DNA of 64,000 nt. It comes from Candidatus Scybalomonas excrementigallinarum (GTDB lineage Bacteria > Bacillota > Clostridia > Lachnospirales > Lachnospiraceae). The notes under the pieces are model-generated. The model searched no databases and was not told the DNA's origin. It worked only from the letters and a program-made list of their open reading frames with translations. The stretch lies in contig DVIZ01000084.1 of the NCBI GenBank assembly GCA_018710905.1, positions 1 to 64,000 on the forward strand, given 5' to 3'. The position numbers and the translations under genes are program-made. Positions within the stretch are counted from its first letter, which is position 1; every line of letters starts with the position of its first letter. Shown here piece after piece: positions 1 to 64,000 of the stretch.

Positions 1-160
1 CAATTGAATGTATTAGTTTGAATTTTGTACAGAATGAATAACAAGTATCTGAAATTTAGTGAGGAGAGAAGTAACATTATGGCTCAGAAAAGCTAGATTT
101 TATGCGACTTTCAGAGTTTCGCAAACGCCTAAGTATATTTTTAAAAAGTGAGGTGAATCG

Positions 161-655
161 ATGGATACTTCAAAGGAAAAAACATTACAAGGATTGTTAA
201 TGGAATTAGTCCATAATTATTTTTTAAAAGCTTATAATCAAATGGAGAAATATGCGCTTCATCCAGGGCAAGCAGCAGTCATAAAGGAAGTAGGTAAAAA
301 CGAGGGAATGAGCCAAAGAGAATTGGCAGATGCCCTTCATATCAAGCCACCAACCGTTGCAGTTAGTATTAAGCGAATGGAGAAGGGCGGATTTTTGGAG
401 AGAAAAGCGGATGAAAAAGATCAAAGAGTGACACGTATCTATTTGACCGATTATGGAAGAGAGATCTATGATGAACTGACGAAACTTTTTAAAGAGAATG
501 AAAAGGCATTGTTTCAAGGATTTGAAGAAGGAGAAATCTATCTTTTTAAAAGATTTTGTAAGCAGATCATTCAAAATATCCATGATACGATGCCAGAAGA
601 TGTAAAACAGCCAGAAATGCCTTTTGGTGAGTTATGTAGACATGAAAGAAAGTAA
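161..655 (+). CDS. MarR family transcriptional regulator
   Basis: This 164-residue protein has the size and winged helix-turn-helix pattern of MarR regulators. The recognition region reads GMSQRELADALHIKPPTVAVSIKRMEKGGFLERK (about residues 48-82), followed by the wing DQRVTRIYLTDYGR. The ATG at 161 follows the ribosome binding site GAGGTG. It lies 23 bp upstream of a two-gene ABC exporter on the same strand, an arrangement in which the MarR protein commonly represses its own operon until a toxic ligand binds. The ligand cannot be told from sequence. The 160 bp upstream of the gene contain no recognisable gene or clear operator. Family call is secure; role as exporter regulator is inferred from context. 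Confidence 0.92.
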   Translation: MDTSKEKTLQGLLMELVHNYFLKAYNQMEKYALHPGQAAVIKEVGKNEGMSQRELADALHIKPPTVAVSIKRMEKGGFLERKADEKDQRVTRIYLTDYGREIYDELTKLFKENEKALFQGFEEGEIYLFKRFCKQIIQNIHDTMPEDVKQPEMPFGELCRHERK

Positions 656-678
656 GAAAAGACAGAGGTGAAAAGGCG

Positions 679-2868
679 ATGCTGAAATTAGTAAAGTATC
701 TAAAAAAGTCAGCAGGAATTATAGTTGTAATTATTGCATTATTATTCTTGCAGGCTTATTGTGATTTATCGCTTCCAAGCTATACATCTGACATTATTAA
801 TGTTGGTATTCAGCAAGGAGGAATTGAAGATGCCGTTCCAAGTCAGATTCGCGATGAATCATTAAAACAGTTGTTTTTATTTATGACAACTGAGGAACAG
901 CAAGTAGTGCAAAAGCATTATGAACAAAAAGAAGATGGAATATGGAAATTAAAAGACGTTACGAAAGACGAACGTGAGGAATTAAATTCTATTTTCGCAC
1001 AGCCGATGATGATAGCCTTAACATTAAGTGCGGATTCAGAAGAGACAAAGCAGATGAAAGAGCAGATGCAACTTCCAGAAGGCGTAAGTATTTTGGATGC
1101 AATGATGCAGATGCCACAAGAACAGTTAGATCAGATGAAAAGTCAGATGGCAGAGCAGATAGAAGATATGCCAGAGATGATGGTAGATCAGGCTTCTGTT
1201 TCTTATGTGAAAGCAGAATATAAAGCGCAAGATATGGATTTGGACCAACTCCAAAGTCAGTACATGAAGATAACTGGAATTAAAATGGTGGCTATGGCCC
1301 TTATTATTATGGTGGCTTCCGTTAGTGTAGCTTTTCTTTCTTGCCGTGTAGCAGCAGGATTTGCAAGAGATGTGAGAGAAGATGTCTATAAAAAGGTTGT
1401 ATCTTTTTCCAATGCAGAATTTAATAAATTCTCAACAGCTTCTTTAATTACAAGAAGTACAAATGATGTTCAGCAAATTCAATTAGTTATGTCCATGATT
1501 TTCCGTATTGTACTTTATGCGCCAATTCTTGGAATCGGTGGTTTTATGAAAGTATTAAATACGAATACTTCTATGGCTTGGATTATTGGAGTAGCTGTCG
1601 GTTCTATTTTACTCGTTGTACTTGTTTTATTTGCAGTTGCAATGCCAAGATTTAAAAAATTGCAGACATTGATCGATAGAATGAACTTAGTAACGAGAGA
1701 AATTTTAACAGGTCTTTCTGTTATTCGTGCATTTAGTACAGAAAAACATGAAGAAAAACGTTTTGAAGATGCAAACCAAACGCTTACAAAAACAAACTTA
1801 TTTGTTAACCGTTGTATGACATTTATGATGCCAACCATGATGTTAATTATGAACTTAATTACATTATTAATCGTTTATGTAGGAGCACATAGCATTGATG
1901 ATGGATTAATGCAGGTCGGTGATATGATGGCATTTATTCAGTATACAATGCAAATTATTATGTCATTCTTAATGCTTACTATGATGTCTATTATGCTTCC
2001 AAGAGCGAGTGTTTCTGGTAACCGTATTAGCGAAGTTCTTCATACTTCCCTTACTATTCATGATCCAGAAAAAGATAAGATTCAAGAACAATCAAAAGAA
2101 AGCAGTGTGGAATTTAAACATGTATCTTTTGCTTATCCAGGAGCTTCTGAAAACGTATTAACGGATTTGAATTTCGTGGCAAAACATGGAGAAACAACTG
2201 CGATTATTGGTAGCACAGGTAGTGGTAAATCAACACTCGTTAATTTGATTCCTCGTTTCTTTGATGTAACAGAAGGGCAAGTCCTTGTAAACGGTGTGGA
2301 TGTTCGTGATATGAAACAGCATGAACTTCGTGATAAATTAGGATATGTACCACAAAAAGGAGTGTTATTCTCAGGAACGATTGACTCAAACCTTCGTTAT
2401 GGTTGTGAAAATGCTTCCAAAGAAACCATTGAAAAAGCAGCGGAAATTGCACAGGCAACTGAATTTATTTCTGCTAAGACAGAAGGTTTTGATTCTCCAA
2501 TTGCACAAGGTGGTACGAATGTTTCTGGTGGACAAAAGCAAAGACTTTCTATTGCAAGAGCGATTGCAAAGAATCCAGAAATTTATATTTTTGATGATAG
2601 TTTTTCTGCTCTTGACTATAAAACAGATGTTGTATTACGTCAGGCATTAAAACAAGAAACAAAAGATGCCGTAACGATTATTGTTGCTCAGCGTATTAGT
2701 ACTATTTTACATGCAGAACAGATTCTTGTATTAGATGAAGGTCGCATTGTTGGAAAAGGTACTCATGAAGAATTAATGAAAACTTGTGATGTATATCGTC
2801 AAATTGCGATGTCACAGCTTTCAGAAAAAGAGTTAGGACTTGGAAAGGAGGCAGGAGATCATGAGTGA
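679..2868 (+). CDS. ABC exporter subunit A (ABC transmembrane + ATPase fusion, degenerate ATP site)
   Basis: A 729-residue half-transporter with an N-terminal membrane domain and a C-terminal ATPase. Walker A is GSTGSGKST (residues 511-519) and the signature VSGGQKQR begins near 615. Walker B ends in FDD, with Asp640 where the catalytic Glu is normally found, and the switch His is Gln671 (AQRIST). These substitutions are the hallmark of the non-catalytic site in heterodimeric exporters, and the partner downstream has the complementary pattern. Between the first and second membrane helices is an unusually long hydrophilic insertion (about residues 35-195) rich in Met, Gln and Glu, predicted to lie outside the membrane. 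Probable multidrug or peptide export; substrate unknown. It overlaps the next gene by 8 bp. Confidence 0.93.
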   Translation: MLKLVKYLKKSAGIIVVIIALLFLQAYCDLSLPSYTSDIINVGIQQGGIEDAVPSQIRDESLKQLFLFMTTEEQQVVQKHYEQKEDGIWKLKDVTKDEREELNSIFAQPMMIALTLSADSEETKQMKEQMQLPEGVSILDAMMQMPQEQLDQMKSQMAEQIEDMPEMMVDQASVSYVKAEYKAQDMDLDQLQSQYMKITGIKMVAMALIIMVASVSVAFLSCRVAAGFARDVREDVYKKVVSFSNAEFNKFSTASLITRSTNDVQQIQLVMSMIFRIVLYAPILGIGGFMKVLNTNTSMAWIIGVAVGSILLVVLVLFAVAMPRFKKLQTLIDRMNLVTREILTGLSVIRAFSTEKHEEKRFEDANQTLTKTNLFVNRCMTFMMPTMMLIMNLITLLIVYVGAHSIDDGLMQVGDMMAFIQYTMQIIMSFLMLTMMSIMLPRASVSGNRISEVLHTSLTIHDPEKDKIQEQSKESSVEFKHVSFAYPGASENVLTDLNFVAKHGETTAIIGSTGSGKSTLVNLIPRFFDVTEGQVLVNGVDVRDMKQHELRDKLGYVPQKGVLFSGTIDSNLRYGCENASKETIEKAAEIAQATEFISAKTEGFDSPIAQGGTNVSGGQKQRLSIARAIAKNPEIYIFDDSFSALDYKTDVVLRQALKQETKDAVTIIVAQRISTILHAEQILVLDEGRIVGKGTHEELMKTCDVYRQIAMSQLSEKELGLGKEAGDHE

Positions 2869-4696
2869 TGCACCAAGAAAAGGTCCGATGGGACGTGGGC
2901 AGATGGGAGCTGGAGAAAAGGCGAAAGACTTTAAAGGCTCCATTGGAAAATTATTGAAATTCATGGGAAAATATAAAATCCGTTTTGTTATCATGATCTG
3001 TTTTGCCATTTTAGGAACAATCTTTAATATTATCGGACCAGATATTTTAGGAAATGCAACGACGGAATTATTTGAAGGACTTGTAGCAAAAATTCAAGGA
3101 ACAGGTGGCATTAATTATGATAAAATCGTTCAGATCTTGCTCACTTTATTAGGACTCTATGTGATGAGTGCCTGTTTCTCCTTTATTCAAGGTTTTGTTA
3201 TGACAGGAATTTCTAATGATATTTCTTATAGTTTAAGAAGAGATATTTCTATTAAAATCAATAAAATGCCGATGAAGTATTTTGAAAGCCGTACGGTTGG
3301 TGAAGTATTATCTCGTGTTACAAACGATGTGGATACGTTACAGATGAGTTTAAACCAAAGTGTGACACAGCTTATTACTTCTACAGCAACGATTATCGGT
3401 GTATTCATTATGATGCTTCGTATCAATGTATGGATGACACTCTGTGCCTTATTGATTTTACCAATTTCTGCTGGACTCATTGGAGTCGTTATGAAACACT
3501 CTCAAAAATATTTTAGACAGCAACAGAAATTTTTAGGAGAAGTGAATGGGCAAGTAGAAGAAGTATATTCTGGACATAACATCGTTAAAGTATTCAATAA
3601 AGAACAGTCCGTTGTAGAAGACTTTGAAACGATAAATGCGAAGTTATATGATTCCGCATGGAAATCACAGTTTTTCTCAGGGATGATGATGCCAATTATG
3701 GCATTCGTTGGAAACTTAGGATATGTTATGGTTGCTATTTTAGGTGGTTATTTAGTTATGCAAGGAAAATTAGAAGTTGGTAAAATTCAATCCTTCTTCC
3801 AATATATTCGTAACTTTACAATGCCAATTCAACAGATCGCACAAGTTGGAAATATGCTTCAATCAACAGCAGCGGCAGCAGAGCGTGTTTTTGAATTTCT
3901 TGCAGAAGAAGAAGATCAGATAGTGGAAAATCCAGTATCCATTGATGGTTTAGAAGGAAATGTAACATTTGAACATGTAAAATTTGGTTACAATCCAGAT
4001 AAAACGATTATTAAAGATTTCTCAGCAAGTGTAAAAGAAGGTCAAAAGGTTGCTATCGTAGGACCAACAGGTGCAGGTAAGACAACGATGATCAAGTTAT
4101 TAATGCGTTTTTATGATGTAAATGAAGGAAGCATTAAAGTCGATGGTCATGATCTTCGTGACTTCAATCGTTCTGAACTTCGTGAAATGTTTGGTATGGT
4201 ACTTCAAGATACATGGCTTTATAACGGCAGCATTATGGAAAATATTCGTTATGGACGTTTAGATGCCACGGATGAAGAAGTAATGGAAGCCGCAAAGGCC
4301 GCTCGTGCAGAGCATTTTATCTTAACACAGCCAGATGGTTATAATACAATCTTAGATGAAGAAACAAGTAATATTTCTCAAGGTCAAAAACAGCTTCTTA
4401 CCATTGCAAGAGCGATTTTGGCAGATCCTAAGATTTTAATTCTCGATGAGGCAACAAGTTCTGTTGATACTCGTACAGAAGTTGAAATTCAAAAGGCGAT
4501 GGATCACTTAATGAAAGGAAGAACAAGTTTCGTTATTGCCCATCGTTTATCAACCATTCGTGATGCTGATTTAATTCTTGTTATGAAAGATGGCGACATC
4601 ATCGAACAAGGTACTCATGATGAGTTATTAGCACAAGGCGGATTCTATGAGAAATTATATAATAGCCAATTTGAAGAAGGCGAAGAAAGCGCATAA
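2861..4696 (+). CDS. ABC exporter subunit B (ABC transmembrane + ATPase fusion, catalytic site)
   Basis: A 611-residue half-transporter that should pair with the preceding subunit. I chose the ATG at 2861, behind AAAGGAGG at 2844-2851, over an upstream TTG. Six membrane helices precede the ATPase. Walker A is GPTGAGKTT (about 401-409), Walker B retains the catalytic Glu530 (ILDEATSSVD) and the switch His561 is present (IAHRLST). The signature is ISQGQ (505-509) instead of LSGGQ. Thus the active site (this Walker A/B plus subunit A signature) is intact while the other site is degenerate in both halves, as in heterodimeric multidrug exporters of the LmrCD/BmrCD type. The N terminus is glycine-rich and cytoplasmic. 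A terminator follows at 4723. Confidence 0.94.
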   Translation: MSDAPRKGPMGRGQMGAGEKAKDFKGSIGKLLKFMGKYKIRFVIMICFAILGTIFNIIGPDILGNATTELFEGLVAKIQGTGGINYDKIVQILLTLLGLYVMSACFSFIQGFVMTGISNDISYSLRRDISIKINKMPMKYFESRTVGEVLSRVTNDVDTLQMSLNQSVTQLITSTATIIGVFIMMLRINVWMTLCALLILPISAGLIGVVMKHSQKYFRQQQKFLGEVNGQVEEVYSGHNIVKVFNKEQSVVEDFETINAKLYDSAWKSQFFSGMMMPIMAFVGNLGYVMVAILGGYLVMQGKLEVGKIQSFFQYIRNFTMPIQQIAQVGNMLQSTAAAAERVFEFLAEEEDQIVENPVSIDGLEGNVTFEHVKFGYNPDKTIIKDFSASVKEGQKVAIVGPTGAGKTTMIKLLMRFYDVNEGSIKVDGHDLRDFNRSELREMFGMVLQDTWLYNGSIMENIRYGRLDATDEEVMEAAKAARAEHFILTQPDGYNTILDEETSNISQGQKQLLTIARAILADPKILILDEATSSVDTRTEVEIQKAMDHLMKGRTSFVIAHRLSTIRDADLILVMKDGDIIEQGTHDELLAQGGFYEKLYNSQFEEGEESA

Positions 4697-4722
4697 AGAA
4701 AAAGAATCCATAAAAATGATGG

Positions 4723-4755
4723 AAAAAGCTATTGCATTTTTGCAGTAGCTTTTTC
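4723..4755 (+). terminator. Rho-independent terminator after ABC exporter operon
   Basis: The arms AAAAAGCTATTGC (4723-4735) and GCAGTAGCTTTTT (4742-4754) form a 13-bp stem with one G-U pair and a short loop, ending in a T run. It closes the MarR-ABC operon before the riboflavin promoter. Confidence 0.9.
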
Positions 4756-4819
4756 TATTATAAAAAACTCATCGTATATTAGTAGTAGCATGAAAATAAA
4801 TAAAATATAGGAAAACAGA

Positions 4820-4848
4820 TTGACAAATAGAAAAAATAGCATTATAAT
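4820..4848 (+). promoter_or_regulatory. Sigma-A promoter of the riboflavin operon
   Basis: A perfect -35 TTGACA (4820-4825) and perfect -10 TATAAT (4843-4848) are separated by 17 bp. Transcription would start near 4855, just before the FMN aptamer. Confidence 0.9.
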
Positions 4849-4867
4849 ACAAAACAATTGAATAAAC

Positions 4868-4978
4868 ATCTTCAGGGCAGGGTGAGATTCCCGACCGGCG
4901 GTAAAGTCCGCGAGCGCTTAAGCGTATGATTTGGTGAAATTCCAAAACCGACAGTAAAGTCTGGATGAGAGAAGAGAA
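4868..4978 (+). promoter_or_regulatory. FMN riboswitch (RFN element)
   Basis: The conserved RFN blocks are present in order: AGGGCAGGGTGAGATTCCCG, ACCGGCGGTAAAGTCCGCGA, the variable arm around AGCGCTTAAGCG, TTGGTGAAATTCCAAAACCG, ACAGTAAAGTCTGGATGAGA and the closing GAAGAG. This aptamer binds flavin mononucleotide; in Firmicutes ligand binding promotes premature termination upstream of riboflavin biosynthesis genes. Two terminator hairpins lie downstream (5080 and 5217), so control by transcription attenuation is expected. The gene order ribD-ribE-ribBA-ribH downstream fits perfectly. Confidence 0.98.
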
Positions 4979-5079
4979 AAATCAATTATCGTTGTTTTAA
5001 CAGAAATCAATTTTATTGTTTTGATATGAATTTGATGACAGGTAAAAGTAGATAATTGAAATTAAAAGGAAATAAGTAG

Positions 5080-5116
5080 CTCTGAAATGATTTCATTTTC
5101 ATTTCGGAGTTTTTTT
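5080..5116 (+). terminator. First terminator of the FMN riboswitch expression platform
   Basis: The arms CTCTGAAATGA (5080-5090) and TCATTTCGGAG (5099-5109) make an 11-bp stem with one G-U pair, followed by seven T. It sits about 100 nt after the aptamer, before the first rib gene, so it is the likely FMN-dependent terminator. Confidence 0.85.
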
Positions 5117-5216
5117 GTTTATGTGAAGGCAACAATAGAAAAACGATACGTTATCCTTTGAAAGAATGTTGAATCAAAAAAGTTAAAAAAATAACTAGGA
5201 ATCAACAAGAAGTAAG

Positions 5217-5272
5217 TCCCTGAATGAAAACAAAGTAGGAAGAGAATATTTTGTTTTTTCAGGGATTTTTTT
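5217..5272 (+). terminator. Second terminator-like hairpin upstream of ribD
   Basis: TCCCTGAA (5217-5224) pairs with TTCAGGGA (5258-5265), extended by partially complementary A-rich and T-rich stretches inside the hairpin, and is followed by a run of seven T. It lies between the first terminator and the ribD ribosome binding site. It may be a backup terminator or an alternative part of the riboswitch platform. Confidence 0.65.
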
Positions 5273-5310
5273 ATGTGCAAACAGTATCTAAAATAAAGGA
5301 GGAAATTATT

Positions 5311-6447
5311 GTGGAACAAGAGGAAAACTATATGAAATATGCACTTGAATTGGCGAAAAAGGGGATGGGATATGTGAATCCGAATCCTTTAGTTGGAGCC
5401 GTTCTTGTAAAAGAAAATCAGATTATAGGAGAAGGATATCATAAAGAATTTGGCGGATTCCATGCAGAACGAGAAGCCTTTCAAAATACAAGAGAATCAG
5501 CAGATGGAGCTACCCTTTATGTTACATTAGAACCTTGTTGTCACTATGGGAAAACACCTCCTTGCACTGATATCATTATAGAAAGTGGGGTGAGTAAAGT
5601 TGTCATTGGATGTAGTGATCCAAATCCAAAGGTAGCAGGAGAAGGAATCCAAACGCTGAAAGAACATGGAATTGAAGTTCAGGTTGGAGTGCTAAGAAAA
5701 GAGTGTGAAGAGTTAAATCGTATCTTTTTTCATTACATAAAAACAAAAACGCCTTATGTTTTAATGAAATATGCTATGACATTAGATGGGAAAATAGCAA
5801 CGGTCATTGGACAATCGAAATGGATTACAGGTGAGAAGGCAAGAGAAGAAGTACAAAGAACAAGACATCAGTATTCAGCCATTATGGTAGGAATTGGAAC
5901 GGTGATAAAAGATGATCCAAGTTTGACTTGTCGTATTCCAAATGGGAGAAATCCAATCCGAATTATTTGTGATACCAATTTAAAAATCCCTCTTCACTCA
6001 AAGGTTGTACAAACGGCAAAGGAAGTGGAGACATGGATTGCCACTTGTAAACAGGAAAAAAACAGAGAAAAAGAAAAATTATTAAAAGAAGCGGGATGTA
6101 CTTTACTTTCTTTTTCGCCGAGAAAACAAGAAAAAGAGGGAGAAAATAAAATGGCAATTCCATTAAAAGAATTAATGAAAGAATTAGGAAAAAGAGGGGT
6201 GGATAGTGTATTACTAGAAGGTGGGGCAGAATTAAATGCCAGCGCATTAAAAGAGGGAGTTGTAAATCGAGTGCAGGCGTATATTGCACCAACTCTATTT
6301 GGTGGAAAGGAAGGAAAGACACCAATTGGAGGAAGGGGAGTATTTCAAGTAGAACAAGGAATTCATTTAAAAGAGGTGACAATGAAAAAGATAGGAAATG
6401 ATTATGTCATAGAAGGGGAGGTGGAATCTTGTTTACAGGAATCATAG
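5311..6447 (+). CDS. ribD: Bifunctional riboflavin biosynthesis deaminase/reductase RibD
   Basis: RibD deaminates the pyrimidine produced from GTP by cyclohydrolase II and then reduces its ribose side chain. The N-terminal deaminase domain shows the zinc and catalytic motifs FHAERE and PCCHYGKTPPC, and the C-terminal reductase starts near KTPYVLMKYAMTLDGKIA. About 378 residues, normal for the family. The GTG at 5311 is chosen because AAAGGAGG (5296-5303) sits 7 nt before it; the reading frame is open further upstream but only through the second terminator. First gene of the FMN-riboswitch operon; its 3' end overlaps ribE by 19 bp. Confidence 0.97.
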   Translation: MEQEENYMKYALELAKKGMGYVNPNPLVGAVLVKENQIIGEGYHKEFGGFHAEREAFQNTRESADGATLYVTLEPCCHYGKTPPCTDIIIESGVSKVVIGCSDPNPKVAGEGIQTLKEHGIEVQVGVLRKECEELNRIFFHYIKTKTPYVLMKYAMTLDGKIATVIGQSKWITGEKAREEVQRTRHQYSAIMVGIGTVIKDDPSLTCRIPNGRNPIRIICDTNLKIPLHSKVVQTAKEVETWIATCKQEKNREKEKLLKEAGCTLLSFSPRKQEKEGENKMAIPLKELMKELGKRGVDSVLLEGGAELNASALKEGVVNRVQAYIAPTLFGGKEGKTPIGGRGVFQVEQGIHLKEVTMKKIGNDYVIEGEVESCLQES

Positions 6448-7070
6448 AAGAAAGAGGAATCTTACAAGAGATACAAAGAAGTGTAAACTGTGCGAAGATA
6501 ACGATACAAGCAAAAAAAGTGTTAGAAGAAATACAATTAGGAGATAGTATTGCTGTCAACGGCATTTGTTTAACAGTTACGAGTTTTACAAAAGATATTT
6601 TTACCGCAGATGTTATGCCAGAAACATGGAGGAGGTGTTCTATTAGCCAGTTGAGCAAGGGACAGCTTGTCAATTTAGAAAGAGCTATGCCCATGAATGG
6701 AAGATTTGGAGGACATATTGTGTCGGGACATATTGATGGTATCGGGAAAATTCAAGGAATGAAGCGAGAAGAAAATGCGGTGTTATATGAAATTTTGGCA
6801 GAAGAAAAAATATTGCGATATGTGATAGAGAAAGGCTCCATTGCAATCGATGGCATCAGTTTAACTGTGACGAATGTGACAGATAAAAGTTTCTCTGTAT
6901 CCGTTATTCCACATACGGTTCAAAATACAAATTTAAAAGAAAGAAAAAAAGGGGAATTTGTCAATTTAGAAGCAGACTGTATCGGAAAATATGTATCAAA
7001 ATTTTTAGATGTAACAAAAAAGGAAGAAACGATTACAGAGAACTTTTTAATGGAACATGGTTTTTTATAA
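6429..7070 (+). CDS. ribE: Riboflavin synthase, alpha subunit
   Basis: Riboflavin synthase dismutates two molecules of 6,7-dimethyl-8-ribityllumazine to riboflavin and the pyrimidine precursor. The 213-residue protein begins with the canonical MFTGIIEE and consists of two homologous lumazine-binding barrels: the first holds GDSIAVNGICLTV and GGHIVSGHIDG, the second GSIAIDGISLTV. The start is a TTG at 6429 behind GGGGAGGTGG, inside the end of ribD, which suggests translational coupling. The C-terminal helix expected for trimer formation is present. Second gene of the FMN-controlled operon. Some schemes call this gene ribC. Confidence 0.97.
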   Translation: MFTGIIEERGILQEIQRSVNCAKITIQAKKVLEEIQLGDSIAVNGICLTVTSFTKDIFTADVMPETWRRCSISQLSKGQLVNLERAMPMNGRFGGHIVSGHIDGIGKIQGMKREENAVLYEILAEEKILRYVIEKGSIAIDGISLTVTNVTDKSFSVSVIPHTVQNTNLKERKKGEFVNLEADCIGKYVSKFLDVTKKEETITENFLMEHGFL

Positions 7071-7096
7071 ATATTAAAAAGAAAGGATGACCTATT

Positions 7097-8299
7097 ATGG
7101 AATTTAATACAGTAGAAGAGGCATTAGAGGAATTAAGACAAGGAAAGATTATTTTAGTAACCGATGATGAAGAACGAGAAAATGAAGGAGATTTTATTTG
7201 CGCTGCAGAGTTTGCAACGACAGAAAATGTGAATTTTATGGCGACCTATGGAAGAGGACTGATTTGTATGCCAATGAGTGAATCTCTTGGAAAAGAACTT
7301 CAGTTGCCACAAATGGTAACAACGAATACCGACTCTCATGAGACTGCATTTACCGTTTCGATTGATTTTATCGATACGACCACGGGAATTTCAGCTGAGG
7401 AAAGAGGATTGACTGCAAGAAAATGTGTAGAAGCAGGTATAAAACCAGAACAGTTTCGAAGACCAGGGCATATGTTTCCATTGATTGCTAAGAAAAATGG
7501 AGTGTTAGAACGAAATGGACATACAGAAGCAACCGTCGATCTGATGCGTCTTGCTGGATTAAAAGAATGTGGGCTTTGTTGTGAAATCATGAGAGATGAT
7601 GGAACCATGATGAGAACAAGTGAATTGATGAAATTAGCCCAACAATTTCAAATAAAAATGATAACCATTCAAGCGATTCAAAAGTATCGAAAAGTAAAGG
7701 AAAAGCTTGTAGAGCGTTCTGCAGTCATTCAACTGCCAACGAAATATGGTATATTCAAAGCCTATGGATATGTGAATGTATTAAATGGAGAGCATCATAT
7801 GGCATTAGTAAAAGGGGAAATTGGAGATGGAAAAGAGGTGTTATGTCGTGTTCATTCCGAATGTTTAACGGGGGATGTGTTTGGATCTTCTCGTTGTGAC
7901 TGTGGAGAACAATTACAAATGGCATTGCAACAGATAGAACAAGAAGGAAGAGGAATCCTTTTATATATGCGACAAGAGGGAAGGGGCATTGGTTTAATTA
8001 ATAAATTAAAAGCGTATGAATTACAAGAAAAGGGTATGGATACGTTAGATGCTAATTTGGCTTTGGGATTCCAAGGGGATTTAAGAGAATATTACATAGG
8101 AAGTCAGATTTTAAAAGATCTTGGGGTGAAAACATTAAGACTTTTAACAAATAATCCAGATAAAGTATATCAGTTAGAGGATTATGGGATGGAGATTGTG
8201 GAGCGAGTTCCCATTGAAGTAAAAGCAAATCCTTACGATCGATTTTATTTAAAGACAAAAAAGAATCGAATGGGACATATCTTTCAATATGAATTTTAA
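7097..8299 (+). CDS. ribBA: Bifunctional 3,4-dihydroxy-2-butanone-4-phosphate synthase / GTP cyclohydrolase II
   Basis: This 400-residue fusion supplies both entry branches of riboflavin synthesis. The N-terminal half (about 1-200) is the RibB domain, with the acidic [11 protein letters not shown] motif that binds Mg2+ and ribulose 5-phosphate, and RPGHMFPL. The C-terminal half (about 205-400) is GTP cyclohydrolase II, with [21 protein letters not shown] carrying the three zinc cysteines and RQEGRGIGL near the active site. The start ATG follows AAAGGATG. It lies 26 bp after ribE. Both halves look catalytically intact. Confidence 0.98.
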
Positions 8300-8330
8300 A
8301 AAGATGGATATGTCTATTGATAAATTAAAG

Positions 8331-8381
8331 GGATTTTCAAATAAGTTTTGTAATAGTCGTTATAGTTTTTCATGAAAATCC
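8331..8381 (+). other. Stem-loop in the ribBA-ribH gap
   Basis: GGATTTTCA (8331-8339) and TGAAAATCC (8373-8381) form a perfect 9-bp stem around an AT-rich 33-nt loop in the 122-bp gap between ribBA and ribH. There is no T run, so it is not a terminator. It may affect mRNA processing or ribH expression; this is speculative. Confidence 0.4.
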
Positions 8382-8421
8382 ACATGGACGAAAAATAAAA
8401 TAAAAAGAATGGAGAAAAAAT

Positions 8422-8889
8422 ATGAATATTTTAGAAGGAAACTTAATAGCCAGTGAAATAAAAGTAGGAATTGTAGCAGGAAGATTTAATGAATTTATTA
8501 CTTCAAAATTGATTTCAGGGGCAGTGGATGGATTAAAAAGACATGGAGTAGAAGAAAATATGATTGATTTAGCATGGGTTCCCGGAGCGTTTGAAATTCC
8601 TGTTATTGCATCAAAGATGGCAAAAAGTAAAAAATATGATGCAGTTATTTGTTTAGGGGCGGTTATTCGAGGAAGTACAAGTCATTATGATTATGTATGC
8701 AATGAAGTGTCAAAAGGAATTGCTCATGTATCGTTGGAAACAGGAGTTCCAGTGATGTTTGGAATTTTAACAACAGAAAATATTGAGCAAGCCATTGAAC
8801 GGGCTGGAACAAAGGCAGGAAATAAAGGATTTGAATGTGCAGAAGGAGCCATTGAAATGGTAAATTTAATAAAATGCCTGGAATCATAA
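8422..8889 (+). CDS. ribH: 6,7-dimethyl-8-ribityllumazine synthase
   Basis: RibH condenses the pyrimidine from RibD with dihydroxybutanone phosphate to give the lumazine used by riboflavin synthase. At 155 residues it has the expected length and motifs: [11 protein letters not shown] (substrate pocket), VPGAFEIP, and [18 protein letters not shown] with the catalytic His. It forms icosahedral shells or pentamers in other species. It is the last rib gene, 122 bp after ribBA; the gap contains a hairpin. The start ATG follows GGAG with ordinary spacing. Confidence 0.98.
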
Positions 8890-9004
8890 GAGAGAAAGAA
8901 GTAGAAAAAGAGAAATTGATAAAAAAGAGCAATTAATTTTCCATTCCCATGATAAAATAAAATAGAACATAGAGATCACCATAAGAAAAAAGGAAGGGAA
9001 GATT

Positions 9005-9430
9005 ATGACAATAGCAGAATTAAAAAAGAGGAATGGAATTTATTTTGAAAATATCCAAGAGGGATTTGAACAGTATGAAAATGCCGTGGTAACGCAAGAT
9101 GCAACACAAGCCTATCATAATTTTTTCAATATGTGGATGGAAAGAGGAAGAAAAGATGTCTATGTAGATTTTTACTATTTTGTGATACCAAGCGAAGCAA
9201 GAGAAAAAATAGATAGCATTTTATCAGAAGAGGAAAAGAACTATTTAGCACAGTTAAAACAGGAAAAAGGGCAGATTATTTTTCCAATAGAAGAAATGCT
9301 TTTAAACATTGTAACGAAGCTAAATGAAAAGGAAATGTTATTTTCAACGATCTATGTGACAGGAGAGATACCAAGCACATGGTGGGGAAATTATGAGAAA
9401 CAATATGTTGTCTTTCAAAATCAAAGATAA
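9005..9430 (+). CDS. Hypothetical protein
   Basis: A 141-residue soluble protein that I do not recognise. It has no signal peptide or membrane segment. It is rich in Glu, Lys and aromatic residues, appears mixed alpha/beta, and ends with a distinctive STWWGNYEKQYVVF stretch. The ATG follows AAGGAAGGGAAG, a strong ribosome binding site. It is 115 bp downstream of ribH on the same strand and may be read from the same transcript, but nothing links it to flavin metabolism. A bidirectional terminator follows at 9487. Real gene likely because of length, codon use and start signals; function unknown. Confidence 0.75.
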   Translation: MTIAELKKRNGIYFENIQEGFEQYENAVVTQDATQAYHNFFNMWMERGRKDVYVDFYYFVIPSEAREKIDSILSEEEKNYLAQLKQEKGQIIFPIEEMLLNIVTKLNEKEMLFSTIYVTGEIPSTWWGNYEKQYVVFQNQR

Positions 9431-9486
9431 GATGGAAGCGATAAGAGAATTATTAATTATTTTATAGGGGAGTATTTCTAGTATGA

Positions 9487-9536
9487 AAAAGCAGTCATTC
9501 TATCAGTTTTATAAATTGTGATAGGATGACTGCTTT
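9487..9536. terminator. Bidirectional terminator between convergent genes
   Basis: Arms AAAAGCAGTCATTCTATCA (9487-9505) and TGATAGGATGACTGCTTTT (9518-9536) form a 19-bp stem with one mismatch. A-rich and T-rich ends allow it to stop transcription of both the gene ending at 9430 and the minus-strand hydrolase ending at 9562. Confidence 0.9.
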
Positions 9537-9561
9537 TGTAATTTATTTATTAAAGTTTTTG

Positions 9562-10305
9562 TTATGGTGCAATGAATTGTAGGATAGCATCACAAGTTTT
9601 TTCTTGTTGTTCTTCTCTTGTTAAATCTGCTTTTCCATCGCCTTTTTGTTCTCCATAATTTCCATAATAAGCATGATTGCCACCTTCTAATACTAGTTCA
9701 GAAAACGAAGTAGGTAAATTTTTTTTGTAGTTTTCATATTTCTCATGATTTAAGACCTGATCGTTTGAACCATAAATCGAGAGAACGAAAAGGTCTGTAT
9801 CTGATAGATCCTTTGTAGAATAAGCACCTAATAAAATAAGCCCTTTTAATCGTGATATATTTTTGGAGGCATAAGAGGCAGCCATAGCACCGCCAAGAGA
9901 ATGACCGCCAATATACCAATTTGTATACTTGTCTTCATAATCTTTTAAAACCGTATTTGCTTTATTAGGAGATAAGACAGCTAAGTGGAATGGCATTTTT
10001 ACGAGAAAGCAATCAATTCCATTCTCAGCTAGTTGGTATAATAAAGGAGCATACGCAGTAGATTCAACCTTTGCACCTTGATAAAAAATAAAAGCATTTT
10101 CTGATGTTTTAATTTTGTTTGTAAAAGAAATGAAGTCCTTTTCTTCTGTTACTGCTACGATGTTATCACTTTTTAAAAAATTTTTAACCGTAGACTGGCT
10201 ATGATAGTAATCCTTTACATAGAAAATACACGCAATTCCTAAAAGGAGAAGGAAAAAAACGGTAAAAAAAGTGATAGATTTCTTTAATGTTCTTTTTTTT
10301 GACAT
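9562..10305 (-). CDS. Membrane-anchored or secreted alpha/beta hydrolase
   Basis: A 247-residue alpha/beta-hydrolase-fold protein with an N-terminal transmembrane or signal segment (ITFFTVFFLLLLGIACIFYV, residues 11-30) placing it outside the cytoplasm. The nucleophile elbow GHSLGG (near 133-138) carries the catalytic Ser; the likely acid is in SIYGSNDQVL and the His in EGGNHAYYGNYG. It most resembles the alpha/beta hydrolase 5 family of small exported esterase-like proteins. The substrate cannot be named. It is transcribed toward the terminator at 9487 and follows the DUF308 gene by 63 bp, so the two may be co-transcribed. Confidence 0.85.
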   Translation of the reverse strand: MSKKRTLKKSITFFTVFFLLLLGIACIFYVKDYYHSQSTVKNFLKSDNIVAVTEEKDFISFTNKIKTSENAFIFYQGAKVESTAYAPLLYQLAENGIDCFLVKMPFHLAVLSPNKANTVLKDYEDKYTNWYIGGHSLGGAMAASYASKNISRLKGLILLGAYSTKDLSDTDLFVLSIYGSNDQVLNHEKYENYKKNLPTSFSELVLEGGNHAYYGNYGEQKGDGKADLTREEQQEKTCDAILQFIAP

Positions 10306-10368
10306 GATAAGTTCTCCATTTCAAAAGTTTCTTTTCTTAGTATATTCAAGCTCTTATAGAAGAGCGTC

Positions 10369-10917
10369 TCAATCCTTTGGCAAATGGGAACGGGTGTAAA
10401 AGACCGTATAAAGATCAAAAGCACCATCTAAAATTAAACTCACACCAAAAAACATTAATACAAATTTTGGAAGGCCAAAAGGATTCATAATTAAAATAAT
10501 ACCTAAAATAAGAGGTACCACGGTAGAAAAAATAAGAGGTCTTACTACAATGGAAGATTCCTGTTTGGCAGAAATAAGGACCGGAATTTTACCAATACCA
10601 TCGGCTAGTAAAAGGATTCCAAGCACAAGGGATAAGAAGGAAAATATGATGTTGTAAAATAAAAGGCAGAATACTCCAAGTGCTAGGAATAAAATTCCAA
10701 GTGCTTTATCGGAAGTTTGAGCATATCCATCTTTTTGTCCTTGAGAGTAGCGAATAAGTCGAACAATCCCATATACAATACTTCCTCCAAATAAAAGCCA
10801 TTTGAATAAAGTAAGACATTGAGCTGGGGCAAATAAAAGAGGAATCCCTAATACAATATAAAAAATGGATATCCAAAGAGAGGTTTTTCTTGTCCAAAAA
10901 AATTCAAACATTATCAT
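10369..10917 (-). CDS. DUF308 / HdeD-like membrane protein
   Basis: A 182-residue protein of about six transmembrane helices arranged as two similar halves, with WISIFYIVLGIPLLF starting the first and the repeated pattern of VLGILLLADGIGKI in the second. This matches the HdeD/DUF308 family of small membrane proteins, linked to acid resistance in Escherichia coli but of unknown function in Clostridia. It ends with a short charged tail. It is divergent from glpK across 264 bp and upstream of the hydrolase on the minus strand. Family assignment rests on topology and glycine-rich helix patterns. Confidence 0.8.
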   Translation of the reverse strand: MIMFEFFWTRKTSLWISIFYIVLGIPLLFAPAQCLTLFKWLLFGGSIVYGIVRLIRYSQGQKDGYAQTSDKALGILFLALGVFCLLFYNIIFSFLSLVLGILLLADGIGKIPVLISAKQESSIVVRPLIFSTVVPLILGIILIMNPFGLPKFVLMFFGVSLILDGAFDLYTVFYTRSHLPKD

Positions 10918-11163
10918 TTACTCCTTTCGTAAAAATTTCTTATCATATTGCGATAAATATATAGAAAAAATAATATATTATTGATAATATAAAGCAAAAG
11001 GGAAAAATTTTCAAGGTGATTCGGAAAGAGAAAGGAAATGGAGCTTATACTAGAGAGTAAACGATTGACATCAGAGTTAAAAGGACAAGATATCAAAAAA
11101 CGTCTCGTAAAAAATTAGAGAAAATAAAGAAGATACAAAATAATGAAAAAATAAAAAACATAA

Positions 11164-12675
<1,512 letters not shown>

Positions 12676-12681
12676 AGAAAG

Positions 12682-12907
12682 AATATAAGAATTGTAACTT
12701 CTACAGTTAGAGTGCTCAGGGGGAATAGCCCTTATGGTTTCTGGAAAGACAGAGTCAGATATTCCAAAGGAGAAAATCTTTGATTGTATGGTAGCATTGA
12801 GAGAAAAAAGTGTGAAAGCACCGATTCATATTGGAGATATATTAGTAGAAAATATTGCGAAAACCGGTGTGAATTTTATTGCCACAAAAGAAGTGGGAGA
12901 GAGATAA
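12682..12907 (+). pseudogene. Frameshifted remnant of a DUF1667 (glp-operon) protein
   Basis: Starting just after the glpK stop, the frame at 12682 reads NIRIVTSTVRV, and after a frameshift near 12730-12734 the frame beginning ATG at 12734 reads MVSGKTESDIPKEKIFDCM, then REKSVKAPIHIGDILVENI and GVNFIATKEV before a TAA at 12905. Joined, these match the C-terminal half of DUF1667 proteins (VTSTVRV...IPK..IF..M...APV.IGDV...V.ATK), which usually lie beside glycerol-3-phosphate dehydrogenase and glycerol kinase genes. The N-terminal cysteine-rich half is missing. I infer a deletion plus frameshift; a sequencing error could explain the frameshift but not the missing N terminus. Confidence 0.75.
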
Positions 12908-12916
12908 AAAATCCAA

Positions 12917-12945
12917 TTGACAAAAAATAGAAAATTTACTATACT
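12917..12945 (+). promoter_or_regulatory. Promoter of the ABC-F leader
   Basis: A perfect -35 TTGACA (12917-12922) and -10 TATACT (12940-12945, five of six) with 17-bp spacing. Transcription would start near 12952, giving a leader of more than 300 nt before the ABC-F gene. Confidence 0.88.
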
Positions 12946-12977
12946 GAAATCAATTATAATAAGAAAGTGGTGGGAAG

Positions 12978-13001
12978 ATGAGTAAAAATTTTTGTAGATA
13001 A
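12978..13001 (+). CDS. Putative 7-residue leader peptide of ABC-F attenuator
   Basis: A short reading frame, ATG at 12978 to TAA at 12999-13001, encodes MSKNFCR. It lies about 25 nt after the predicted transcription start with a purine-rich GTGGTGGGAAG just before it. Short upstream frames that stall ribosomes in the presence of lincosamides, streptogramins or pleuromutilins control several ABC-F resistance genes, and this one is followed by a series of hairpins ending in a terminator. Translation of the peptide is inferred. Confidence 0.6.
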   Translation: MSKNFCR

Positions 13002-13027
13002 TGATAACTCAATAAAGAGCGAAAGAA

Positions 13028-13050
13028 AACACAAATAGTTTGTGTTTATT
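13028..13050 (+). other. Leader hairpin 1 of ABC-F gene
   Basis: AAACACAAA and TTTGTGTTT form a 9-bp perfect stem with a 3-nt loop about 25 nt after the leader peptide stop. It probably protects or organises the leader RNA and could be an anti-antiterminator; no T run follows. Confidence 0.55.
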
Positions 13051-13100
13051 TCGAATGTCACTGCAAGAATTTTGTGTCTTTCTATAAAAATAGTGTTGTC

Positions 13101-13144
13101 TGCAAATATGAGAAATTCGTGAAACGTGTTTCTTATCGTTTGCA
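13101..13144 (+). repeat. Dispersed stem-loop repeat, copy A (ABC-F leader)
   Basis: TGCAAATATGAGAAA (13101-13115) pairs with TTTCTTATCGTTTGCA (13129-13144) with a small bulge and a G-U pair. Between the conserved GAAA and TGTTTCT lies an 11-nt spacer (TTCGTGAAACG). Copies with the same layout occur at 41487 and 48308. Its left arm contains TGAGAA, complementary to TTCTCA in the downstream terminator, so it might take part in antitermination. Confidence 0.65.
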
Positions 13145-13173
13145 TGAATTATGATAGCATTTTATCGTAGTCT

Positions 13174-13208
13174 AAAGTTCTCAGCGATTCGTTGAGAACT
13201 TTTTTTTG
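13174..13208 (+). terminator. Attenuator terminator upstream of ABC-F gene
   Basis: AAGTTCTCAGCG (13175-13186) and CGTTGAGAACTT (13190-13201) form a strong stem with a G-U pair, followed by seven further T. It lies 60 nt before the ABC-F start and after a functional-looking promoter, with no complete gene in between other than the leader peptide, so it is best read as an attenuator. Confidence 0.85.
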
Positions 13209-13269
13209 CGAAAACAACGCACAATTTGTTCGACTGCAGTGATCCGTTGATAGAATAGGAGGAACTTCA

Positions 13270-14814
13270 ATGTCACAAATTCAAATCAAAGACTTAACAT
13301 TTTATTATGAAGGCAGTTATGACTTAATTTTTGAACATGTGTCCTTTACATTGGATACTGATTGGAAGTTAGGTTTGATCGGAAGAAATGGAAGAGGAAA
13401 GACAACATTATTAAACTTATTGCTTGGAAAATTTTCTTATAGTGGAACGATTACAAAGTCAGTGGAATTTGACTATTTTCCATTTCAAGTAGAAGAGGAA
13501 AAGAAGGAACATAATACAATCGAATTAATAGAAGAATGGTACCCTCAATATGAGTTTTGGAAACTTTGTCGGGAACTTAATTACTTAAAAGTAGAAGCAG
13601 ATGTATTATATCGACCATTTTCTACTTTGAGTAACGGGGAACAGACAAAGATTATGTTGGCCATTTTGTTTTTAAGAGAAAATCACTTTTTATTGATTGA
13701 TGAGCCGACAAACCACTTAGATCAAGAAGGAAGAGAACTGGTAGCTGATTATTTAAGAAGAAAAAAAGGCTATATTTTAGTTTCGCATGATCGGTATTTT
13801 CTAGATCGATGTATTGATCATGTGATGGCAATTAACAAACAAAATATTGATGTGGTGCAAGGAAATTTCACCAGTTGGTATGAAAATAAAAGAAAGCAAG
13901 AGGAAAGCGAGGTAAAAGAAAATGAACGATTAAAAAAGGAGATTACTCGTCTAGAAGAGGCAACAAGAAGGACAAAGAATTGGTCCGATCATGTGGAAAA
14001 GACAAAGACTGGTAGAAGTCCTTTCGAGGCAAAAGTTGATCGCGGGTATATTGGACATCAAGCGGCAAAAATGATGAAGCGTTCTAAGGGAATACAAGAT
14101 AGAGCCAATGCCCAAATCGAAAAGAAAAAAGAGTTGATGAAAAATATCGAGCAGATGGAGGCATTAAAAATTTACCCTTTATCCTATCATAAAAAAGAGC
14201 TTTGTTCGATTAAAGAGGGGCGATTATATTATGGGGAAACTCTCATTACAGAAGGAATCAATGCTACGATTTTACAAGGGGAAGTAACCGTATTAGAAGG
14301 AAAAAATGGTTGTGGGAAATCTACTTTTTTAAAAGCGTTTGCTAAGTTGGCAAACGGACAGGAAGATGGAGAGGACATAAAAGTAATGGGAGAACAAGTG
14401 AATGTTCAAAAAGGGCTTGTGATTTCTTATGTACCACAAGATACTTCTTTTTTGAAGGGAAGTTTAGATGAGTACATGGAACAGTGGAACATGGATCCGA
14501 CGATTTTTAAAATGCTTCTTAGAAAACTGGATTTTTCGAGGGAACAGTTTGAAAAGCCGATGGAATCTTATAGTGCAGGACAAAAAAAGAAAGTATTATT
14601 AGCTCGAAGTCTATCCGAAAAGGCTCATATTTATATATGGGATGAACCTCTTAATTATATTGATATTTTTTCTAGAATTCAAATAGAGGAACTGATAAAA
14701 AAGAATCATCTTACAATGATTTTAGTGGAGCATGATAAAACATTTACGGAACATTTAGGGGATCAAATCATAAGATTAAAACGTGTTTCCAATGATGAAA
14801 AAGAGCAGGAATAA
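13270..14814 (+). CDS. ABC-F ribosomal protection protein, Lsa-like
   Basis: A 514-residue protein with two ATPase domains and no membrane segments, the plan of antibiotic-resistance ABC-F proteins that bind the ribosomal E site and displace drugs. Domain 1 has GLIGRNGRGKTT (about 36-47), a signature STLSNGEQTK and LLIDEPTNHLD; domain 2 has LEGKNGCGKST, YSAGQKKK and WDEPLNYID. The linker (about 205-300) is charged and contains ARRTKNWS-like and IGHQAAKMMKRSK segments typical of the Lsa/CplR group. Expected phenotype is resistance to lincosamides, streptogramin A and pleuromutilins. The start ATG follows TAGGAGGAA. The upstream attenuator supports drug-inducible expression. Confidence 0.88.
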   Translation: MSQIQIKDLTFYYEGSYDLIFEHVSFTLDTDWKLGLIGRNGRGKTTLLNLLLGKFSYSGTITKSVEFDYFPFQVEEEKKEHNTIELIEEWYPQYEFWKLCRELNYLKVEADVLYRPFSTLSNGEQTKIMLAILFLRENHFLLIDEPTNHLDQEGRELVADYLRRKKGYILVSHDRYFLDRCIDHVMAINKQNIDVVQGNFTSWYENKRKQEESEVKENERLKKEITRLEEATRRTKNWSDHVEKTKTGRSPFEAKVDRGYIGHQAAKMMKRSKGIQDRANAQIEKKKELMKNIEQMEALKIYPLSYHKKELCSIKEGRLYYGETLITEGINATILQGEVTVLEGKNGCGKSTFLKAFAKLANGQEDGEDIKVMGEQVNVQKGLVISYVPQDTSFLKGSLDEYMEQWNMDPTIFKMLLRKLDFSREQFEKPMESYSAGQKKKVLLARSLSEKAHIYIWDEPLNYIDIFSRIQIEELIKKNHLTMILVEHDKTFTEHLGDQIIRLKRVSNDEKEQE

Positions 14815-14852
14815 AAAAAGTTAAAAATTTATCATTATTTGAATCAATTGTC

Positions 14853-14881
14853 TTGATAAAGCAGAAGGAGTTTTCTATAAT
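14853..14881 (+). promoter_or_regulatory. Promoter of the MATE gene
   Basis: TTGATA (14853-14858) and a perfect TATAAT (14876-14881) are separated by 17 bp, about 90 bp before the MATE start codon. Confidence 0.75.
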
Positions 14882-14971
14882 AGGAAAGGCACAAATGATA
14901 CTGGTAAGAAATAGCAAAAATGAAAAAGAATATTTCTTATTATTAGAAAGCTAAAGAGGGAGTTCGGTCAA

Positions 14972-16336
14972 ATGAATACAAACGATTTAATGATTGAGAA
15001 CATGAACAAAAACAAAAAGCTTATAGCAATGTCTTTGCCAATCTTCGTAGAATTAATGTTACAGCTTTTGGTAGGTAATATCGATCAGATTATGGTAAGC
15101 CGTGTTTCTCAGTCTTCGGTGGCATCCATTGTCAATGCCAATCAAGTGATGAATTTAGTCATTATTGTACTTAGTATGTCAGCGGCGGCTACAACGATTA
15201 TTTTATCCCAATATTTGGGGGCAAAAGATGAAAAAAGTGCTTCAGAAATCTGCATGGCATCCATTGTGATGATTATTGTTGCAGGGCTTGGAACGACGAT
15301 TTTTATTGCGATTTTACATCAACCGTTGTTTCGGTTTATGCACGTACAAAAAGAAGTGTTAAGGGAAGCCAGTCTTTATTTATTAATTGTTGCTGGATTT
15401 AATGTAGTACAAGGTGTTTATCTTGTGTTCTCTGCTATTTTAAGAGCCTTCACATTAATGAAAGAAGTCATGTTCGTATCCATTATTATGAATGTGATGA
15501 ATATTGTAGGAAATGCAATTTTAATCAATGGATGGTTTGGATTTCCACAGTTAGGAGTTGTAGGGGCAGCTATTTCCACTGCTTGTAGTAAAGTAGTAGG
15601 AATGCTTTTAATGATTTACATTTTTAAGAAAAAAATCAATGTTCCACTTAGTCTTTCTTATTTAAGACCATTTCCATGGGGACATTTAAAAAAGATTCTT
15701 CGAGTGGCAGTGCCATCTGGAACAGAAAGTCTTTCTTATAATGCTTCTCAGATGTGTATTTTAAGCGTTGTCAATCAATTTGGAACTCTTGTAACAGCCA
15801 CAAAGGGATATTGTAGCATTTTTGCAAATATTTCTTATGTCTATGCATTGGCAATTGGAGAGGCAACACAAGTTGTGTTAGGTTATTTTATCGGTTCTAA
15901 AAGGCTTGACTTAGTGAGAAAAAGAGTTTATATGACAACCGTTATCGCTCTGATTACTTGTGTTGGAGTATCCACATTATTATTTTTAGGTGGAAATTGG
16001 GTCTTTTACATTTTTACAGACGCTCCTACGATTATTTCTCTTGGAAAGAAAATTCTTGGAATCGAGATTATATTAGAATTTGGAAGAGCGGTTAATATTG
16101 TTATGACCCGTTCTTTAGTATCCGTTGGAGATATAAAAACACCGACGATAGTAGGAATTATTTTTCAGTGGTGTGTTGCACTTGCTGGTTCTTACTTCTT
16201 TGGAATTCATTTAGGATTAGGGCTAATTGGTGTTTGGATTGCTATGACAATGGATGAGTGTTTAAGAGGAATTATTTTCTTTATTCATTTTGGAAGAGAA
16301 AAGTGGAAAAAGAATTGGAAATTTGAAAGCGAATAG
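14972..16336 (+). CDS. MATE family multidrug/cation antiporter
   Basis: A 454-residue integral membrane protein with twelve predicted helices in two similar halves. The N-terminal LIAMSLPIFVELMLQLLVGNIDQIMVSR and the later KKILRVAVPSGTESLSYNASQM are the paired half-starts seen in MATE transporters, which exchange drugs or metabolites for Na+ or H+. It follows the ABC-F gene by 157 bp but has its own promoter (14853-14881), so the two may form an antibiotic-defence neighbourhood without being one operon. Substrate unknown. A terminator follows directly. Confidence 0.93.
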   Translation: MNTNDLMIENMNKNKKLIAMSLPIFVELMLQLLVGNIDQIMVSRVSQSSVASIVNANQVMNLVIIVLSMSAAATTIILSQYLGAKDEKSASEICMASIVMIIVAGLGTTIFIAILHQPLFRFMHVQKEVLREASLYLLIVAGFNVVQGVYLVFSAILRAFTLMKEVMFVSIIMNVMNIVGNAILINGWFGFPQLGVVGAAISTACSKVVGMLLMIYIFKKKINVPLSLSYLRPFPWGHLKKILRVAVPSGTESLSYNASQMCILSVVNQFGTLVTATKGYCSIFANISYVYALAIGEATQVVLGYFIGSKRLDLVRKRVYMTTVIALITCVGVSTLLFLGGNWVFYIFTDAPTIISLGKKILGIEIILEFGRAVNIVMTRSLVSVGDIKTPTIVGIIFQWCVALAGSYFFGIHLGLGLIGVWIAMTMDECLRGIIFFIHFGREKWKKNWKFESE

Positions 16337-16343
16337 AGAAACC

Positions 16344-16388
16344 AAAAAGGCGTTGTTGATAAAAGTCAATTATCAACAACGCCTTTTT
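16344..16388. terminator. Bidirectional terminator between MATE and arabinanase genes
   Basis: AAAAAGGCGTTGTTGATA (16344-16361) pairs with TATCAACAACGCCTTTTT (16371-16388), an 18-bp perfect stem with A/T flanks for both directions. Confidence 0.95.
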
Positions 16389-16419
16389 CTATGCCTTTTT
16401 TAGTATGAAAAGTTGTTTC

Positions 16420-17988
16420 TTATTGTTTGCTTCCCCAGATACACATATTATCCCCAAGTGCAGTAAATGTCATGACTTCTTTTTGGGAGGACTCATTTGG
16501 CATTTTTAAGAAATAGCCTTTATACGTGGTGCCATCAATGGAAAGAGAAACATTTGGAGTATTTTCTTTTACCGTCCAAGTTCCAGAAATGGAATCATCT
16601 TCGCTTGTAATGCTACCATCTTCTTTTAATGTAATGGTGATTGCTTTTACAATTCCAACATCTCCTGTACCTGAAGCTTGGAAGTAGGCAGTTGGAAGAT
16701 GGGTAATAAACTCATAATCTCCGACGTATTCTTCTTTTGCGTATCCACTAGGGGAAAGGGATTCTTCCGCATATTCGTAAGGGGCGCTAACAAGCCAACC
16801 ATCTTCGTTGACAAATAGTTGCTGGGTGCGAACTTGATGTTCTTCTCCACGGTTGGAAAATCTCGTATGATAAACGAGAAAAATGCGTCCGTCTTCATCT
16901 ACGAAAGCGGAATTATGTCCTTGTGCCACACGAATTTCAGAAGAACCGCTCCAACTATAAGAGCTCATAAGACGAATTCCGATTTTTAAGAAAAGGTTGT
17001 TAGCGGAACTTGTATAAATAGAAGAATTTCCATTTTGATCTACGTAAGGACCTGTAATTTCTTTTGAGCGGAACACTCTCATTTGATATCCACCAGAAGC
17101 TGTGAGACCACCATAAGACAAGAAAAGGTAGTAATAGCCATTGGTATGAATAATATAAGCACCTTCTCCAGAAACTTCGTGTCCACCAGCGATTTTATAT
17201 CCATAATAAGCATCGGAAACATCTTCTTTTGTTTCATAAGAAACAGAGTAGTCTCGAAGTCCTGTTTTTGGATCGAGTTTTAGCATATAAATTCCGCCAA
17301 ACCAAGAGCCAAAAGCCATCCAAAGATCGCCATTTTCATCATATTTTACACAAGGATCAATGGCATTTAACTTCGTATCTTTTGTGGATTGATAGCGGGA
17401 AAGATCTGCATTTTTGCCTAATACTTGATAGACGTCCGTATAGGATGCTGGGTGAGTCGTTGTATTAAAGCCTGAAAATACAACGGGACCAACATAAGTA
17501 TAAGGGCCTGTGACCTTATCGGCTGTCAATAAGACGATAGCAGAATTCCATTCATCACCATTAATACTCATATACATACAGTATTTCTTCATATCTTTAT
17601 TATAAATAACATCGGGTGCCCACATATTTCCTTGGATATCAGGATTGCTATCGGTTTTACAATAGTTTTCCCAAAGATCGGTAAACATTGTCTTATATTC
17701 CGTATTGATATTTGTTGAAATATTTTCCCAACTGATGAGATCGTCGCTTTTTGCCCAAGCTCTATGAGAGCCGAAAATATAGTAAGAACCATCTGCTTTT
17801 ATAATAGAAGGGTCATGGACACTGACTCGTTTGTAATAACGCTTCTTAGAAGAAGTTGCGGTTTGAGTGTTGGATTCTTGTTGAGAAGCAGTGGAAAGAT
17901 TTGTTGCAGTATTGGATTGGCATCCTGACAGAGCAAAGGAAGTAACAAGTGTTGCAGTTAAGAGTGTTGCAAAAAATTTGTTTTTCAT
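16420..17988 (-). CDS. Secreted lipoprotein GH43 endo-alpha-1,5-L-arabinanase
   Basis: A 522-residue enzyme predicted to cut the arabinan side chains of pectin at the cell surface. The N-terminal signal ends in ALSGC, a lipobox with Cys23 as the lipid anchor, followed by a Ser/Thr/Gln-rich linker. The five-bladed propeller of family 43 starts at VSVHDPSII with the catalytic base Asp59; IDPCVKYDENGDLWMAFGSW carries the pKa-modulating Asp and HEVSGEGAYI the acid Glu. The C-terminal 120 residues form a small beta domain (GTWTVKENTPNVSLSIDG) as in the longer AbnB-type arabinanases. It is divergent from the transporter operon and has its own candidate promoter. Strong match of role with the GH51 and GH43 genes 14 kb away. 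Confidence 0.9.
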   Translation of the reverse strand: MKNKFFATLLTATLVTSFALSGCQSNTATNLSTASQQESNTQTATSSKKRYYKRVSVHDPSIIKADGSYYIFGSHRAWAKSDDLISWENISTNINTEYKTMFTDLWENYCKTDSNPDIQGNMWAPDVIYNKDMKKYCMYMSINGDEWNSAIVLLTADKVTGPYTYVGPVVFSGFNTTTHPASYTDVYQVLGKNADLSRYQSTKDTKLNAIDPCVKYDENGDLWMAFGSWFGGIYMLKLDPKTGLRDYSVSYETKEDVSDAYYGYKIAGGHEVSGEGAYIIHTNGYYYLFLSYGGLTASGGYQMRVFRSKEITGPYVDQNGNSSIYTSSANNLFLKIGIRLMSSYSWSGSSEIRVAQGHNSAFVDEDGRIFLVYHTRFSNRGEEHQVRTQQLFVNEDGWLVSAPYEYAEESLSPSGYAKEEYVGDYEFITHLPTAYFQASGTGDVGIVKAITITLKEDGSITSEDDSISGTWTVKENTPNVSLSIDGTTYKGYFLKMPNESSQKEVMTFTALGDNMCIWGSKQ

Positions 17989-18052
17989 TTAAAATCCCCC
18001 GTTCAATAAAAATAAATTAATTTAGAAAAATATATAGAATATAGTTACTTGT

Positions 18053-18081
18053 AGTAAACCATAATTTATGAAATTCGTCAA
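18053..18081 (-). promoter_or_regulatory. Candidate promoter of the GH43 arabinanase (minus strand)
   Basis: Read on the minus strand, TTGACG (18076-18081) and TTTACT (18053-18058) are separated by 17 bp, about 65 bp before the start codon. The -10 is only four of six matches. Confidence 0.5.
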
Positions 18082-18272
18082 TAGTGAGTATGAAATAATA
18101 GAAAAAATTATTCTATTTGTATAAAAAAACGTTGGTAGTTTTCCACAGATTTCGAGTGGTTTTTTGTGTATAATAACAGAATTATTTTATATTAATCTAA
18201 AATAATATTTATTATAGTAAAAGATAGACAAAAAAATAATGAAAATTTGTATAGTTTAAAATTGGTTTCCGG

Positions 18273-18301
18273 TTGACACTATGCATATAAAATATTATAA
18301 T
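18273..18301 (+). promoter_or_regulatory. Promoter of the arabinan transporter operon
   Basis: A perfect TTGACA (18273-18278) and perfect TATAAT (18296-18301) at 17-bp spacing, 212 bp before the first start codon, leaving a long AT-rich 5' leader. Confidence 0.85.
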
Positions 18302-18512
18302 TTGGTTACGAAATGTTTATAAATTTCATAAAAAAATTAAAAATAATATATAATATTTATTTGAAATTACAAATATTTATCTTATATATGGGAAAATGTT
18401 TTATTGTTTTATGAAGGTTATAAAAAACAGAGCGGAAAAAGTGAGGAAAATAGTTTAAAATAATTTAAAATTATTTATATAAATAAAAAGTATAAAGGCA
18501 GGAGGAGAAGAG

Positions 18513-21512
18513 ATGAGAATGAAAGGGTTCGGAAAAAAGGGCGTGGCAATTTTCTTTGCTACAGCGCTTGTTTTACAAAGCTGTGCCTTTACCGTTTCCA
18601 CAAATGATGTATGGGCATCAGGGGAAAAGCAACCATCGGTTACAAAGAGTGAACAAACAACAAATGAATTCACAAGTGAAAAATTGCAGTCTAGTTATAC
18701 AAGAAAAAAAGAAAACTATACTGCCTCTCCTTATGAAGGAGAAGAGATAAGCTATTCTATGAGCGAAATTTTTTCACAAGAGAAAGGGGACGATGGTGCT
18801 ACGTTAGTATCCGATACGAAAGGATATGAAGGAGCAGATAAAGTGTTAAAGCTAGAAAGGACATACGATGCCAAGTTAGTATTTGATGTTCCAGAAACGG
18901 CACTTTACTACATTTGTTTTGATTATTGTTCTTATGATGATACCGTTCTTCCTGCCACAATGGGGTTGAAATTAAATGGAGATTATCCTTTTTATGAAGC
19001 GAGAAACTTATCCTTTGAAAGCAACTGGAAGGATGCAAAAGAAGTTAACTATGATCGATATGGCAACCAGATCGTATCGATGCCAGAAAAAGAAATTTCA
19101 TGGCAAAGCAAATATGTGATGGATTCTAGCTATCGTTATACGATGCCTCTTATGGTTTCTTTAGAAAAGGGAAAGAATACAATAGAATTAGAACTTTCCG
19201 AAGGAAATTTACTTCTTGGAAGTATGAAATTAGTCCGTCCGTTTGAAGTATCTGCTTATGAAGGAGCAAACGAGGCAAATGGGGATCAAATCATTGAGAT
19301 TCAAGCGGAAGATTTTTATGGGAGAAATGACTCTTCGATCCGAGGAACTTGTGAATATGATGTGAACCTTTCTCCTTATAATGTGAAGAACAAGGTGTTA
19401 AATACCATCGATGGAGATTCCTTTACCGATGCAGGGCAAACGGTTACTTGGCAAGTGAATGTAGAGGAAGCAGGAGAATATTACATAGCGATGAATTACT
19501 GCCAAGATGATAAAAATGATTTTCCAGTGTTTGCCGACATTGCTGTTGATAATACGATTGTCAATGAAGCTTTTAAAGACTATGCGTTTCCTTATGTAAA
19601 AGATTTTACAATGATGAAGCTATTAGACAGCGATAACAACTATTTAAGTGTTTATTTAGAAAAAGGAACGCATACCATAAGCCTTACATTGAGTGCGGAG
19701 CCATTGCGAGAGTTGTTTGAAAAAATCGAAGAAGTGATGAACAATATTAACGATCTTTCTTTGGAAGTGACAAGAGTCGCAGGAACGAATAAAGACCGCT
19801 ATCGAGACTTTGATTTAGAGGCATATATTCCAGATTTAGGAGAAAAATTAAAACTTTGGGCAAAAGAGTTGGATGAGATGGTGGAAACCATGTCCGTTTA
19901 TAATCCAGATGTCAAAGAAATTGGAGCTCTTTCTTCTATTGGAATTGCATCCAATCAGTTAAGGAGTCTTGCAAAAAAGCCAAATGAATTAATTTATCGT
20001 ATGGCAGAACTTGCGACGAGTACCAACTCTGCAAACCAATATTTAGCAAATGAAATTGATACATTAAATAAAAATAATCTTTCCATTGATCGAGTTTGGT
20101 TATTCCAAAAAGATTCCGAAAAAGAGTTGCCAAAAAAAGCAGGGCTAATTCGTTCAGCCGTGTCACAAGTATCTCGATTTGCCACTTCCTTTATGGAACA
20201 GGCGTACTCTACGAGCAATGGAGATAAAGAGCACCTCCAAGTATGGGTAAACCGTTCTAGACAGTATCTAGAGGTGATGCAAAAACTCATCGATGAAAAA
20301 TTCACACCAGAGACAGGAATCGAAGTGGATCTTTCTTTGATGCCCGATCAGAATAAATTAATTTTAGCTAACGCATCGGGAGATTCTCCTGATATTGCCA
20401 CTGGATTAAATTATGCACAGCCATTTGAATTAGGGATTCGTGGAGCGTTAAAAGATTTAACGGAGTTTGAGGATTATAAAGACGTTTTCTCGCAATTTGA
20501 GGAAGGATTATTAGTGCCCGCTACCATTAAAGATGGAATTTATGCTATTCCAGAGACGATGAACTTTTGGGTATTATTTTATCGGGAAGATATTTTAGAG
20601 AAACTGGGAATCGAAATACCAGATACGTTAGAAGAAGTGAAAAATATTTTACCAGAACTTCAAATGCGAGGAATGAATTTTTACTATCCAACGGCTGGCA
20701 TGATTGCCATGAAAAACTTCCACGGAACAACACCATTGTTGTTCCAAAATGGAGCAAATCTCTATGGAGATTCTATTTTAAACAATGCTATTACAAGTGA
20801 AGAGTCGGTAGAAGGCTTTAAAGAGCTTACGGATTTATTCACCATTTATAACTTACCAAAAGACATTCCAAGTTTTTATCAACATTTTAGAAATGGGGAT
20901 CTGCCAATTGGAATCGCGGATATTACAACGTATAACCAGCTGTTAAATGCAGCACCAGAAATTGAAAACTCTTGGAAAATTGCAAAAGTTCCAGGAACTG
21001 TTGATGAAGAAAGCGGTGAAGTCGTTCGTTATCAATGTGCGGGAGCAGAAGATATCGTTATGTTTGAATCCAATGAAGAAAGAGAAGCTAAGGCATGGGA
21101 ATTTATGAAATGGTGGACTTCAGCAGGGATTCAAGCGGAATATGGACAGATGATGCAAATTTCTTATGGCGATGAATATATGTGGAATACTGCCAATACA
21201 GAAGCTTTTGGCATGCTTCCATGGAAGAGTGATGATAAACAAGTTATTTTAGAACAGGCAGAATGGATTGTAGAAGCACCACGTGTTCCAGGAAGTTATA
21301 TGGTAGAACGTGAATTGAGTAATGCCTATAACTCCATTGTTGTAGATGGAAAAACCCTTCGAACGACCCTTGACGATGCGGCAAAAAATATCGATCGAGA
21401 AACGGAGAGAAAGTTAGAAGAGTTTGGGTATTTAAAAGATGGGGAAGTGGTAACCGAATATGAAACACCGACCGTTGAAACGGTTCGAAAGATTCTAGGT
21501 AAGGACAATTAG
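18513..21512 (+). CDS. Large modular extracellular solute-binding protein with N-terminal carbohydrate-binding-like domains
   Basis: A 999-residue secreted protein, about twice the length of a usual sugar-binding protein. Residues 1-36 form a signal peptide; the nearest Cys is in LQSC, a poor lipobox, so cleavage after VWA is more likely. Two beta-sandwich modules of CBM6/CBM35 character follow (about 50-245 and 260-405); the second begins [11 protein letters not shown] and both contain the AGxYYI / ALYYIC strand and a KGxxTIxLxLS strand. A helical stretch (410-580) leads to a family 1 solute-binding domain (about 590-985; [28 protein letters not shown], then [16 protein letters not shown]). 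The ATG follows AGGAGGAGA. It begins the arabinan operon and probably captures long oligosaccharides for the next two permeases. Confidence 0.85.
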
Positions 21513-21522
21513 GAGGGAGAGA

Positions 21523-22455
21523 ATGGCTACAATACAACAAACAAGGGGGAAAACCTTGATCGCAAAAAGGGAAAACTCGAACCGAAAAGCATATGTTTTT
21601 CTTTTACCCTATTTGCTTTTATTTACCGCATTTATCGTAATTCCAATGATCGTGGCGATAGGACTTTCGTTTACTAGTTTCGATACGATTCAAACGCCGA
21701 CGTTTAGCGGATTTATGAATTATGTAACCTTATTTACAAAAGACCAAGTTTTTATGCAAAAGGTACTGCCAAATACAATTGTTTATGCATTGATTGTAGG
21801 ACCAGGAGGATATTTATTATCCTTCTTGGTCGCTTGGGCATTAGCGCAGTTAGAGCCAATATCAAGAACCATTTTAACGGTTATTTTCTATTCTCCAAGT
21901 ATTACCGGATTAACAGCAATGACCGTACTTTGGAAAGTTATTTTCTCAGGGGATCAGATGGGGTATTTAAATAGTATTTTAATGAAAATAGGAGTCATTG
22001 ATGAACCAATTTTATGGCTCATCGATGTTCGATATTTGCTTCCTATTATGATTATTGTTGCCCTTTGGTCCAGTATGGGAGTTGGTTTTTTAGCTATGTT
22101 AGCAGGCATTTTAAATGCCGATGAGAGCCTTTATGAGGCGGCAGCTATTGATGGGGTGAAAAATCGCTTCCAAGAAATGATCTACATTACCATTCCAACA
22201 ATGAAACCACAGATGTTATTTGGTGCGGTTATGGCCATTGTAAGTACGTTCCAAAATGGTGCCATTGGCGTTCAGCTTGCAGGCTCAAACCCAACTCCTC
22301 AATATGCAGGGCAGTTAATTGTTAACCATATTGAAGACTATGGATTTATTCGATATGAAATGGGATATGCCGCAGCTGTGTCTGTCATATTACTTGCAAT
22401 TGTATGGATTTTCTCAAAAATATTTGGAAAACTGTTTTCTAGCAAAGACTTGTGA
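21523..22455 (+). CDS. Sugar ABC transporter permease (MalF-type)
   Basis: A 310-residue permease with six predicted helices (first at [20 protein letters not shown]). The EAA loop reads [30 protein letters not shown], which docks the ATPase. It belongs to the MalF/UgpA group of carbohydrate permeases. Start ATG follows TTAGGAGGGAG, 10 bp after the solute-binding protein, and the gene end overlaps the region of the next ribosome binding site, so the three genes are surely one operon. No ATPase gene is nearby. Substrate inferred as arabino-oligosaccharides from the locus. Confidence 0.93.
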
Positions 22456-22469
22456 TGGGAGGGAAGAAA

Positions 22470-23345
22470 ATGAGCAGTTACCGTGGAAACCGTATTAATC
22501 CCCAAAGATTTGAAAAAGGACAAATAAAAATTTTATTAGTGTTAATCCCACTTGCAATTTTCTTTGGATTGCCAATTGTATTTTTAATTTGTCATGCTTT
22601 TAAGCCGATGGACGAATTGTTTGCCTATCCTCCTAAATTTTATGTTGTAAGGCCAACGCTTGATAACTTTGGAAAATTATTAAAAGCATCATCAACTTCT
22701 GGAATTCCAATTAGCCGATATGTATTTAATAGTGTGATTGTATCCGCCATCGTCATTGTTGCCAGTGTTATTTTTGCTACGATGTCAGGTTTTGCACTAT
22801 CCAAATTAAAATTCCGTGGCAAAAATACGATTTTGGAAATTAACAATGCAGCATTGATGTTCGTACCAGTTGCTGTTATGATTCCACGCTATTTAATTGT
22901 GGATATTTTAGGGTTAAAAGACACTTATTTGGCCCATATTCTTCCAATTATTGCATTGCCAGTTGGGCTGTTTTTAGTAAAACAATTTATTGACCAAATA
23001 CCAGATAGTTTAATTGAGGCAGCTTATATTGATGGTGCTGGAGAGTTTCGAATTTATTGGAAAATTATTCTTCCATTAATAAGACCAGCCATTGCTACTT
23101 GTGCGATTTTAGCCTTTCAACAAGTTTGGACTAATGTGGAAACTTCCAACTTATATATTGATAACGATGGAATGAAGACATTACCATTTTACTTAAATAC
23201 ATTTATTAGTTTAAATAATAATAATGTAGCAGGACAAGGAATAGCGGCAGCAGGAGCTTTGCTTTTATTTTTACCAAACTTCTTAATGTTCCTTGTGCTT
23301 CGTAAAAGCTTTATGAACACGATGGCAAATTCTGGACTGAAATAA
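22470..23345 (+). CDS. Sugar ABC transporter permease (MalG-type)
   Basis: A 291-residue partner permease with six helices and the EAA loop SLIEAAYIDGAGEFRIYWKIILPLIRPA. I chose the ATG at 22470, 6 nt after GGAGGG (22458-22463), rather than the GTG at 22452 that overlaps the previous stop. It belongs to the MalG/UgpE group and should form the membrane channel with the preceding permease. It ends 17 bp before the propeller/YIP1 gene, with which it is evidently co-transcribed. Confidence 0.93.
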   Translation: MSSYRGNRINPQRFEKGQIKILLVLIPLAIFFGLPIVFLICHAFKPMDELFAYPPKFYVVRPTLDNFGKLLKASSTSGIPISRYVFNSVIVSAIVIVASVIFATMSGFALSKLKFRGKNTILEINNAALMFVPVAVMIPRYLIVDILGLKDTYLAHILPIIALPVGLFLVKQFIDQIPDSLIEAAYIDGAGEFRIYWKIILPLIRPAIATCAILAFQQVWTNVETSNLYIDNDGMKTLPFYLNTFISLNNNNVAGQGIAAAGALLLFLPNFLMFLVLRKSFMNTMANSGLK

Positions 23346-23362
23346 AAAAGGGGAGGCAACGT

Positions 23363-25408
23363 ATGAAAAACAGAATAAGAAAGCTCTTGATTGGAGTGTT
23401 CGCATTGTTGTTGGCATTACCCCTTCCAGTTGCGAAAGTATTTGCAGAAGTGCCATATAAAACGTATATGGTAGATGGATATGGAAGGATATTAGAAACA
23501 CAAACCGCTTATACTCCAGTGCAAGCGATTACAAGAATCGGAGAAGTTTCCTTTGAGACACCAAGAGATTTGACGATTTCAAAAGAAGGACTTCTTTATA
23601 TTGCGGATTCTTCCAAAAAAGTAATTTTGGTTTCTGATAAAGAAGGAAATCTGATTCAGACAATTGGAGAAGGTGTGTTAGTATCTCCAACCGGTGTGAG
23701 TGTTACAAAAGATAATACGATTTATGTGGCAGATCAAGGGGCTCAAAAGATTTTTGTCTTTAACAAAAAAGGAAAATTAATTAAAGAATATGGAAGACCA
23801 GATTCTCCTATCTATGGGGAAAAACAGAGTTTTAAACCGACGAAGATCACCGTTAATAATGGTGGGAATATGTATGTGATATGCGAAGGAAATACAAACG
23901 GTATTGTACAGATTAGTCCTTCTAACGGAGGTTCTTTTCTAGGGTATTTTGGAACCAACTACACCTTTTTAAATCCATTACAGATGATTCAACGAATCAT
24001 TTTAAACGATGCCCAAAGAGCCAAATTATTAGGAAATATTCCATCGACACCGACGAACTTTTGTATTGATGACAATGGGCTTATCTATACGGTGACACAA
24101 GGAAATAAAAACTATACATTAAAAAAATTAAATATTGCAGGAACAAACCTATTAGGAGAAGACGATTATTATGCGGATCTTCCAGTGGCGGTCACAACAG
24201 GAAATTATGACAACGTTTTTGTAGCAGATAACGATGGATATGTCTATGAATATAACAGCGAAGGCGAACTGCTTTTTGTATTTGGCGGTCGTGACGATGG
24301 ACGATATCGAATTGGACTCTGTTCCAAAGTAGAAGCCATTGCCGTAGATGAAGAAGATAATATTTATCTGTTAGATTCGGATAAACGTCAAATTCATATA
24401 TTTCGACCAACAGAGTTTACCGATAACTTACATAATGCGTTGTACTTATATTCCAAAGGACGCTACACGAAAAGTAAAGAACCTCTTACCGAAGTGCTTA
24501 CAATGAATAGCTTGTTTGATTACGCCAATAAAGCTATGGGAAGAGCGTATTTACAAGAAGAAAACTATGAAGAAGCGTTGCGATATGCAAGACTTTCCAA
24601 AGATTATGATGGATATTCCGATGCATTTTGGGAAATTCGAAATCTATGGCTTCAAGAAAATTTAGTAACTGCCTTTTTACTATTGGTAGGAATTTTCGTT
24701 GGAATTAAAATACTACGAGTCATTCAAAGAAAATACCGTGTTTTTCAGCCTGTGTTATCGAAAATTCAGCAAGTAGGACAAATAAAACTTGTTACACAAG
24801 TGCGGTATGGAACGTATTTTATGAAACATCCGATTGATGGCTGTTATGGGGTGCGAAGAGAAGGAAAGAATTCTTACCTTTGTGCGAACTTATTGCTAAG
24901 TGCTTTCGTTATTATTTGGATTATTAATAAATATTATATAGGCTTTTTATTCCGAGGCGTTGTGGAAGGAAGATATAACTTAGTTTCTGATATTGCAGGA
25001 GTTTTAATTGTATTCTTTTCCATTGTAATTTGTAACTATTTAGTCGTTACAATTAATGAAGGAGAAGGATCATTTCGTCAGGTGTATTGCGGCTTTGCTT
25101 ATTGCTTCGTGCCATTTTTATTGTTAAAACCATTTGTCATTATTATAAGCAACGTAATTACTTATAACGAACAGTTTATTATAAAATTTTTAAATTTATT
25201 TATTGTGGCTTGGATGTTAGTTCTTCTTTTTGTCATGATAAAAGAAATTAATAACTACTCTGTGTTACAGACAATAAAAATTATTTTATTAACTTTATTT
25301 ACGTTATTAATTATGGCGTTAGTCGTATTTATTATTTACATGTTATTTACACAAGTCATCAACTTTGTTGTGACACTAATAAGAGAGGTGGTGTATCGGT
25401 TTGAATAA
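23363..25408 (+). CDS. Extracytoplasmic NHL-type beta-propeller fused to YIP1-like membrane domain
   Basis: A 681-residue protein with an unusual architecture. Residues 1-29 are a signal sequence. From about 55 to 350 there are repeated NHL/six-bladed propeller strands, for example PRDLTISKEGLLYIADSSKK, PTGVSVTKDNTIYVADQGAQ and VEAIAVDEEDNIYLLDSDKR. A short TPR-like helical pair follows (about 365-415, MGRAYLQEENYEEALRYARLSK). The C-terminal third has about six membrane helices, first AFLLLVGIFVGIKIL, with the last four or five resembling YIP1 domains. The propeller should face outward and the membrane part anchor it. It lies between the two permease pairs, suggesting a surface scaffold, sensor or transporter partner; no catalytic motif is visible. 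Confidence 0.8.
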   Translation: MKNRIRKLLIGVFALLLALPLPVAKVFAEVPYKTYMVDGYGRILETQTAYTPVQAITRIGEVSFETPRDLTISKEGLLYIADSSKKVILVSDKEGNLIQTIGEGVLVSPTGVSVTKDNTIYVADQGAQKIFVFNKKGKLIKEYGRPDSPIYGEKQSFKPTKITVNNGGNMYVICEGNTNGIVQISPSNGGSFLGYFGTNYTFLNPLQMIQRIILNDAQRAKLLGNIPSTPTNFCIDDNGLIYTVTQGNKNYTLKKLNIAGTNLLGEDDYYADLPVAVTTGNYDNVFVADNDGYVYEYNSEGELLFVFGGRDDGRYRIGLCSKVEAIAVDEEDNIYLLDSDKRQIHIFRPTEFTDNLHNALYLYSKGRYTKSKEPLTEVLTMNSLFDYANKAMGRAYLQEENYEEALRYARLSKDYDGYSDAFWEIRNLWLQENLVTAFLLLVGIFVGIKILRVIQRKYRVFQPVLSKIQQVGQIKLVTQVRYGTYFMKHPIDGCYGVRREGKNSYLCANLLLSAFVIIWIINKYYIGFLFRGVVEGRYNLVSDIAGVLIVFFSIVICNYLVVTINEGEGSFRQVYCGFAYCFVPFLLLKPFVIIISNVITYNEQFIIKFLNLFIVAWMLVLLFVMIKEINNYSVLQTIKIILLTLFTLLIMALVVFIIYMLFTQVINFVVTLIREVVYRFE

Positions 25409-27773
25409 AAAACGGTTCAGTAAAAAAACTTTTGCATTTCTTTTGTCAGCGATGCTCGCGTTTCATACAGTGACAGCAGGTGCTGTTGTAGGGGATGAAA
25501 ATGCCGATACCAAGCAGTCTACAGCCACAGAGATGACAGAAAATACGACGGCTACGGAAAATACAACGGAAGGAGAAGCTACAAATAGTACGAGTGGAGG
25601 AACGGTTGGAGAAGCCGTTGATAGTACAGGAGTTGTACAGCTATCCAATGAAAAAGCCGTAGAACAGGCCATTTATCCAGAGTCAAAAGAAGAGATTATG
25701 GGGCATAAACGCATTTTATCAAAAGGTAATTATGAAATGTATTTAAAAGAAGAAACCCTTTCTATTTTGATTCGAGACAAGAGAACAGGGGTTATTATGG
25801 AATCCACAGTTCAGGATAATGATGGAAAAAGTAATGCCGCTTGGCAAGGATTTATGCAGTCAGGGATTGCCATTGAATTACAAGAAGATGTCAATACACA
25901 ACAGCCTAAATTAGATTTAATTAATTCTGGGGCAGAAATTGATGTGACAGTGGGAACCGATGGATTTGTAGCTAAGATTGTCTATCCAAAACAACAGATT
26001 TCTCTAGAACTTCAAGTGACTTTAAATGATGATGGAAGTTTTGTTGCAAAAATTCCAGATGACTCTATTATAGAGGAATCAGAAAAGTCAAAAATTGGGA
26101 ATCTCTATGTTTATCCATTTTTAGGATATACCTATTTAGGGGAACGAAAAGGATATATGCTCGTTCCCGATGGGAATGGCGCTTTAATCAACTTAGAGGA
26201 TAAAGAAGGTCGTTTCTCTATGGCATACTCTCAAAAGGTCTATGGAAGCGATATTGGAATTGATTCCTCTTATGTACTTTCTCTCTTCTGGGATTCTTAT
26301 CAAACAGTAAACGATGGAGAGAATATTATGGCCCCTGTCTATGGAATGGTGCATACGGATTCGGATATGGGATATTTAGCCATTATTGAAAGTGGAGCAG
26401 AAGCAGCAACGATTGAGGCGTATCCAAATGGTGCTTATACAAACTATAACTGGATTTCGGCAAAGTTTATGAAACATACGGTTTATACACAGCCAACGTC
26501 AAAGTCTGGTGGTTCTGTTTCTAGAGTAACCGATAAAATTCCATATGATATTCAGATTCGATATAACTTCGTAGGAAAAGGGGAAGCCGATTATACAGGG
26601 CTTGCAAAATCGTATCGTCAATATTTATTGAAAGAAGGCGGATTAGAGGCGACGGATCATGGATTTAAAATCCGTTTGGATTTCCTTGGAACAGAGCGAG
26701 AAAATTGGCTGTTTTTTAAACGGGCGGTCACAATGACAACGGTGGAACAGATTCAAACAATTTATAAAGAATTGGAGGAAGTTGGAGTAACCGATATCCT
26801 TTCTTTTTATAAAGGCTGGCAAAAAGGTGGAGTTTACAGCTTGCCAGTTGCTGATTATAAAGCGGATTCTAAAATTGGTGGCACAAAAGCGTTAACAGAG
26901 CTTATAGAGGAGACGCAAGATACAAATATTGATTTTTATTTACATACGGATGGTCTTCGTGCCAATCCAGATACTGGAAATACGACGTTTCATGTTGTGA
27001 AAAAAATTGATAAACGTCTGTATCAAGAAGAGACGTATAAAGAAGTCTATGAAACGATGAAGTTTTTAACACCAACGAGAAGCAAAACTCTTTTAAATCA
27101 GTTGACAAAAGAGATGAAACAAAAAGGGATAGAAAAGTTAGCCTTAAATGGCGTTGGAAACACATTATTTACTTGGACTTATAATGGAAAATCTCATATG
27201 CGTTCCGATACGTTACAAGAATATGACAGCATGTTTTCTGAATTAAAACAAAACACAGATTTGATCTTAGATGAGCCATTTGCCCCTTATTGGAAATATA
27301 TCGATGGAATTACCGATATGCCAGTTTCGGATTCGGACTACATTTTTACGGATGAAAGTATTCCGTTTTTATCCATCGCGTTAAAAGGTGTTATGCCAAT
27401 GTATGCCGATTATACGAATTTTGAGGCGGATAAGCAGAAGTTTTTCTTAAAATTAGTGGAAACAGGAATTTATCCATCGTTTTATTTAACATGGGAAGAT
27501 CCAAGCGAATTAATCAATACTAATTCCAACTTCCTTTATACATCAAAATATAGCACTTATAAAAAAGAGATTCAGGAATATTATGATGAACTTAAGAGTT
27601 TAAACGATAAGATAGCAGGTGCTACCATTGAAGATCATAAAAAGAAAGGCAATCTTGTGGTTGTCACATATTCCAACGGAACAAAAGTATATGTAAACTA
27701 CGGAGAACAACAAGTGGAAGAGGATGGTGAAAGAATCCCAGCATTATCATATAAGGTAGGTGATACAAAGTGA
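25401..27773 (+). CDS. Secreted DUF5696-like protein, putative carbohydrate-active
   Basis: A 790-residue exported protein. It starts with a TTG at 25401 (ribosome binding site GAGAGGTGG) that overlaps the previous gene by 8 bp. A signal peptide (1-28) is followed by a Thr/Glu/Asn/Ser-rich linker (about 30-75) and then a large globular part that I recall as the DUF5696 type found beside sugar transporters in Lachnospiraceae and Paenibacillus. Segments such as VTDILSFYKGWQKGG, NIDFYLHTDGLRANPDTG and GIEKLALNGVGNTLF look like strands and loops of a TIM barrel, with acidic residues that could be catalytic, so a glycoside hydrolase is possible but unproven. No membrane anchor is visible. Confidence 0.72.
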   Translation: MNKKRFSKKTFAFLLSAMLAFHTVTAGAVVGDENADTKQSTATEMTENTTATENTTEGEATNSTSGGTVGEAVDSTGVVQLSNEKAVEQAIYPESKEEIMGHKRILSKGNYEMYLKEETLSILIRDKRTGVIMESTVQDNDGKSNAAWQGFMQSGIAIELQEDVNTQQPKLDLINSGAEIDVTVGTDGFVAKIVYPKQQISLELQVTLNDDGSFVAKIPDDSIIEESEKSKIGNLYVYPFLGYTYLGERKGYMLVPDGNGALINLEDKEGRFSMAYSQKVYGSDIGIDSSYVLSLFWDSYQTVNDGENIMAPVYGMVHTDSDMGYLAIIESGAEAATIEAYPNGAYTNYNWISAKFMKHTVYTQPTSKSGGSVSRVTDKIPYDIQIRYNFVGKGEADYTGLAKSYRQYLLKEGGLEATDHGFKIRLDFLGTERENWLFFKRAVTMTTVEQIQTIYKELEEVGVTDILSFYKGWQKGGVYSLPVADYKADSKIGGTKALTELIEETQDTNIDFYLHTDGLRANPDTGNTTFHVVKKIDKRLYQEETYKEVYETMKFLTPTRSKTLLNQLTKEMKQKGIEKLALNGVGNTLFTWTYNGKSHMRSDTLQEYDSMFSELKQNTDLILDEPFAPYWKYIDGITDMPVSDSDYIFTDESIPFLSIALKGVMPMYADYTNFEADKQKFFLKLVETGIYPSFYLTWEDPSELINTNSNFLYTSKYSTYKKEIQEYYDELKSLNDKIAGATIEDHKKKGNLVVVTYSNGTKVYVNYGEQQVEEDGERIPALSYKVGDTK

Positions 27774-28789
27774 GACAGAAAAGCGAACCAAACAAAAAGT
27801 ATCGCCCAGGGCGATTGCAGGCAAGAGAAGATCGAGTTGGGTATTTATTCGTAGCTCCTTGGATGCTCGGCGCTATTATTTTTGTCATCTATCCTCTTTT
27901 TCAATCCTTTGTTTTCGCTCTTAATAAAATTAAGATGACGCCAAAAGGAAGAATTAGCACTTTTGTCGGAATGAAGAATTTTACAAACATTTGGGCGGAA
28001 GATCCAGACTTTGTGACAAAACTTATGACGTATCTGGCAGAAACTATATTAGCCATACCAGTTATTGTTGTGTTTGCTTTAATGATTGCCATGTTATTAA
28101 ACGGCAAAATCAAATGTAGAGGATTTTTTCGATTGATTTTTTTCTTGCCAGTTATTATTGCCAGCGGACCTGTTATGAATCAGTTGACGGATCAAGGTGC
28201 TGCAACAATACCAGTTATGGATGCTACTATGATAGAGCAGTTGCTCGATCAATATTTACCGCACTTTTTAGCAGAGCCTATTGGAAGTGTATTTTCAAAC
28301 TTTGTTATGTTGCTCTGGTATTCTGGTGTACAAATTTTACTCTTTTTAGCAGCTTTACAAAAAATCGATGCTTCTTTATATGAGGCAGCAAAGATTGACG
28401 GTGGTTCCGGTTGGGAATGTTTTTGGAAAATTACATTGCCAACGATTAAACCGATGATTTTATTAAATGCCATTTATACGGTTGTCTTTATGTCAAACAA
28501 CGAGCAAAACGATATTATTAACTTAATCTATACAACGATGTTTTCGGTTGATGGAGGATATGGTTATGCATCGGCAATGGCATGGATGTATTCCATTATT
28601 GAGCTATTTATGATTGGTGTTGTAACGTTAATTATTGCTGGGCGAAAAGATGAATATGAAAAAAATATAAAAAGGCATAAAAAGCAGATGAGAAAACAAG
28701 CTCGTCTACAACGGAAGCTGGAAAGGAGGAGAGTAAGACATGAAACAAAGAGGAGAAGGGAACAAAGGAAGGCAATTACAACAAAATAA
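27770..28789 (+). CDS. Sugar ABC transporter permease (second pair, MalF-type)
   Basis: A 339-residue permease starting at a GTG that overlaps the preceding stop by 4 bp, so the two are translationally coupled. Helices begin at GYLFVAPWMLGAIIFVIYPLF and the EAA loop is ASLYEAAKIDGGSGWECFWKITLPTIKPM. The C terminus is a very basic tail (KRHKKQMRKQARLQRKLERRR) not usual for the family and overlapping the next gene by 50 bp; the tail is predicted to be cytoplasmic. With the following permease it makes the second transport channel of the locus. Confidence 0.92.
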   Translation: MRQKSEPNKKYRPGRLQAREDRVGYLFVAPWMLGAIIFVIYPLFQSFVFALNKIKMTPKGRISTFVGMKNFTNIWAEDPDFVTKLMTYLAETILAIPVIVVFALMIAMLLNGKIKCRGFFRLIFFLPVIIASGPVMNQLTDQGAATIPVMDATMIEQLLDQYLPHFLAEPIGSVFSNFVMLLWYSGVQILLFLAALQKIDASLYEAAKIDGGSGWECFWKITLPTIKPMILLNAIYTVVFMSNNEQNDIINLIYTTMFSVDGGYGYASAMAWMYSIIELFMIGVVTLIIAGRKDEYEKNIKRHKKQMRKQARLQRKLERRRVRHETKRRREQRKAITTK

Positions 28790-29747
28790 GGCGGTGACCC
28801 TTTATAAGAGGAGTAAAAAAGATGCCATAAAACGGTTTTTATTTGGAAGTAAAGATAAAGAAGGAATTGGTAAGCAAACCGTCGTCTATGTTTTATTATT
28901 TAGTATTGGATTTGTTTACTTATATCCCCTTTTATATATGATAAGCAAAAGTTTTATGTCAGTGGATGATTTATTGGACACTTCCATTAACTGGTTACCA
29001 AGTACCTTATATGTAGCCAATTATGAAAATGCGGCAAAGGCAATGGATTTTTGGAATACATTAAAAGATTCCATTATCGTAGCAGGCGTTCCGACCTTAA
29101 TTAATATGTTCGTCTGTGCCGTCATTGGATACGGATTTGCCCGTTATGATTTTCGTGGGAAGAAACTGATGATGGGAATTTTATTATTCTCTTTTGTCCT
29201 TCCGCCACAGATTACAATGATGCCAACGTATGTTTTATATTCTGATATTGGTATATTAAATTCCTTAAAGGCATTTATCATTCCTGCTATTTTAGGGCAG
29301 GGATTAAAAAGCCAGTTATACATTTTAGTATATTATCAATTTTTTAAACAAGTGCCAAAGGCGTTAATTGAGGCGGCAAAAATCGATGGAGCAGGTCATT
29401 TAAAAGCGTTCTTTAAAATTGCATTACCTTCCGCTGCGCCAGCCATATTAGTTGTATTTTTATTTTCTATCGTATGGTATTGGAACGAAGCGTATTTAAC
29501 CCAATTGTATGTGGTAGGAGCATTTGCAGGTACCGATAGTTTTAATACACTTGTTGTTGCATTAAAAACATTTGAAGATAGTTATAACTCAGCGGCCAGT
29601 GTTGCCAATAGTCAAATGATTAATATCAACGAGTCTATTAAAATGGCAGCTACGATGCTTAGCATTTTACCATTGCTGTTGATGTATTTAGTTCTTCAAA
29701 GAAACTTTGTAGAAAGTATTGATCGTACGGGGATTACGGGAGAATAA
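28740..29747 (+). CDS. Sugar ABC transporter permease (second pair, MalG-type)
   Basis: A 335-residue permease. The ATG at 28740 is supported by GGAAAGGAGGAGAG just upstream although it lies 50 bp inside the previous gene. The first 45 residues are basic and hydrophilic; helices start at VYVLLFSIGFVYLYPLLYM. The EAA loop is KALIEAAKIDGAGHLKAFFKIALPSAAPA. It should pair with the preceding permease and the lipoprotein encoded 65 bp downstream. Both second-pair permeases carry extra charged termini compared with the first pair. Confidence 0.92.
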   Translation: MKQRGEGNKGRQLQQNKAVTLYKRSKKDAIKRFLFGSKDKEGIGKQTVVYVLLFSIGFVYLYPLLYMISKSFMSVDDLLDTSINWLPSTLYVANYENAAKAMDFWNTLKDSIIVAGVPTLINMFVCAVIGYGFARYDFRGKKLMMGILLFSFVLPPQITMMPTYVLYSDIGILNSLKAFIIPAILGQGLKSQLYILVYYQFFKQVPKALIEAAKIDGAGHLKAFFKIALPSAAPAILVVFLFSIVWYWNEAYLTQLYVVGAFAGTDSFNTLVVALKTFEDSYNSAASVANSQMININESIKMAATMLSILPLLLMYLVLQRNFVESIDRTGITGE

Positions 29748-29812
29748 ACGGCAAATACAAGCTGTTATTCAATAAAAGCAAAAATATTTTAAGGAAGAAG
29801 GAGGGTTTCATA

Positions 29813-31363
29813 ATGAAATCAAGAAAATTTTTGAATGTTGCTTTGGCTGCGACTATGGTTATGACAATGGCAGCTTCTCTGCTTACAGGGTGTGGCGGCA
29901 GTAAGAATGACAAAAAAGGTGAAGGTGATACTTCAAAATCGACGGTGGCAGAAAATGCAGGAGGAGAAAGCACAGGGCTTCCAGAGATGACAAGTGATGA
30001 AATCACATTGACTTATGTGCATTTTGATAATGATCCACTAGTACAATTTTTAGCTAAAAAATTTATGGAAAAGTATCCAAATATTACAGTAAAGACTCAA
30101 TATTATGTAGCGGATGCAGAGTACAATAATACTTTGCTCAATATGGTGCAGACAGGGGATACACCAGACTGCTTTATGATTCTTGGAAATTGTGACTTTG
30201 CTCTTTCCAATGGATTATTAGGTGATATGACAGAATATTGGGAAAAAGATGAAGAAAATCAAGCGATTCTCCCAACGATTAATTCAGCAAAAATGGGATA
30301 TTATGGAACCGATATGAAATTGGCAACGCCAATGAAATTCTTCCCTGATATTGTTTATGCGGATAAGGCAGTTTTTGATAAATTAAATGTAGAAATGCCA
30401 CCAACAGACTGGACATGGGATCAGATGGTACAATCTTTTAAAGATGTAACATCTCCAGATCAAGGAATTTATGGATTTAACCAGTTCCATTCAATTGTAA
30501 CGTATTATCCAATTGCAGCGGATAAAAACTGTATCGGTGAATTTGGATGGAATGGTGAATCTTATGATATGAGTTATTGGGCAGAAGGTGTTAACACTTG
30601 GGCAGAACTTGTAAATGGCAAATATCATGCACCATACTTTGATACAGACGAAGCAGAAGCATGGTTAGGCGACCGCACAATGTGGGCAGGATATTCAGGA
30701 AAAATCGGATATCAGTTAGATGCATTCTGGACTTATTTAAACTTATTTGATACAGCCGACTATCGAAGCAAAGGTATGGAATTTGTGCCTTATACAACTC
30801 CTAACGTAGATGGTGGTTCTGGAAATAAACTAGGCGTTTTTGACTTTGGTGGAATTTCCTCTTCTACTGAACATCCAAGAGAAGCTTATGAATTATTAAA
30901 ATTCATGGGTTGGGGAGTTGATGGTTGGAAAGCAAAACTTGAGGCTTATAAAACAGTAACAGCAGAAGATGGAACACCAATTTGGCAACAGTCTATGCCA
31001 GCTCCAATTACAACCGATGAAGATATTTGGAGTGAATTTACACAATCTTACTTCCCAACAGCAAATAGAACGATTGATTCTGTCGTTGATACTCGTACAG
31101 GAGAAGCCATTGCTAGCAAAGAAGAAGATGAAAAATATGGAACGTATTGGGACGATTATTTTGCAAACTGTAAAAATGTCATTCCATTTGGTGATACACA
31201 AATCCCTGGATTTGCAGATTTTATTGCCAATGCGTACGCAGGAATTGAAGATTCCGTTTTAAATGGTGGAAACGCTTCTGACTATATTGAAGAATTGAAT
31301 AAAAAAGCAGAAGAAGCACATGCAGCTGCAATGGAAGCCATTGAAGAAATGTATGGAAAATAG
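29813..31363 (+). CDS. Extracellular sugar-binding lipoprotein
   Basis: A 516-residue solute-binding protein of family 1. The signal peptide ends in LLTGC with Cys27 as the lipid anchor, then a Gly/Ser/Lys linker (about 28-55). The binding domain begins ITLTYVHFDNDPLVQFLAKKFMEKYPNI and includes NTLLNMVQTGDTPDCFMI and FFPDIVYADKAVFDKLNVEMP, typical of sugar-binding proteins. The ATG follows AAGGAAGGAGGG. It closes the second transporter set. A strong hairpin without a T run follows at 31377, which could raise mRNA stability for this highly needed component. Confidence 0.93.
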   Translation: MKSRKFLNVALAATMVMTMAASLLTGCGGSKNDKKGEGDTSKSTVAENAGGESTGLPEMTSDEITLTYVHFDNDPLVQFLAKKFMEKYPNITVKTQYYVADAEYNNTLLNMVQTGDTPDCFMILGNCDFALSNGLLGDMTEYWEKDEENQAILPTINSAKMGYYGTDMKLATPMKFFPDIVYADKAVFDKLNVEMPPTDWTWDQMVQSFKDVTSPDQGIYGFNQFHSIVTYYPIAADKNCIGEFGWNGESYDMSYWAEGVNTWAELVNGKYHAPYFDTDEAEAWLGDRTMWAGYSGKIGYQLDAFWTYLNLFDTADYRSKGMEFVPYTTPNVDGGSGNKLGVFDFGGISSSTEHPREAYELLKFMGWGVDGWKAKLEAYKTVTAEDGTPIWQQSMPAPITTDEDIWSEFTQSYFPTANRTIDSVVDTRTGEAIASKEEDEKYGTYWDDYFANCKNVIPFGDTQIPGFADFIANAYAGIEDSVLNGGNASDYIEELNKKAEEAHAAAMEAIEEMYGK

Positions 31364-31376
31364 AGGATGAAAATAA

Positions 31377-31409
31377 GGCTGTTGTAAAACGTTCTATTTT
31401 ACAACAGCC
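31377..31409 (+). other. Stem-loop between sugar-binding protein and GH43 gene
   Basis: GGCTGTTGTAAAA (31377-31389) pairs perfectly with TTTTACAACAGCC (31397-31409). The following bases are CCCATAAAAAGG, with no T run, so termination should be weak. It is placed like stabilising hairpins that raise the level of solute-binding-protein mRNA relative to downstream genes. Confidence 0.7.
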
Positions 31410-31438
31410 CCCATAAAAAGGGTGAAAGAGAGGGTAAC

Positions 31439-32413
31439 ATGAAAGCGTCACAAGTAAAAAATACAGGATATAACGAACCTTTTATTGCACAAAGAGCCGA
31501 TCCTTTTATTGGAAAAGCCTCTGATGGAACTTATTACTTTACAGCATCTGTTCCGGAATACGATCGGTTAGTATTGCGCCATGCAAAGACCATTGCACAA
31601 TTAAAGGATGCAAAAGAAGTAGAAATTTGGCATAAACATGAAAGTGGACCACAAAGTAAACATATTTGGGCGCCAGAAATTCACTATGTTTTTGGAAAAT
31701 GGCATATGTACTATGCGGCTGGGGAAGTAGAAGATATATGGAAAATTCGTCCGTATGTATTGCAGTGCCAAAGCGATGATCCGATGAAAGGGCCTTGGAA
31801 AGAATTAGGAGCAATGAAACCAGCAAAAGAAGATAGCTACTCTCTTCGCTCTTTTTCTCTTGATGCTACTATTTTAGAACATAAAGGACGCTGCTATTAT
31901 ATTTGGGCAGAAAAAACAGGAGTGGGAAAACAGATTTCTAATCTCTATATTGCAGAGATGGAGTCTGCAAATCAGCTAAAGACAGCACAAGTGTTGTTGA
32001 CAACTCCGGATTATGACTGGGAACGAGTGGATTTTTGGGTCAATGAAGGTCCAGCCATTTTAAAACATGATGGTAAGATCTTTTTAACTTATTCTGCAAG
32101 TGGTACAGGCGCTTGCTACTGCATGGGACTTTTAAGTGTAGAAGAGGATGCAGAAATTTTAGATCCTCGTGTTTGGAAAAAGGAACGTTTTCCTGTGCTT
32201 GCTACAGACGAAGAAAAGGGAATTTATGGTCCAGGGCATAATTCTTTTGTAAAGGCAGAAGATGGAGAAACAGATCTTTGTGTATTCCATTTTCGACAAT
32301 ATGATGAAATAACAGGAGATCCGCTATATGATCCAAACCGACACACGAAGATTATGAAAGTGGGTTGGAAAGAGGATGGAACTCCTAGTTTTCAATATGA
32401 AAAAGAAACATGA
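31439..32413 (+). CDS. Cytoplasmic GH43 arabinosidase
   Basis: A 324-residue family 43 glycosidase without a signal peptide, so it should act on imported arabino-oligosaccharides. Catalytic features are AQRADPFIG (base Asp21), [17 protein letters not shown] (pKa-modulating Asp) and [21 protein letters not shown] (acid Glu). The layout resembles the exo-acting alpha-L-arabinofuranosidases of the GH43 subfamily that takes short arabinans. The ATG follows GAGAGGGTAAC, 75 bp after the lipoprotein gene, and the gene is 23 bp before abfA. Exact linkage preference cannot be read from the sequence. Confidence 0.88.
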
Positions 32414-32436
32414 AATTGGAAGGAGATAGTGTATTT

Positions 32437-33942
32437 ATGGCAAAATTAGTAATTAACACAAATCGAAAATTGAATAAAATTCATAAAGAGATTCAAGGAC
32501 ATTTTTCAGAACATCTTGGTCGCTGCATTTATGAAGGAATTTATGTGGGAGAAGAGTCAGAAATTCCAAATGTCAATGGTATGCGCACCGATGTTGTAGA
32601 AGCGTTAAAACAGATCAAAGTACCAGTTCTTCGTTGGCCAGGAGGCTGTTTTGCCGATGAATATCATTGGAAAGATGGTATTGGACCAAAAGAAGAGAGA
32701 AAGAAAATCGTCAATACCCATTGGGGTGGCGTTGTAGAAGATAATAGTTTTGGAACCCATGAGTTTTTTGAACTTTGTCGTCAGCTTGGTTGTGAAACTT
32801 ATGTCAATGGAAACATGGGAAGCGGAACCGTACAAGAGATGTCAGAATGGGTAGAATATATGACATTTGAAGGTATCTCTCCTATGGCAGAATTAAGAGA
32901 AAAAAATGGACAAAAAGAAGCTTGGAATGTGGATTTCTTTGGTGTTGGAAATGAAAACTGGGGCTGTGGCGGAAATATGAATCCAGAGTTTTATGGAAAT
33001 ATGTACCGTCGATATCAGACTTATGTTCGTTGCTATGATCCAAAACGTCCGATTAAAAAAATTGCTTGTGGCGCTAATGTTGATGACTACGAGTGGACAG
33101 AAAAAGTGATGAAAACGACATTTACGAGATGTCCTGACTTTTTGCACGGATTTATGGATGGATTATCCCTTCATTATTATACGCATCCAGGCGGATGGGA
33201 AAACAAAGGAAGTGCCACAGACTTTGATGAAAAAATGTGGTATCAGACAATGAAAAAAACATGGTATATGGAAGAACTCATTCGTCGTCATGGTGCAATT
33301 ATGGATCAATATGATCCAGAAAAGAAAGTGGGAATGATTATTGATGAATGGGGAACATGGTATGATGTGGAACCAGGAACAAATCCAGGATTTTTATATC
33401 AGCAAAATACAATGAGAGATGCATTAGTGGCGGGAATTAATTTAAATATTTTCAATAAACATAGCGATCGTATTCAAATGGCAAACCTTGCCCAGATGGT
33501 TAACGTATTACAAGCAGTTCTTTTAACAGAGGGAGAAAAGATGATTAAAACTCCAACGTATCATGTGTTTGATATGTATAAATATCATCAAGATGCAATG
33601 TTATTAGATAGTAATATTGAAGTGGAAGAAGTGGGATTAGAAGACCACAACATGGTACCAAACTTAAGTGAATCCGTATCCATTGATGAACAAAATATCA
33701 TGCATATTACGGTTACAAACTTAGATCTTGAAAAGAGCTATCCGATTGATACAACAATTCTCGGTTCTCATGCAAAAGAGATCAAAGGGGAAATTGTAAC
33801 GGGACAAATGGGAGATAAAAATACATTTGAAAATCCAGAAGAAGTAAAAGTAGAATCATTTAATGAAGTAACAGAAACAAAAGAAGGAATTCAATTTACA
33901 ATTCCAGCTTGTAGCGTATTGCATTTAGCGGTTTCTTTATGA
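32437..33942 (+). CDS. abfA: GH51 alpha-L-arabinofuranosidase
   Basis: A 501-residue cytoplasmic enzyme that releases terminal arabinofuranose from arabino-oligosaccharides. The start is the ATG at 32437 ([28 protein letters not shown]), matching the family N terminus; an in-frame ATG at 32410 is less likely, since AAGGAG precedes the chosen one. The barrel has [19 protein letters not shown], the acid/base Glu in [12 protein letters not shown] and the nucleophile Glu in [12 protein letters not shown]-terminal beta domain ends in [11 protein letters not shown]. It is the last gene of the arabinan operon and is followed by two hairpins. Length and motifs are fully typical. Confidence 0.96.
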
Positions 33943-33955
33943 TGATAATAGGAGC

Positions 33956-33985
33956 GCTAAGAAGTTTATAAACAAATTTCTTAGC
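33956..33985 (+). other. Stem-loop after abfA
   Basis: GCTAAGAA (33956-33963) pairs with TTCTTAGC (33978-33985) around an AT-rich loop, just upstream of the main terminator. It may protect the 3' end of the abfA transcript. Confidence 0.6.
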
Positions 33986-33989
33986 ATAA

Positions 33990-34046
33990 AAAAAGACAAT
34001 GTTATCGGTTTCCAATGAAGTGAAATTTGAGTAACATTGTCTTTTT
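33990..34046. terminator. Bidirectional terminator between abfA and argG
   Basis: AAAAAGACAATGTTA (33990-34004) pairs perfectly with TAACATTGTCTTTTT (34032-34046) around a 27-nt loop. It serves both the plus-strand abfA operon and minus-strand argG. Confidence 0.9.
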
Positions 34047-34075
34047 GTATTCGTTTTTTATTTCGGTTTTCTTAT

Positions 34076-35299
34076 TTAGTTTTTCTTATTTACTTCCGCC
34101 ATTTTCATTGCACGAACTTTTAATGGAAGTCCAAATAATGTGATAAAGCCATCAGCATCATGGTGATCGTAAAGTTCTCCTGTTGTAAAGGAAGCTAAAG
34201 ATTCGCTATATAAACTATATGGAGAAGTAGTACCAGCTTTTATAATATTGCCTTTATAAAGTTTGAATTTCACTTCACCAGTGACATATTCTTGTGTTAC
34301 ATCTACAAAGGCTTGAATGGCTTCACGAAGAGGAGTAAACCATTTTCCTTCATAGACGATTTGAGCGAATTTATTTCCCATATCTTTTTTTGTTTCCATT
34401 GTAGCGCGATCCAGCACTAATTCTTCTAATTGAGCGTGAGCTTCCATAAGAATCGTTCCACCAGGTGTTTCATAAACACCGCGAGATTTCATACCTACAA
34501 CACGGTTTTCTACAATATCTACGATACCGATTCCGTGTTTTCCACCTAATTCATTTAACTTTGTAATAATTTCTGACACTTTCATTTTTTCTCCGTTAAG
34601 AGAAGTTGGAATCCCTTTTTCAAATGTCATTGTCACATATTCTCCTTCATCAGGAGCTTGTTCTGGAGAAACACCAAGAACTAATAAGTGGTCATAGTTT
34701 GGTTCACAAGCAGGATCTTCAAGTTCTAATCCTTCGTGGCTAATATGCCATAAGTTGCGGTCACGGCTATAACTGCTATCCGCAGAAAATGGAAGATCGA
34801 TTCCATGTTGTTTGCAATATTCAATTTCATCTTCACGAGATTGCATCGTCCAAACATCGGTCATACGCCAAGGAGCGATGATTTTTAAGTCAGGTGCTAA
34901 CGCTTTAATTCCAAGTTCAAAACGAATTTGATCGTTTCCTTTTCCTGTGGCACCATGGCAGATGGCAGTAGCACCTTCTTTTCTAGCGATTTCCACTAAT
35001 TTTTTTGCAATGCCAGGACGTGCCATAGAAGTTCCAAGTAAGTATTTGTTTTCGTAAACAGCGCCAGCTTTTACACATGGCATAATGTAATCATCACAAA
35101 ATTCATCTACGATGTTTTCAATATAAAGTTTGGAAGCGCCGGATAATTTTGCTCTTTCTTCTAATCCATCTAGTTCTTCTCCTTGACCGCAGTCAACACA
35201 ACAACAAATAACATCGTAGTTAAAGTTTTCTTTTAACCAAGGAATAATAGCAGTGGTATCAAGACCGCCAGAATATGCTAAAACGACTTTTTCTTTCAT
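34076..35299 (-). CDS. argG: Argininosuccinate synthase
   Basis: ArgG joins citrulline and aspartate with ATP to give argininosuccinate, the penultimate step of arginine synthesis. The 407-residue protein begins [18 protein letters not shown] with the SGGLDT ATP-pyrophosphatase loop, then [23 protein letters not shown] and [18 protein letters not shown]. The ATG at 35299 is favoured over an in-frame TTG at 35314 because GGAGG lies between them. It is divergent from argCJBD across 376 bp containing promoters for both directions. argH and argF are not in the window. Confidence 0.97.
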
Positions 35300-35353
35300 A
35301 ATGAGATCCTCCAATCACCAATCTATAGTATCAATTTTTTTCTGTTGGTATTT

Positions 35354-35400
35354 ACTATACTACTAAAATGAATATTATGCAATAGAAAAATGAATATTTA
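35354..35400 (-). promoter_or_regulatory. argG promoter with ARG-box-like sequences
   Basis: On the minus strand TTGCAT (35377-35382) and TATAGT (35354-35359) are 17 bp apart. AATATTCAT occurs twice on this strand (near 35369-35377 and 35390-35398), overlapping and upstream of the -35. This resembles half of the ArgR operator consensus (TGAATWWWWATTCA), so arginine-dependent repression is plausible but the match is incomplete. Confidence 0.5.
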
Positions 35401-35575
35401 TTGTATTTTTATTTAAACAAAGGGAGGGTGAAAATGATTACTATATAGAAAAAAGAACGGAATAAAATGATTATATACTATAATATACTAAGAAATACTT
35501 TGGGTTTATGAAAATTAGTTCAAGTGATTTTTTTATAAACCTATGTAAAAAAATACAAAAATTCCAAAAAATGTA

Positions 35576-35604
35576 TTGCATAAAAATATATAATGATGTA
35601 TAAT
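35576..35604 (+). promoter_or_regulatory. argCJBD promoter
   Basis: TTGCAT (35576-35581) and perfect TATAAT (35599-35604) with 17-bp spacing, 71 bp before argC. Downstream, TGAGAAAAATTCA and AATAAATATAC resemble ArgR half-sites. The rest of the 376-bp gap is AT-rich; a strong ribosome binding site with a four-codon frame (ATG at 35434) is present but codes for nothing recognisable. Confidence 0.7.
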
Positions 35605-35675
35605 TATGAGAAAAATTCAATAAATATACAAAAAACATTATTAGGATAGAATGAGAGTAAGAAAGGAAGAGGTTT

Positions 35676-36716
35676 ATGATAAAAGTAGGAATTATTGGTT
35701 CGACTGGATATGCAGGCCAAGAACTTGTTCGGATTTTGTTACAACATAAAGAGGCAGAAATTGTATGGTATGGCTCTCGAAGTTATATTGATAAAAAGTA
35801 TGCTTCTATTTTTGGAAATCTATTTGAGTTAGTAGATGCAAGTTGTATGGATGACAATATCGATGAATTGGCGGATAAGGTGGATGTGATTTTTACAGCG
35901 ACACCCCAAGGGCTTTGTGCTTCTCTTATAAAGGAAGAGATATTATCGAAAGTGAAAATGATTGACTTAAGTGCGGATTTTCGTATCAAAGATGTGGACA
36001 CTTATGAAAAATGGTATGGAATCCAGCATAAAAGTCCTTCTTATATAAAAGAAGCGGTATATGGACTTTGTGAAGTGAATCGAGAGAAAATCAAACAGGC
36101 GAGACTTGTTGCAAATCCAGGTTGCTATCCAACTTGTTCCTTTTTATCCATCTATCCTCTTGTAAAAGAAGGATTGCTTGATACGAATACGATTATTATT
36201 GATGCCAAATCTGGAACATCAGGGGCAGGGAGAGGAAGTAAAGTCGATAACCTTTATTGTGAAGTCAATGAAAATATAAAAGCCTATGGGGTGGCGGGGC
36301 ATCGCCATACACCAGAAATTGAGGAACAGCTTTCTTATGCCGCAGGCGAAACAGTGATGATTAATTTTACGCCTCATCTTGTTCCAATGAATCGTGGAAT
36401 TTTGGTAACGGCCTATGCTTCTTTAAAGAAACAAGTCTCTTATGAGGAAGTAAAGGAGATTTATGATTCTTATTATAAGAAAGAAAAGTTTGTTCGAGTT
36501 CTTGAAAAAGACTGTTATCCACAGACGAGATGGGTAGAAGGAAGCAACTATGTGGATGTCAATTTTAAAATTGATGAGCGAACAAATCGTATCATTATGA
36601 TGGGAGCGATGGATAATTTAGTAAAAGGAGCAGCAGGGCAAGCAGTACAAAATATGAATCTTTTATTTGGTCTTCCAGAAGAAGAAGGATTAGAACTTGT
36701 TCCAATGTTTCCGTAA
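35676..36716 (+). CDS. argC: N-acetyl-gamma-glutamyl-phosphate reductase
   Basis: ArgC reduces N-acetylglutamyl phosphate to the semialdehyde with NADPH. The 346-residue protein starts MIKVGIIGSTGYAGQELVRIL with the dinucleotide-binding GxxGxxG motif, and has VANPGCYPTCSFLSIYPL with the catalytic Cys and GHRHTPEIEEQL with the active-site His. Length is normal for the long (type 1) form. The ATG follows AAAGGAAGAGG. First gene of the argCJBD operon, which supplies ornithine. Confidence 0.97.
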   Translation: MIKVGIIGSTGYAGQELVRILLQHKEAEIVWYGSRSYIDKKYASIFGNLFELVDASCMDDNIDELADKVDVIFTATPQGLCASLIKEEILSKVKMIDLSADFRIKDVDTYEKWYGIQHKSPSYIKEAVYGLCEVNREKIKQARLVANPGCYPTCSFLSIYPLVKEGLLDTNTIIIDAKSGTSGAGRGSKVDNLYCEVNENIKAYGVAGHRHTPEIEEQLSYAAGETVMINFTPHLVPMNRGILVTAYASLKKQVSYEEVKEIYDSYYKKEKFVRVLEKDCYPQTRWVEGSNYVDVNFKIDERTNRIIMMGAMDNLVKGAAGQAVQNMNLLFGLPEEEGLELVPMFP

Positions 36717-36760
36717 AAATTAGAATGATTTCATAAGGAATGATAAGAAGGAGAATGAAT

Positions 36761-37987
36761 ATGAAAGTAATCGATGGTGGCGTAACTTCAGCAAAAGGAT
36801 TTCAAGCAGCAGGGCTTCATGCAGGAATTCGTAAAGGGAAGTCAAAAAAAGATATGGCATTAATTTATAGTGAAATACCAGCAGTGTTTGCAGGGACATT
36901 TACAAGAAATAAAGTAAAAGCAGCTCCTGTAAAATGGGGAAAACAATTAGTAAAAACACAGAAAAAGGTACAGGCGATTGTTGTAAATAGCGGTGTTGCC
37001 AATGCTTGTACAGGCGAAGAAGGCATGAAAAATTGTGAGAACATGGCAAAGATGACCGCAAAGAAATTAGGACTTCAAAAAGAGGAAGTGCTTGTTTGTT
37101 CTACAGGTGTCATTGGAAATCAACTGCCAATGAATATGATTGAGGCGGGAATTGAGCTTTTAGTACCTGCGTTAAAAGAGGATAGACAATCCGCCAGTAT
37201 GGCGGCAGAGGCCATTATGACGACGGATACCCATAAAAAAGAAATTGCGGTGACATTTGAAATCGATGGAACCGTGGTGACAATGGGTGGTATGTGTAAA
37301 GGTTCTGGCATGATTCACCCGAATATGGGAACGATGCTAGCTTTTATTACAACGGATATCGCTATTACAAAAGAAATGTTACAAAAAGCGCTGTATGATA
37401 ATGTACAAGATACTTATAATATGGTTTCTGTTGATGGGGACACATCAACTAATGACACGGCTTACATACTAGCCAATGGATTGGCAGGGAATCCTGTGAT
37501 CGATTGTGAAAATGAATCTTATAAAAAATTTGTAGAAGCCCTTAATTATGTCAACACGTATTTGGCAAAACGGATCGCAGAAGATGGAGAAGGGGCTACA
37601 AAGTTATTTGAAGTAACGGTTATTAATGGGAAGACAAAAGAAGATGCGAAGCTGTTAAGCAAATCCGTTGCTTGCTCTAATTTAACAAAAGCAGCTCTTT
37701 ATGGAAAAGATGCCAACTGGGGAAGAATCTTTTGTGCGATGGGATATTCTGGAGCGGAATTTGATCCGGATAAGGCGGATATTACGATAAAAAGTGAATA
37801 TGGAAGTCTTTGTTTAGTAAAAGATGGGCTCGCAACGGGATATGATGAAGAGGCTGCAACAAAAATTTTATCTTCTTCCCATGTTATCTGTATCGCGGAT
37901 GTAAAAGGTGGTACGGAAGAAGCTACGGCTTGGGGCTGTGATTTAACCCATGAATATGTGAACATTAACGCAGATTACCGCTCTTGA
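36761..37987 (+). CDS. argJ: Bifunctional ornithine acetyltransferase / N-acetylglutamate synthase
   Basis: ArgJ recycles the acetyl group from N-acetylornithine to glutamate. The 408-residue precursor has the self-cleavage motif [16 protein letters not shown]; the cut is before the nucleophile Thr191. The residue before it is Gly190 rather than the more common Ala. [11 protein letters not shown] and [10 protein letters not shown] are further family signatures. I place the start at ATG 36761, 7 nt after AAGGAG; in-frame ATGs at 36740 and 36755 lie before or against that site. It follows argC by 44 bp. Whether it is bifunctional or monofunctional cannot be decided, but no argA or argE is in the window. 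Confidence 0.96.
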
Positions 37988-38036
37988 TGCTAAAAAGAAA
38001 CTCATGAATAGGATAGGAAGGAAAGAGGAGAAAGAA

Positions 38037-38915
38037 ATGCAAGTAGAAAGTGAAGTTATGTTAAAAGCCCATACATTAATCGAAGCGTTGCCTTATATTC
38101 GTAGATTTAATGGGGCAAAAATTGTTGTAAAGTATGGAGGGAGTGCCATGCTTGATGAGGATTTAAAATATAATGTGATTAAAGATGTGGCTCTTTTAAA
38201 GCTGATTGGAATGAAGCCGATTATTGTCCATGGAGGCGGAAAAGAAATTAGCAAATGGGTGACGTTGTTAGGAAAAGAACCTAAGTTTGTCAATGGGCTT
38301 CGTGTGACCGATGAAGATACGATAGAAGTGGCAGAAATGGTACTCAATAAAGTGAATAAAAGTCTTGTGGCAATGATGGAAAAACAGGGTATTAAAGCGG
38401 TTGGATTAAGTGGACGCGATGGGGGAATGCTTCGGGTGGAGAAGAAATATTCGGATGGAAAAGATATCGGATTCGTTGGACAGGTAAAAGAGGTGCAAGC
38501 AGATTTATTAGAAAACTTAATGGAAGATGATTATGTTCCTGTTATCGCACCCATCGGATTAGGAGATGAATTTGAAGCGTATAATATCAATGCCGATGAT
38601 GCGGCCTGTGCCATTGCAAAAGGGATTCATGCAGAAAAATTAGTGTTTTTAACGGATATTGAAGGTGTTTATGTGGATCCAAACGATAAAGAAACGCTGA
38701 TTTCAGAGATGGACTTACCAACGGCAAAAAAATTTATTGAAAATGGAGTTGTCGGCGGTGGAATGATTCCAAAGCTCACCAATTGTATTGAAGCGGTGGA
38801 AAGTGGAGTAGGAAGAGTCCATATTTTAGATGGGCGTCAAAAACATTGTCTCCTTCTTGAGTTTTTCACTGAGAAAGGAATTGGAACAGCAATTGTAAAA
38901 GAACCTTTATTTTAA
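38037..38915 (+). CDS. argB: Acetylglutamate kinase
   Basis: ArgB phosphorylates N-acetylglutamate, usually the feedback-controlled step when ArgJ recycles acetyl groups. The 292-residue protein contains [15 protein letters not shown] (phosphate binding), [21 protein letters not shown], and [15 protein letters not shown]. The start ATG at 38037 follows AAAGAGGAG; an in-frame ATG at 38004 would add an unlikely basic extension. The N-terminal helix ([24 protein letters not shown]) is like that of arginine-sensitive hexameric enzymes, suggesting feedback inhibition. Third gene of the operon. Confidence 0.96.
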
Positions 38916-38945
38916 ACAAATTATGAGAAAGGAAGGAATGGGGAC

Positions 38946-40124
38946 ATGAATTATCAAGAACAAGCAGAAAAAGTCATCATGAAGACTTACAACCGTTTTC
39001 CTGTAGTGCTTGAAAAAGGAGAAGGTGTTTATTTATATGATACCGAGGGAAAGCGATATTTAGATTTTGGATCAGGAATTGCGGTTTTTGCCTTAGGATA
39101 TCATAATGAAGCATATAATCAAGCGTTAAAAGATCAGATTGATAAACTCATTCATACATCCAATTTATATTACAATGTTCCAGCAATCGAAGCAGCTACA
39201 AAGATTGTAGAGACTACAGGCCTTGATAAAGTATTTTTTACGAATAGTGGGACGGAAGCCATTGAAGGAGCTATAAAATTAGCGAGAAAATATGCCTATT
39301 TAAAAGATCCGACAAAAGAATATGAAATTATCGCTATGGATCATGGATTTCATGGAAGAAGCCAAGGGGCTTTATCGGTTACTGGTACAAAAAAATATCG
39401 AGAGGGAATGATTCCAAAGGGAATCAGTGCAGTCTTTGCAACGTTTAATGATTTAGAAGATGTTAAGAGTAAAATAACGGATCGGACTTGTGCCATTATT
39501 ACAGAAGTAGTGCAAGGAGAGGGAGGCATTTATCCTGCCAATCAAGAGTTTTTAAAAGGGCTTAGAAGCCTTTGTGATGAAAAAGATATTCTTTTAATCT
39601 TTGATGAAATCCAGTGTGGAATGGGGCGTTGTGGTGCTATGTATGCCCATGAACTTTATGGGGTAAAACCAGATATTATGACGCTTGCGAAGGCGTTAGG
39701 ATGTGGAGTTCCCGTAGGAGCGTTTGTAGCCAGTAAAAAGTGCAGTTCTACTTTAGTGGCGGGGGATCATGGGACGACTTATGGAGGAAATCCACTGGCT
39801 ACCGCTGCTGTAAGCAAAGTGTACGATTTATTTGAAGAACAAAAGATAATCGAACATGTGCGAGAAATTGGAGAATATCTTGGAGAAAAGCTCGACACAT
39901 TGGCACAAAAATATGATATGATAAAAGAACATAGAGGGATTGGTTTGATGCACGGTCTTGAATTAAAACCAGAAGTCTCTGTTTTAGAAGTGATTAAGAA
40001 AGCGCTCAAACAGGGGTTGATTCTTTTATCGGCAGGTAATAATACGATCCGTTTCGTGCCACCACTGATTATAGAAAAACACCATGTAGATGAGATGCTT
40101 TCCATTTTGGAAAGGTGTTTATAG
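38946..40124 (+). CDS. argD: Acetylornithine aminotransferase
   Basis: ArgD is the PLP-dependent aminotransferase that makes N-acetylornithine. At 392 residues it shows the class III signatures: LDFGSGIAVFALGYHN, FFTNSGTEAIEGAIKLARKY, the PLP-binding FDEIQCGMGRCG and the Schiff-base Lys249 in TLAKALGCGVPVGAF. The ATG follows AAAGGAAGG, 30 bp after argB. The next gene, a sugar-type solute-binding lipoprotein, begins 3 nt after the argD stop, so the two are probably translationally coupled. Confidence 0.97.
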   Translation: MNYQEQAEKVIMKTYNRFPVVLEKGEGVYLYDTEGKRYLDFGSGIAVFALGYHNEAYNQALKDQIDKLIHTSNLYYNVPAIEAATKIVETTGLDKVFFTNSGTEAIEGAIKLARKYAYLKDPTKEYEIIAMDHGFHGRSQGALSVTGTKKYREGMIPKGISAVFATFNDLEDVKSKITDRTCAIITEVVQGEGGIYPANQEFLKGLRSLCDEKDILLIFDEIQCGMGRCGAMYAHELYGVKPDIMTLAKALGCGVPVGAFVASKKCSSTLVAGDHGTTYGGNPLATAAVSKVYDLFEEQKIIEHVREIGEYLGEKLDTLAQKYDMIKEHRGIGLMHGLELKPEVSVLEVIKKALKQGLILLSAGNNTIRFVPPLIIEKHHVDEMLSILERCL

Positions 40125-40127
40125 GAA

Positions 40128-41387
40128 ATGAAACGAAGTGTTAGGAAGGTATTTTATAGAGGGATTATTGCGTTAGTATCTATTTTTTTATTATCTGGAT
40201 GCAATAAGGCGGACAATAAGAAAGCGTCTAGGAATCATATGAGTTATGAAAGACTAAAAAAAGATTTTCCTGTGGAAAAAAACGTAAAATTAACTGTTTG
40301 GTATCAAAAGGAAGAGGAAGAGCAATTTTTATTAGAAGCAGCGGAAGCTTTTGAAGAAAAATATTCCATTGAAGTGGAAAGCCATTGTGTAAAGAAAACG
40401 GATTATTTAAAGGAGATTGCGTTAAAGAGTAAGAGCAATGAGGCGCCAGATCTTTATTTTATTTCCAATGGGCAGTTACAACAAGCAAAGCAGTATGGAA
40501 TTGCAAAACAGGTAGAATTTTTTCCTCAGCAGTTTTTAGAAGAAAATTATCCGAAAACAGCCATAAAGGCAGGAAGTTTACAAGATGGTATGTATGGATA
40601 TCCGCTTTACTTTGATACATATTTTTTACTTTATCATACGGAAGATGTGAGATATGCGCCGACCACATTTGATGAAATGATTGAATATGGGGAACAGCTT
40701 TCGGATAAAAAGGATAATACCAATTTATTCAAATGGGATTTAACGGATCCTTATACAAATTTTATGTTTTTAGGAGATTCTATGGAGCTGTTTGGGGATA
40801 CGGGAGATGACCCATCTTTGTTTAAAATTAATAATTATCAGACAATAGAAGCCATGAAATATTTTCAAGAGCTCAATAATTTACCCATTGGTACGATGCA
40901 AACGGTAGATTATGAAACGGTTTTAAGTTCGATTGAACATAATGAAGCGGTATTTGCTATTTGTGAAACCGATGCCATCAATCGAATTCCAAAAAATAGT
41001 TCTTATAAAGTGGCATTACTGCCTGACTTAACAGATGAGATTGAGAGCAATAGTTTGTCTATTACAGAATTAGCTGTTGTCAATGAACAGTCAAAACAAC
41101 AAAAAGCGGCAGAGCTTTTTGCCAGTTATCTATCTTATGAATTTGCCAATCAACAATACGATACAATCGGACGATTATCGGCAAAAAAAGGAATTTTTTA
41201 CGAGGATGAACGTTTGCAGATGATTTATCGTCAGTATGAGAAAAGTATGCCAATTCCAAAAGGAAAAGCTATGGAATATTTTTGGAATTATATGAGAATT
41301 GCCAATGAAAATATATGGAATGGTGCTACCGTATCAAGGCAGATGGATGAGGTACAAAAGAAAATGGAGAACCTTCTTTCTTCCTAA
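40128..41387 (+). CDS. Orphan extracellular solute-binding lipoprotein
   Basis: A 419-residue family 1 solute-binding protein with a signal ending LLSGC (Cys25 lipid anchor). The core begins VKLTVWYQKEEEEQFLLEAAEAFEEKYSIEVESHCV and includes APDLYFISNGQLQQAKQ and MYGYPLYFDTYFLLYH, as in carbohydrate-binding proteins. No permease or ATPase follows; instead the gene is attached to the end of the arginine operon with a 3-nt gap after argD. It might serve a transporter encoded elsewhere, act as a sensor lipoprotein, or bind a non-sugar ligand. Ligand unknown. A stem-loop of the dispersed type terminates the operon at 41487. Confidence 0.88.
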   Translation: MKRSVRKVFYRGIIALVSIFLLSGCNKADNKKASRNHMSYERLKKDFPVEKNVKLTVWYQKEEEEQFLLEAAEAFEEKYSIEVESHCVKKTDYLKEIALKSKSNEAPDLYFISNGQLQQAKQYGIAKQVEFFPQQFLEENYPKTAIKAGSLQDGMYGYPLYFDTYFLLYHTEDVRYAPTTFDEMIEYGEQLSDKKDNTNLFKWDLTDPYTNFMFLGDSMELFGDTGDDPSLFKINNYQTIEAMKYFQELNNLPIGTMQTVDYETVLSSIEHNEAVFAICETDAINRIPKNSSYKVALLPDLTDEIESNSLSITELAVVNEQSKQQKAAELFASYLSYEFANQQYDTIGRLSAKKGIFYEDERLQMIYRQYEKSMPIPKGKAMEYFWNYMRIANENIWNGATVSRQMDEVQKKMENLLSS

Positions 41388-41486
41388 GCTAGTGATAGGT
41401 CAAGATACTTGTTAGAGTAGGGGATAAGAGTCATAAGCCTGAAACAATGTGCATGTTGTGTGTGGACATAGAAAACGAAGAGATAG

Positions 41487-41528
41487 AAAACGATGAGAAA
41501 TTGGTAACGAATGTTTCTCATCGTTTTT
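41487..41528 (+). terminator. Terminator after arg operon; dispersed stem-loop copy B
   Basis: AAAACGATGAGAAA (41487-41500) pairs perfectly with TTTCTCATCGTTTT (41514-41527) and is followed by a T run. The loop region between GAAA and TGTTTCT is 11 nt (TTGGTAACGAA), the same layout as copies at 13101 and 48308. Confidence 0.85.
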
Positions 41529-41615
41529 ATGTATAAAAAGGGATTGTTTGGAAAGCCTAAGAAAGAAAGCAGTTTTTAAAAAAGTTCAAAATAAAAAAAT
41601 AAAGGAGGCTATGAA

Positions 41616-42056
41616 ATGATCGGATTTTTAATTGCACTCATATCTGGTGCGCTTATGTCGATTCAAGGTGTCTTTAACACAGGTGTTACAAAACAAAGTG
41701 GTGTTTGGGTGACAAACAGTTTTGTACAATTAACAGGGTTTCTTGTTTGCATGGTTATTTGGTTCTTTACAGAAAGAAAAGAACATAATTTATTAAAGAT
41801 AATAAAAGTAGAGCCAAAATATTTACTGTTAGGCGGCGTGATAGGTGCTATGATTACGTGGACAGTTATTATGGCCATGCAAAAATTAGGACCAGCAAAA
41901 GCAGTATTAGTTATTGTCATTGCGCAGATTTTTGTGGCTTATCTCATTGAGCTTTTTGGACTGTTTGGTGCGGAGAAAATGCCGTTTTATTGGACAAAAT
42001 TACTAGGTGTGTTAGTCGCAGTGTCAGGTATTGCACTTTTTCAGTGGAAATCGTAA
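41616..42056 (+). CDS. YdcZ (DUF606) family small membrane transporter
   Basis: A 146-residue protein with five predicted membrane helices, starting MIGFLIALISGALMSIQGVFNTGVTKQSG and ending GVLVAVSGIALFQWKS. This corresponds to the DMT-superfamily YdcZ/DUF606 group, which are half-length EamA-like proteins that probably act as dimers. Substrates are not established. The ATG follows AAAGGAGGC. It stands alone between the arg operon terminator and the comEA promoter. Confidence 0.88.
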   Translation: MIGFLIALISGALMSIQGVFNTGVTKQSGVWVTNSFVQLTGFLVCMVIWFFTERKEHNLLKIIKVEPKYLLLGGVIGAMITWTVIMAMQKLGPAKAVLVIVIAQIFVAYLIELFGLFGAEKMPFYWTKLLGVLVAVSGIALFQWKS

Positions 42057-42077
42057 GTAATTAGTAAGATTTATCAG

Positions 42078-42106
42078 TTGAAAAGGAGAGAAAGATTCGG
42101 TACAAT
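42078..42106 (+). promoter_or_regulatory. Candidate promoter of the comEA-comEC operon
   Basis: TTGAAA (42078-42083) and TACAAT (42101-42106) lie 17 bp apart, 90 bp before the comEA start. Confidence 0.6.
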
Positions 42107-42195
42107 AAAGATAACGCCATAAATGACAGAGGATATCAATGGATCCACTTGTCGGAATCTGAGATCTATTATACAATGAAAGGAGATATCATTGT

Positions 42196-42801
42196 ATGAA
42201 GAAAGGCGTATTCCTTTATTTATTTTTTGTCCTGACAGCTGTAAGTCTTACAGCCTGTAGTGATTCCCAGAGTGAAACTGAGATTCTGCTCAAAGAGCAA
42301 ACGAAGCAAGTGGAGCAGACAACAGACTTTTCTGAGACAGAAGTGTCAGGAAAGACAACAAACCAATGCACAATTTATGTCTATATATGTGGAGAAGTGA
42401 AGTATCCTGATGTCTATGAACTTTTAGAAGGAAGCAGAGTGAAAGATGCTGTACAAAAAGCTGGCGGATTCAATCATGATGCAGATGAAAAAAGAGTGAA
42501 TTTAGCAAGACAGCTTTTCGATGGAGAGCAAATTATTATTCCAAAGAAGGGTGAAGACCTCAGTGAAAATCAAGAGTTTCCTAATGAAAGTAATAGTGAG
42601 AGCCAACAAAAAATAAACATAAATACAGCGACAAAGGAACAACTGATGTCTCTTTCTGGAATTGGAGAAGCAAAGGCAGAAGCCATTATTGCTTATCGGG
42701 AAGAACACGGAGCGTTTCGTTCTATTGATGAGTTGAAAGAAATAAGGGGAATTAAAGATGGAGTCTTTCAAAAAGTGAAAGATTTGATAACAATACACTG
42801 A
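42196..42801 (+). CDS. comEA: ComEA-family DNA-binding lipoprotein
   Basis: ComEA binds double-stranded DNA outside the membrane and hands it to ComEC. The 201-residue protein has a signal ending SLTAC (Cys21), so it is anchored as a lipoprotein rather than by the usual N-terminal helix. A SLBB domain (about 60-120; TIYVYICGEVKYPDVYELLEGSRVKDAVQKAGGF) is followed by an acidic linker and a tandem helix-hairpin-helix domain (about 140-201; ININTATKEQLMSLSGIGEAKAEAIIAYR). The ATG follows GAAAGGAGATATC. A two-component system lies between it and comEC. Confidence 0.93.
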   Translation: MKKGVFLYLFFVLTAVSLTACSDSQSETEILLKEQTKQVEQTTDFSETEVSGKTTNQCTIYVYICGEVKYPDVYELLEGSRVKDAVQKAGGFNHDADEKRVNLARQLFDGEQIIIPKKGEDLSENQEFPNESNSESQQKININTATKEQLMSLSGIGEAKAEAIIAYREEHGAFRSIDELKEIRGIKDGVFQKVKDLITIH

Positions 42802-42815
42802 GGTGAATAGAAAAA

Positions 42816-43511
42816 ATGGGAAGAAAAGTATTAGTAGTAGATGATGAAAAGTTGATCGTAAAGGGTATTAAGTTCAGCTTAGAACAAGATGATATGCAAG
42901 TAGATTGCGCCTATGATGGCGAAGAAGCACTGAATATGGCAAGAAATAATAGTTATGATATTATTTTGCTAGATGTGATGCTTCCAAAGTTAACAGGATT
43001 TGAAGTGTGCCAACAGATCCGAGAATTTTCCGATGTTCCAATTATTATGCTAACAGCAAAAGGAGATGATATGGATAAGATTCTCGGATTGGAATATGGC
43101 GCAGATGATTATATTACAAAACCATTCAATATATTAGAAGTAAAGGCGAGAATTAAAGTTATTTTAAGAAGAAGTAGCAAGCAAGTGAGTGAAAAACAAC
43201 AGCAAAGAGTGATTACTTCTGGCGGACTTAAAATCGACTGCGAAAGCCGTCGTGTTCATATTGATGGGAAGGAAGTCAACTTAACAGCAAAAGAATTTGA
43301 TCTTGTGGAATTGTTAATTACAAATCCAGAGAAAGTATACAGCAGAGAGAAATTATTGAATACCGTTTGGGGATATGATTATCCTGGAGACGTGAGAACG
43401 GTTGATGTTCATATTCGTAGACTTCGTGAAAAAATTGAAAGCAATCCAGGAGATCCGAAGTACATACATACGAAATGGGGTGTAGGATATTATTTCCAGT
43501 CTCAAAATTAA
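42816..43511 (+). CDS. OmpR/PhoB-type response regulator
   Basis: A 231-residue regulator with a receiver domain (1-120) and a C-terminal winged helix (135-228). The acidic pocket is DDE near the N terminus, the phosphoacceptor Asp53 is in IILLDVMLPK, and the switch Lys is in YITKPFN. The DNA-binding part has LTAKEFDLVELLITNPEKVYSREKLL and RTVDVHIRRLREKIE. Start ATG follows GAGGTGAAT, 14 bp after comEA. Closest in style to the PhoP/VicR group. The kinase partner is encoded 19 bp downstream; the target genes are unknown. Confidence 0.96.
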   Translation: MGRKVLVVDDEKLIVKGIKFSLEQDDMQVDCAYDGEEALNMARNNSYDIILLDVMLPKLTGFEVCQQIREFSDVPIIMLTAKGDDMDKILGLEYGADDYITKPFNILEVKARIKVILRRSSKQVSEKQQQRVITSGGLKIDCESRRVHIDGKEVNLTAKEFDLVELLITNPEKVYSREKLLNTVWGYDYPGDVRTVDVHIRRLREKIESNPGDPKYIHTKWGVGYYFQSQN

Positions 43512-43530
43512 GCTGAATGGCTTAAAAAGT

Positions 43531-44922
43531 ATGAAGTTTGCTGTATTTCTTTCCTTTTTTTCTTTGATGATGGTGCTAATCTTTACTTTTGGAAAAAGTT
43601 TGGAGAATGCCTACTATAAAAAATCGATAGAACAGAAAATAAATCAAGTGCAGTTACAATGTAATATGCTTGCAAACCAAGTGTATAATTTAAATTTTCT
43701 AATTCAAGATGCTTCTAGTACACTGGATGTGGAGGTCGATCAGATGGCCAGTGTGCTAGAGGGGAGAATTATGATTCTTGATAAAAATTTTCGGATTATT
43801 AAAGATACGTATGGATTTGATCAAAATAAATATTTTATTTCAGAAGATATGATTCGAATGATGCGTGGAGATACTTTGAAGTCTTATGAGACAAAAAAGG
43901 GATATGCCGAAGTGATGGTTCCTATTTTGGAGGAAGGCGGAAAGAATTGTCAAGGAATTGTAATGGCATTTATATCGACAGAAGATATTGCGATGACTCA
44001 GTTAGCTATTCGCGAGAAAAGTCAGACATTGTATGTGATATTTGCAATTTTGGCAGTGAGCATTGCATGGGGACTTTCTTCTCTTTTGACGAAACCATTT
44101 AAAGTGTTTAATGAGGCCATTCGTCATATGGCAGATGGACATTTAGATGAAAAAATTCCAGTGGAAGGTTATGTTGAAATGCAAACGATGGCTTCGGTTA
44201 TTAATGACATTACAGCAAAAATTCAAGCGGTGGAAGATTCTAGACAGGAATTTGTATCCAATGTATCCCATGAATTAAAGACACCGATTACTTCCATGAA
44301 AGTACTTGCGGATTCTTTGCTCTCTCAAGAAGGAGTTCCAGCGGAATTATATCGAGAGTTTCTTGTAGATATTGCAGCGGAAATTGAGCGAGAAAATAAG
44401 ATTATTAACGATCTATTAGCTCTCGTAAAAATGGATAAGAAGGCTTCTGCTTTAAATATTACAACCGTTGATATTAATGAGCTTTTAGAAATGCTTTTGA
44501 AACGATTACGACCTCTTGCGGCAAAGAGAAATATAGAAATTGTCTTTGAAAGTTTTCGTCCCGTATCAGCAGAAATTGATGAAGTGAAGTTCTCTTTGGC
44601 ATTCTCTAACTTAGTAGAAAATGCAATCAAATATAATGTAGATAATGGCTGGATTCGCGTATCTTTAAATGCGGATCATAAGTTTTTTTATGTTAAAATT
44701 GCGGATTCTGGTGTGGGAATACCAGAGGATTGCCAAGATCAAATTTTTGAACGCTTTTATCGGGTGGATAAAGCTCGTTCAAGGGAAACTGGAGGAACAG
44801 GGCTTGGTCTTTCTATTACACGAAATGCTATTTTAATGCACAAAGGTGCGATAAAACTTTATAGCAAAGAAGGGGAAGGTACGACTTTTACAATTCGAAT
44901 TCCTCTTAATTATGTAGTGTAG
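43531..44922 (+). CDS. Membrane sensor histidine kinase
   Basis: A 463-residue kinase with an N-terminal helix (about 2-20), an extracytoplasmic sensor region (about 30-165), a second helix (about 170-188), a HAMP domain (about 190-240), the dimerisation/phosphoacceptor helix FVSNVSHELKTPI with His247, and the ATPase with NLVENAIKYN (N box), DSGVGIPEDCQDQIFERFYRVD (G1/F) and GGTGLGLSI (G2). The sensor region shows no named domain. The ribosome binding site before the ATG at 43531 is weak and an in-frame stop lies just upstream, so translation may depend on coupling to the regulator gene. PhoR/WalK-like. Confidence 0.95.
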   Translation: MKFAVFLSFFSLMMVLIFTFGKSLENAYYKKSIEQKINQVQLQCNMLANQVYNLNFLIQDASSTLDVEVDQMASVLEGRIMILDKNFRIIKDTYGFDQNKYFISEDMIRMMRGDTLKSYETKKGYAEVMVPILEEGGKNCQGIVMAFISTEDIAMTQLAIREKSQTLYVIFAILAVSIAWGLSSLLTKPFKVFNEAIRHMADGHLDEKIPVEGYVEMQTMASVINDITAKIQAVEDSRQEFVSNVSHELKTPITSMKVLADSLLSQEGVPAELYREFLVDIAAEIERENKIINDLLALVKMDKKASALNITTVDINELLEMLLKRLRPLAAKRNIEIVFESFRPVSAEIDEVKFSLAFSNLVENAIKYNVDNGWIRVSLNADHKFFYVKIADSGVGIPEDCQDQIFERFYRVDKARSRETGGTGLGLSITRNAILMHKGAIKLYSKEGEGTTFTIRIPLNYVV

Positions 44923-44937
44923 AAAGGAGCCAAAAAG

Positions 44938-45885
44938 TTGAAACGAAAACAGATAATAAAATATATACTGCTCGCTATTATTATTATGGCTAGCTTCGTT
45001 GGCTGTAGTCAAGAAGGAGAATCTTATCAAGAAGGAGATGAAGAAAAAGGAGTTACCCTTTATTATTTAAATCCAGAAGGAACCAAGTTATTAGAATATT
45101 GGTTTGAATATGAGGAAATCCCAGAGGATACGAAAGAGGCAGTAGGAGTCATTATAGAGCAGTTAAAACAATCACCAGATCTGTCAAAATATAAAGCGGT
45201 TATTACAGAAAATATGGGCTTTCATAAAGTGAAAGTTGAAGATAGCTATGTTTCATTGGATTTTAACACTGGCTATGGAAAACTAGATATGGCTACCGAG
45301 GTACTTTGTCGAGGGGCGATTGTTAAGAGTATCACCCAATTACCAAAAGTAAATAATGTGGAAATTACAATGAATGGACAGCCAATTACCGATCGGGATG
45401 GAAAAGTGCTCGGTATTATGAACAGTGAAAGTTTTATTATGGATGCAAGCGATCTGAGTAGTTATGGAACTTATGGAGAAGTTAATATTTATTTTGCGGA
45501 TACAAAGGGTGAAAAATTAGTAAAATATCAAACTCAGTTGGACACAGGTAGCAATGTTTCCATGGAGCAAAAAGTAATTGAGCAATTGATAAAAGGTCCA
45601 GATTCTGAGCGATATCGAGCAACCATTCCAGAAGGGACAAAGGTAATTAAAACGTCGGTAAAAGATGGCATTTGCTATGTGGATCTCAATCGAAAGTTTT
45701 TAGAGGGAGTAGCAGATGTTAGCGATGAAGTTACCATTTATTCCATTGTAAATTCTCTTGTAGAATTGCCAAATATTAATAAAGTGCAATTCACAATTGA
45801 AGGAGAGCGGGTTGCAAAATATCGAGAGACAATAGCGTTTGATGGAATGTTTGAAAGAAATCTTGAGTTAATAAAAGGAGAATAA
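44938..45885 (+). CDS. Lipoprotein with two GerMN domains
   Basis: A 315-residue lipoprotein: signal ending SFVGC (Cys23), then two GerMN (sporulation/germination) domains at about 37-160 and 180-305. Each contains the family pattern of a VTLYYLNPEG/VNIYFADTKGEK strand, a helix ending VIEQLIKGP-like, and YVSLDFN/CYVDLNRKF. It starts at TTG 44938 behind AAAGGAGCC, 15 bp after the kinase gene. GerM proteins help engulfment and germination in sporulating bacteria; in this position, beside a two-component system, it resembles the LpqB/GerMN accessory lipoproteins and may modulate the kinase. That link is inferred. Confidence 0.9.
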   Translation: MKRKQIIKYILLAIIIMASFVGCSQEGESYQEGDEEKGVTLYYLNPEGTKLLEYWFEYEEIPEDTKEAVGVIIEQLKQSPDLSKYKAVITENMGFHKVKVEDSYVSLDFNTGYGKLDMATEVLCRGAIVKSITQLPKVNNVEITMNGQPITDRDGKVLGIMNSESFIMDASDLSSYGTYGEVNIYFADTKGEKLVKYQTQLDTGSNVSMEQKVIEQLIKGPDSERYRATIPEGTKVIKTSVKDGICYVDLNRKFLEGVADVSDEVTIYSIVNSLVELPNINKVQFTIEGERVAKYRETIAFDGMFERNLELIKGE

Positions 45886-45888
45886 TGA

Positions 45889-48261
45889 TTGAAAAGACCA
45901 TTCTTTTTGGCAGTTATGGCACTTGTACTTGGAGAGGTATGTGGGCGATACACGAAAAAGGAATTGGCTTTTTGTTGGAATGTTTTGTTTGTTTTTGTTG
46001 TTCTGATTGTTACGTTTCAAGGGATTTTATGGATTCGTTGGAAGGTAAAAGAAAACAAACAAGCGAAAAAGGAAGTTCAAAAAAGAAAAAGACAGTGTCG
46101 CTTGCTGTCTTTTTCTTTTTTTATACTTTTTTTCTGTAGTGGGTGTTGTCATAATCTTTTTTTCCAACAAATCTTTATGATTCCTGCTGGAATGGAAGAG
46201 GGAATGGAAGTCACTATGATAGGACAGGTGATAGAAAAAGAAAGAGCAGAGGAAGGATTCCATTATCAGTTAAAAAAGCCATCGGTTTTATTTGTTAAAA
46301 AAGGAAAAGAGACAAAGGAAATTCATACGCTGACAGGAAATGTAAAGCTATATGGAATAAAAAAAGAGGTTGTTTTAAAGCAGAAAGTTATGATAAAGGG
46401 GAAACTAAAACAATTAGAGTCAGCCAGCAATCCGGGACAGTTTGATCAAAAGCAATATTATTTATCAAAGGGGATTGTTTGCAGTGTGACAAAGGGTGTC
46501 ATAGAGAAACAATGGGGGAGAGGAAGTGTCTTATTTGAGAACATATGGAAATTTCGAGAACGATTAAATAGGATTTATGAAAAAAGTATGGAGAAACGAC
46601 AAGCAGGGGTTTTAATGGCGATGATTACAGGGGAAAAAGGAAGCCTTGATGAAGAAGTGAAGAAAATGTACCAAGAGCAAGGAATTGCCCATATATTAGC
46701 GATTTCAGGGCTTCATGTAGCGTTTGTTGGTCGAGGGATTTTTAGACAGCTAAGAAAACGAGGAATTGGCTATGTACCGTCTGGAGGAGGGGCTATTGTC
46801 TTGCTAATTGGTTATTGTATTATGGTAGGAAAAAGTGCTTCTGTTTTTCGGGCCTGTGTTATGCTCTTGTTACTACTGACTGGAGAAATGATAGGAAGAA
46901 GTTATGATATGTTAACAGCTATGGCACTCTCGGCTCTTTTTCTCGTATTGGAAAATCCCTATTGCTTAAATGATGCAGGATTTTTATTGTCTTATGGAGC
47001 GATTGTTGGGATTGGAATTTATGCACCGTTATTAAAAGAATGTTTTAAGAAAGGAAAAGAGATTTCTTCTTTAAAAGAAAGTGTGATTGTCAGTGTATCG
47101 GTTCAGCTTGTGACACTTCCTGTTTTACTGCACACATTTTTTGGATATTCTCCTTATAGCATTTTTTTAAATCTGTTTGTTATACCGATGATGGGAGTTT
47201 TATTGCCCATCGGAATTTTTGGTGGGCTTGTCGGTCTTTTTTCTTTATTATGGGCAAAGATATTACTCGTACCAGCTTGTTTTATTTTGCAGTTTTATGA
47301 GTTGGCTTGTAAGGCCATGGAGAGAATACCAAATTCCTTTCTTATCATAGGAGAAGTCGGTTTTCAGTTTTATATTCCTTATTTTATTATGATGACTATT
47401 GGATTTTTGCTCTTAAAATTGAGAAAGAAAAAGCAATGGGTTTGCTTATTGATTGTTAGCCTTAGTGTCTGCCTTTGGGAACCGAAAGGGAGTCTTTTGA
47501 TTGTTTGTGCAGATGTCGGGCAAGGGGATGGAATTTTATTTCAAATGCCAACGAAGAAATATTACTTGTTAGATGGAGGAAGTAGCAGTGTACAAGATGT
47601 TGGAACGTATCGTTTGTTGCCATTATTGCATTATTATGGAGTGAATACGTTAGAAGGGGCGATTGTTACCCATCTTGATGCAGATCATTATAATGGAATG
47701 GAACAATTATTTGGAGAGGTGAAAATAAAGAAACTATTTTTGCCAAAGTTATTAGAAAAAGAAGAAGCCTATGAAGCATTAGAAAAAAAGGCCAAGTCAT
47801 ACGGAACAGAAATTTATTATATGGCAAAAGGAGATAAGATGAGAGAAGGAGAGGTAGAATTTCACTGGATTTCACCAGATAGAGTAGAGCAAGAAGCGGA
47901 TAAAAATGATAATTCTCAAGTGTTTTATCTTTCTTATAAACAGTTTAACGCCCTTTTTACAGGAGATATGGGGAAAGAAAGAGAAGAAAAATTGCTAGAG
48001 GATATTGGGCATTGTACCTTATTGAAAGTAGGACATCATGGCTCAAAAAATTCATCCATAGAGCCATTTATTCAGAAACTAAATCCAGATTATGCGGTAT
48101 TTTCTTATGGAAAAAAGAATCGCTATGGGCATCCAAGTGATGAAGTGGTGGAGCGATTGAAGCGATATGGAGCAAGGATTTATAAAACAGGAGAGGATGG
48201 GGCTATTTTTTTTCAAACCGATGGAGAGACGTTGCGAATCAAAAAATATTTAAATTCGTAA
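45889..48261 (+). CDS. comEC: ComEC/Rec2 DNA uptake channel
   Basis: A 790-residue membrane protein that carries single-stranded DNA across the cytoplasmic membrane during transformation. It starts at TTG 45889 behind AAAGGAG (45876-45882), 3 nt after the GerMN gene. The N-terminal region holds two helices and an OB-like domain (about 90-170), then the competence domain with about eight to nine helices (HILAISGLHVAFVG is its hallmark), and a C-terminal metallo-beta-lactamase domain with ADVGQGDGIL, THLDADHYNG and KVGHHGSKNSS. All domains are intact. Natural competence is not proven for most Lachnospiraceae. Confidence 0.95.
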   Translation: MKRPFFLAVMALVLGEVCGRYTKKELAFCWNVLFVFVVLIVTFQGILWIRWKVKENKQAKKEVQKRKRQCRLLSFSFFILFFCSGCCHNLFFQQIFMIPAGMEEGMEVTMIGQVIEKERAEEGFHYQLKKPSVLFVKKGKETKEIHTLTGNVKLYGIKKEVVLKQKVMIKGKLKQLESASNPGQFDQKQYYLSKGIVCSVTKGVIEKQWGRGSVLFENIWKFRERLNRIYEKSMEKRQAGVLMAMITGEKGSLDEEVKKMYQEQGIAHILAISGLHVAFVGRGIFRQLRKRGIGYVPSGGGAIVLLIGYCIMVGKSASVFRACVMLLLLLTGEMIGRSYDMLTAMALSALFLVLENPYCLNDAGFLLSYGAIVGIGIYAPLLKECFKKGKEISSLKESVIVSVSVQLVTLPVLLHTFFGYSPYSIFLNLFVIPMMGVLLPIGIFGGLVGLFSLLWAKILLVPACFILQFYELACKAMERIPNSFLIIGEVGFQFYIPYFIMMTIGFLLLKLRKKKQWVCLLIVSLSVCLWEPKGSLLIVCADVGQGDGILFQMPTKKYYLLDGGSSSVQDVGTYRLLPLLHYYGVNTLEGAIVTHLDADHYNGMEQLFGEVKIKKLFLPKLLEKEEAYEALEKKAKSYGTEIYYMAKGDKMREGEVEFHWISPDRVEQEADKNDNSQVFYLSYKQFNALFTGDMGKEREEKLLEDIGHCTLLKVGHHGSKNSSIEPFIQKLNPDYAVFSYGKKNRYGHPSDEVVERLKRYGARIYKTGEDGAIFFQTDGETLRIKKYLNS

Positions 48262-48297
48262 AGGATGAAAACTTATGCTTTTCGATATTTATTCCAT

Positions 48298-48371
48298 ACA
48301 CTGCTACGAACGTGCGAAACTGGTAAAGCATGTTTCTCACGTTCATGTAAAAGTAACAAGACAAGCAGTGT
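48298..48371 (+). repeat. Long hairpin after comEC; dispersed stem-loop copy C
   Basis: An inner stem GAACGTGCGAAAC (48308-48320) / GTTTCTCACGTTC (48332-48344, one mismatch) sits inside an outer stem ACACTGCT (48298-48305) / AGCAGTGT (48364-48371). Between GAAA and TGTTTCT there are 11 nt (CTGGTAAAGCA), closely matching copy B. There is no T run. It separates the convergent comEC and holA genes. Confidence 0.65.
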
Positions 48372-48383
48372 TGATTATAGATT

Positions 48384-49376
48384 TCATGTAGCTGTCGTGC
48401 GAGTAGAAAATTTGATAATCAGAAGTTCCACTGCAATATGATCCACTAATTTTCCAGTTTTTACATCTTCTTCATAAGTGGCACATAAGTGTAAAATTTC
48501 TTCTAATTGAGAGCGATTATAAGATTTTCCTTGCTGAATATATTTTTTTACAACAAAAGAAGGAATTCCAACTTGTTTTGCGATCTCTGCGTTTGGAATG
48601 GAATGGTGATCCATTTCTTGTACTTGTAAAATTAAGTTAAATTGGCGTACAAGAAGGGATAAAATTCGCATTGGGGGTTCTTTTAAGGCAAGGAGATCAT
48701 AGTAGTAATCGATAGCGATTTTTTGTTCCCCTTTTACAATGGCTTCTAACATATCAAAGATTTTACTTGTTGTAATCTGCGTCGTTACTTCTTCCACGTC
48801 TTCTTTTGTGATCTCTTCTCGGCCGAGCGTATAAGCGCATAGTTTATCCAATTCGTTTTTGATATGAATCATATCTGTGCCAGTTCGTTCAAGAAAAAAG
48901 CGAAGAACGGGTTCTTTGATCTTTTTTTGCTCCTGTTTTAAAAGAGAGGCGATCCATACGACAAGTGATTTTTCATCAGGGGTGCTCATATTGGCGATGT
49001 ATCCATGTTTTTGTACCGCTTTATAAAGTCTTGAGCGTTTATCCACTTCGCTTTCTACAAATACCATACAAGTCGTATCCGGAAGCTGTTCCATAAGGGC
49101 TACCAATTCATCAGGAGAAGATTTGAAAAAACCAGTATCTTCTAAAAGAATCAATCGCTTTTCTTGAAAAAAAGGAAGTGTTTGGGCAAGATCGATGACC
49201 TCGGAAATGTTGATCTTCTTTCCTTCATAATAGCTATAATTCATCGTATCATCAGGAGAAGAGAGGGCATTTTTTAATTTGTTTTTTGCTTGATTGCATA
49301 AATAAGTCTCATCACCGAAAATTAAATAAACTGTTTGAAATGCATGAGATTTAATATGTTCATTAATTGTTTGCAT
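48384..49376 (-). CDS. holA: DNA polymerase III delta subunit
   Basis: The delta subunit opens the beta sliding clamp within the clamp loader. The 330-residue protein begins with VYLIFGDETYLCNQAKNKLKNAL, has LPFFQEKRLILLEDTGFF in the first domain, KKIKEPVLRFFLERTGTDMIHIKNELDKL in the middle, and a C-terminal all-alpha collar domain ending HIAVELLIIKFST. Size and segment order agree with clostridial HolA. It is on the minus strand, downstream of rpsT, with the rpsT terminator in between, and converges with comEC. Confidence 0.93.
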   Translation of the reverse strand: MQTINEHIKSHAFQTVYLIFGDETYLCNQAKNKLKNALSSPDDTMNYSYYEGKKINISEVIDLAQTLPFFQEKRLILLEDTGFFKSSPDELVALMEQLPDTTCMVFVESEVDKRSRLYKAVQKHGYIANMSTPDEKSLVVWIASLLKQEQKKIKEPVLRFFLERTGTDMIHIKNELDKLCAYTLGREEITKEDVEEVTTQITTSKIFDMLEAIVKGEQKIAIDYYYDLLALKEPPMRILSLLVRQFNLILQVQEMDHHSIPNAEIAKQVGIPSFVVKKYIQQGKSYNRSQLEEILHLCATYEEDVKTGKLVDHIAVELLIIKFSTRTTAT

Positions 49377-49399
49377 AAAAGACTCCTCTTCCTATTATA

Positions 49400-49433
49400 T
49401 AAAAAAGCACTCGGTGGGTTAATCCGAGTGCTT
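49400..49433 (-). terminator. Terminator of rpsT
   Basis: AAGCACTCGG (49405-49414) pairs with CCGAGTGCTT (49424-49433); on the minus strand the stem is followed by six T. It ends the rpsT transcript before holA. Confidence 0.9.
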
Positions 49434-49468
49434 ACATGACGGTTGTATATAAAAAGTTTAAGAATAGA

Positions 49469-49732
49469 TTAGTTCATTGTGTTAACAGCTTTTGTTAATC
49501 TAGAAATTTTTCTAGAAGCTGTGTTTTTGTGGAAAATTCCTTTAGATGTAGCTTTGCTGATTTCAGAAATAGCTACTGTTAAAGCAGCTTTAGCAGCTTC
49601 TTTATCTCCAGCTGTGATAGCTGTTTCCACTTTTTTAACTAAAGTTTTGATTTTAGTTTTGATCATTTTGTTTCTTAAAGTTTTCTTTTCGATTACTAAA
49701 ATTCTTTTCTTTGCAGATTTAATGTTTGCCAT
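49469..49732 (-). CDS. rpsT: 30S ribosomal protein S20
   Basis: S20 is a helical primary binder of 16S rRNA. The 87-residue protein starts MANIKSAKKRILVIEKKTLRN, the usual basic N terminus, and ends GIFHKNTASRKISRLTKAVNTMN, the conserved C-terminal helix. The start ATG follows TTTGGAGGAATAG on the minus strand. It has its own strong promoter and terminator, so it is monocistronic. The 5' leader is about 100 nt, long enough for autogenous control as described for S20 in other bacteria, which is not demonstrated here. Confidence 0.97.
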   Translation of the reverse strand: MANIKSAKKRILVIEKKTLRNKMIKTKIKTLVKKVETAITAGDKEAAKAALTVAISEISKATSKGIFHKNTASRKISRLTKAVNTMN

Positions 49733-49837
49733 GTTCTCTATTCCTCCAAAAATTAAATGGTATTAGTTTATTAAAATAGTTCGAAATGTTTTCTTTATAA
49801 GAGACACGATAAATTACATCGAAAACATACTTTTTCT

Positions 49838-49866
49838 ATTATATAGAGGAAAAATTAGCTTGTCAA
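49838..49866 (-). promoter_or_regulatory. rpsT promoter
   Basis: On the minus strand a perfect TTGACA (49861-49866) and perfect TATAAT (49838-49843) are 17 bp apart, about 105 bp before rpsT. Confidence 0.88.
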
Positions 49867-49958
49867 TAGGAAAGTCAATAAAATTGACATAATTTTACGG
49901 AAAGTTTGGAATACTAAAGAGAGAAAAATGGAGTGAGACTGTGTGAAAGGAAGGAATT

Positions 49959-50870
49959 ATGAAAGTAGAGAGTAGAACAGATTTAGCCGTAGAATTACAG
50001 GAAGAATATTCCGAATTCGAAGGAATTCGAATGGAAAAAAGAGAAAAAAAAGAAAATGGAATTCGAGAAACAACGATTTTTATTGATACAAAAGAAGCCA
50101 GCGAGAAAATGGGAAAGGCAGTGGGAACGTATATTACATTAGAAAGTCCCCATTTTTTAGAGGAAGATGAGTCCTATTTTACAGAGATGAGCCAGTATCT
50201 CCATGAAGTCCTCGATCGGTTGATTCAAAAAGAAGAGAAAGTATTAGTCGTTGGACTAGGAAATAAAGAAGTGACGCCCGATGCGTTAGGGCCTCTTGTT
50301 GTAGAACATTTATTTATTACAAGGCATTTAAAAAAAGAATCGTTATTACAAATCAATTGTGAAAAAGAAGTGAGTGCCATTGTTCCAGGTGTTATGGCAC
50401 AGACAGGAATGGAAACCCAAGAGATTATTCGAGGGGTTGTAGAGCAGACAAAACCCGATGTTGTCATTGCCATCGATGCATTGGCAGCGAGAAATTCTAA
50501 TCGGCTCAATAAAACGATTCAGATTAGCAATACTGGGATCGCACCAGGCTCAGGAGTCGGAAATTATCGACAGGCGTTGACGAAAGAGACTATTGGCGTG
50601 CCAGTCATTGCAATCGGTGTTCCAACCGTGATCTCTGTTCCAGCAATTGTCAATGATTCTATGCAAAGAATTTTTCAAATATTAGAACAAGTAAATGGCA
50701 ACAATGTGCTTGATACGTTTACAGAGGAAGAACAATTGGAACTAGCAAAAGAGATTGTAGATAAAGATTTTGCCTCTATGTTTGTAACACCAAAAAATAT
50801 TGATGAGGCGGTGAGAAGAATTAGCTTTACAATTTCAGAAGCCATTAATCAATATGTAGACCTTTCGTAA
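49959..50870 (+). CDS. gpr: Spore protease GPR
   Basis: GPR degrades the small acid-soluble proteins that coat spore DNA when a spore germinates. The 303-residue zymogen begins with a short propeptide region (RTDLAVELQEEY, whose TDLA motif resembles its own cleavage site), and shows VLVVGLGNKEVTPDALGPLVVE, AIVPGVMAQTGMETQEI, DVVIAIDALAARN and GVGNYRQALT, all family signatures. The ATG follows AAAGGAAGG. Known to be made in the forespore; I could not assign a forespore-specific promoter with confidence. It is directly upstream of spoIIP, as in many Clostridia and Bacilli, and marks the organism as a spore former. Confidence 0.96.
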   Translation: MKVESRTDLAVELQEEYSEFEGIRMEKREKKENGIRETTIFIDTKEASEKMGKAVGTYITLESPHFLEEDESYFTEMSQYLHEVLDRLIQKEEKVLVVGLGNKEVTPDALGPLVVEHLFITRHLKKESLLQINCEKEVSAIVPGVMAQTGMETQEIIRGVVEQTKPDVVIAIDALAARNSNRLNKTIQISNTGIAPGSGVGNYRQALTKETIGVPVIAIGVPTVISVPAIVNDSMQRIFQILEQVNGNNVLDTFTEEEQLELAKEIVDKDFASMFVTPKNIDEAVRRISFTISEAINQYVDLS

Positions 50871-50923
50871 GTATATTTTAATTTTAGGATGAATATAATG
50901 AACAGGAAAGAAAGGGAATGATT

Positions 50924-52174
50924 ATGAAGCGAGAAAACTATCAAATAGTCCGTTTACTTCTGTTCATAATAGTCATCTTTTTGGTTGGAAAAATAGGAAT
51001 GGATATGGCAAATACAATGACAACAAAAGAAGGTACGCATCTATTTTTTGAAGAACTTCAAAATGGGCTAGAGGCTATGACAAATACGGTAGTGGAGGAA
51101 TTAGTTCCTATGAAGACCATGATGGATCGGGGAGAAGAAGAAGGACAGACACCGCTAATTGCATTTTTAGCTAAGGAATTTTTGCCAGCATTGCATTTTG
51201 AATGGGGATACGATGCAGTGGAAACGTTAGCGGTGGACAACCAAAACTATTTATATTTAATGGAAGAAAATGAAGAGGAAAATCAAGAAGAAATGCAACA
51301 AAAGGAGTTAAATTCGGAAGTGAAAACAAATAAAGAAAATAAAAAAGAAAAACAGGAAACGTTATCTCAAAATGCGGTGGCCGTAAGTGGAAGAACCTAT
51401 TCTAAGGCACAGCTTTATAATGCCGAGTTTCTAATGAAAAATTTCTATGTGGTGGAGTCAACTGCCCGTCTTTTGCCGTCAGAGATCGATGGGAAGACAT
51501 TATTAAATAAAGATCTTACGATTCAATTAGATGGAAAAAAACCAAAAATTTTGATTTATCATACCCATGGCAGTGAAAGTTTTAAAGATAGTAGAGCCAA
51601 TAACTATGAGGATACGGTTATTGGAGTTGGAACTTACTTAACAAAGCTATTAGAAGAGACGTATCATATTCCTGTGTATCATGATAAGACGGTGTATGAT
51701 ATTATCGATGGAAAATTGGATAGAAATCTTGCCTATAGTATGTCGTTAAAAGGGATAGAAAAAATCTTAAAAGACAATCCTTCCATTGATGTTGTCATCG
51801 ATCTTCATCGAGATGGTCTCGATGAAGGCACTCATCTTGTTACGGAAGTCAATGGAAAGCCAACAGCAAAGGTGATGATTATGAATGGAGTCAGTCGCTC
51901 TTCCAAAAATGGAGATATTAGTTATTTATATAATGCCAACAAACAAGGGAATTTAGCCTTTAGCTTGCAAATGCAATTAGATGCTGAGAAAAAATATCCT
52001 ACCTTAATGCGAAAAATTTACATAAAAACATATCGTTATAACCTTCATGTAAAGCCAAGAGCCATGTTACTGGAAGTAGGGGCCAATACAAACACGTTAC
52101 AAGAAGTGAAAAATGCTATGGAACCAATTGCGGATATGTTAAACGACGTTTTACGAAAAGGGAAAAGTCAGTAG
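50924..52174 (+). CDS. spoIIP: Stage II sporulation protein P
   Basis: SpoIIP is the amidase/endopeptidase that, with SpoIID and SpoIIM, drives peptidoglycan remodelling during engulfment. The 416-residue protein has an N-terminal membrane anchor (about 8-26), a variable Glu/Lys-rich linker (about 120-165), and the catalytic domain with LIYHTHGSESF (zinc His), VVIDLHRDG (second His) and MLLEVGANTNTLQE (Glu). The ATG at 50924 is preferred over 50918 because of its 7-nt distance from AAAGGG. It is 53 bp after gpr. All catalytic residues are present. Confidence 0.95.
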   Translation: MKRENYQIVRLLLFIIVIFLVGKIGMDMANTMTTKEGTHLFFEELQNGLEAMTNTVVEELVPMKTMMDRGEEEGQTPLIAFLAKEFLPALHFEWGYDAVETLAVDNQNYLYLMEENEEENQEEMQQKELNSEVKTNKENKKEKQETLSQNAVAVSGRTYSKAQLYNAEFLMKNFYVVESTARLLPSEIDGKTLLNKDLTIQLDGKKPKILIYHTHGSESFKDSRANNYEDTVIGVGTYLTKLLEETYHIPVYHDKTVYDIIDGKLDRNLAYSMSLKGIEKILKDNPSIDVVIDLHRDGLDEGTHLVTEVNGKPTAKVMIMNGVSRSSKNGDISYLYNANKQGNLAFSLQMQLDAEKKYPTLMRKIYIKTYRYNLHVKPRAMLLEVGANTNTLQEVKNAMEPIADMLNDVLRKGKSQ

Positions 52175-52336
52175 AAAAATACAACTGTTAAAACATAGAT
52201 ATTTACGAGATTCCTTATTGTATGATATACTTATATATCGATGGCTTTTTAGAAAAAGTGAGACAGAATAAGAAAAGTCATATTGAATTAGGATAGATAA
52301 AAAGAGAAACGTACATAGATGTATAGGAGGAAGAAT

Positions 52337-54151
52337 ATGGCAACAATTGATCAAAGTAAAATTCGTAATTTTTGCATTATCGCTCATATTGACCATGGAA
52401 AATCGACATTAGCAGACCGTATTATCCAGATGACAGGAACGCTAACAGAACGTGAAATGCAAGCACAGGTGCTTGATAACATGGATTTAGAAAGAGAACG
52501 TGGAATTACGATTAAAGCACAGACGGTTCGTATCGTTTATAAAGCCAATGATGGAGAAGAATATATTTTTAACTTAATCGATACTCCAGGGCATGTGGAT
52601 TTTAATTATGAAGTATCCCGTTCCTTAGCGGCTTGTGAAGGGGCAATTTTAGTTGTAGATGCAGCCCAAGGAATCGAAGCGCAAACACTTGCCAATGTTT
52701 ATTTAGCACTCGATCACAACTTAGATATTATGCCAGTTATCAATAAAGTGGATCTTCCAAGTGCGGAACCAGAACGTGTCATTGCAGAAATTGAAGATGT
52801 TATCGGTTTAGAAGCGGAAGATGCTCCAAGAATTTCTGCAAAAACAGGGCTTAATGTGGAACAAGTGTTAGAGCAAATTGTAACAAAAATTCCAGCGCCA
52901 ACAGGAGATAAAAATGCAAGTCTTCAAGCGTTGATTTTTGACAGTTTATACGATGCTTATCGTGGTGTTATCGTATTCCTTCGTGTCAAAGAAGGAACAG
53001 TGAAAAAAGGAACAAAAATCCGGATGATGGCAACTGGTGCAGAAGCAGAAGTTGTGGAAGTTGGATATTTTGGAGCAGGACAGTTTATTCCTTGTGAAGA
53101 ATTATCTGCAGGAATGGTAGGATATTTAACTGCTAGTTTAAAAAATGTAAAGGATACTCGTGTTGGTGATACCATTACCGATGCCGAAAATCCTTGTAAA
53201 GAACCATTGCCAGGGTATAAGAAAGTAAACCCAATGGTATATTGTGGTATGTATCCAGCGGATAGTTCAAAATATACGGATTTAAGAGATGCATTAGAAA
53301 AATTACAATTAAATGATGCTTCTTTACAATTTGAGCCAGAAACTTCTATCGCATTGGGATTTGGATTCCGTTGCGGATTTTTAGGATTGTTACACTTAGA
53401 AATTATTCAAGAACGTTTAGAGCGTGAGTTTAACTTAGATCTTGTAACGACAGCTCCAGGTGTTATTTATAAAGTGCATAAGACAAATGGAGAAGTGATT
53501 GAACTTACAAATCCATCCAACTTACCAGATCCATCCGAAATCGATTATATGGAAGAGCCGATTGTATCCGCAGAAATTATGGTGACAACAGAATATGTTG
53601 GCTCTATTATGCAATTATGCCAAGAACGCCGTGGTGTTTATTTAGGAATGGAATATATGGAAGAAACAAGAGCGTTGTTAAAATATGATCTTCCATTAAA
53701 TGAAATTATTTACGATTTCTTTGATGCGTTAAAATCCAGATCAAGAGGATATGCATCTTTTGATTATGAAATGAAAGGATACGAGCCTTCAAAACTTGTG
53801 AAACTCGATATGTTAATCAATCGTGAAGAAGTGGATGCCTTATCCTTTATTGTTCATGAAGATACTGCTTATGAGCGTGGAAGAAGAATGTGTGAACGCT
53901 TAAAAGAAGAAATTCCAAGACATTTATTTGAAATTCCAATTCAAGCAGCCGTTGGTAGCAAAATCATCGCTCGTGAGACCGTAAAAGCCATGAGAAAAGA
54001 CGTGCTTGCAAAATGTTACGGTGGTGATATTTCTCGTAAGAAAAAACTTCTTGAAAAACAAAAAGAAGGTAAGAAGCGTATGCGCCAAATCGGAAACGTA
54101 GAAATTCCACAAAAAGCGTTTATGAGCGTCTTAAAATTAGATGAAAAATAA
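52337..54151 (+). CDS. lepA: Elongation factor 4 (LepA)
   Basis: LepA is a ribosome-binding GTPase related to EF-G. The 604-residue protein starts [27 protein letters not shown] with the GTP-binding P loop, and has [13 protein letters not shown] (switch I), [14 protein letters not shown] and the LepA-specific C-terminal domain with [29 protein letters not shown]. The ATG at 52337 follows TAGGAGGAAG; an in-frame ATG at 52319 would include that site in the coding sequence. Standard length. It is followed by a terminator. Confidence 0.98.
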
Positions 54152-54178
54152 AAGAGACAAAGAGAAATAAAAATAATA

Positions 54179-54212
54179 AAAAAGGTATAGGTTTTTTCGC
54201 CTATACCTTTTC
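54179..54212 (+). terminator. Terminator after lepA
   Basis: AAAAGGTATAGG (54180-54191) pairs perfectly with CCTATACCTTTT (54200-54211), with the loop TTTTTTCG and a T-rich 3' side. Confidence 0.92.
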
Positions 54213-54298
54213 TAAATTACATAGCCTATATTTTCTCTCTTTCTATTGCTTTTAGAAGAAGGGAAAGAAGGTATAGGGGGATAGAAAGGAATAAGAAA

Positions 54299-55507
54299 GT
54301 GAAGGAAAAAAAGAGAACATTAGGACTCTATGTCCACATTCCATTTTGTGTAAGAAAGTGCAATTACTGTGATTTTCTTTCTTTTTCTGCGACAGAAGAA
54401 GTAAAAGAGCAATATGTACAAGCTCTTTGTGACGAGATAACAAGTTTTTCTCATGTTAAAAACGTTGATTTTGAGGTAGCGACTATCTTCTTTGGAGGAG
54501 GAACGCCTTCTGTTTTAAAAGGGGAACAGATGGAAAGAATTATGAAGGCAATACGGCAAGCCTTTCCAGTAAAAGCTGATGCGGAAATTACCATTGAGAT
54601 GAATCCTGGAACAGTTACAAAGGAAAAGTTAGAAACCTATTATAAAATAGGAATCAATCGATTGAGCATTGGCTTACAAACGACCGATGATGAACGATTA
54701 AAAGTATTAGGAAGGATTCATACGTATGAGCAGTTTTTACATAACTATCAATGGGCGAGAGAAGTAGGATTTCAAAATATTAGTGTAGACTTGATGTCAG
54801 CATTGCCAAAAGAGGATTTGGCTTCTTATCAAAAAGATATTGAGAGAATTCTTGCACTTCAACCAGAGCATATTTCTTCTTATAGTTTAATTATTGAAGA
54901 AGGAACTCCGTTTTATAATAATGATGAAATTTTAGATCATTTGCCAGAGGAAGAAGAAGATCGTGCCATGTATGAGTTGACAAGACAGCTCTTACAAAAA
55001 GAAGGTTATCATCGATATGAGATTTCCAATTATGCAAAAGAAGGAAAAGAAAGTCGTCATAATAGTGTGTATTGGACAGGAGGAGAATATTTAGGTCTTG
55101 GTTTGGGGGCTAGTTCCTATTTGCGCTCCGATCATAGATATGTTGGAGATAAGGAAAAAGAAGAAGTGTATGCCTATCGTTTTAAAAATGTATCTTCAAT
55201 GAAAGAGTATTTAGAAAATCCTGTAACTGTCTGCGAACAACGAGAAGAGTGGACAGAAATTACAAAAAAAGATGCCATGGAAGAATTTATGTATTTAGGG
55301 CTACGAATGAGAAAAGGAATTTCAGAAAAGGAGTTTTTTGAGAAATTTAAAGAACCATTAGAAGATATTTATGGAGAAGTGTTATTGAAATTTCACTCTA
55401 TGAATTTATTAGCATGGAATGGAGAAAAAGGAGAGCGTCAAATTTATTTAACCGCTCAAGGAATCGATGTGAGCAATGCTATTTTATGTGAATTTTTGCT
55501 GTCATAA
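54299..55507 (+). CDS. hemW: Radical SAM heme chaperone HemW
   Basis: A 402-residue radical SAM protein with the cluster motif VHIPFCVRKCNYCDF (CxxxCxxC, about residues 12-26), FGGGTPSVL and EMNPGT. It resembles oxygen-independent coproporphyrinogen oxidase, but the extended upstream signature of HemN is absent; members placed after lepA are now assigned as HemW, which inserts heme into target proteins. The start is a GTG at 54299 behind AAAGGA. The C-terminal HemN-like domain (GLRMRKGISEKEFFEKF) is present. HemN activity is therefore not expected. Confidence 0.93.
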   Translation: MKEKKRTLGLYVHIPFCVRKCNYCDFLSFSATEEVKEQYVQALCDEITSFSHVKNVDFEVATIFFGGGTPSVLKGEQMERIMKAIRQAFPVKADAEITIEMNPGTVTKEKLETYYKIGINRLSIGLQTTDDERLKVLGRIHTYEQFLHNYQWAREVGFQNISVDLMSALPKEDLASYQKDIERILALQPEHISSYSLIIEEGTPFYNNDEILDHLPEEEEDRAMYELTRQLLQKEGYHRYEISNYAKEGKESRHNSVYWTGGEYLGLGLGASSYLRSDHRYVGDKEKEEVYAYRFKNVSSMKEYLENPVTVCEQREEWTEITKKDAMEEFMYLGLRMRKGISEKEFFEKFKEPLEDIYGEVLLKFHSMNLLAWNGEKGERQIYLTAQGIDVSNAILCEFLLS

Positions 55508-55614
55508 ATCGTGTTTTTCCTCATTTTCGGATAAAAATATGATAAAATGAAGTTGTCAGATTTTCGTCCGTGAATTATAATAATAGTAAGAATGATGGAA
55601 AGGGGCGAAGTATA

Positions 55615-56208
55615 ATGAAAGAAAATATAATAATTGCAATTGGAAGATCTTATGGCAGTGGTGGACGAGAAGTCGGCGAAAAATTAGCAAAGAGACTGGG
55701 CATTGCCTTTTATGACAAACAGATTATTGAGCTAGCTTCGGAAAAGACAGGAATGGATAAGAAGTTTTTTGATAAGGCAGATGAAAGAATCGTTTCTCGA
55801 TTCGTCGATCCTTATGTTCCGGAAGATGGTGATATTAATTACAAGCTTTATGTGACAGAGTTTAAAATCATCAATGAGTTAGCGAAAAAAGAATCTTTTG
55901 TTATTGTCGGTCGTTTAGCTGATTACATTTTGCGTGATAATGAAAATTGCTTTAAAGTATTTCTCTACGCCCCAGAACAAGATCGCATAGAAAGAATTAT
56001 GGAGCTTTATCATTTGACAAGAGATGAGGCGAAAAAAGAAATAACAAAGATGGATAAGGCGAGAAAAGTGTATTGCTCTTATTTTACCGATCGACAATGG
56101 GATGGAAGTGACGGAAGGGATATGATGATCAATACAAGTTGGCTTGGCATTGATGGAACAGTAGATTTATTAGAAACTATTATTCAACAGTGGAGAGAAC
56201 GAAAATAG
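55615..56208 (+). CDS. Cytidylate kinase-like protein
   Basis: A 197-residue P-loop protein of the cytidylate-kinase-like (AAA_26) family. The nucleotide loop is IAIGRSYGSGGREVGEKLAKRLG at the N terminus, followed by AFYDKQIIELAS, and VIVGRLADYIL; CSYFTDRQWDGSDGRDMMINTS is near the C terminus. It is shorter than true Cmk and lacks clear CMP-binding arginine arrangement, so substrate is uncertain. I chose the ATG at 55615, 9 nt after AAAGGGG, over an in-frame ATG at 55570. It ends just before a bidirectional terminator. Confidence 0.88.
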   Translation: MKENIIIAIGRSYGSGGREVGEKLAKRLGIAFYDKQIIELASEKTGMDKKFFDKADERIVSRFVDPYVPEDGDINYKLYVTEFKIINELAKKESFVIVGRLADYILRDNENCFKVFLYAPEQDRIERIMELYHLTRDEAKKEITKMDKARKVYCSYFTDRQWDGSDGRDMMINTSWLGIDGTVDLLETIIQQWRERK

Positions 56209-56210
56209 AA

Positions 56211-56246
56211 AAAGGGGCTGGAATTTTAAAATTCCAGCCTCCTTTA
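56211..56246. terminator. Bidirectional terminator between kinase-like gene and hppA
   Basis: AAAGG then GGCTGGAATTTT and AAAATTCCAGCC then TCCTTT make a nearly perfect inverted repeat with a minimal loop, serving both converging genes. Confidence 0.85.
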
Positions 56247-58250
56247 TTATTTCATAAGGTTTAATAAAATGCCACCAAATTGAACGAATAATGGTGCGAA
56301 TACTAAAGAAACAATGGTCATTAATTTGATTAAAATATTAATGGATGGTCCTGATGTATCTTTAAATGGATCACCGACTGTATCACCAACAACAGCAGCT
56401 TTATGGGCATCACTGCCTTTGCCACCATGATTTCCTTCTTCTATGTATTTTTTTGCATTATCCCAAGCACCACCTGCATTGGCCATAAAGATAGCCATTA
56501 ATACACCTGTTAATAAGGAACCAACTAATAGTCCACCAAGTGCTGTAGGCCCTAATAAAAGACCAACGATAATTGGAGCAAGCACTGCCATAATTCCTGG
56601 TAGATACATTTCATGAAGGGCGGCTACAGTAGAAATGGAAACACAAGTTTTATAATCTGGTTTTTCCGTTCCTTTTAAGATTCCAGGTTTTTCTTTAAAT
56701 TGTCTACGAACTTCTTCGATCATCTTATAAGCTGCTTTTGCTACAGATTCCATTGTCATAGCAGAGAATAAGAAAGTGAGCATACCGCCGATAAAGACAC
56801 CAATAATAACAGTAGCATCAAGAATATCGATGGTTTCTAAGTTAACGGCTTGTGCATAAGATACAAATAAAGCTAAAGCAGTTAAAGCGGCAGAACCGAT
56901 AGCAAATCCTTTACCAATAGCAGCAGTTGTATTACCAACAGAGTCGAGTTTATCTGTGATTTCACGAACGGAGTCGTCAAGTCCTGCCATTTCTGCAATA
57001 CCACCAGCGTTGTCAGCAACTGGACCATAAGCGTCAATGGCTACAGTAATACCAGTTGTGGATAACATACCAACGGCTGCAAGTGCGATACCATATAATC
57101 CCATTAATTGGTGGGATACGAAAATACCAACACAAACAAGAAGAATAGGGATTGCTGTAGAGATCATTCCAACGGCAAGACCACTGATAATCGTTGTAGC
57201 AGAACCCGTTTCTGATTGCTGAGCAATCTTTTTTACAGAGTTATAATCACTTGATGTGTAAACTTCGGTAATGGCACCGATTAAAACACCAACGATAAGA
57301 CCTGCGATAACAGCAAAGGCACCATTGAAGTTGCCAAAGAGATTTTTGCTTAAAATAAGAGCAACAATGATGACAATAGCAGTAGCAGTGTATTGTCCTA
57401 AGTTTAATGTTTTATGTGGATTGGTTCCTTTGGAAGAGCGTACAACAAGTGCGCCCACAATGGATGCTAAAATACCAGCCCCAGAAAGGAATAATGGGAA
57501 TAAAATACCATTTGCATTATAAGCAGCAAATCCGAGCGTTAAAGAAGAAATAATAGAACCAACATAAGATTCGAATAAGTCAGCGCCCATACCTGCTACG
57601 TCACCAACATTGTCCCCTACGTTATCCGCAATAACTGCAGGGTTACGAGGATCATCTTCTGGAATACCAGCTTCTACCTTACCGACTAAGTCAGCACCAA
57701 CGTCAGCAGCTTTTGTATAAATACCACCACCAACTCTGGCGAAAAGAGCAATGGAAGAAGCTCCTAAGCTGAAACCAAAAAGAATATCCGCATCTCTTGT
57801 GATGAAATAGATAGCACTAACGCCAAATAAACCAAGACCGACTACGGCAAACCCCATAACACTACCACCAGAAAAAGCGATGGATAATGCTTTTGCCATA
57901 CCAGAATCTTTGGCAGCGGCAGCAGTACGAGCATTGGCTTTTGTAGCAGCACTCATACCTAAGTATCCTGCCAATGTGGAGAAAAGACTACCAATTAAAA
58001 AGCAAATAGCTGTAACCCAACTGTTCTCCCCAATTGCAAGACCAATTACAAAAAAGACTACAATAACAAAGATTACAAGGACTTTATATTCAGCAAATAA
58101 AAAGGCATGAGCACCTTCCGAAATGGCTTGACAAATTTCTTTCATTTTGTCATTTCCAGAATCTTGTTTGCTGATAAAGCTATAAAGCCAAAATGCCATT
58201 AGTAAACCAATAATACCAATGACTGGAACTAGAATTAACAAGTTCTCCAT
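56247..58250 (-). CDS. hppA: Membrane-bound ion-pumping pyrophosphatase
   Basis: HppA uses pyrophosphate hydrolysis to pump Na+ and/or H+. The 667-residue protein has about sixteen membrane helices. Motifs include [54 protein letters not shown] (split substrate site with multiple Asp), [17 protein letters not shown] and, near the C terminus, [25 protein letters not shown]. The stretch [10 protein letters not shown] has Ala where K+-independent enzymes carry Lys, pointing to the K+-dependent class, which are often Na+ pumps. The ATG follows AAAGGAGGGA. It has a candidate promoter of its own. Confidence 0.96.
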
Positions 58251-58319
58251 ATTGTTTCCCTCCTTTAGAATAATGAGATAAAATAAATAATGAAATATTT
58301 AGAAAGACCTCTGTCATTT

Positions 58320-58348
58320 AGTGTAACAAAAATATTGTAATAATGCAA
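58320..58348 (-). promoter_or_regulatory. Candidate hppA promoter
   Basis: On the minus strand TTGCAT (58343-58348) and TACACT (58320-58325) are 17 bp apart, about 70 bp before hppA. Confidence 0.55.
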
Positions 58349-58626
58349 CAAAAAAACGAGGTTTATAAACATTCTTTTTGATAATAAAGACGATTGTGTT
58401 AAGAAATAATAAATAATATATAAATAAAAAATAATGTAAAAATAAAGAAATATAAATGAAAAATAAATAAAGTGATAGAGTATGTCGTGTTAAAATATTT
58501 TATAATGAAAGTCTTAGGAAGTGCACAAAATAATATATTCCTATTTCTTTCTATATAGAAGGTATCGTCAAAGAAATAGGAAAAACAAAAGAAAGTTAAA
58601 AAAATAAACTTTTTTTTAAATAGATA

Positions 58627-58655
58627 TTGACAAAGAAAATAGAAAGTGATAACTT
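58627..58655 (+). promoter_or_regulatory. hrcA-grpE-dnaK-dnaJ promoter
   Basis: A perfect -35 TTGACA (58627-58632) and, 17 bp on, a weak -10 TAACTT (58650-58655). It lies 15 bp upstream of CIRCE, the usual arrangement for class I heat-shock operons. Confidence 0.65.
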
Positions 58656-58669
58656 TATGTAAGAACATA

Positions 58670-58696
58670 TTAGCACTCAACCATAACGAGTGCTAA
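58670..58696 (+). promoter_or_regulatory. CIRCE operator (HrcA binding site)
   Basis: A perfect CIRCE: TTAGCACTC, 9-bp spacer AACCATAAC, GAGTGCTAA. HrcA binds it and represses the operon until heat stress. It lies in the 5' leader directly before hrcA. Confidence 0.98.
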
Positions 58697-58718
58697 TAAA
58701 AGTAAAAGAGGTGGTTAT

Positions 58719-59750
58719 GTGGACTTAGATGAAAGAAAACAAAAGATTCTAAACGCAATTATTGCGAACTACTTAGAGACGGGAGAGCCTGTTGGTTCCA
58801 GAACGATTTCTAAGTATACAGATTTGAATTTAAGTTCCGCCACAATCCGCAATGAGATGGCAGACTTAGAAGAAATGGGATATATTATTCAACCATATAC
58901 TTCTGCAGGAAGGATTCCTTCCGATCAAGGGTATCGTTTCTATGTGGATCAGATGATGATACAAAGAAAAGAAGAAGAGGGCGAACGAAAAGCATTGCTT
59001 GCAAAAGTGGATAAAATGGAAAATCTGCTTCAGCAAGTAGCGAGAGTATTGGCAATGAATACGAACTATGCAACAATGGTAACTGCCCCTCAATATAAAG
59101 ATACGAAGCTGAAGTTTATTCAGTTATCTCAGGTGGATGAAAATCAACTCCTTGCCGTTATTGTGGTAGAAGGAAATGTCGTTAAGAACAAATTAATCGA
59201 TGTAGAGGAACCTCTAGCGAACGATGAAGTTCTTAAATTAAACATCTTATTAAATTCTTTTCTGCAAGGATTATCGTTACAAGAGATCAATTTAGAACTG
59301 ATGCAGACGATGAGAATACAAGCGGGTATGCACGCACCAATTCTTGAGCATATTTTTACTGGCATTACCGATGCAATTGCAAAGGCAAGAGAATTAGAAG
59401 TGTATACAAGTGGAACAACAAATATTTTAAAATATCCAGAACTTGGAAGTTTGGAACGAGCGAGTCAATTGCTTGGAGTATTAGAAGAAAAAAAGGCTCT
59501 AGTAGAACTCATTGATGAAGCAAGACAAGAAAATGGAAATGATCAGAATATTCAAGTATATATTGGTGAAGAAGCACCAGTTCAAAATATGAAAGATTGC
59601 AGCATTGTTACTGCAACGTATGAATTGGAGGAAGGTGTCAAGGGAACAATAGGAATTATTGGTCCAAAGCGCATGGATTATGAGAAAGTAGTTACAACGC
59701 TAAAAGATTTGACAGGCGAACTCGATGCGATATTTAAAAAGAAAATGTAG
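58719..59750 (+). CDS. hrcA: Heat-inducible transcription repressor HrcA
   Basis: HrcA represses class I heat-shock genes through CIRCE. The 343-residue protein begins with a winged helix (LDERKQKILNAIIANYLETGEPVGSRTISKYTDLNLSSATIRNEMADLEEMGYI), then a GAF-like domain and the dimerisation insert. The start is a GTG at 58719 behind AAGAGGTGG; the ATG two bases earlier is in another frame. With the perfect CIRCE upstream the operon is autoregulated. grpE follows after 17 bp. Confidence 0.97.
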   Translation: MDLDERKQKILNAIIANYLETGEPVGSRTISKYTDLNLSSATIRNEMADLEEMGYIIQPYTSAGRIPSDQGYRFYVDQMMIQRKEEEGERKALLAKVDKMENLLQQVARVLAMNTNYATMVTAPQYKDTKLKFIQLSQVDENQLLAVIVVEGNVVKNKLIDVEEPLANDEVLKLNILLNSFLQGLSLQEINLELMQTMRIQAGMHAPILEHIFTGITDAIAKARELEVYTSGTTNILKYPELGSLERASQLLGVLEEKKALVELIDEARQENGNDQNIQVYIGEEAPVQNMKDCSIVTATYELEEGVKGTIGIIGPKRMDYEKVVTTLKDLTGELDAIFKKKM

Positions 59751-59767
59751 ATAAAGAGGTGTAGTAA

Positions 59768-60412
59768 GTGGAAGAGAATAAAGTAAATTTAGAAGAAGAA
59801 ACAACTGCAAAAACAGAGGAAACAGTGGAAGAAGCTGTAGAATCTAAGGAAGAAGTGAAAGAAGAAACAGAGACTGTAGAAACAGAAGCTTCTGATAAAG
59901 CAGATAAAAAAGATAAAGAAGGCTTATTTAAAAAGCGTAAAAAAGTAGATGCAAAAGCATTAGAAGCGGAACTTGAAAAGAAAGAAGCAGAAGTTGCAGA
60001 CTTAAAAGACCGCTATCAGCGTTTAATGGCTGAGTTTGAAAATGCAAGAAAAAGAACAGCAAAAGAAACAACTAGAATGTTTGATATGGGTGCAAAAGAT
60101 GTTCTTGAAAAACTTCTTCCCGTTGTAGATAACTTCGAACGAGGACTTGCAGCAGTTTCCGAAGAAGAAAAAGACAATGCATTCGTACAAGGAATTGATG
60201 CTATTTATAAACAGCTTATGACTGTATTTGGTGAAATTGGAGTTGCTCCAATGGATGCAGTTGGAAAAGAATTCAATGCAGATTTCCATAATGCAGTGAT
60301 GCACGTGGAAGATGAAGAATTAGGAGAAAATATTGTAGCAGAAGAATTCCAAAAAGGCTATATGTACAAAGACCAAGTTCTTCGTCACAGCATGGTAAAA
60401 GTAGCAAACTAA
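59768..60412 (+). CDS. grpE: Nucleotide exchange factor GrpE
   Basis: GrpE releases ADP from DnaK. The 214-residue protein has a long acidic, Glu/Lys/Thr-rich disordered N terminus (1-70), a coiled coil (about 70-105; LKDRYQRLMAEFENARKRTAKET), and the beta-wing domain with GVAPMDAVGKEFNADFHNAVMHVEDEE and the final GYMYKDQVLRHSMVKVAN. It starts with a GTG at 59768. The acidic head is longer than in many relatives but this is common in Clostridia. Second gene of the HrcA operon. Confidence 0.97.
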   Translation: MEENKVNLEEETTAKTEETVEEAVESKEEVKEETETVETEASDKADKKDKEGLFKKRKKVDAKALEAELEKKEAEVADLKDRYQRLMAEFENARKRTAKETTRMFDMGAKDVLEKLLPVVDNFERGLAAVSEEEKDNAFVQGIDAIYKQLMTVFGEIGVAPMDAVGKEFNADFHNAVMHVEDEELGENIVAEEFQKGYMYKDQVLRHSMVKVAN

Positions 60413-60520
60413 AAAGATGCTTCATAAAAATTAGAAATAAGTAAAACATTAGTATAGAGAAAGCAAAGGCTTTCACCAGAGAAAAAAGGAAAAAAACTAT
60501 AATTTCTGGAAAATGATTAG

Positions 60521-62395
<1,875 letters not shown>

Positions 62396-62467
62396 GAAAG
62401 GTAATAGAAACTAGAACGTAAGACATGTAAAAAACACGTTTGAAATCGTTTGGAAGTTTCATAAAAG

Positions 62468-62521
62468 AAGAGGTTGTTGCAAAAAGGCTGTAATTACATT
62501 CCATTTGCAGCAACCTCTTTT
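62468..62521 (+). terminator. Hairpin/attenuator between dnaK and dnaJ
   Basis: AGAGGTTGTTGCAAA (62469-62483) pairs with TTTGCAGCAACCTCT (62504-62518) with one G-U pair and a 20-nt loop, followed by TTTCG. The T run is short, so it is probably a partial terminator or processing site that lowers dnaJ relative to dnaK. Confidence 0.7.
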
Positions 62522-62554
62522 CGAGCATGGAAAGAGAAAGGCAGAGTAAGTAAG

Positions 62555-63787
62555 ATGGCAGAAAAAAGAGATTATTATGAAGTCCTCGGGGTACAAAAGG
62601 GGGCTACCGATGCGGAGATTAAACGTGCCTACCGTAAGGTGGCAAAAAAATACCATCCCGATACCAACCCAGATAACCCTGAGGCAGAAGCAAAATTTAA
62701 AGAAGCAACCGAAGCTTATGAAGTATTAAGCGATGCTGATAAGCGTGCAAGATACGATCAATTTGGTCATGCAGCCTTTGAACAAGGCGGTGGCGGTGCT
62801 GGCGGATTCGGTGGTTTTGGCGGATTCGATTTTAGCGGCGCAGATATGGGTGATATGTTTGGTGACATTTTCGGCGATATTTTTGGCGGCGGAAGAAGCA
62901 GAAGAGCCAACAACGGTCCAATGCCAGGAGCTGATGTAAGAGCTTCTATTCGTGTTACATTTAATGAAGCTGTTTTCGGAACAGAAAAAGAATTAGATAT
63001 TACATTAAATGAAGAATGTGACACTTGTCATGGAACAGGTGCAGCTCATGGAAGTCAACCAGAAACTTGTCAAAAATGTGGTGGTAAAGGTCAAGTTGTC
63101 TATACCCAACAGTCTTTATTTGGTATGGTTAGAAATGTTCAAACTTGTCCAGATTGTCACGGAACAGGTAAAATTATTAAAAATAAATGTAAAGATTGTG
63201 GCGGAACAGGTTATGTGAAGAAACGTAAGAAGATTCAAATCACAGTTCCAGCAGGTATTGATAATGGGCAGAGTATCCGTATCCGCGGAAAAGGAGAACC
63301 AGGAACAAATGGTGGTCCAAGAGGCGATTTAATGGTAACTGTTATGGTAGAACGCCATCCAAAATTCCAACGTCAAGGATATGATATTTTCACAACCGTT
63401 CCTGTATCCTTTGCAGATGCAGCACTTGGAGCAAAACTTCGTATTGATACCGTCGATGGTCAAGTAGAGTATGACTTAAAGGCAGGAACACAAACCGATA
63501 CAAAAGTTCGTTTAAGAGGAAAAGGTGTTCCAACACTTCGTAATAAAAATGTTCGTGGTGATCACTACGTGACATTTGTTGTAGAAGTTCCTACCAGTCT
63601 AAATAAAGATCAAAGAGAAGCATTAGAAGCATTCCGTGATGCTATGGCAGGCAAAGCGAGGCAAAAACAAGTTTTGGAGAACGAAAATTTAGAAGAATCC
63701 TTAGAAAACCTTGGAAAAGAAATGAAAGATAAAGCAGAAGGTTTTGTAGAAGGGTTATTTAAGAAAAATAAGAAAAAGAAAAAATAA
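62555..63787 (+). CDS. dnaJ: Chaperone DnaJ (Hsp40)
   Basis: DnaJ delivers substrates to DnaK and stimulates its ATPase. The start is ATG 62555 ([36 protein letters not shown]), giving 410 residues; a longer frame starts upstream but runs through the hairpin. The J domain contains HPD; a Gly/Phe-rich stretch (about 75-115) follows; then four zinc repeats [24 protein letters not shown] and CKDCGGTG; then the C-terminal substrate domains. The C terminus is Lys-rich (FKKNKKKKK), unusual but harmless. The ribosome binding site is weak. Last gene of the operon. Confidence 0.98.
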
Positions 63788-63802
63788 ATAACATAATTAG
63801 TA

Positions 63803-63857
63803 AAAAGGAACAATTGCAATAGATGAAAATCTATAGGAGCAGTTGTTCCTTTTTTTG
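63803..63857 (+). terminator. Terminator after dnaJ
   Basis: AAGGAACAATTGC and GCAGTTGTTCCTT form the outer stem, ATAGAT / ATCTAT the inner stem with loop GAAA, and a long T run follows. Confidence 0.92.
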
Positions 63858-63928
63858 ATACAGATCTCGAGCATAATAGTGTTTTGTTCTATAAAAATAA
63901 TAAATGTTGGGTATTTCTGGGAAATTCA

Positions 63929-63957
63929 TTGACAGAGTGATTGAAAGACGCTAATAT
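63929..63957 (+). promoter_or_regulatory. Promoter of the gene at the right edge
   Basis: A perfect TTGACA (63929-63934) and TAATAT (63952-63957, four of six) are 17 bp apart, followed by a ribosome binding site GGGAGG at 63968-63973. Confidence 0.6.
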
Positions 63958-63981
63958 AGAACGAAAAGGGAGGTATTTGTT

Positions 63982-64000
63982 GTGAAAAGAAAAAAATATA
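63982..64000 (+). CDS. Start of a gene cut by the window edge
   Basis: A GTG at 63982, 8 nt after GGGAGG, opens a frame beginning with Val/Met-Lys-Arg-Lys-Lys-Tyr and running off the window. The basic start could belong to a signal sequence, but only six codons are visible. Product unknown. Confidence 0.45.

Follow-up and report, generated by a model that had tools for sequence, protein, structure and literature searches.

A short upstream reading frame in a probable transcription attenuator of an Lsa-like ABC-F gene

Few attenuators of ABC-F resistance genes have been studied. An anti-antiterminator/antiterminator/terminator model was described for the leader of vmlR from Bacillus subtilis, an ABC-F gene for resistance to lincosamides, pleuromutilins and streptogramin A (Takada et al. 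2022, PMC9226507). The cplR leader of Clostridioides difficile was described by Obana et al. (2023, PMC10201436), and stalling at the start codon was found on the upstream open reading frames (uORFs) of are5sc and tiaA (PMC12421871).

The leader described here lies in a stretch of 64,000 nucleotides (the window) from Candidatus Scybalomonas excrementigallinarum, and quite likely it attenuates the transcription of an Lsa-like ribosome-protection gene under the control of a uORF. The features of the locus are as follows.

12917-12945, + strand: sigma-70-type promoter, TTGACA-17-TATACT; a relative of the same genus (L009) has TTGACA and TATAAT at the equivalent place
12967-12974, + strand: Shine-Dalgarno (SD)-like GTGGTGGG of the uORF, GAGGTGRR in relatives
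12970-13085, + strand: whole first hairpin domain (anti-antiterminator), from fold prediction
12978-13001, + strand: uORF ATGAGTAAAAATTTTTGTAGATAA, reading MSKNFCR and a TAA stop, of a class common to 44 of 121 related upstream regions
12985-12997, + strand: 5' strand AAAATTTTTGTAG of the anti-antiterminator helix, within the uORF, with 13 pairs to 13061-13073 and covariation in the family
13061-13073, + strand: strand a', CTGCAAGAATTTT, partner of the uORF in the off state and, in the on state, presumably of the 5' arm of the terminator
13092-13161, + strand: second hairpin domain, with an interspersed repeat as its core (13101-13144)
13172-13184, + strand: stretch of the terminator 5' arm, CTAAAGTTCTCAG, complementary to a' (duplex of -11.1 kcal/mol), with pairing predicted at transcript end 13190
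13174-13208, + strand: intrinsic terminator, a 13-pair stem (13174-13186 / 13190-13202) followed by a T run
13270-14814, + strand: Lsa-like antibiotic-resistance ABC-F gene of 514 aa, from profile models and the match to LsaA, with AGGAGG before its start

The initial annotation had claimed a near-consensus promoter, a seven-codon frame MSKNFCR, a strong terminator and a resistance-type gene, arranged as a uORF-controlled attenuator, and this account stands. The promoter matches the consensus at 11 of 12 positions, where the next best promoter-like site matches at 9 of 12, and both the terminator and the Lsa-like gene are present as listed. The frame belongs to a class conserved in relatives. 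The promoter, uORF and first hairpin are kept in L009, which has MYINSCR as its uORF, and the uORF and its pairing partner covary across the family.

The transcript would be expected to start at about 12952. The 260-nt leader folds to -81.9 kcal/mol, compared to -49.5 kcal/mol in dinucleotide shuffles (z -8.3, 0 of 200), and the region holds 2 terminator-like sites against 0.1 expected from shuffles. In the predicted fold, the outer stem of the first hairpin (12970-12979 / 13076-13085) covers part of the ribosome-binding site of the uORF. In the full-length fold, the GGA of the main-gene SD is predicted to be paired, at 0.86-0.91, and no conserved hairpin over this SD was found among the predicted folds; translation attenuation may also play a part. 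An Rfam search gave no family at gathering score within the leader. The sole match in the window is an ordinary FMN riboswitch upstream of riboflavin genes, at 4864-4980 (RF00050, 111.6 bits).

The 514-aa protein scores 447 bits against the NCBIfam model for ribosomal-protection antibiotic-resistance ABC-F proteins (NF000355), above the cut-off of 380. Against the model for the Lsa family (NF000167) it scores 688.6 bits over its full length, below the curated cut-off of 750, and it is therefore called Lsa-like. Its best solved relative is LsaA (E 1.8e-124). Both ATPase domains are intact, with the motifs DEPTNHLD and DEPLNYID and both catalytic Glu residues. In LsaA, Lys244 is needed for resistance and Phe257 is dispensable (PMC8196190); the Lys aligned to Lys244, which contacts the P-loop, is kept here, and the residue aligned to Phe257 is Val. 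Judged by its sequence, the protein would be expected to confer resistance.

The genes on either side of the locus can be described briefly. Behind glpK, at 12690-12907, there is a remnant of a DUF1667 gene, comprising the C-terminal half (Pfam PF07892, E 2.5e-17), with an apparent frameshift near a G run and without a start. Directly behind the ABC-F gene is a gene for a MATE-type transporter (14972-16336), with an apparent promoter of its own, TTGTCT-17-TATAAT, near 14849.

Of 299 genomes in the same family, 125 hold an Lsa-type gene, and 121 upstream regions from those genomes and from named genomes were compared. In 44 of the 121 regions (39 distinct), a purine-rich SD accompanies a uORF that is 6-8 codons long and belongs to the class M-x-x-x-S-C-(R/K), with MFNFSCR, MINFSCK, MIIISCR and MYNFSC as examples. 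Endings like that of the window, -NFCR or -DFCR, also occur in L018 and L013, and the window copy is a divergent member of the class with a rewired terminator. When a 35-base pattern of SD and uORF was searched over the 299 genomes, 29 of its 32 matches were upstream of an Lsa-type gene, and a reversed control gave no match in the same genomes. Use of the same uORF in front of other genes was considered and rejected: the three matches away from Lsa-type genes in the 299 genomes all carry two mismatches, and one of them (L163) falls inside an unrelated gene. No description of the 6-8-codon Ser-Cys class was found in the open-access literature searched.

Other upstream regions hold different candidate frames. 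A second leader class is seen about 150-330 nt upstream of more distant Lsa-type genes (L096, L106, L109, L112, L118 and others), where a 3-codon uORF, MRR, MRK or MRI, is followed by TAATTTACTTTTGA, which is complementary to a conserved downstream CAAAAGTGGATTAT. With a permissive scan, many other regions also seem to hold candidate uORFs of 3-4 codons, such as MRR, MRK and MRI. The Lsa-type genes of Lysinibacillus and Rossellomorea (L039-L043) have a conserved frame of 14-17 codons, MSDSDTIVTHVLLRTSR, about 150 nt upstream of the gene, together with a conserved terminator; in L033 and L037, a stretch that resembles this frame, IVTHDSLRIV..., lies beyond the terminator on its downstream side.

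Within the Ser-Cys class, the strand a' (consensus GCARGAAAG) lies 45-115 nt downstream of the uORF and is the pairing partner of its 3' half. This pairing falls within the best 5% of controls with shuffled downstream sequence in 29 of 39 leaders, with a mean z of -2.5. Since a' was chosen as the best match within range, the choice favours pairing; the shuffle test (29 of 39) allows for this, and a test with slid registers does so only in part. Among 29 distinct segment pairs, 92.7% of cells are paired and six of nine pairs have changed on both sides; none of 500 shuffles was as good on any measure, and slid registers were far worse. In the window, the helix between 12985-12997 and 13061-13073 has 13 pairs, some of them kept as G-U.

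The leader is real and conserved, and it most likely serves as a transcription attenuator that drugs induce, of the kind known from other ABC-F genes. What the computation shows is the set of parts, how they are conserved, the covariation in the uORF:a' helix and the refolding predicted for the leader. In the off state, the seven-codon uORF would be translated and its ribosome released; the 3' half of this frame would pair with a' (13061-13073), and most transcripts would end at the terminator (13174-13208). In the on state, a lincosamide, pleuromutilin or streptogramin A at the peptidyl transferase centre would stall a ribosome on the uORF, most probably on or close to the start codon, and the occupied uORF could not pair with a'. 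While the 3' arm of the terminator is still unmade, the freed a' would capture the 5' arm (AGAAUUUU with AAAGUUCU, and CUG with CAG), allowing RNA polymerase to read through. We infer that the uORF is translated, that drugs stall ribosomes on it, that the polymerase reads through and that resistance results; induction by lincosamides, pleuromutilins or streptogramin A would be expected by analogy, because of the studied ABC-F leaders (vmlR, cplR, are5sc and tiaA) and the Lsa-like gene downstream. As a counterpoint, the start region of the uORF is itself predicted to be partly paired in the off state.

A terminator lies between a' and the gene in 38 of 39 leaders, and in 33 of these 38 the uORF sequence recurs in its 3' arm, which pairs with a'. 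The window and L009 differ in that a' pairs with the 5' arm rather than the 3' arm. When leaders were folded without a ribosome, both the uORF:a' helix and the terminator formed in 10 of 10 tested; with a ribosome placed on the start codon, the helix was lost and a' paired with the terminator. For the full-length leader of lsa(E), the probability (P) of that a':terminator pairing is 0.99, and for seven other full-length relatives of the 3'-arm type it ranges from 0.01 to 0.87; with the 3' arm half made, P is near 1.00 in all 3'-arm relatives. For the window, a ribosome on the start codon raises P for a' and the 5' arm from 0.00 to 0.45-0.90 before the 3' arm emerges, with 0.90 at transcript end 13190 compared to 0.00 without the ribosome. 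At equilibrium, once the 3' arm is made, the terminator has a P of 1.00 with or without a ribosome in the folding model, and therefore the on state of the window would have to be kinetic. The a':5' arm duplex of the window is matched by 28 of 200 shuffles, which is not above chance on its own, and that of L009 by 4 of 200. Because the pairing is transient and the duplex alone is no better than shuffles, the switch is the least certain step for the window leader: its antiterminator is predicted only transiently, and is predicted more clearly in relatives including lsa(E).

The same weakness suggests another reading, in which an attenuator that once worked has drifted through insertion of a repeat and replacement of its terminator, so that the window copy merely holds expression low with little or no response to drugs. 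The weak, transient a':terminator pairing fits this reading, as do a terminator that lacks the uORF-mimicking 3' arm which 33 of 38 relatives have, and an SD that is weaker than GAGGTGRR, with one base off in GTGGTGGG. Against it, all 13 pairs of the uORF:a' helix are retained, with the help of G-U pairs, and the antiterminator of L009 is of the same 5'-arm type and beats 196 of 200 shuffles. Because L009 shares this type, the rewiring of the terminator looks shared rather than accidental, and we consider drift to a nearly unresponsive leader unlikely.

Slightly less likely still is a drug-specific arrest made by the Ser-Cys peptide itself, as for ErmCL or MsrDL with macrolides. The frame has 6-8 codons throughout the class and Ser-Cys is retained in most relatives, with TGC as the Cys codon in 36 of 39 leaders, as a functional peptide would predict. 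Losses of these residues, however, leave the RNA pairing in place. Cys is absent from the uORFs of L025 (MFIFSTK) and L154 (MINFSYK, with Tyr for Cys), where a' has changed to match (TTCTACA/TGTAGAA and TCTTAC/GTAAGA), and Ser is absent from the window and L018 (NFCR). RNA pairing therefore appears, in these alignments, to be a stronger constraint than the peptide. The Ser codons, moreover, are solely TCT and TCC, which are those that keep the pairing, and thus the conservation can be put down for the most part to pairing. In addition, toeprinting of related leaders gave start-codon stalls (PMC12421871). This argues that, in conserved leader peptides of this kind, selection can act on the pairing of the RNA and not on the amino acids.

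A different antiterminator had been proposed in the initial annotation, in which opening of the second hairpin lets TGAGAA (13109-13114) pair with TTCTCA of the terminator (13178-13183) and so prevents termination. Both motifs are present and their letters are complementary, but this pairing is not borne out and is very improbable as the switch. The second hairpin is a dispersed repeat without a counterpart in L009, and in the folding model it stays closed (P 1.00) and is paired to the terminator with a P of 0.00 in every state tested. The repeat was found at 31 places in the genome at E<=1, about 16 of them at E<0.003; its copy in the window, at 13101-13144, has a core of about GAGAAATTCGTGAAACGTGTTTCTTAT, and similar hairpins are seen in the leaders of L068 and L014. 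Pairing of a' (13061-13073) with the terminator 5' arm is, in the folding model, a better antiterminator than TGAGAA with TTCTCA. Probably, the second hairpin has no specific role in the switch; like the middle hairpin in the vmlR model, it may sit as a spacer at the antiterminator's apex.

A chance layout, in which the glpK region upstream has an ordinary terminator and the ABC-F gene a promoter, is the least credible reading: single promoter-like and uORF-like sites are common by chance (4 promoter-like sites against 3.1 expected from shuffles, with no enrichment), but the terminator sits between the promoter and the gene, and conservation and covariation extend over 39 distinct leaders.

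The attenuator reading can be extended to the plasmid-borne lsa(E). The genome of the window holds a second Lsa gene (L002, G000:C177), for which the upstream region and that of plasmid lsa(E) are identical over 501 bp, and a search with this 501-base leader gave 111 plasmid records, 102 of which cover at least 80% of the query. By genus, the records are from Enterococcus (106), Listeria (3), Lysinibacillus (1) and Staphylococcus (1). The upstream region of L002 has an attenuator of its own at 1130-1500, with the uORF MYNFSC, and copies with an identical score occur in two other genera (G018, G110). The gene that adjoins the L002 Lsa gene reads like what we take to be a lincosamide nucleotidyltransferase. 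No description of the lsa(E) leader was found in the open-access literature searched.

The evidence is evenly balanced for a broader proposal, that lsa-type genes throughout the bacterial family are controlled by an attenuator class of their own, in which the coding RNA of an M-x-x-x-S-C-(R/K) uORF of 6-8 codons is the switch strand and has a copy in the terminator. In this proposal, the class has moved together with lsa(E) to plasmids in Enterococcus, Listeria, Staphylococcus and Lysinibacillus, making lsa(E) resistance drug-inducible rather than constitutive. Such a class would add a new kind of uORF, backed by covariation at the RNA level, to the few ABC-F attenuators that have been studied, and would show that gut-type bacteria hold inducible reserves of resistance to lincosamides, pleuromutilins and streptogramin A. 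If the lsa(E) leader works on plasmids (at least 102 records), susceptibility tests without induction could under-call resistance.

Of the leaders compared, that of plasmid lsa(E) (L002) shares with the window its uORF class (MYNFSC), the uORF:a' pairing and a terminator before the gene, and the window protein is 55% identical to the lsa(E) protein; the 3' arm of the lsa(E) terminator repeats the uORF and pairs with a', whereas a' of the window pairs with the 5' arm. As in vmlR (PMC9226507), a uORF within the first hairpin, the anti-antiterminator, is followed by a middle hairpin, an intrinsic terminator and an ABC-F gene, and the vmlR antiterminator has the middle hairpin at its apex, as may be the case here. 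The uORF of vmlR has only 3 codons (MIN) compared to 7 in the window, the sequences are unrelated, and the window has no clear hairpin that sequesters the main SD in the predicted fold. As in cplR, a 5' hairpin sequesters the regulatory uORF and a terminator precedes the gene; induction by drugs is described for cplR and would apply here by analogy. The cplR uORF is MR(I/M), and its terminator covers the main SD, whereas that of the window ends about 50 nt before it. LsaA belongs to the same protein subfamily as the window gene (ARE3/Lsa), and its uORF, given as MAGN in PMC10201436 (Fig. 3F), is of a different class from MSKNFCR and M-x-x-x-S-C-(R/K). The window thus has an antibiotic-resistance ABC-F gene downstream, a conserved uORF with an SD, an intrinsic terminator between them and a helix between the uORF and a downstream strand, as in leaders of the vmlR/cplR type. 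Most likely, the uORF class is new and the mechanism is of this known type.
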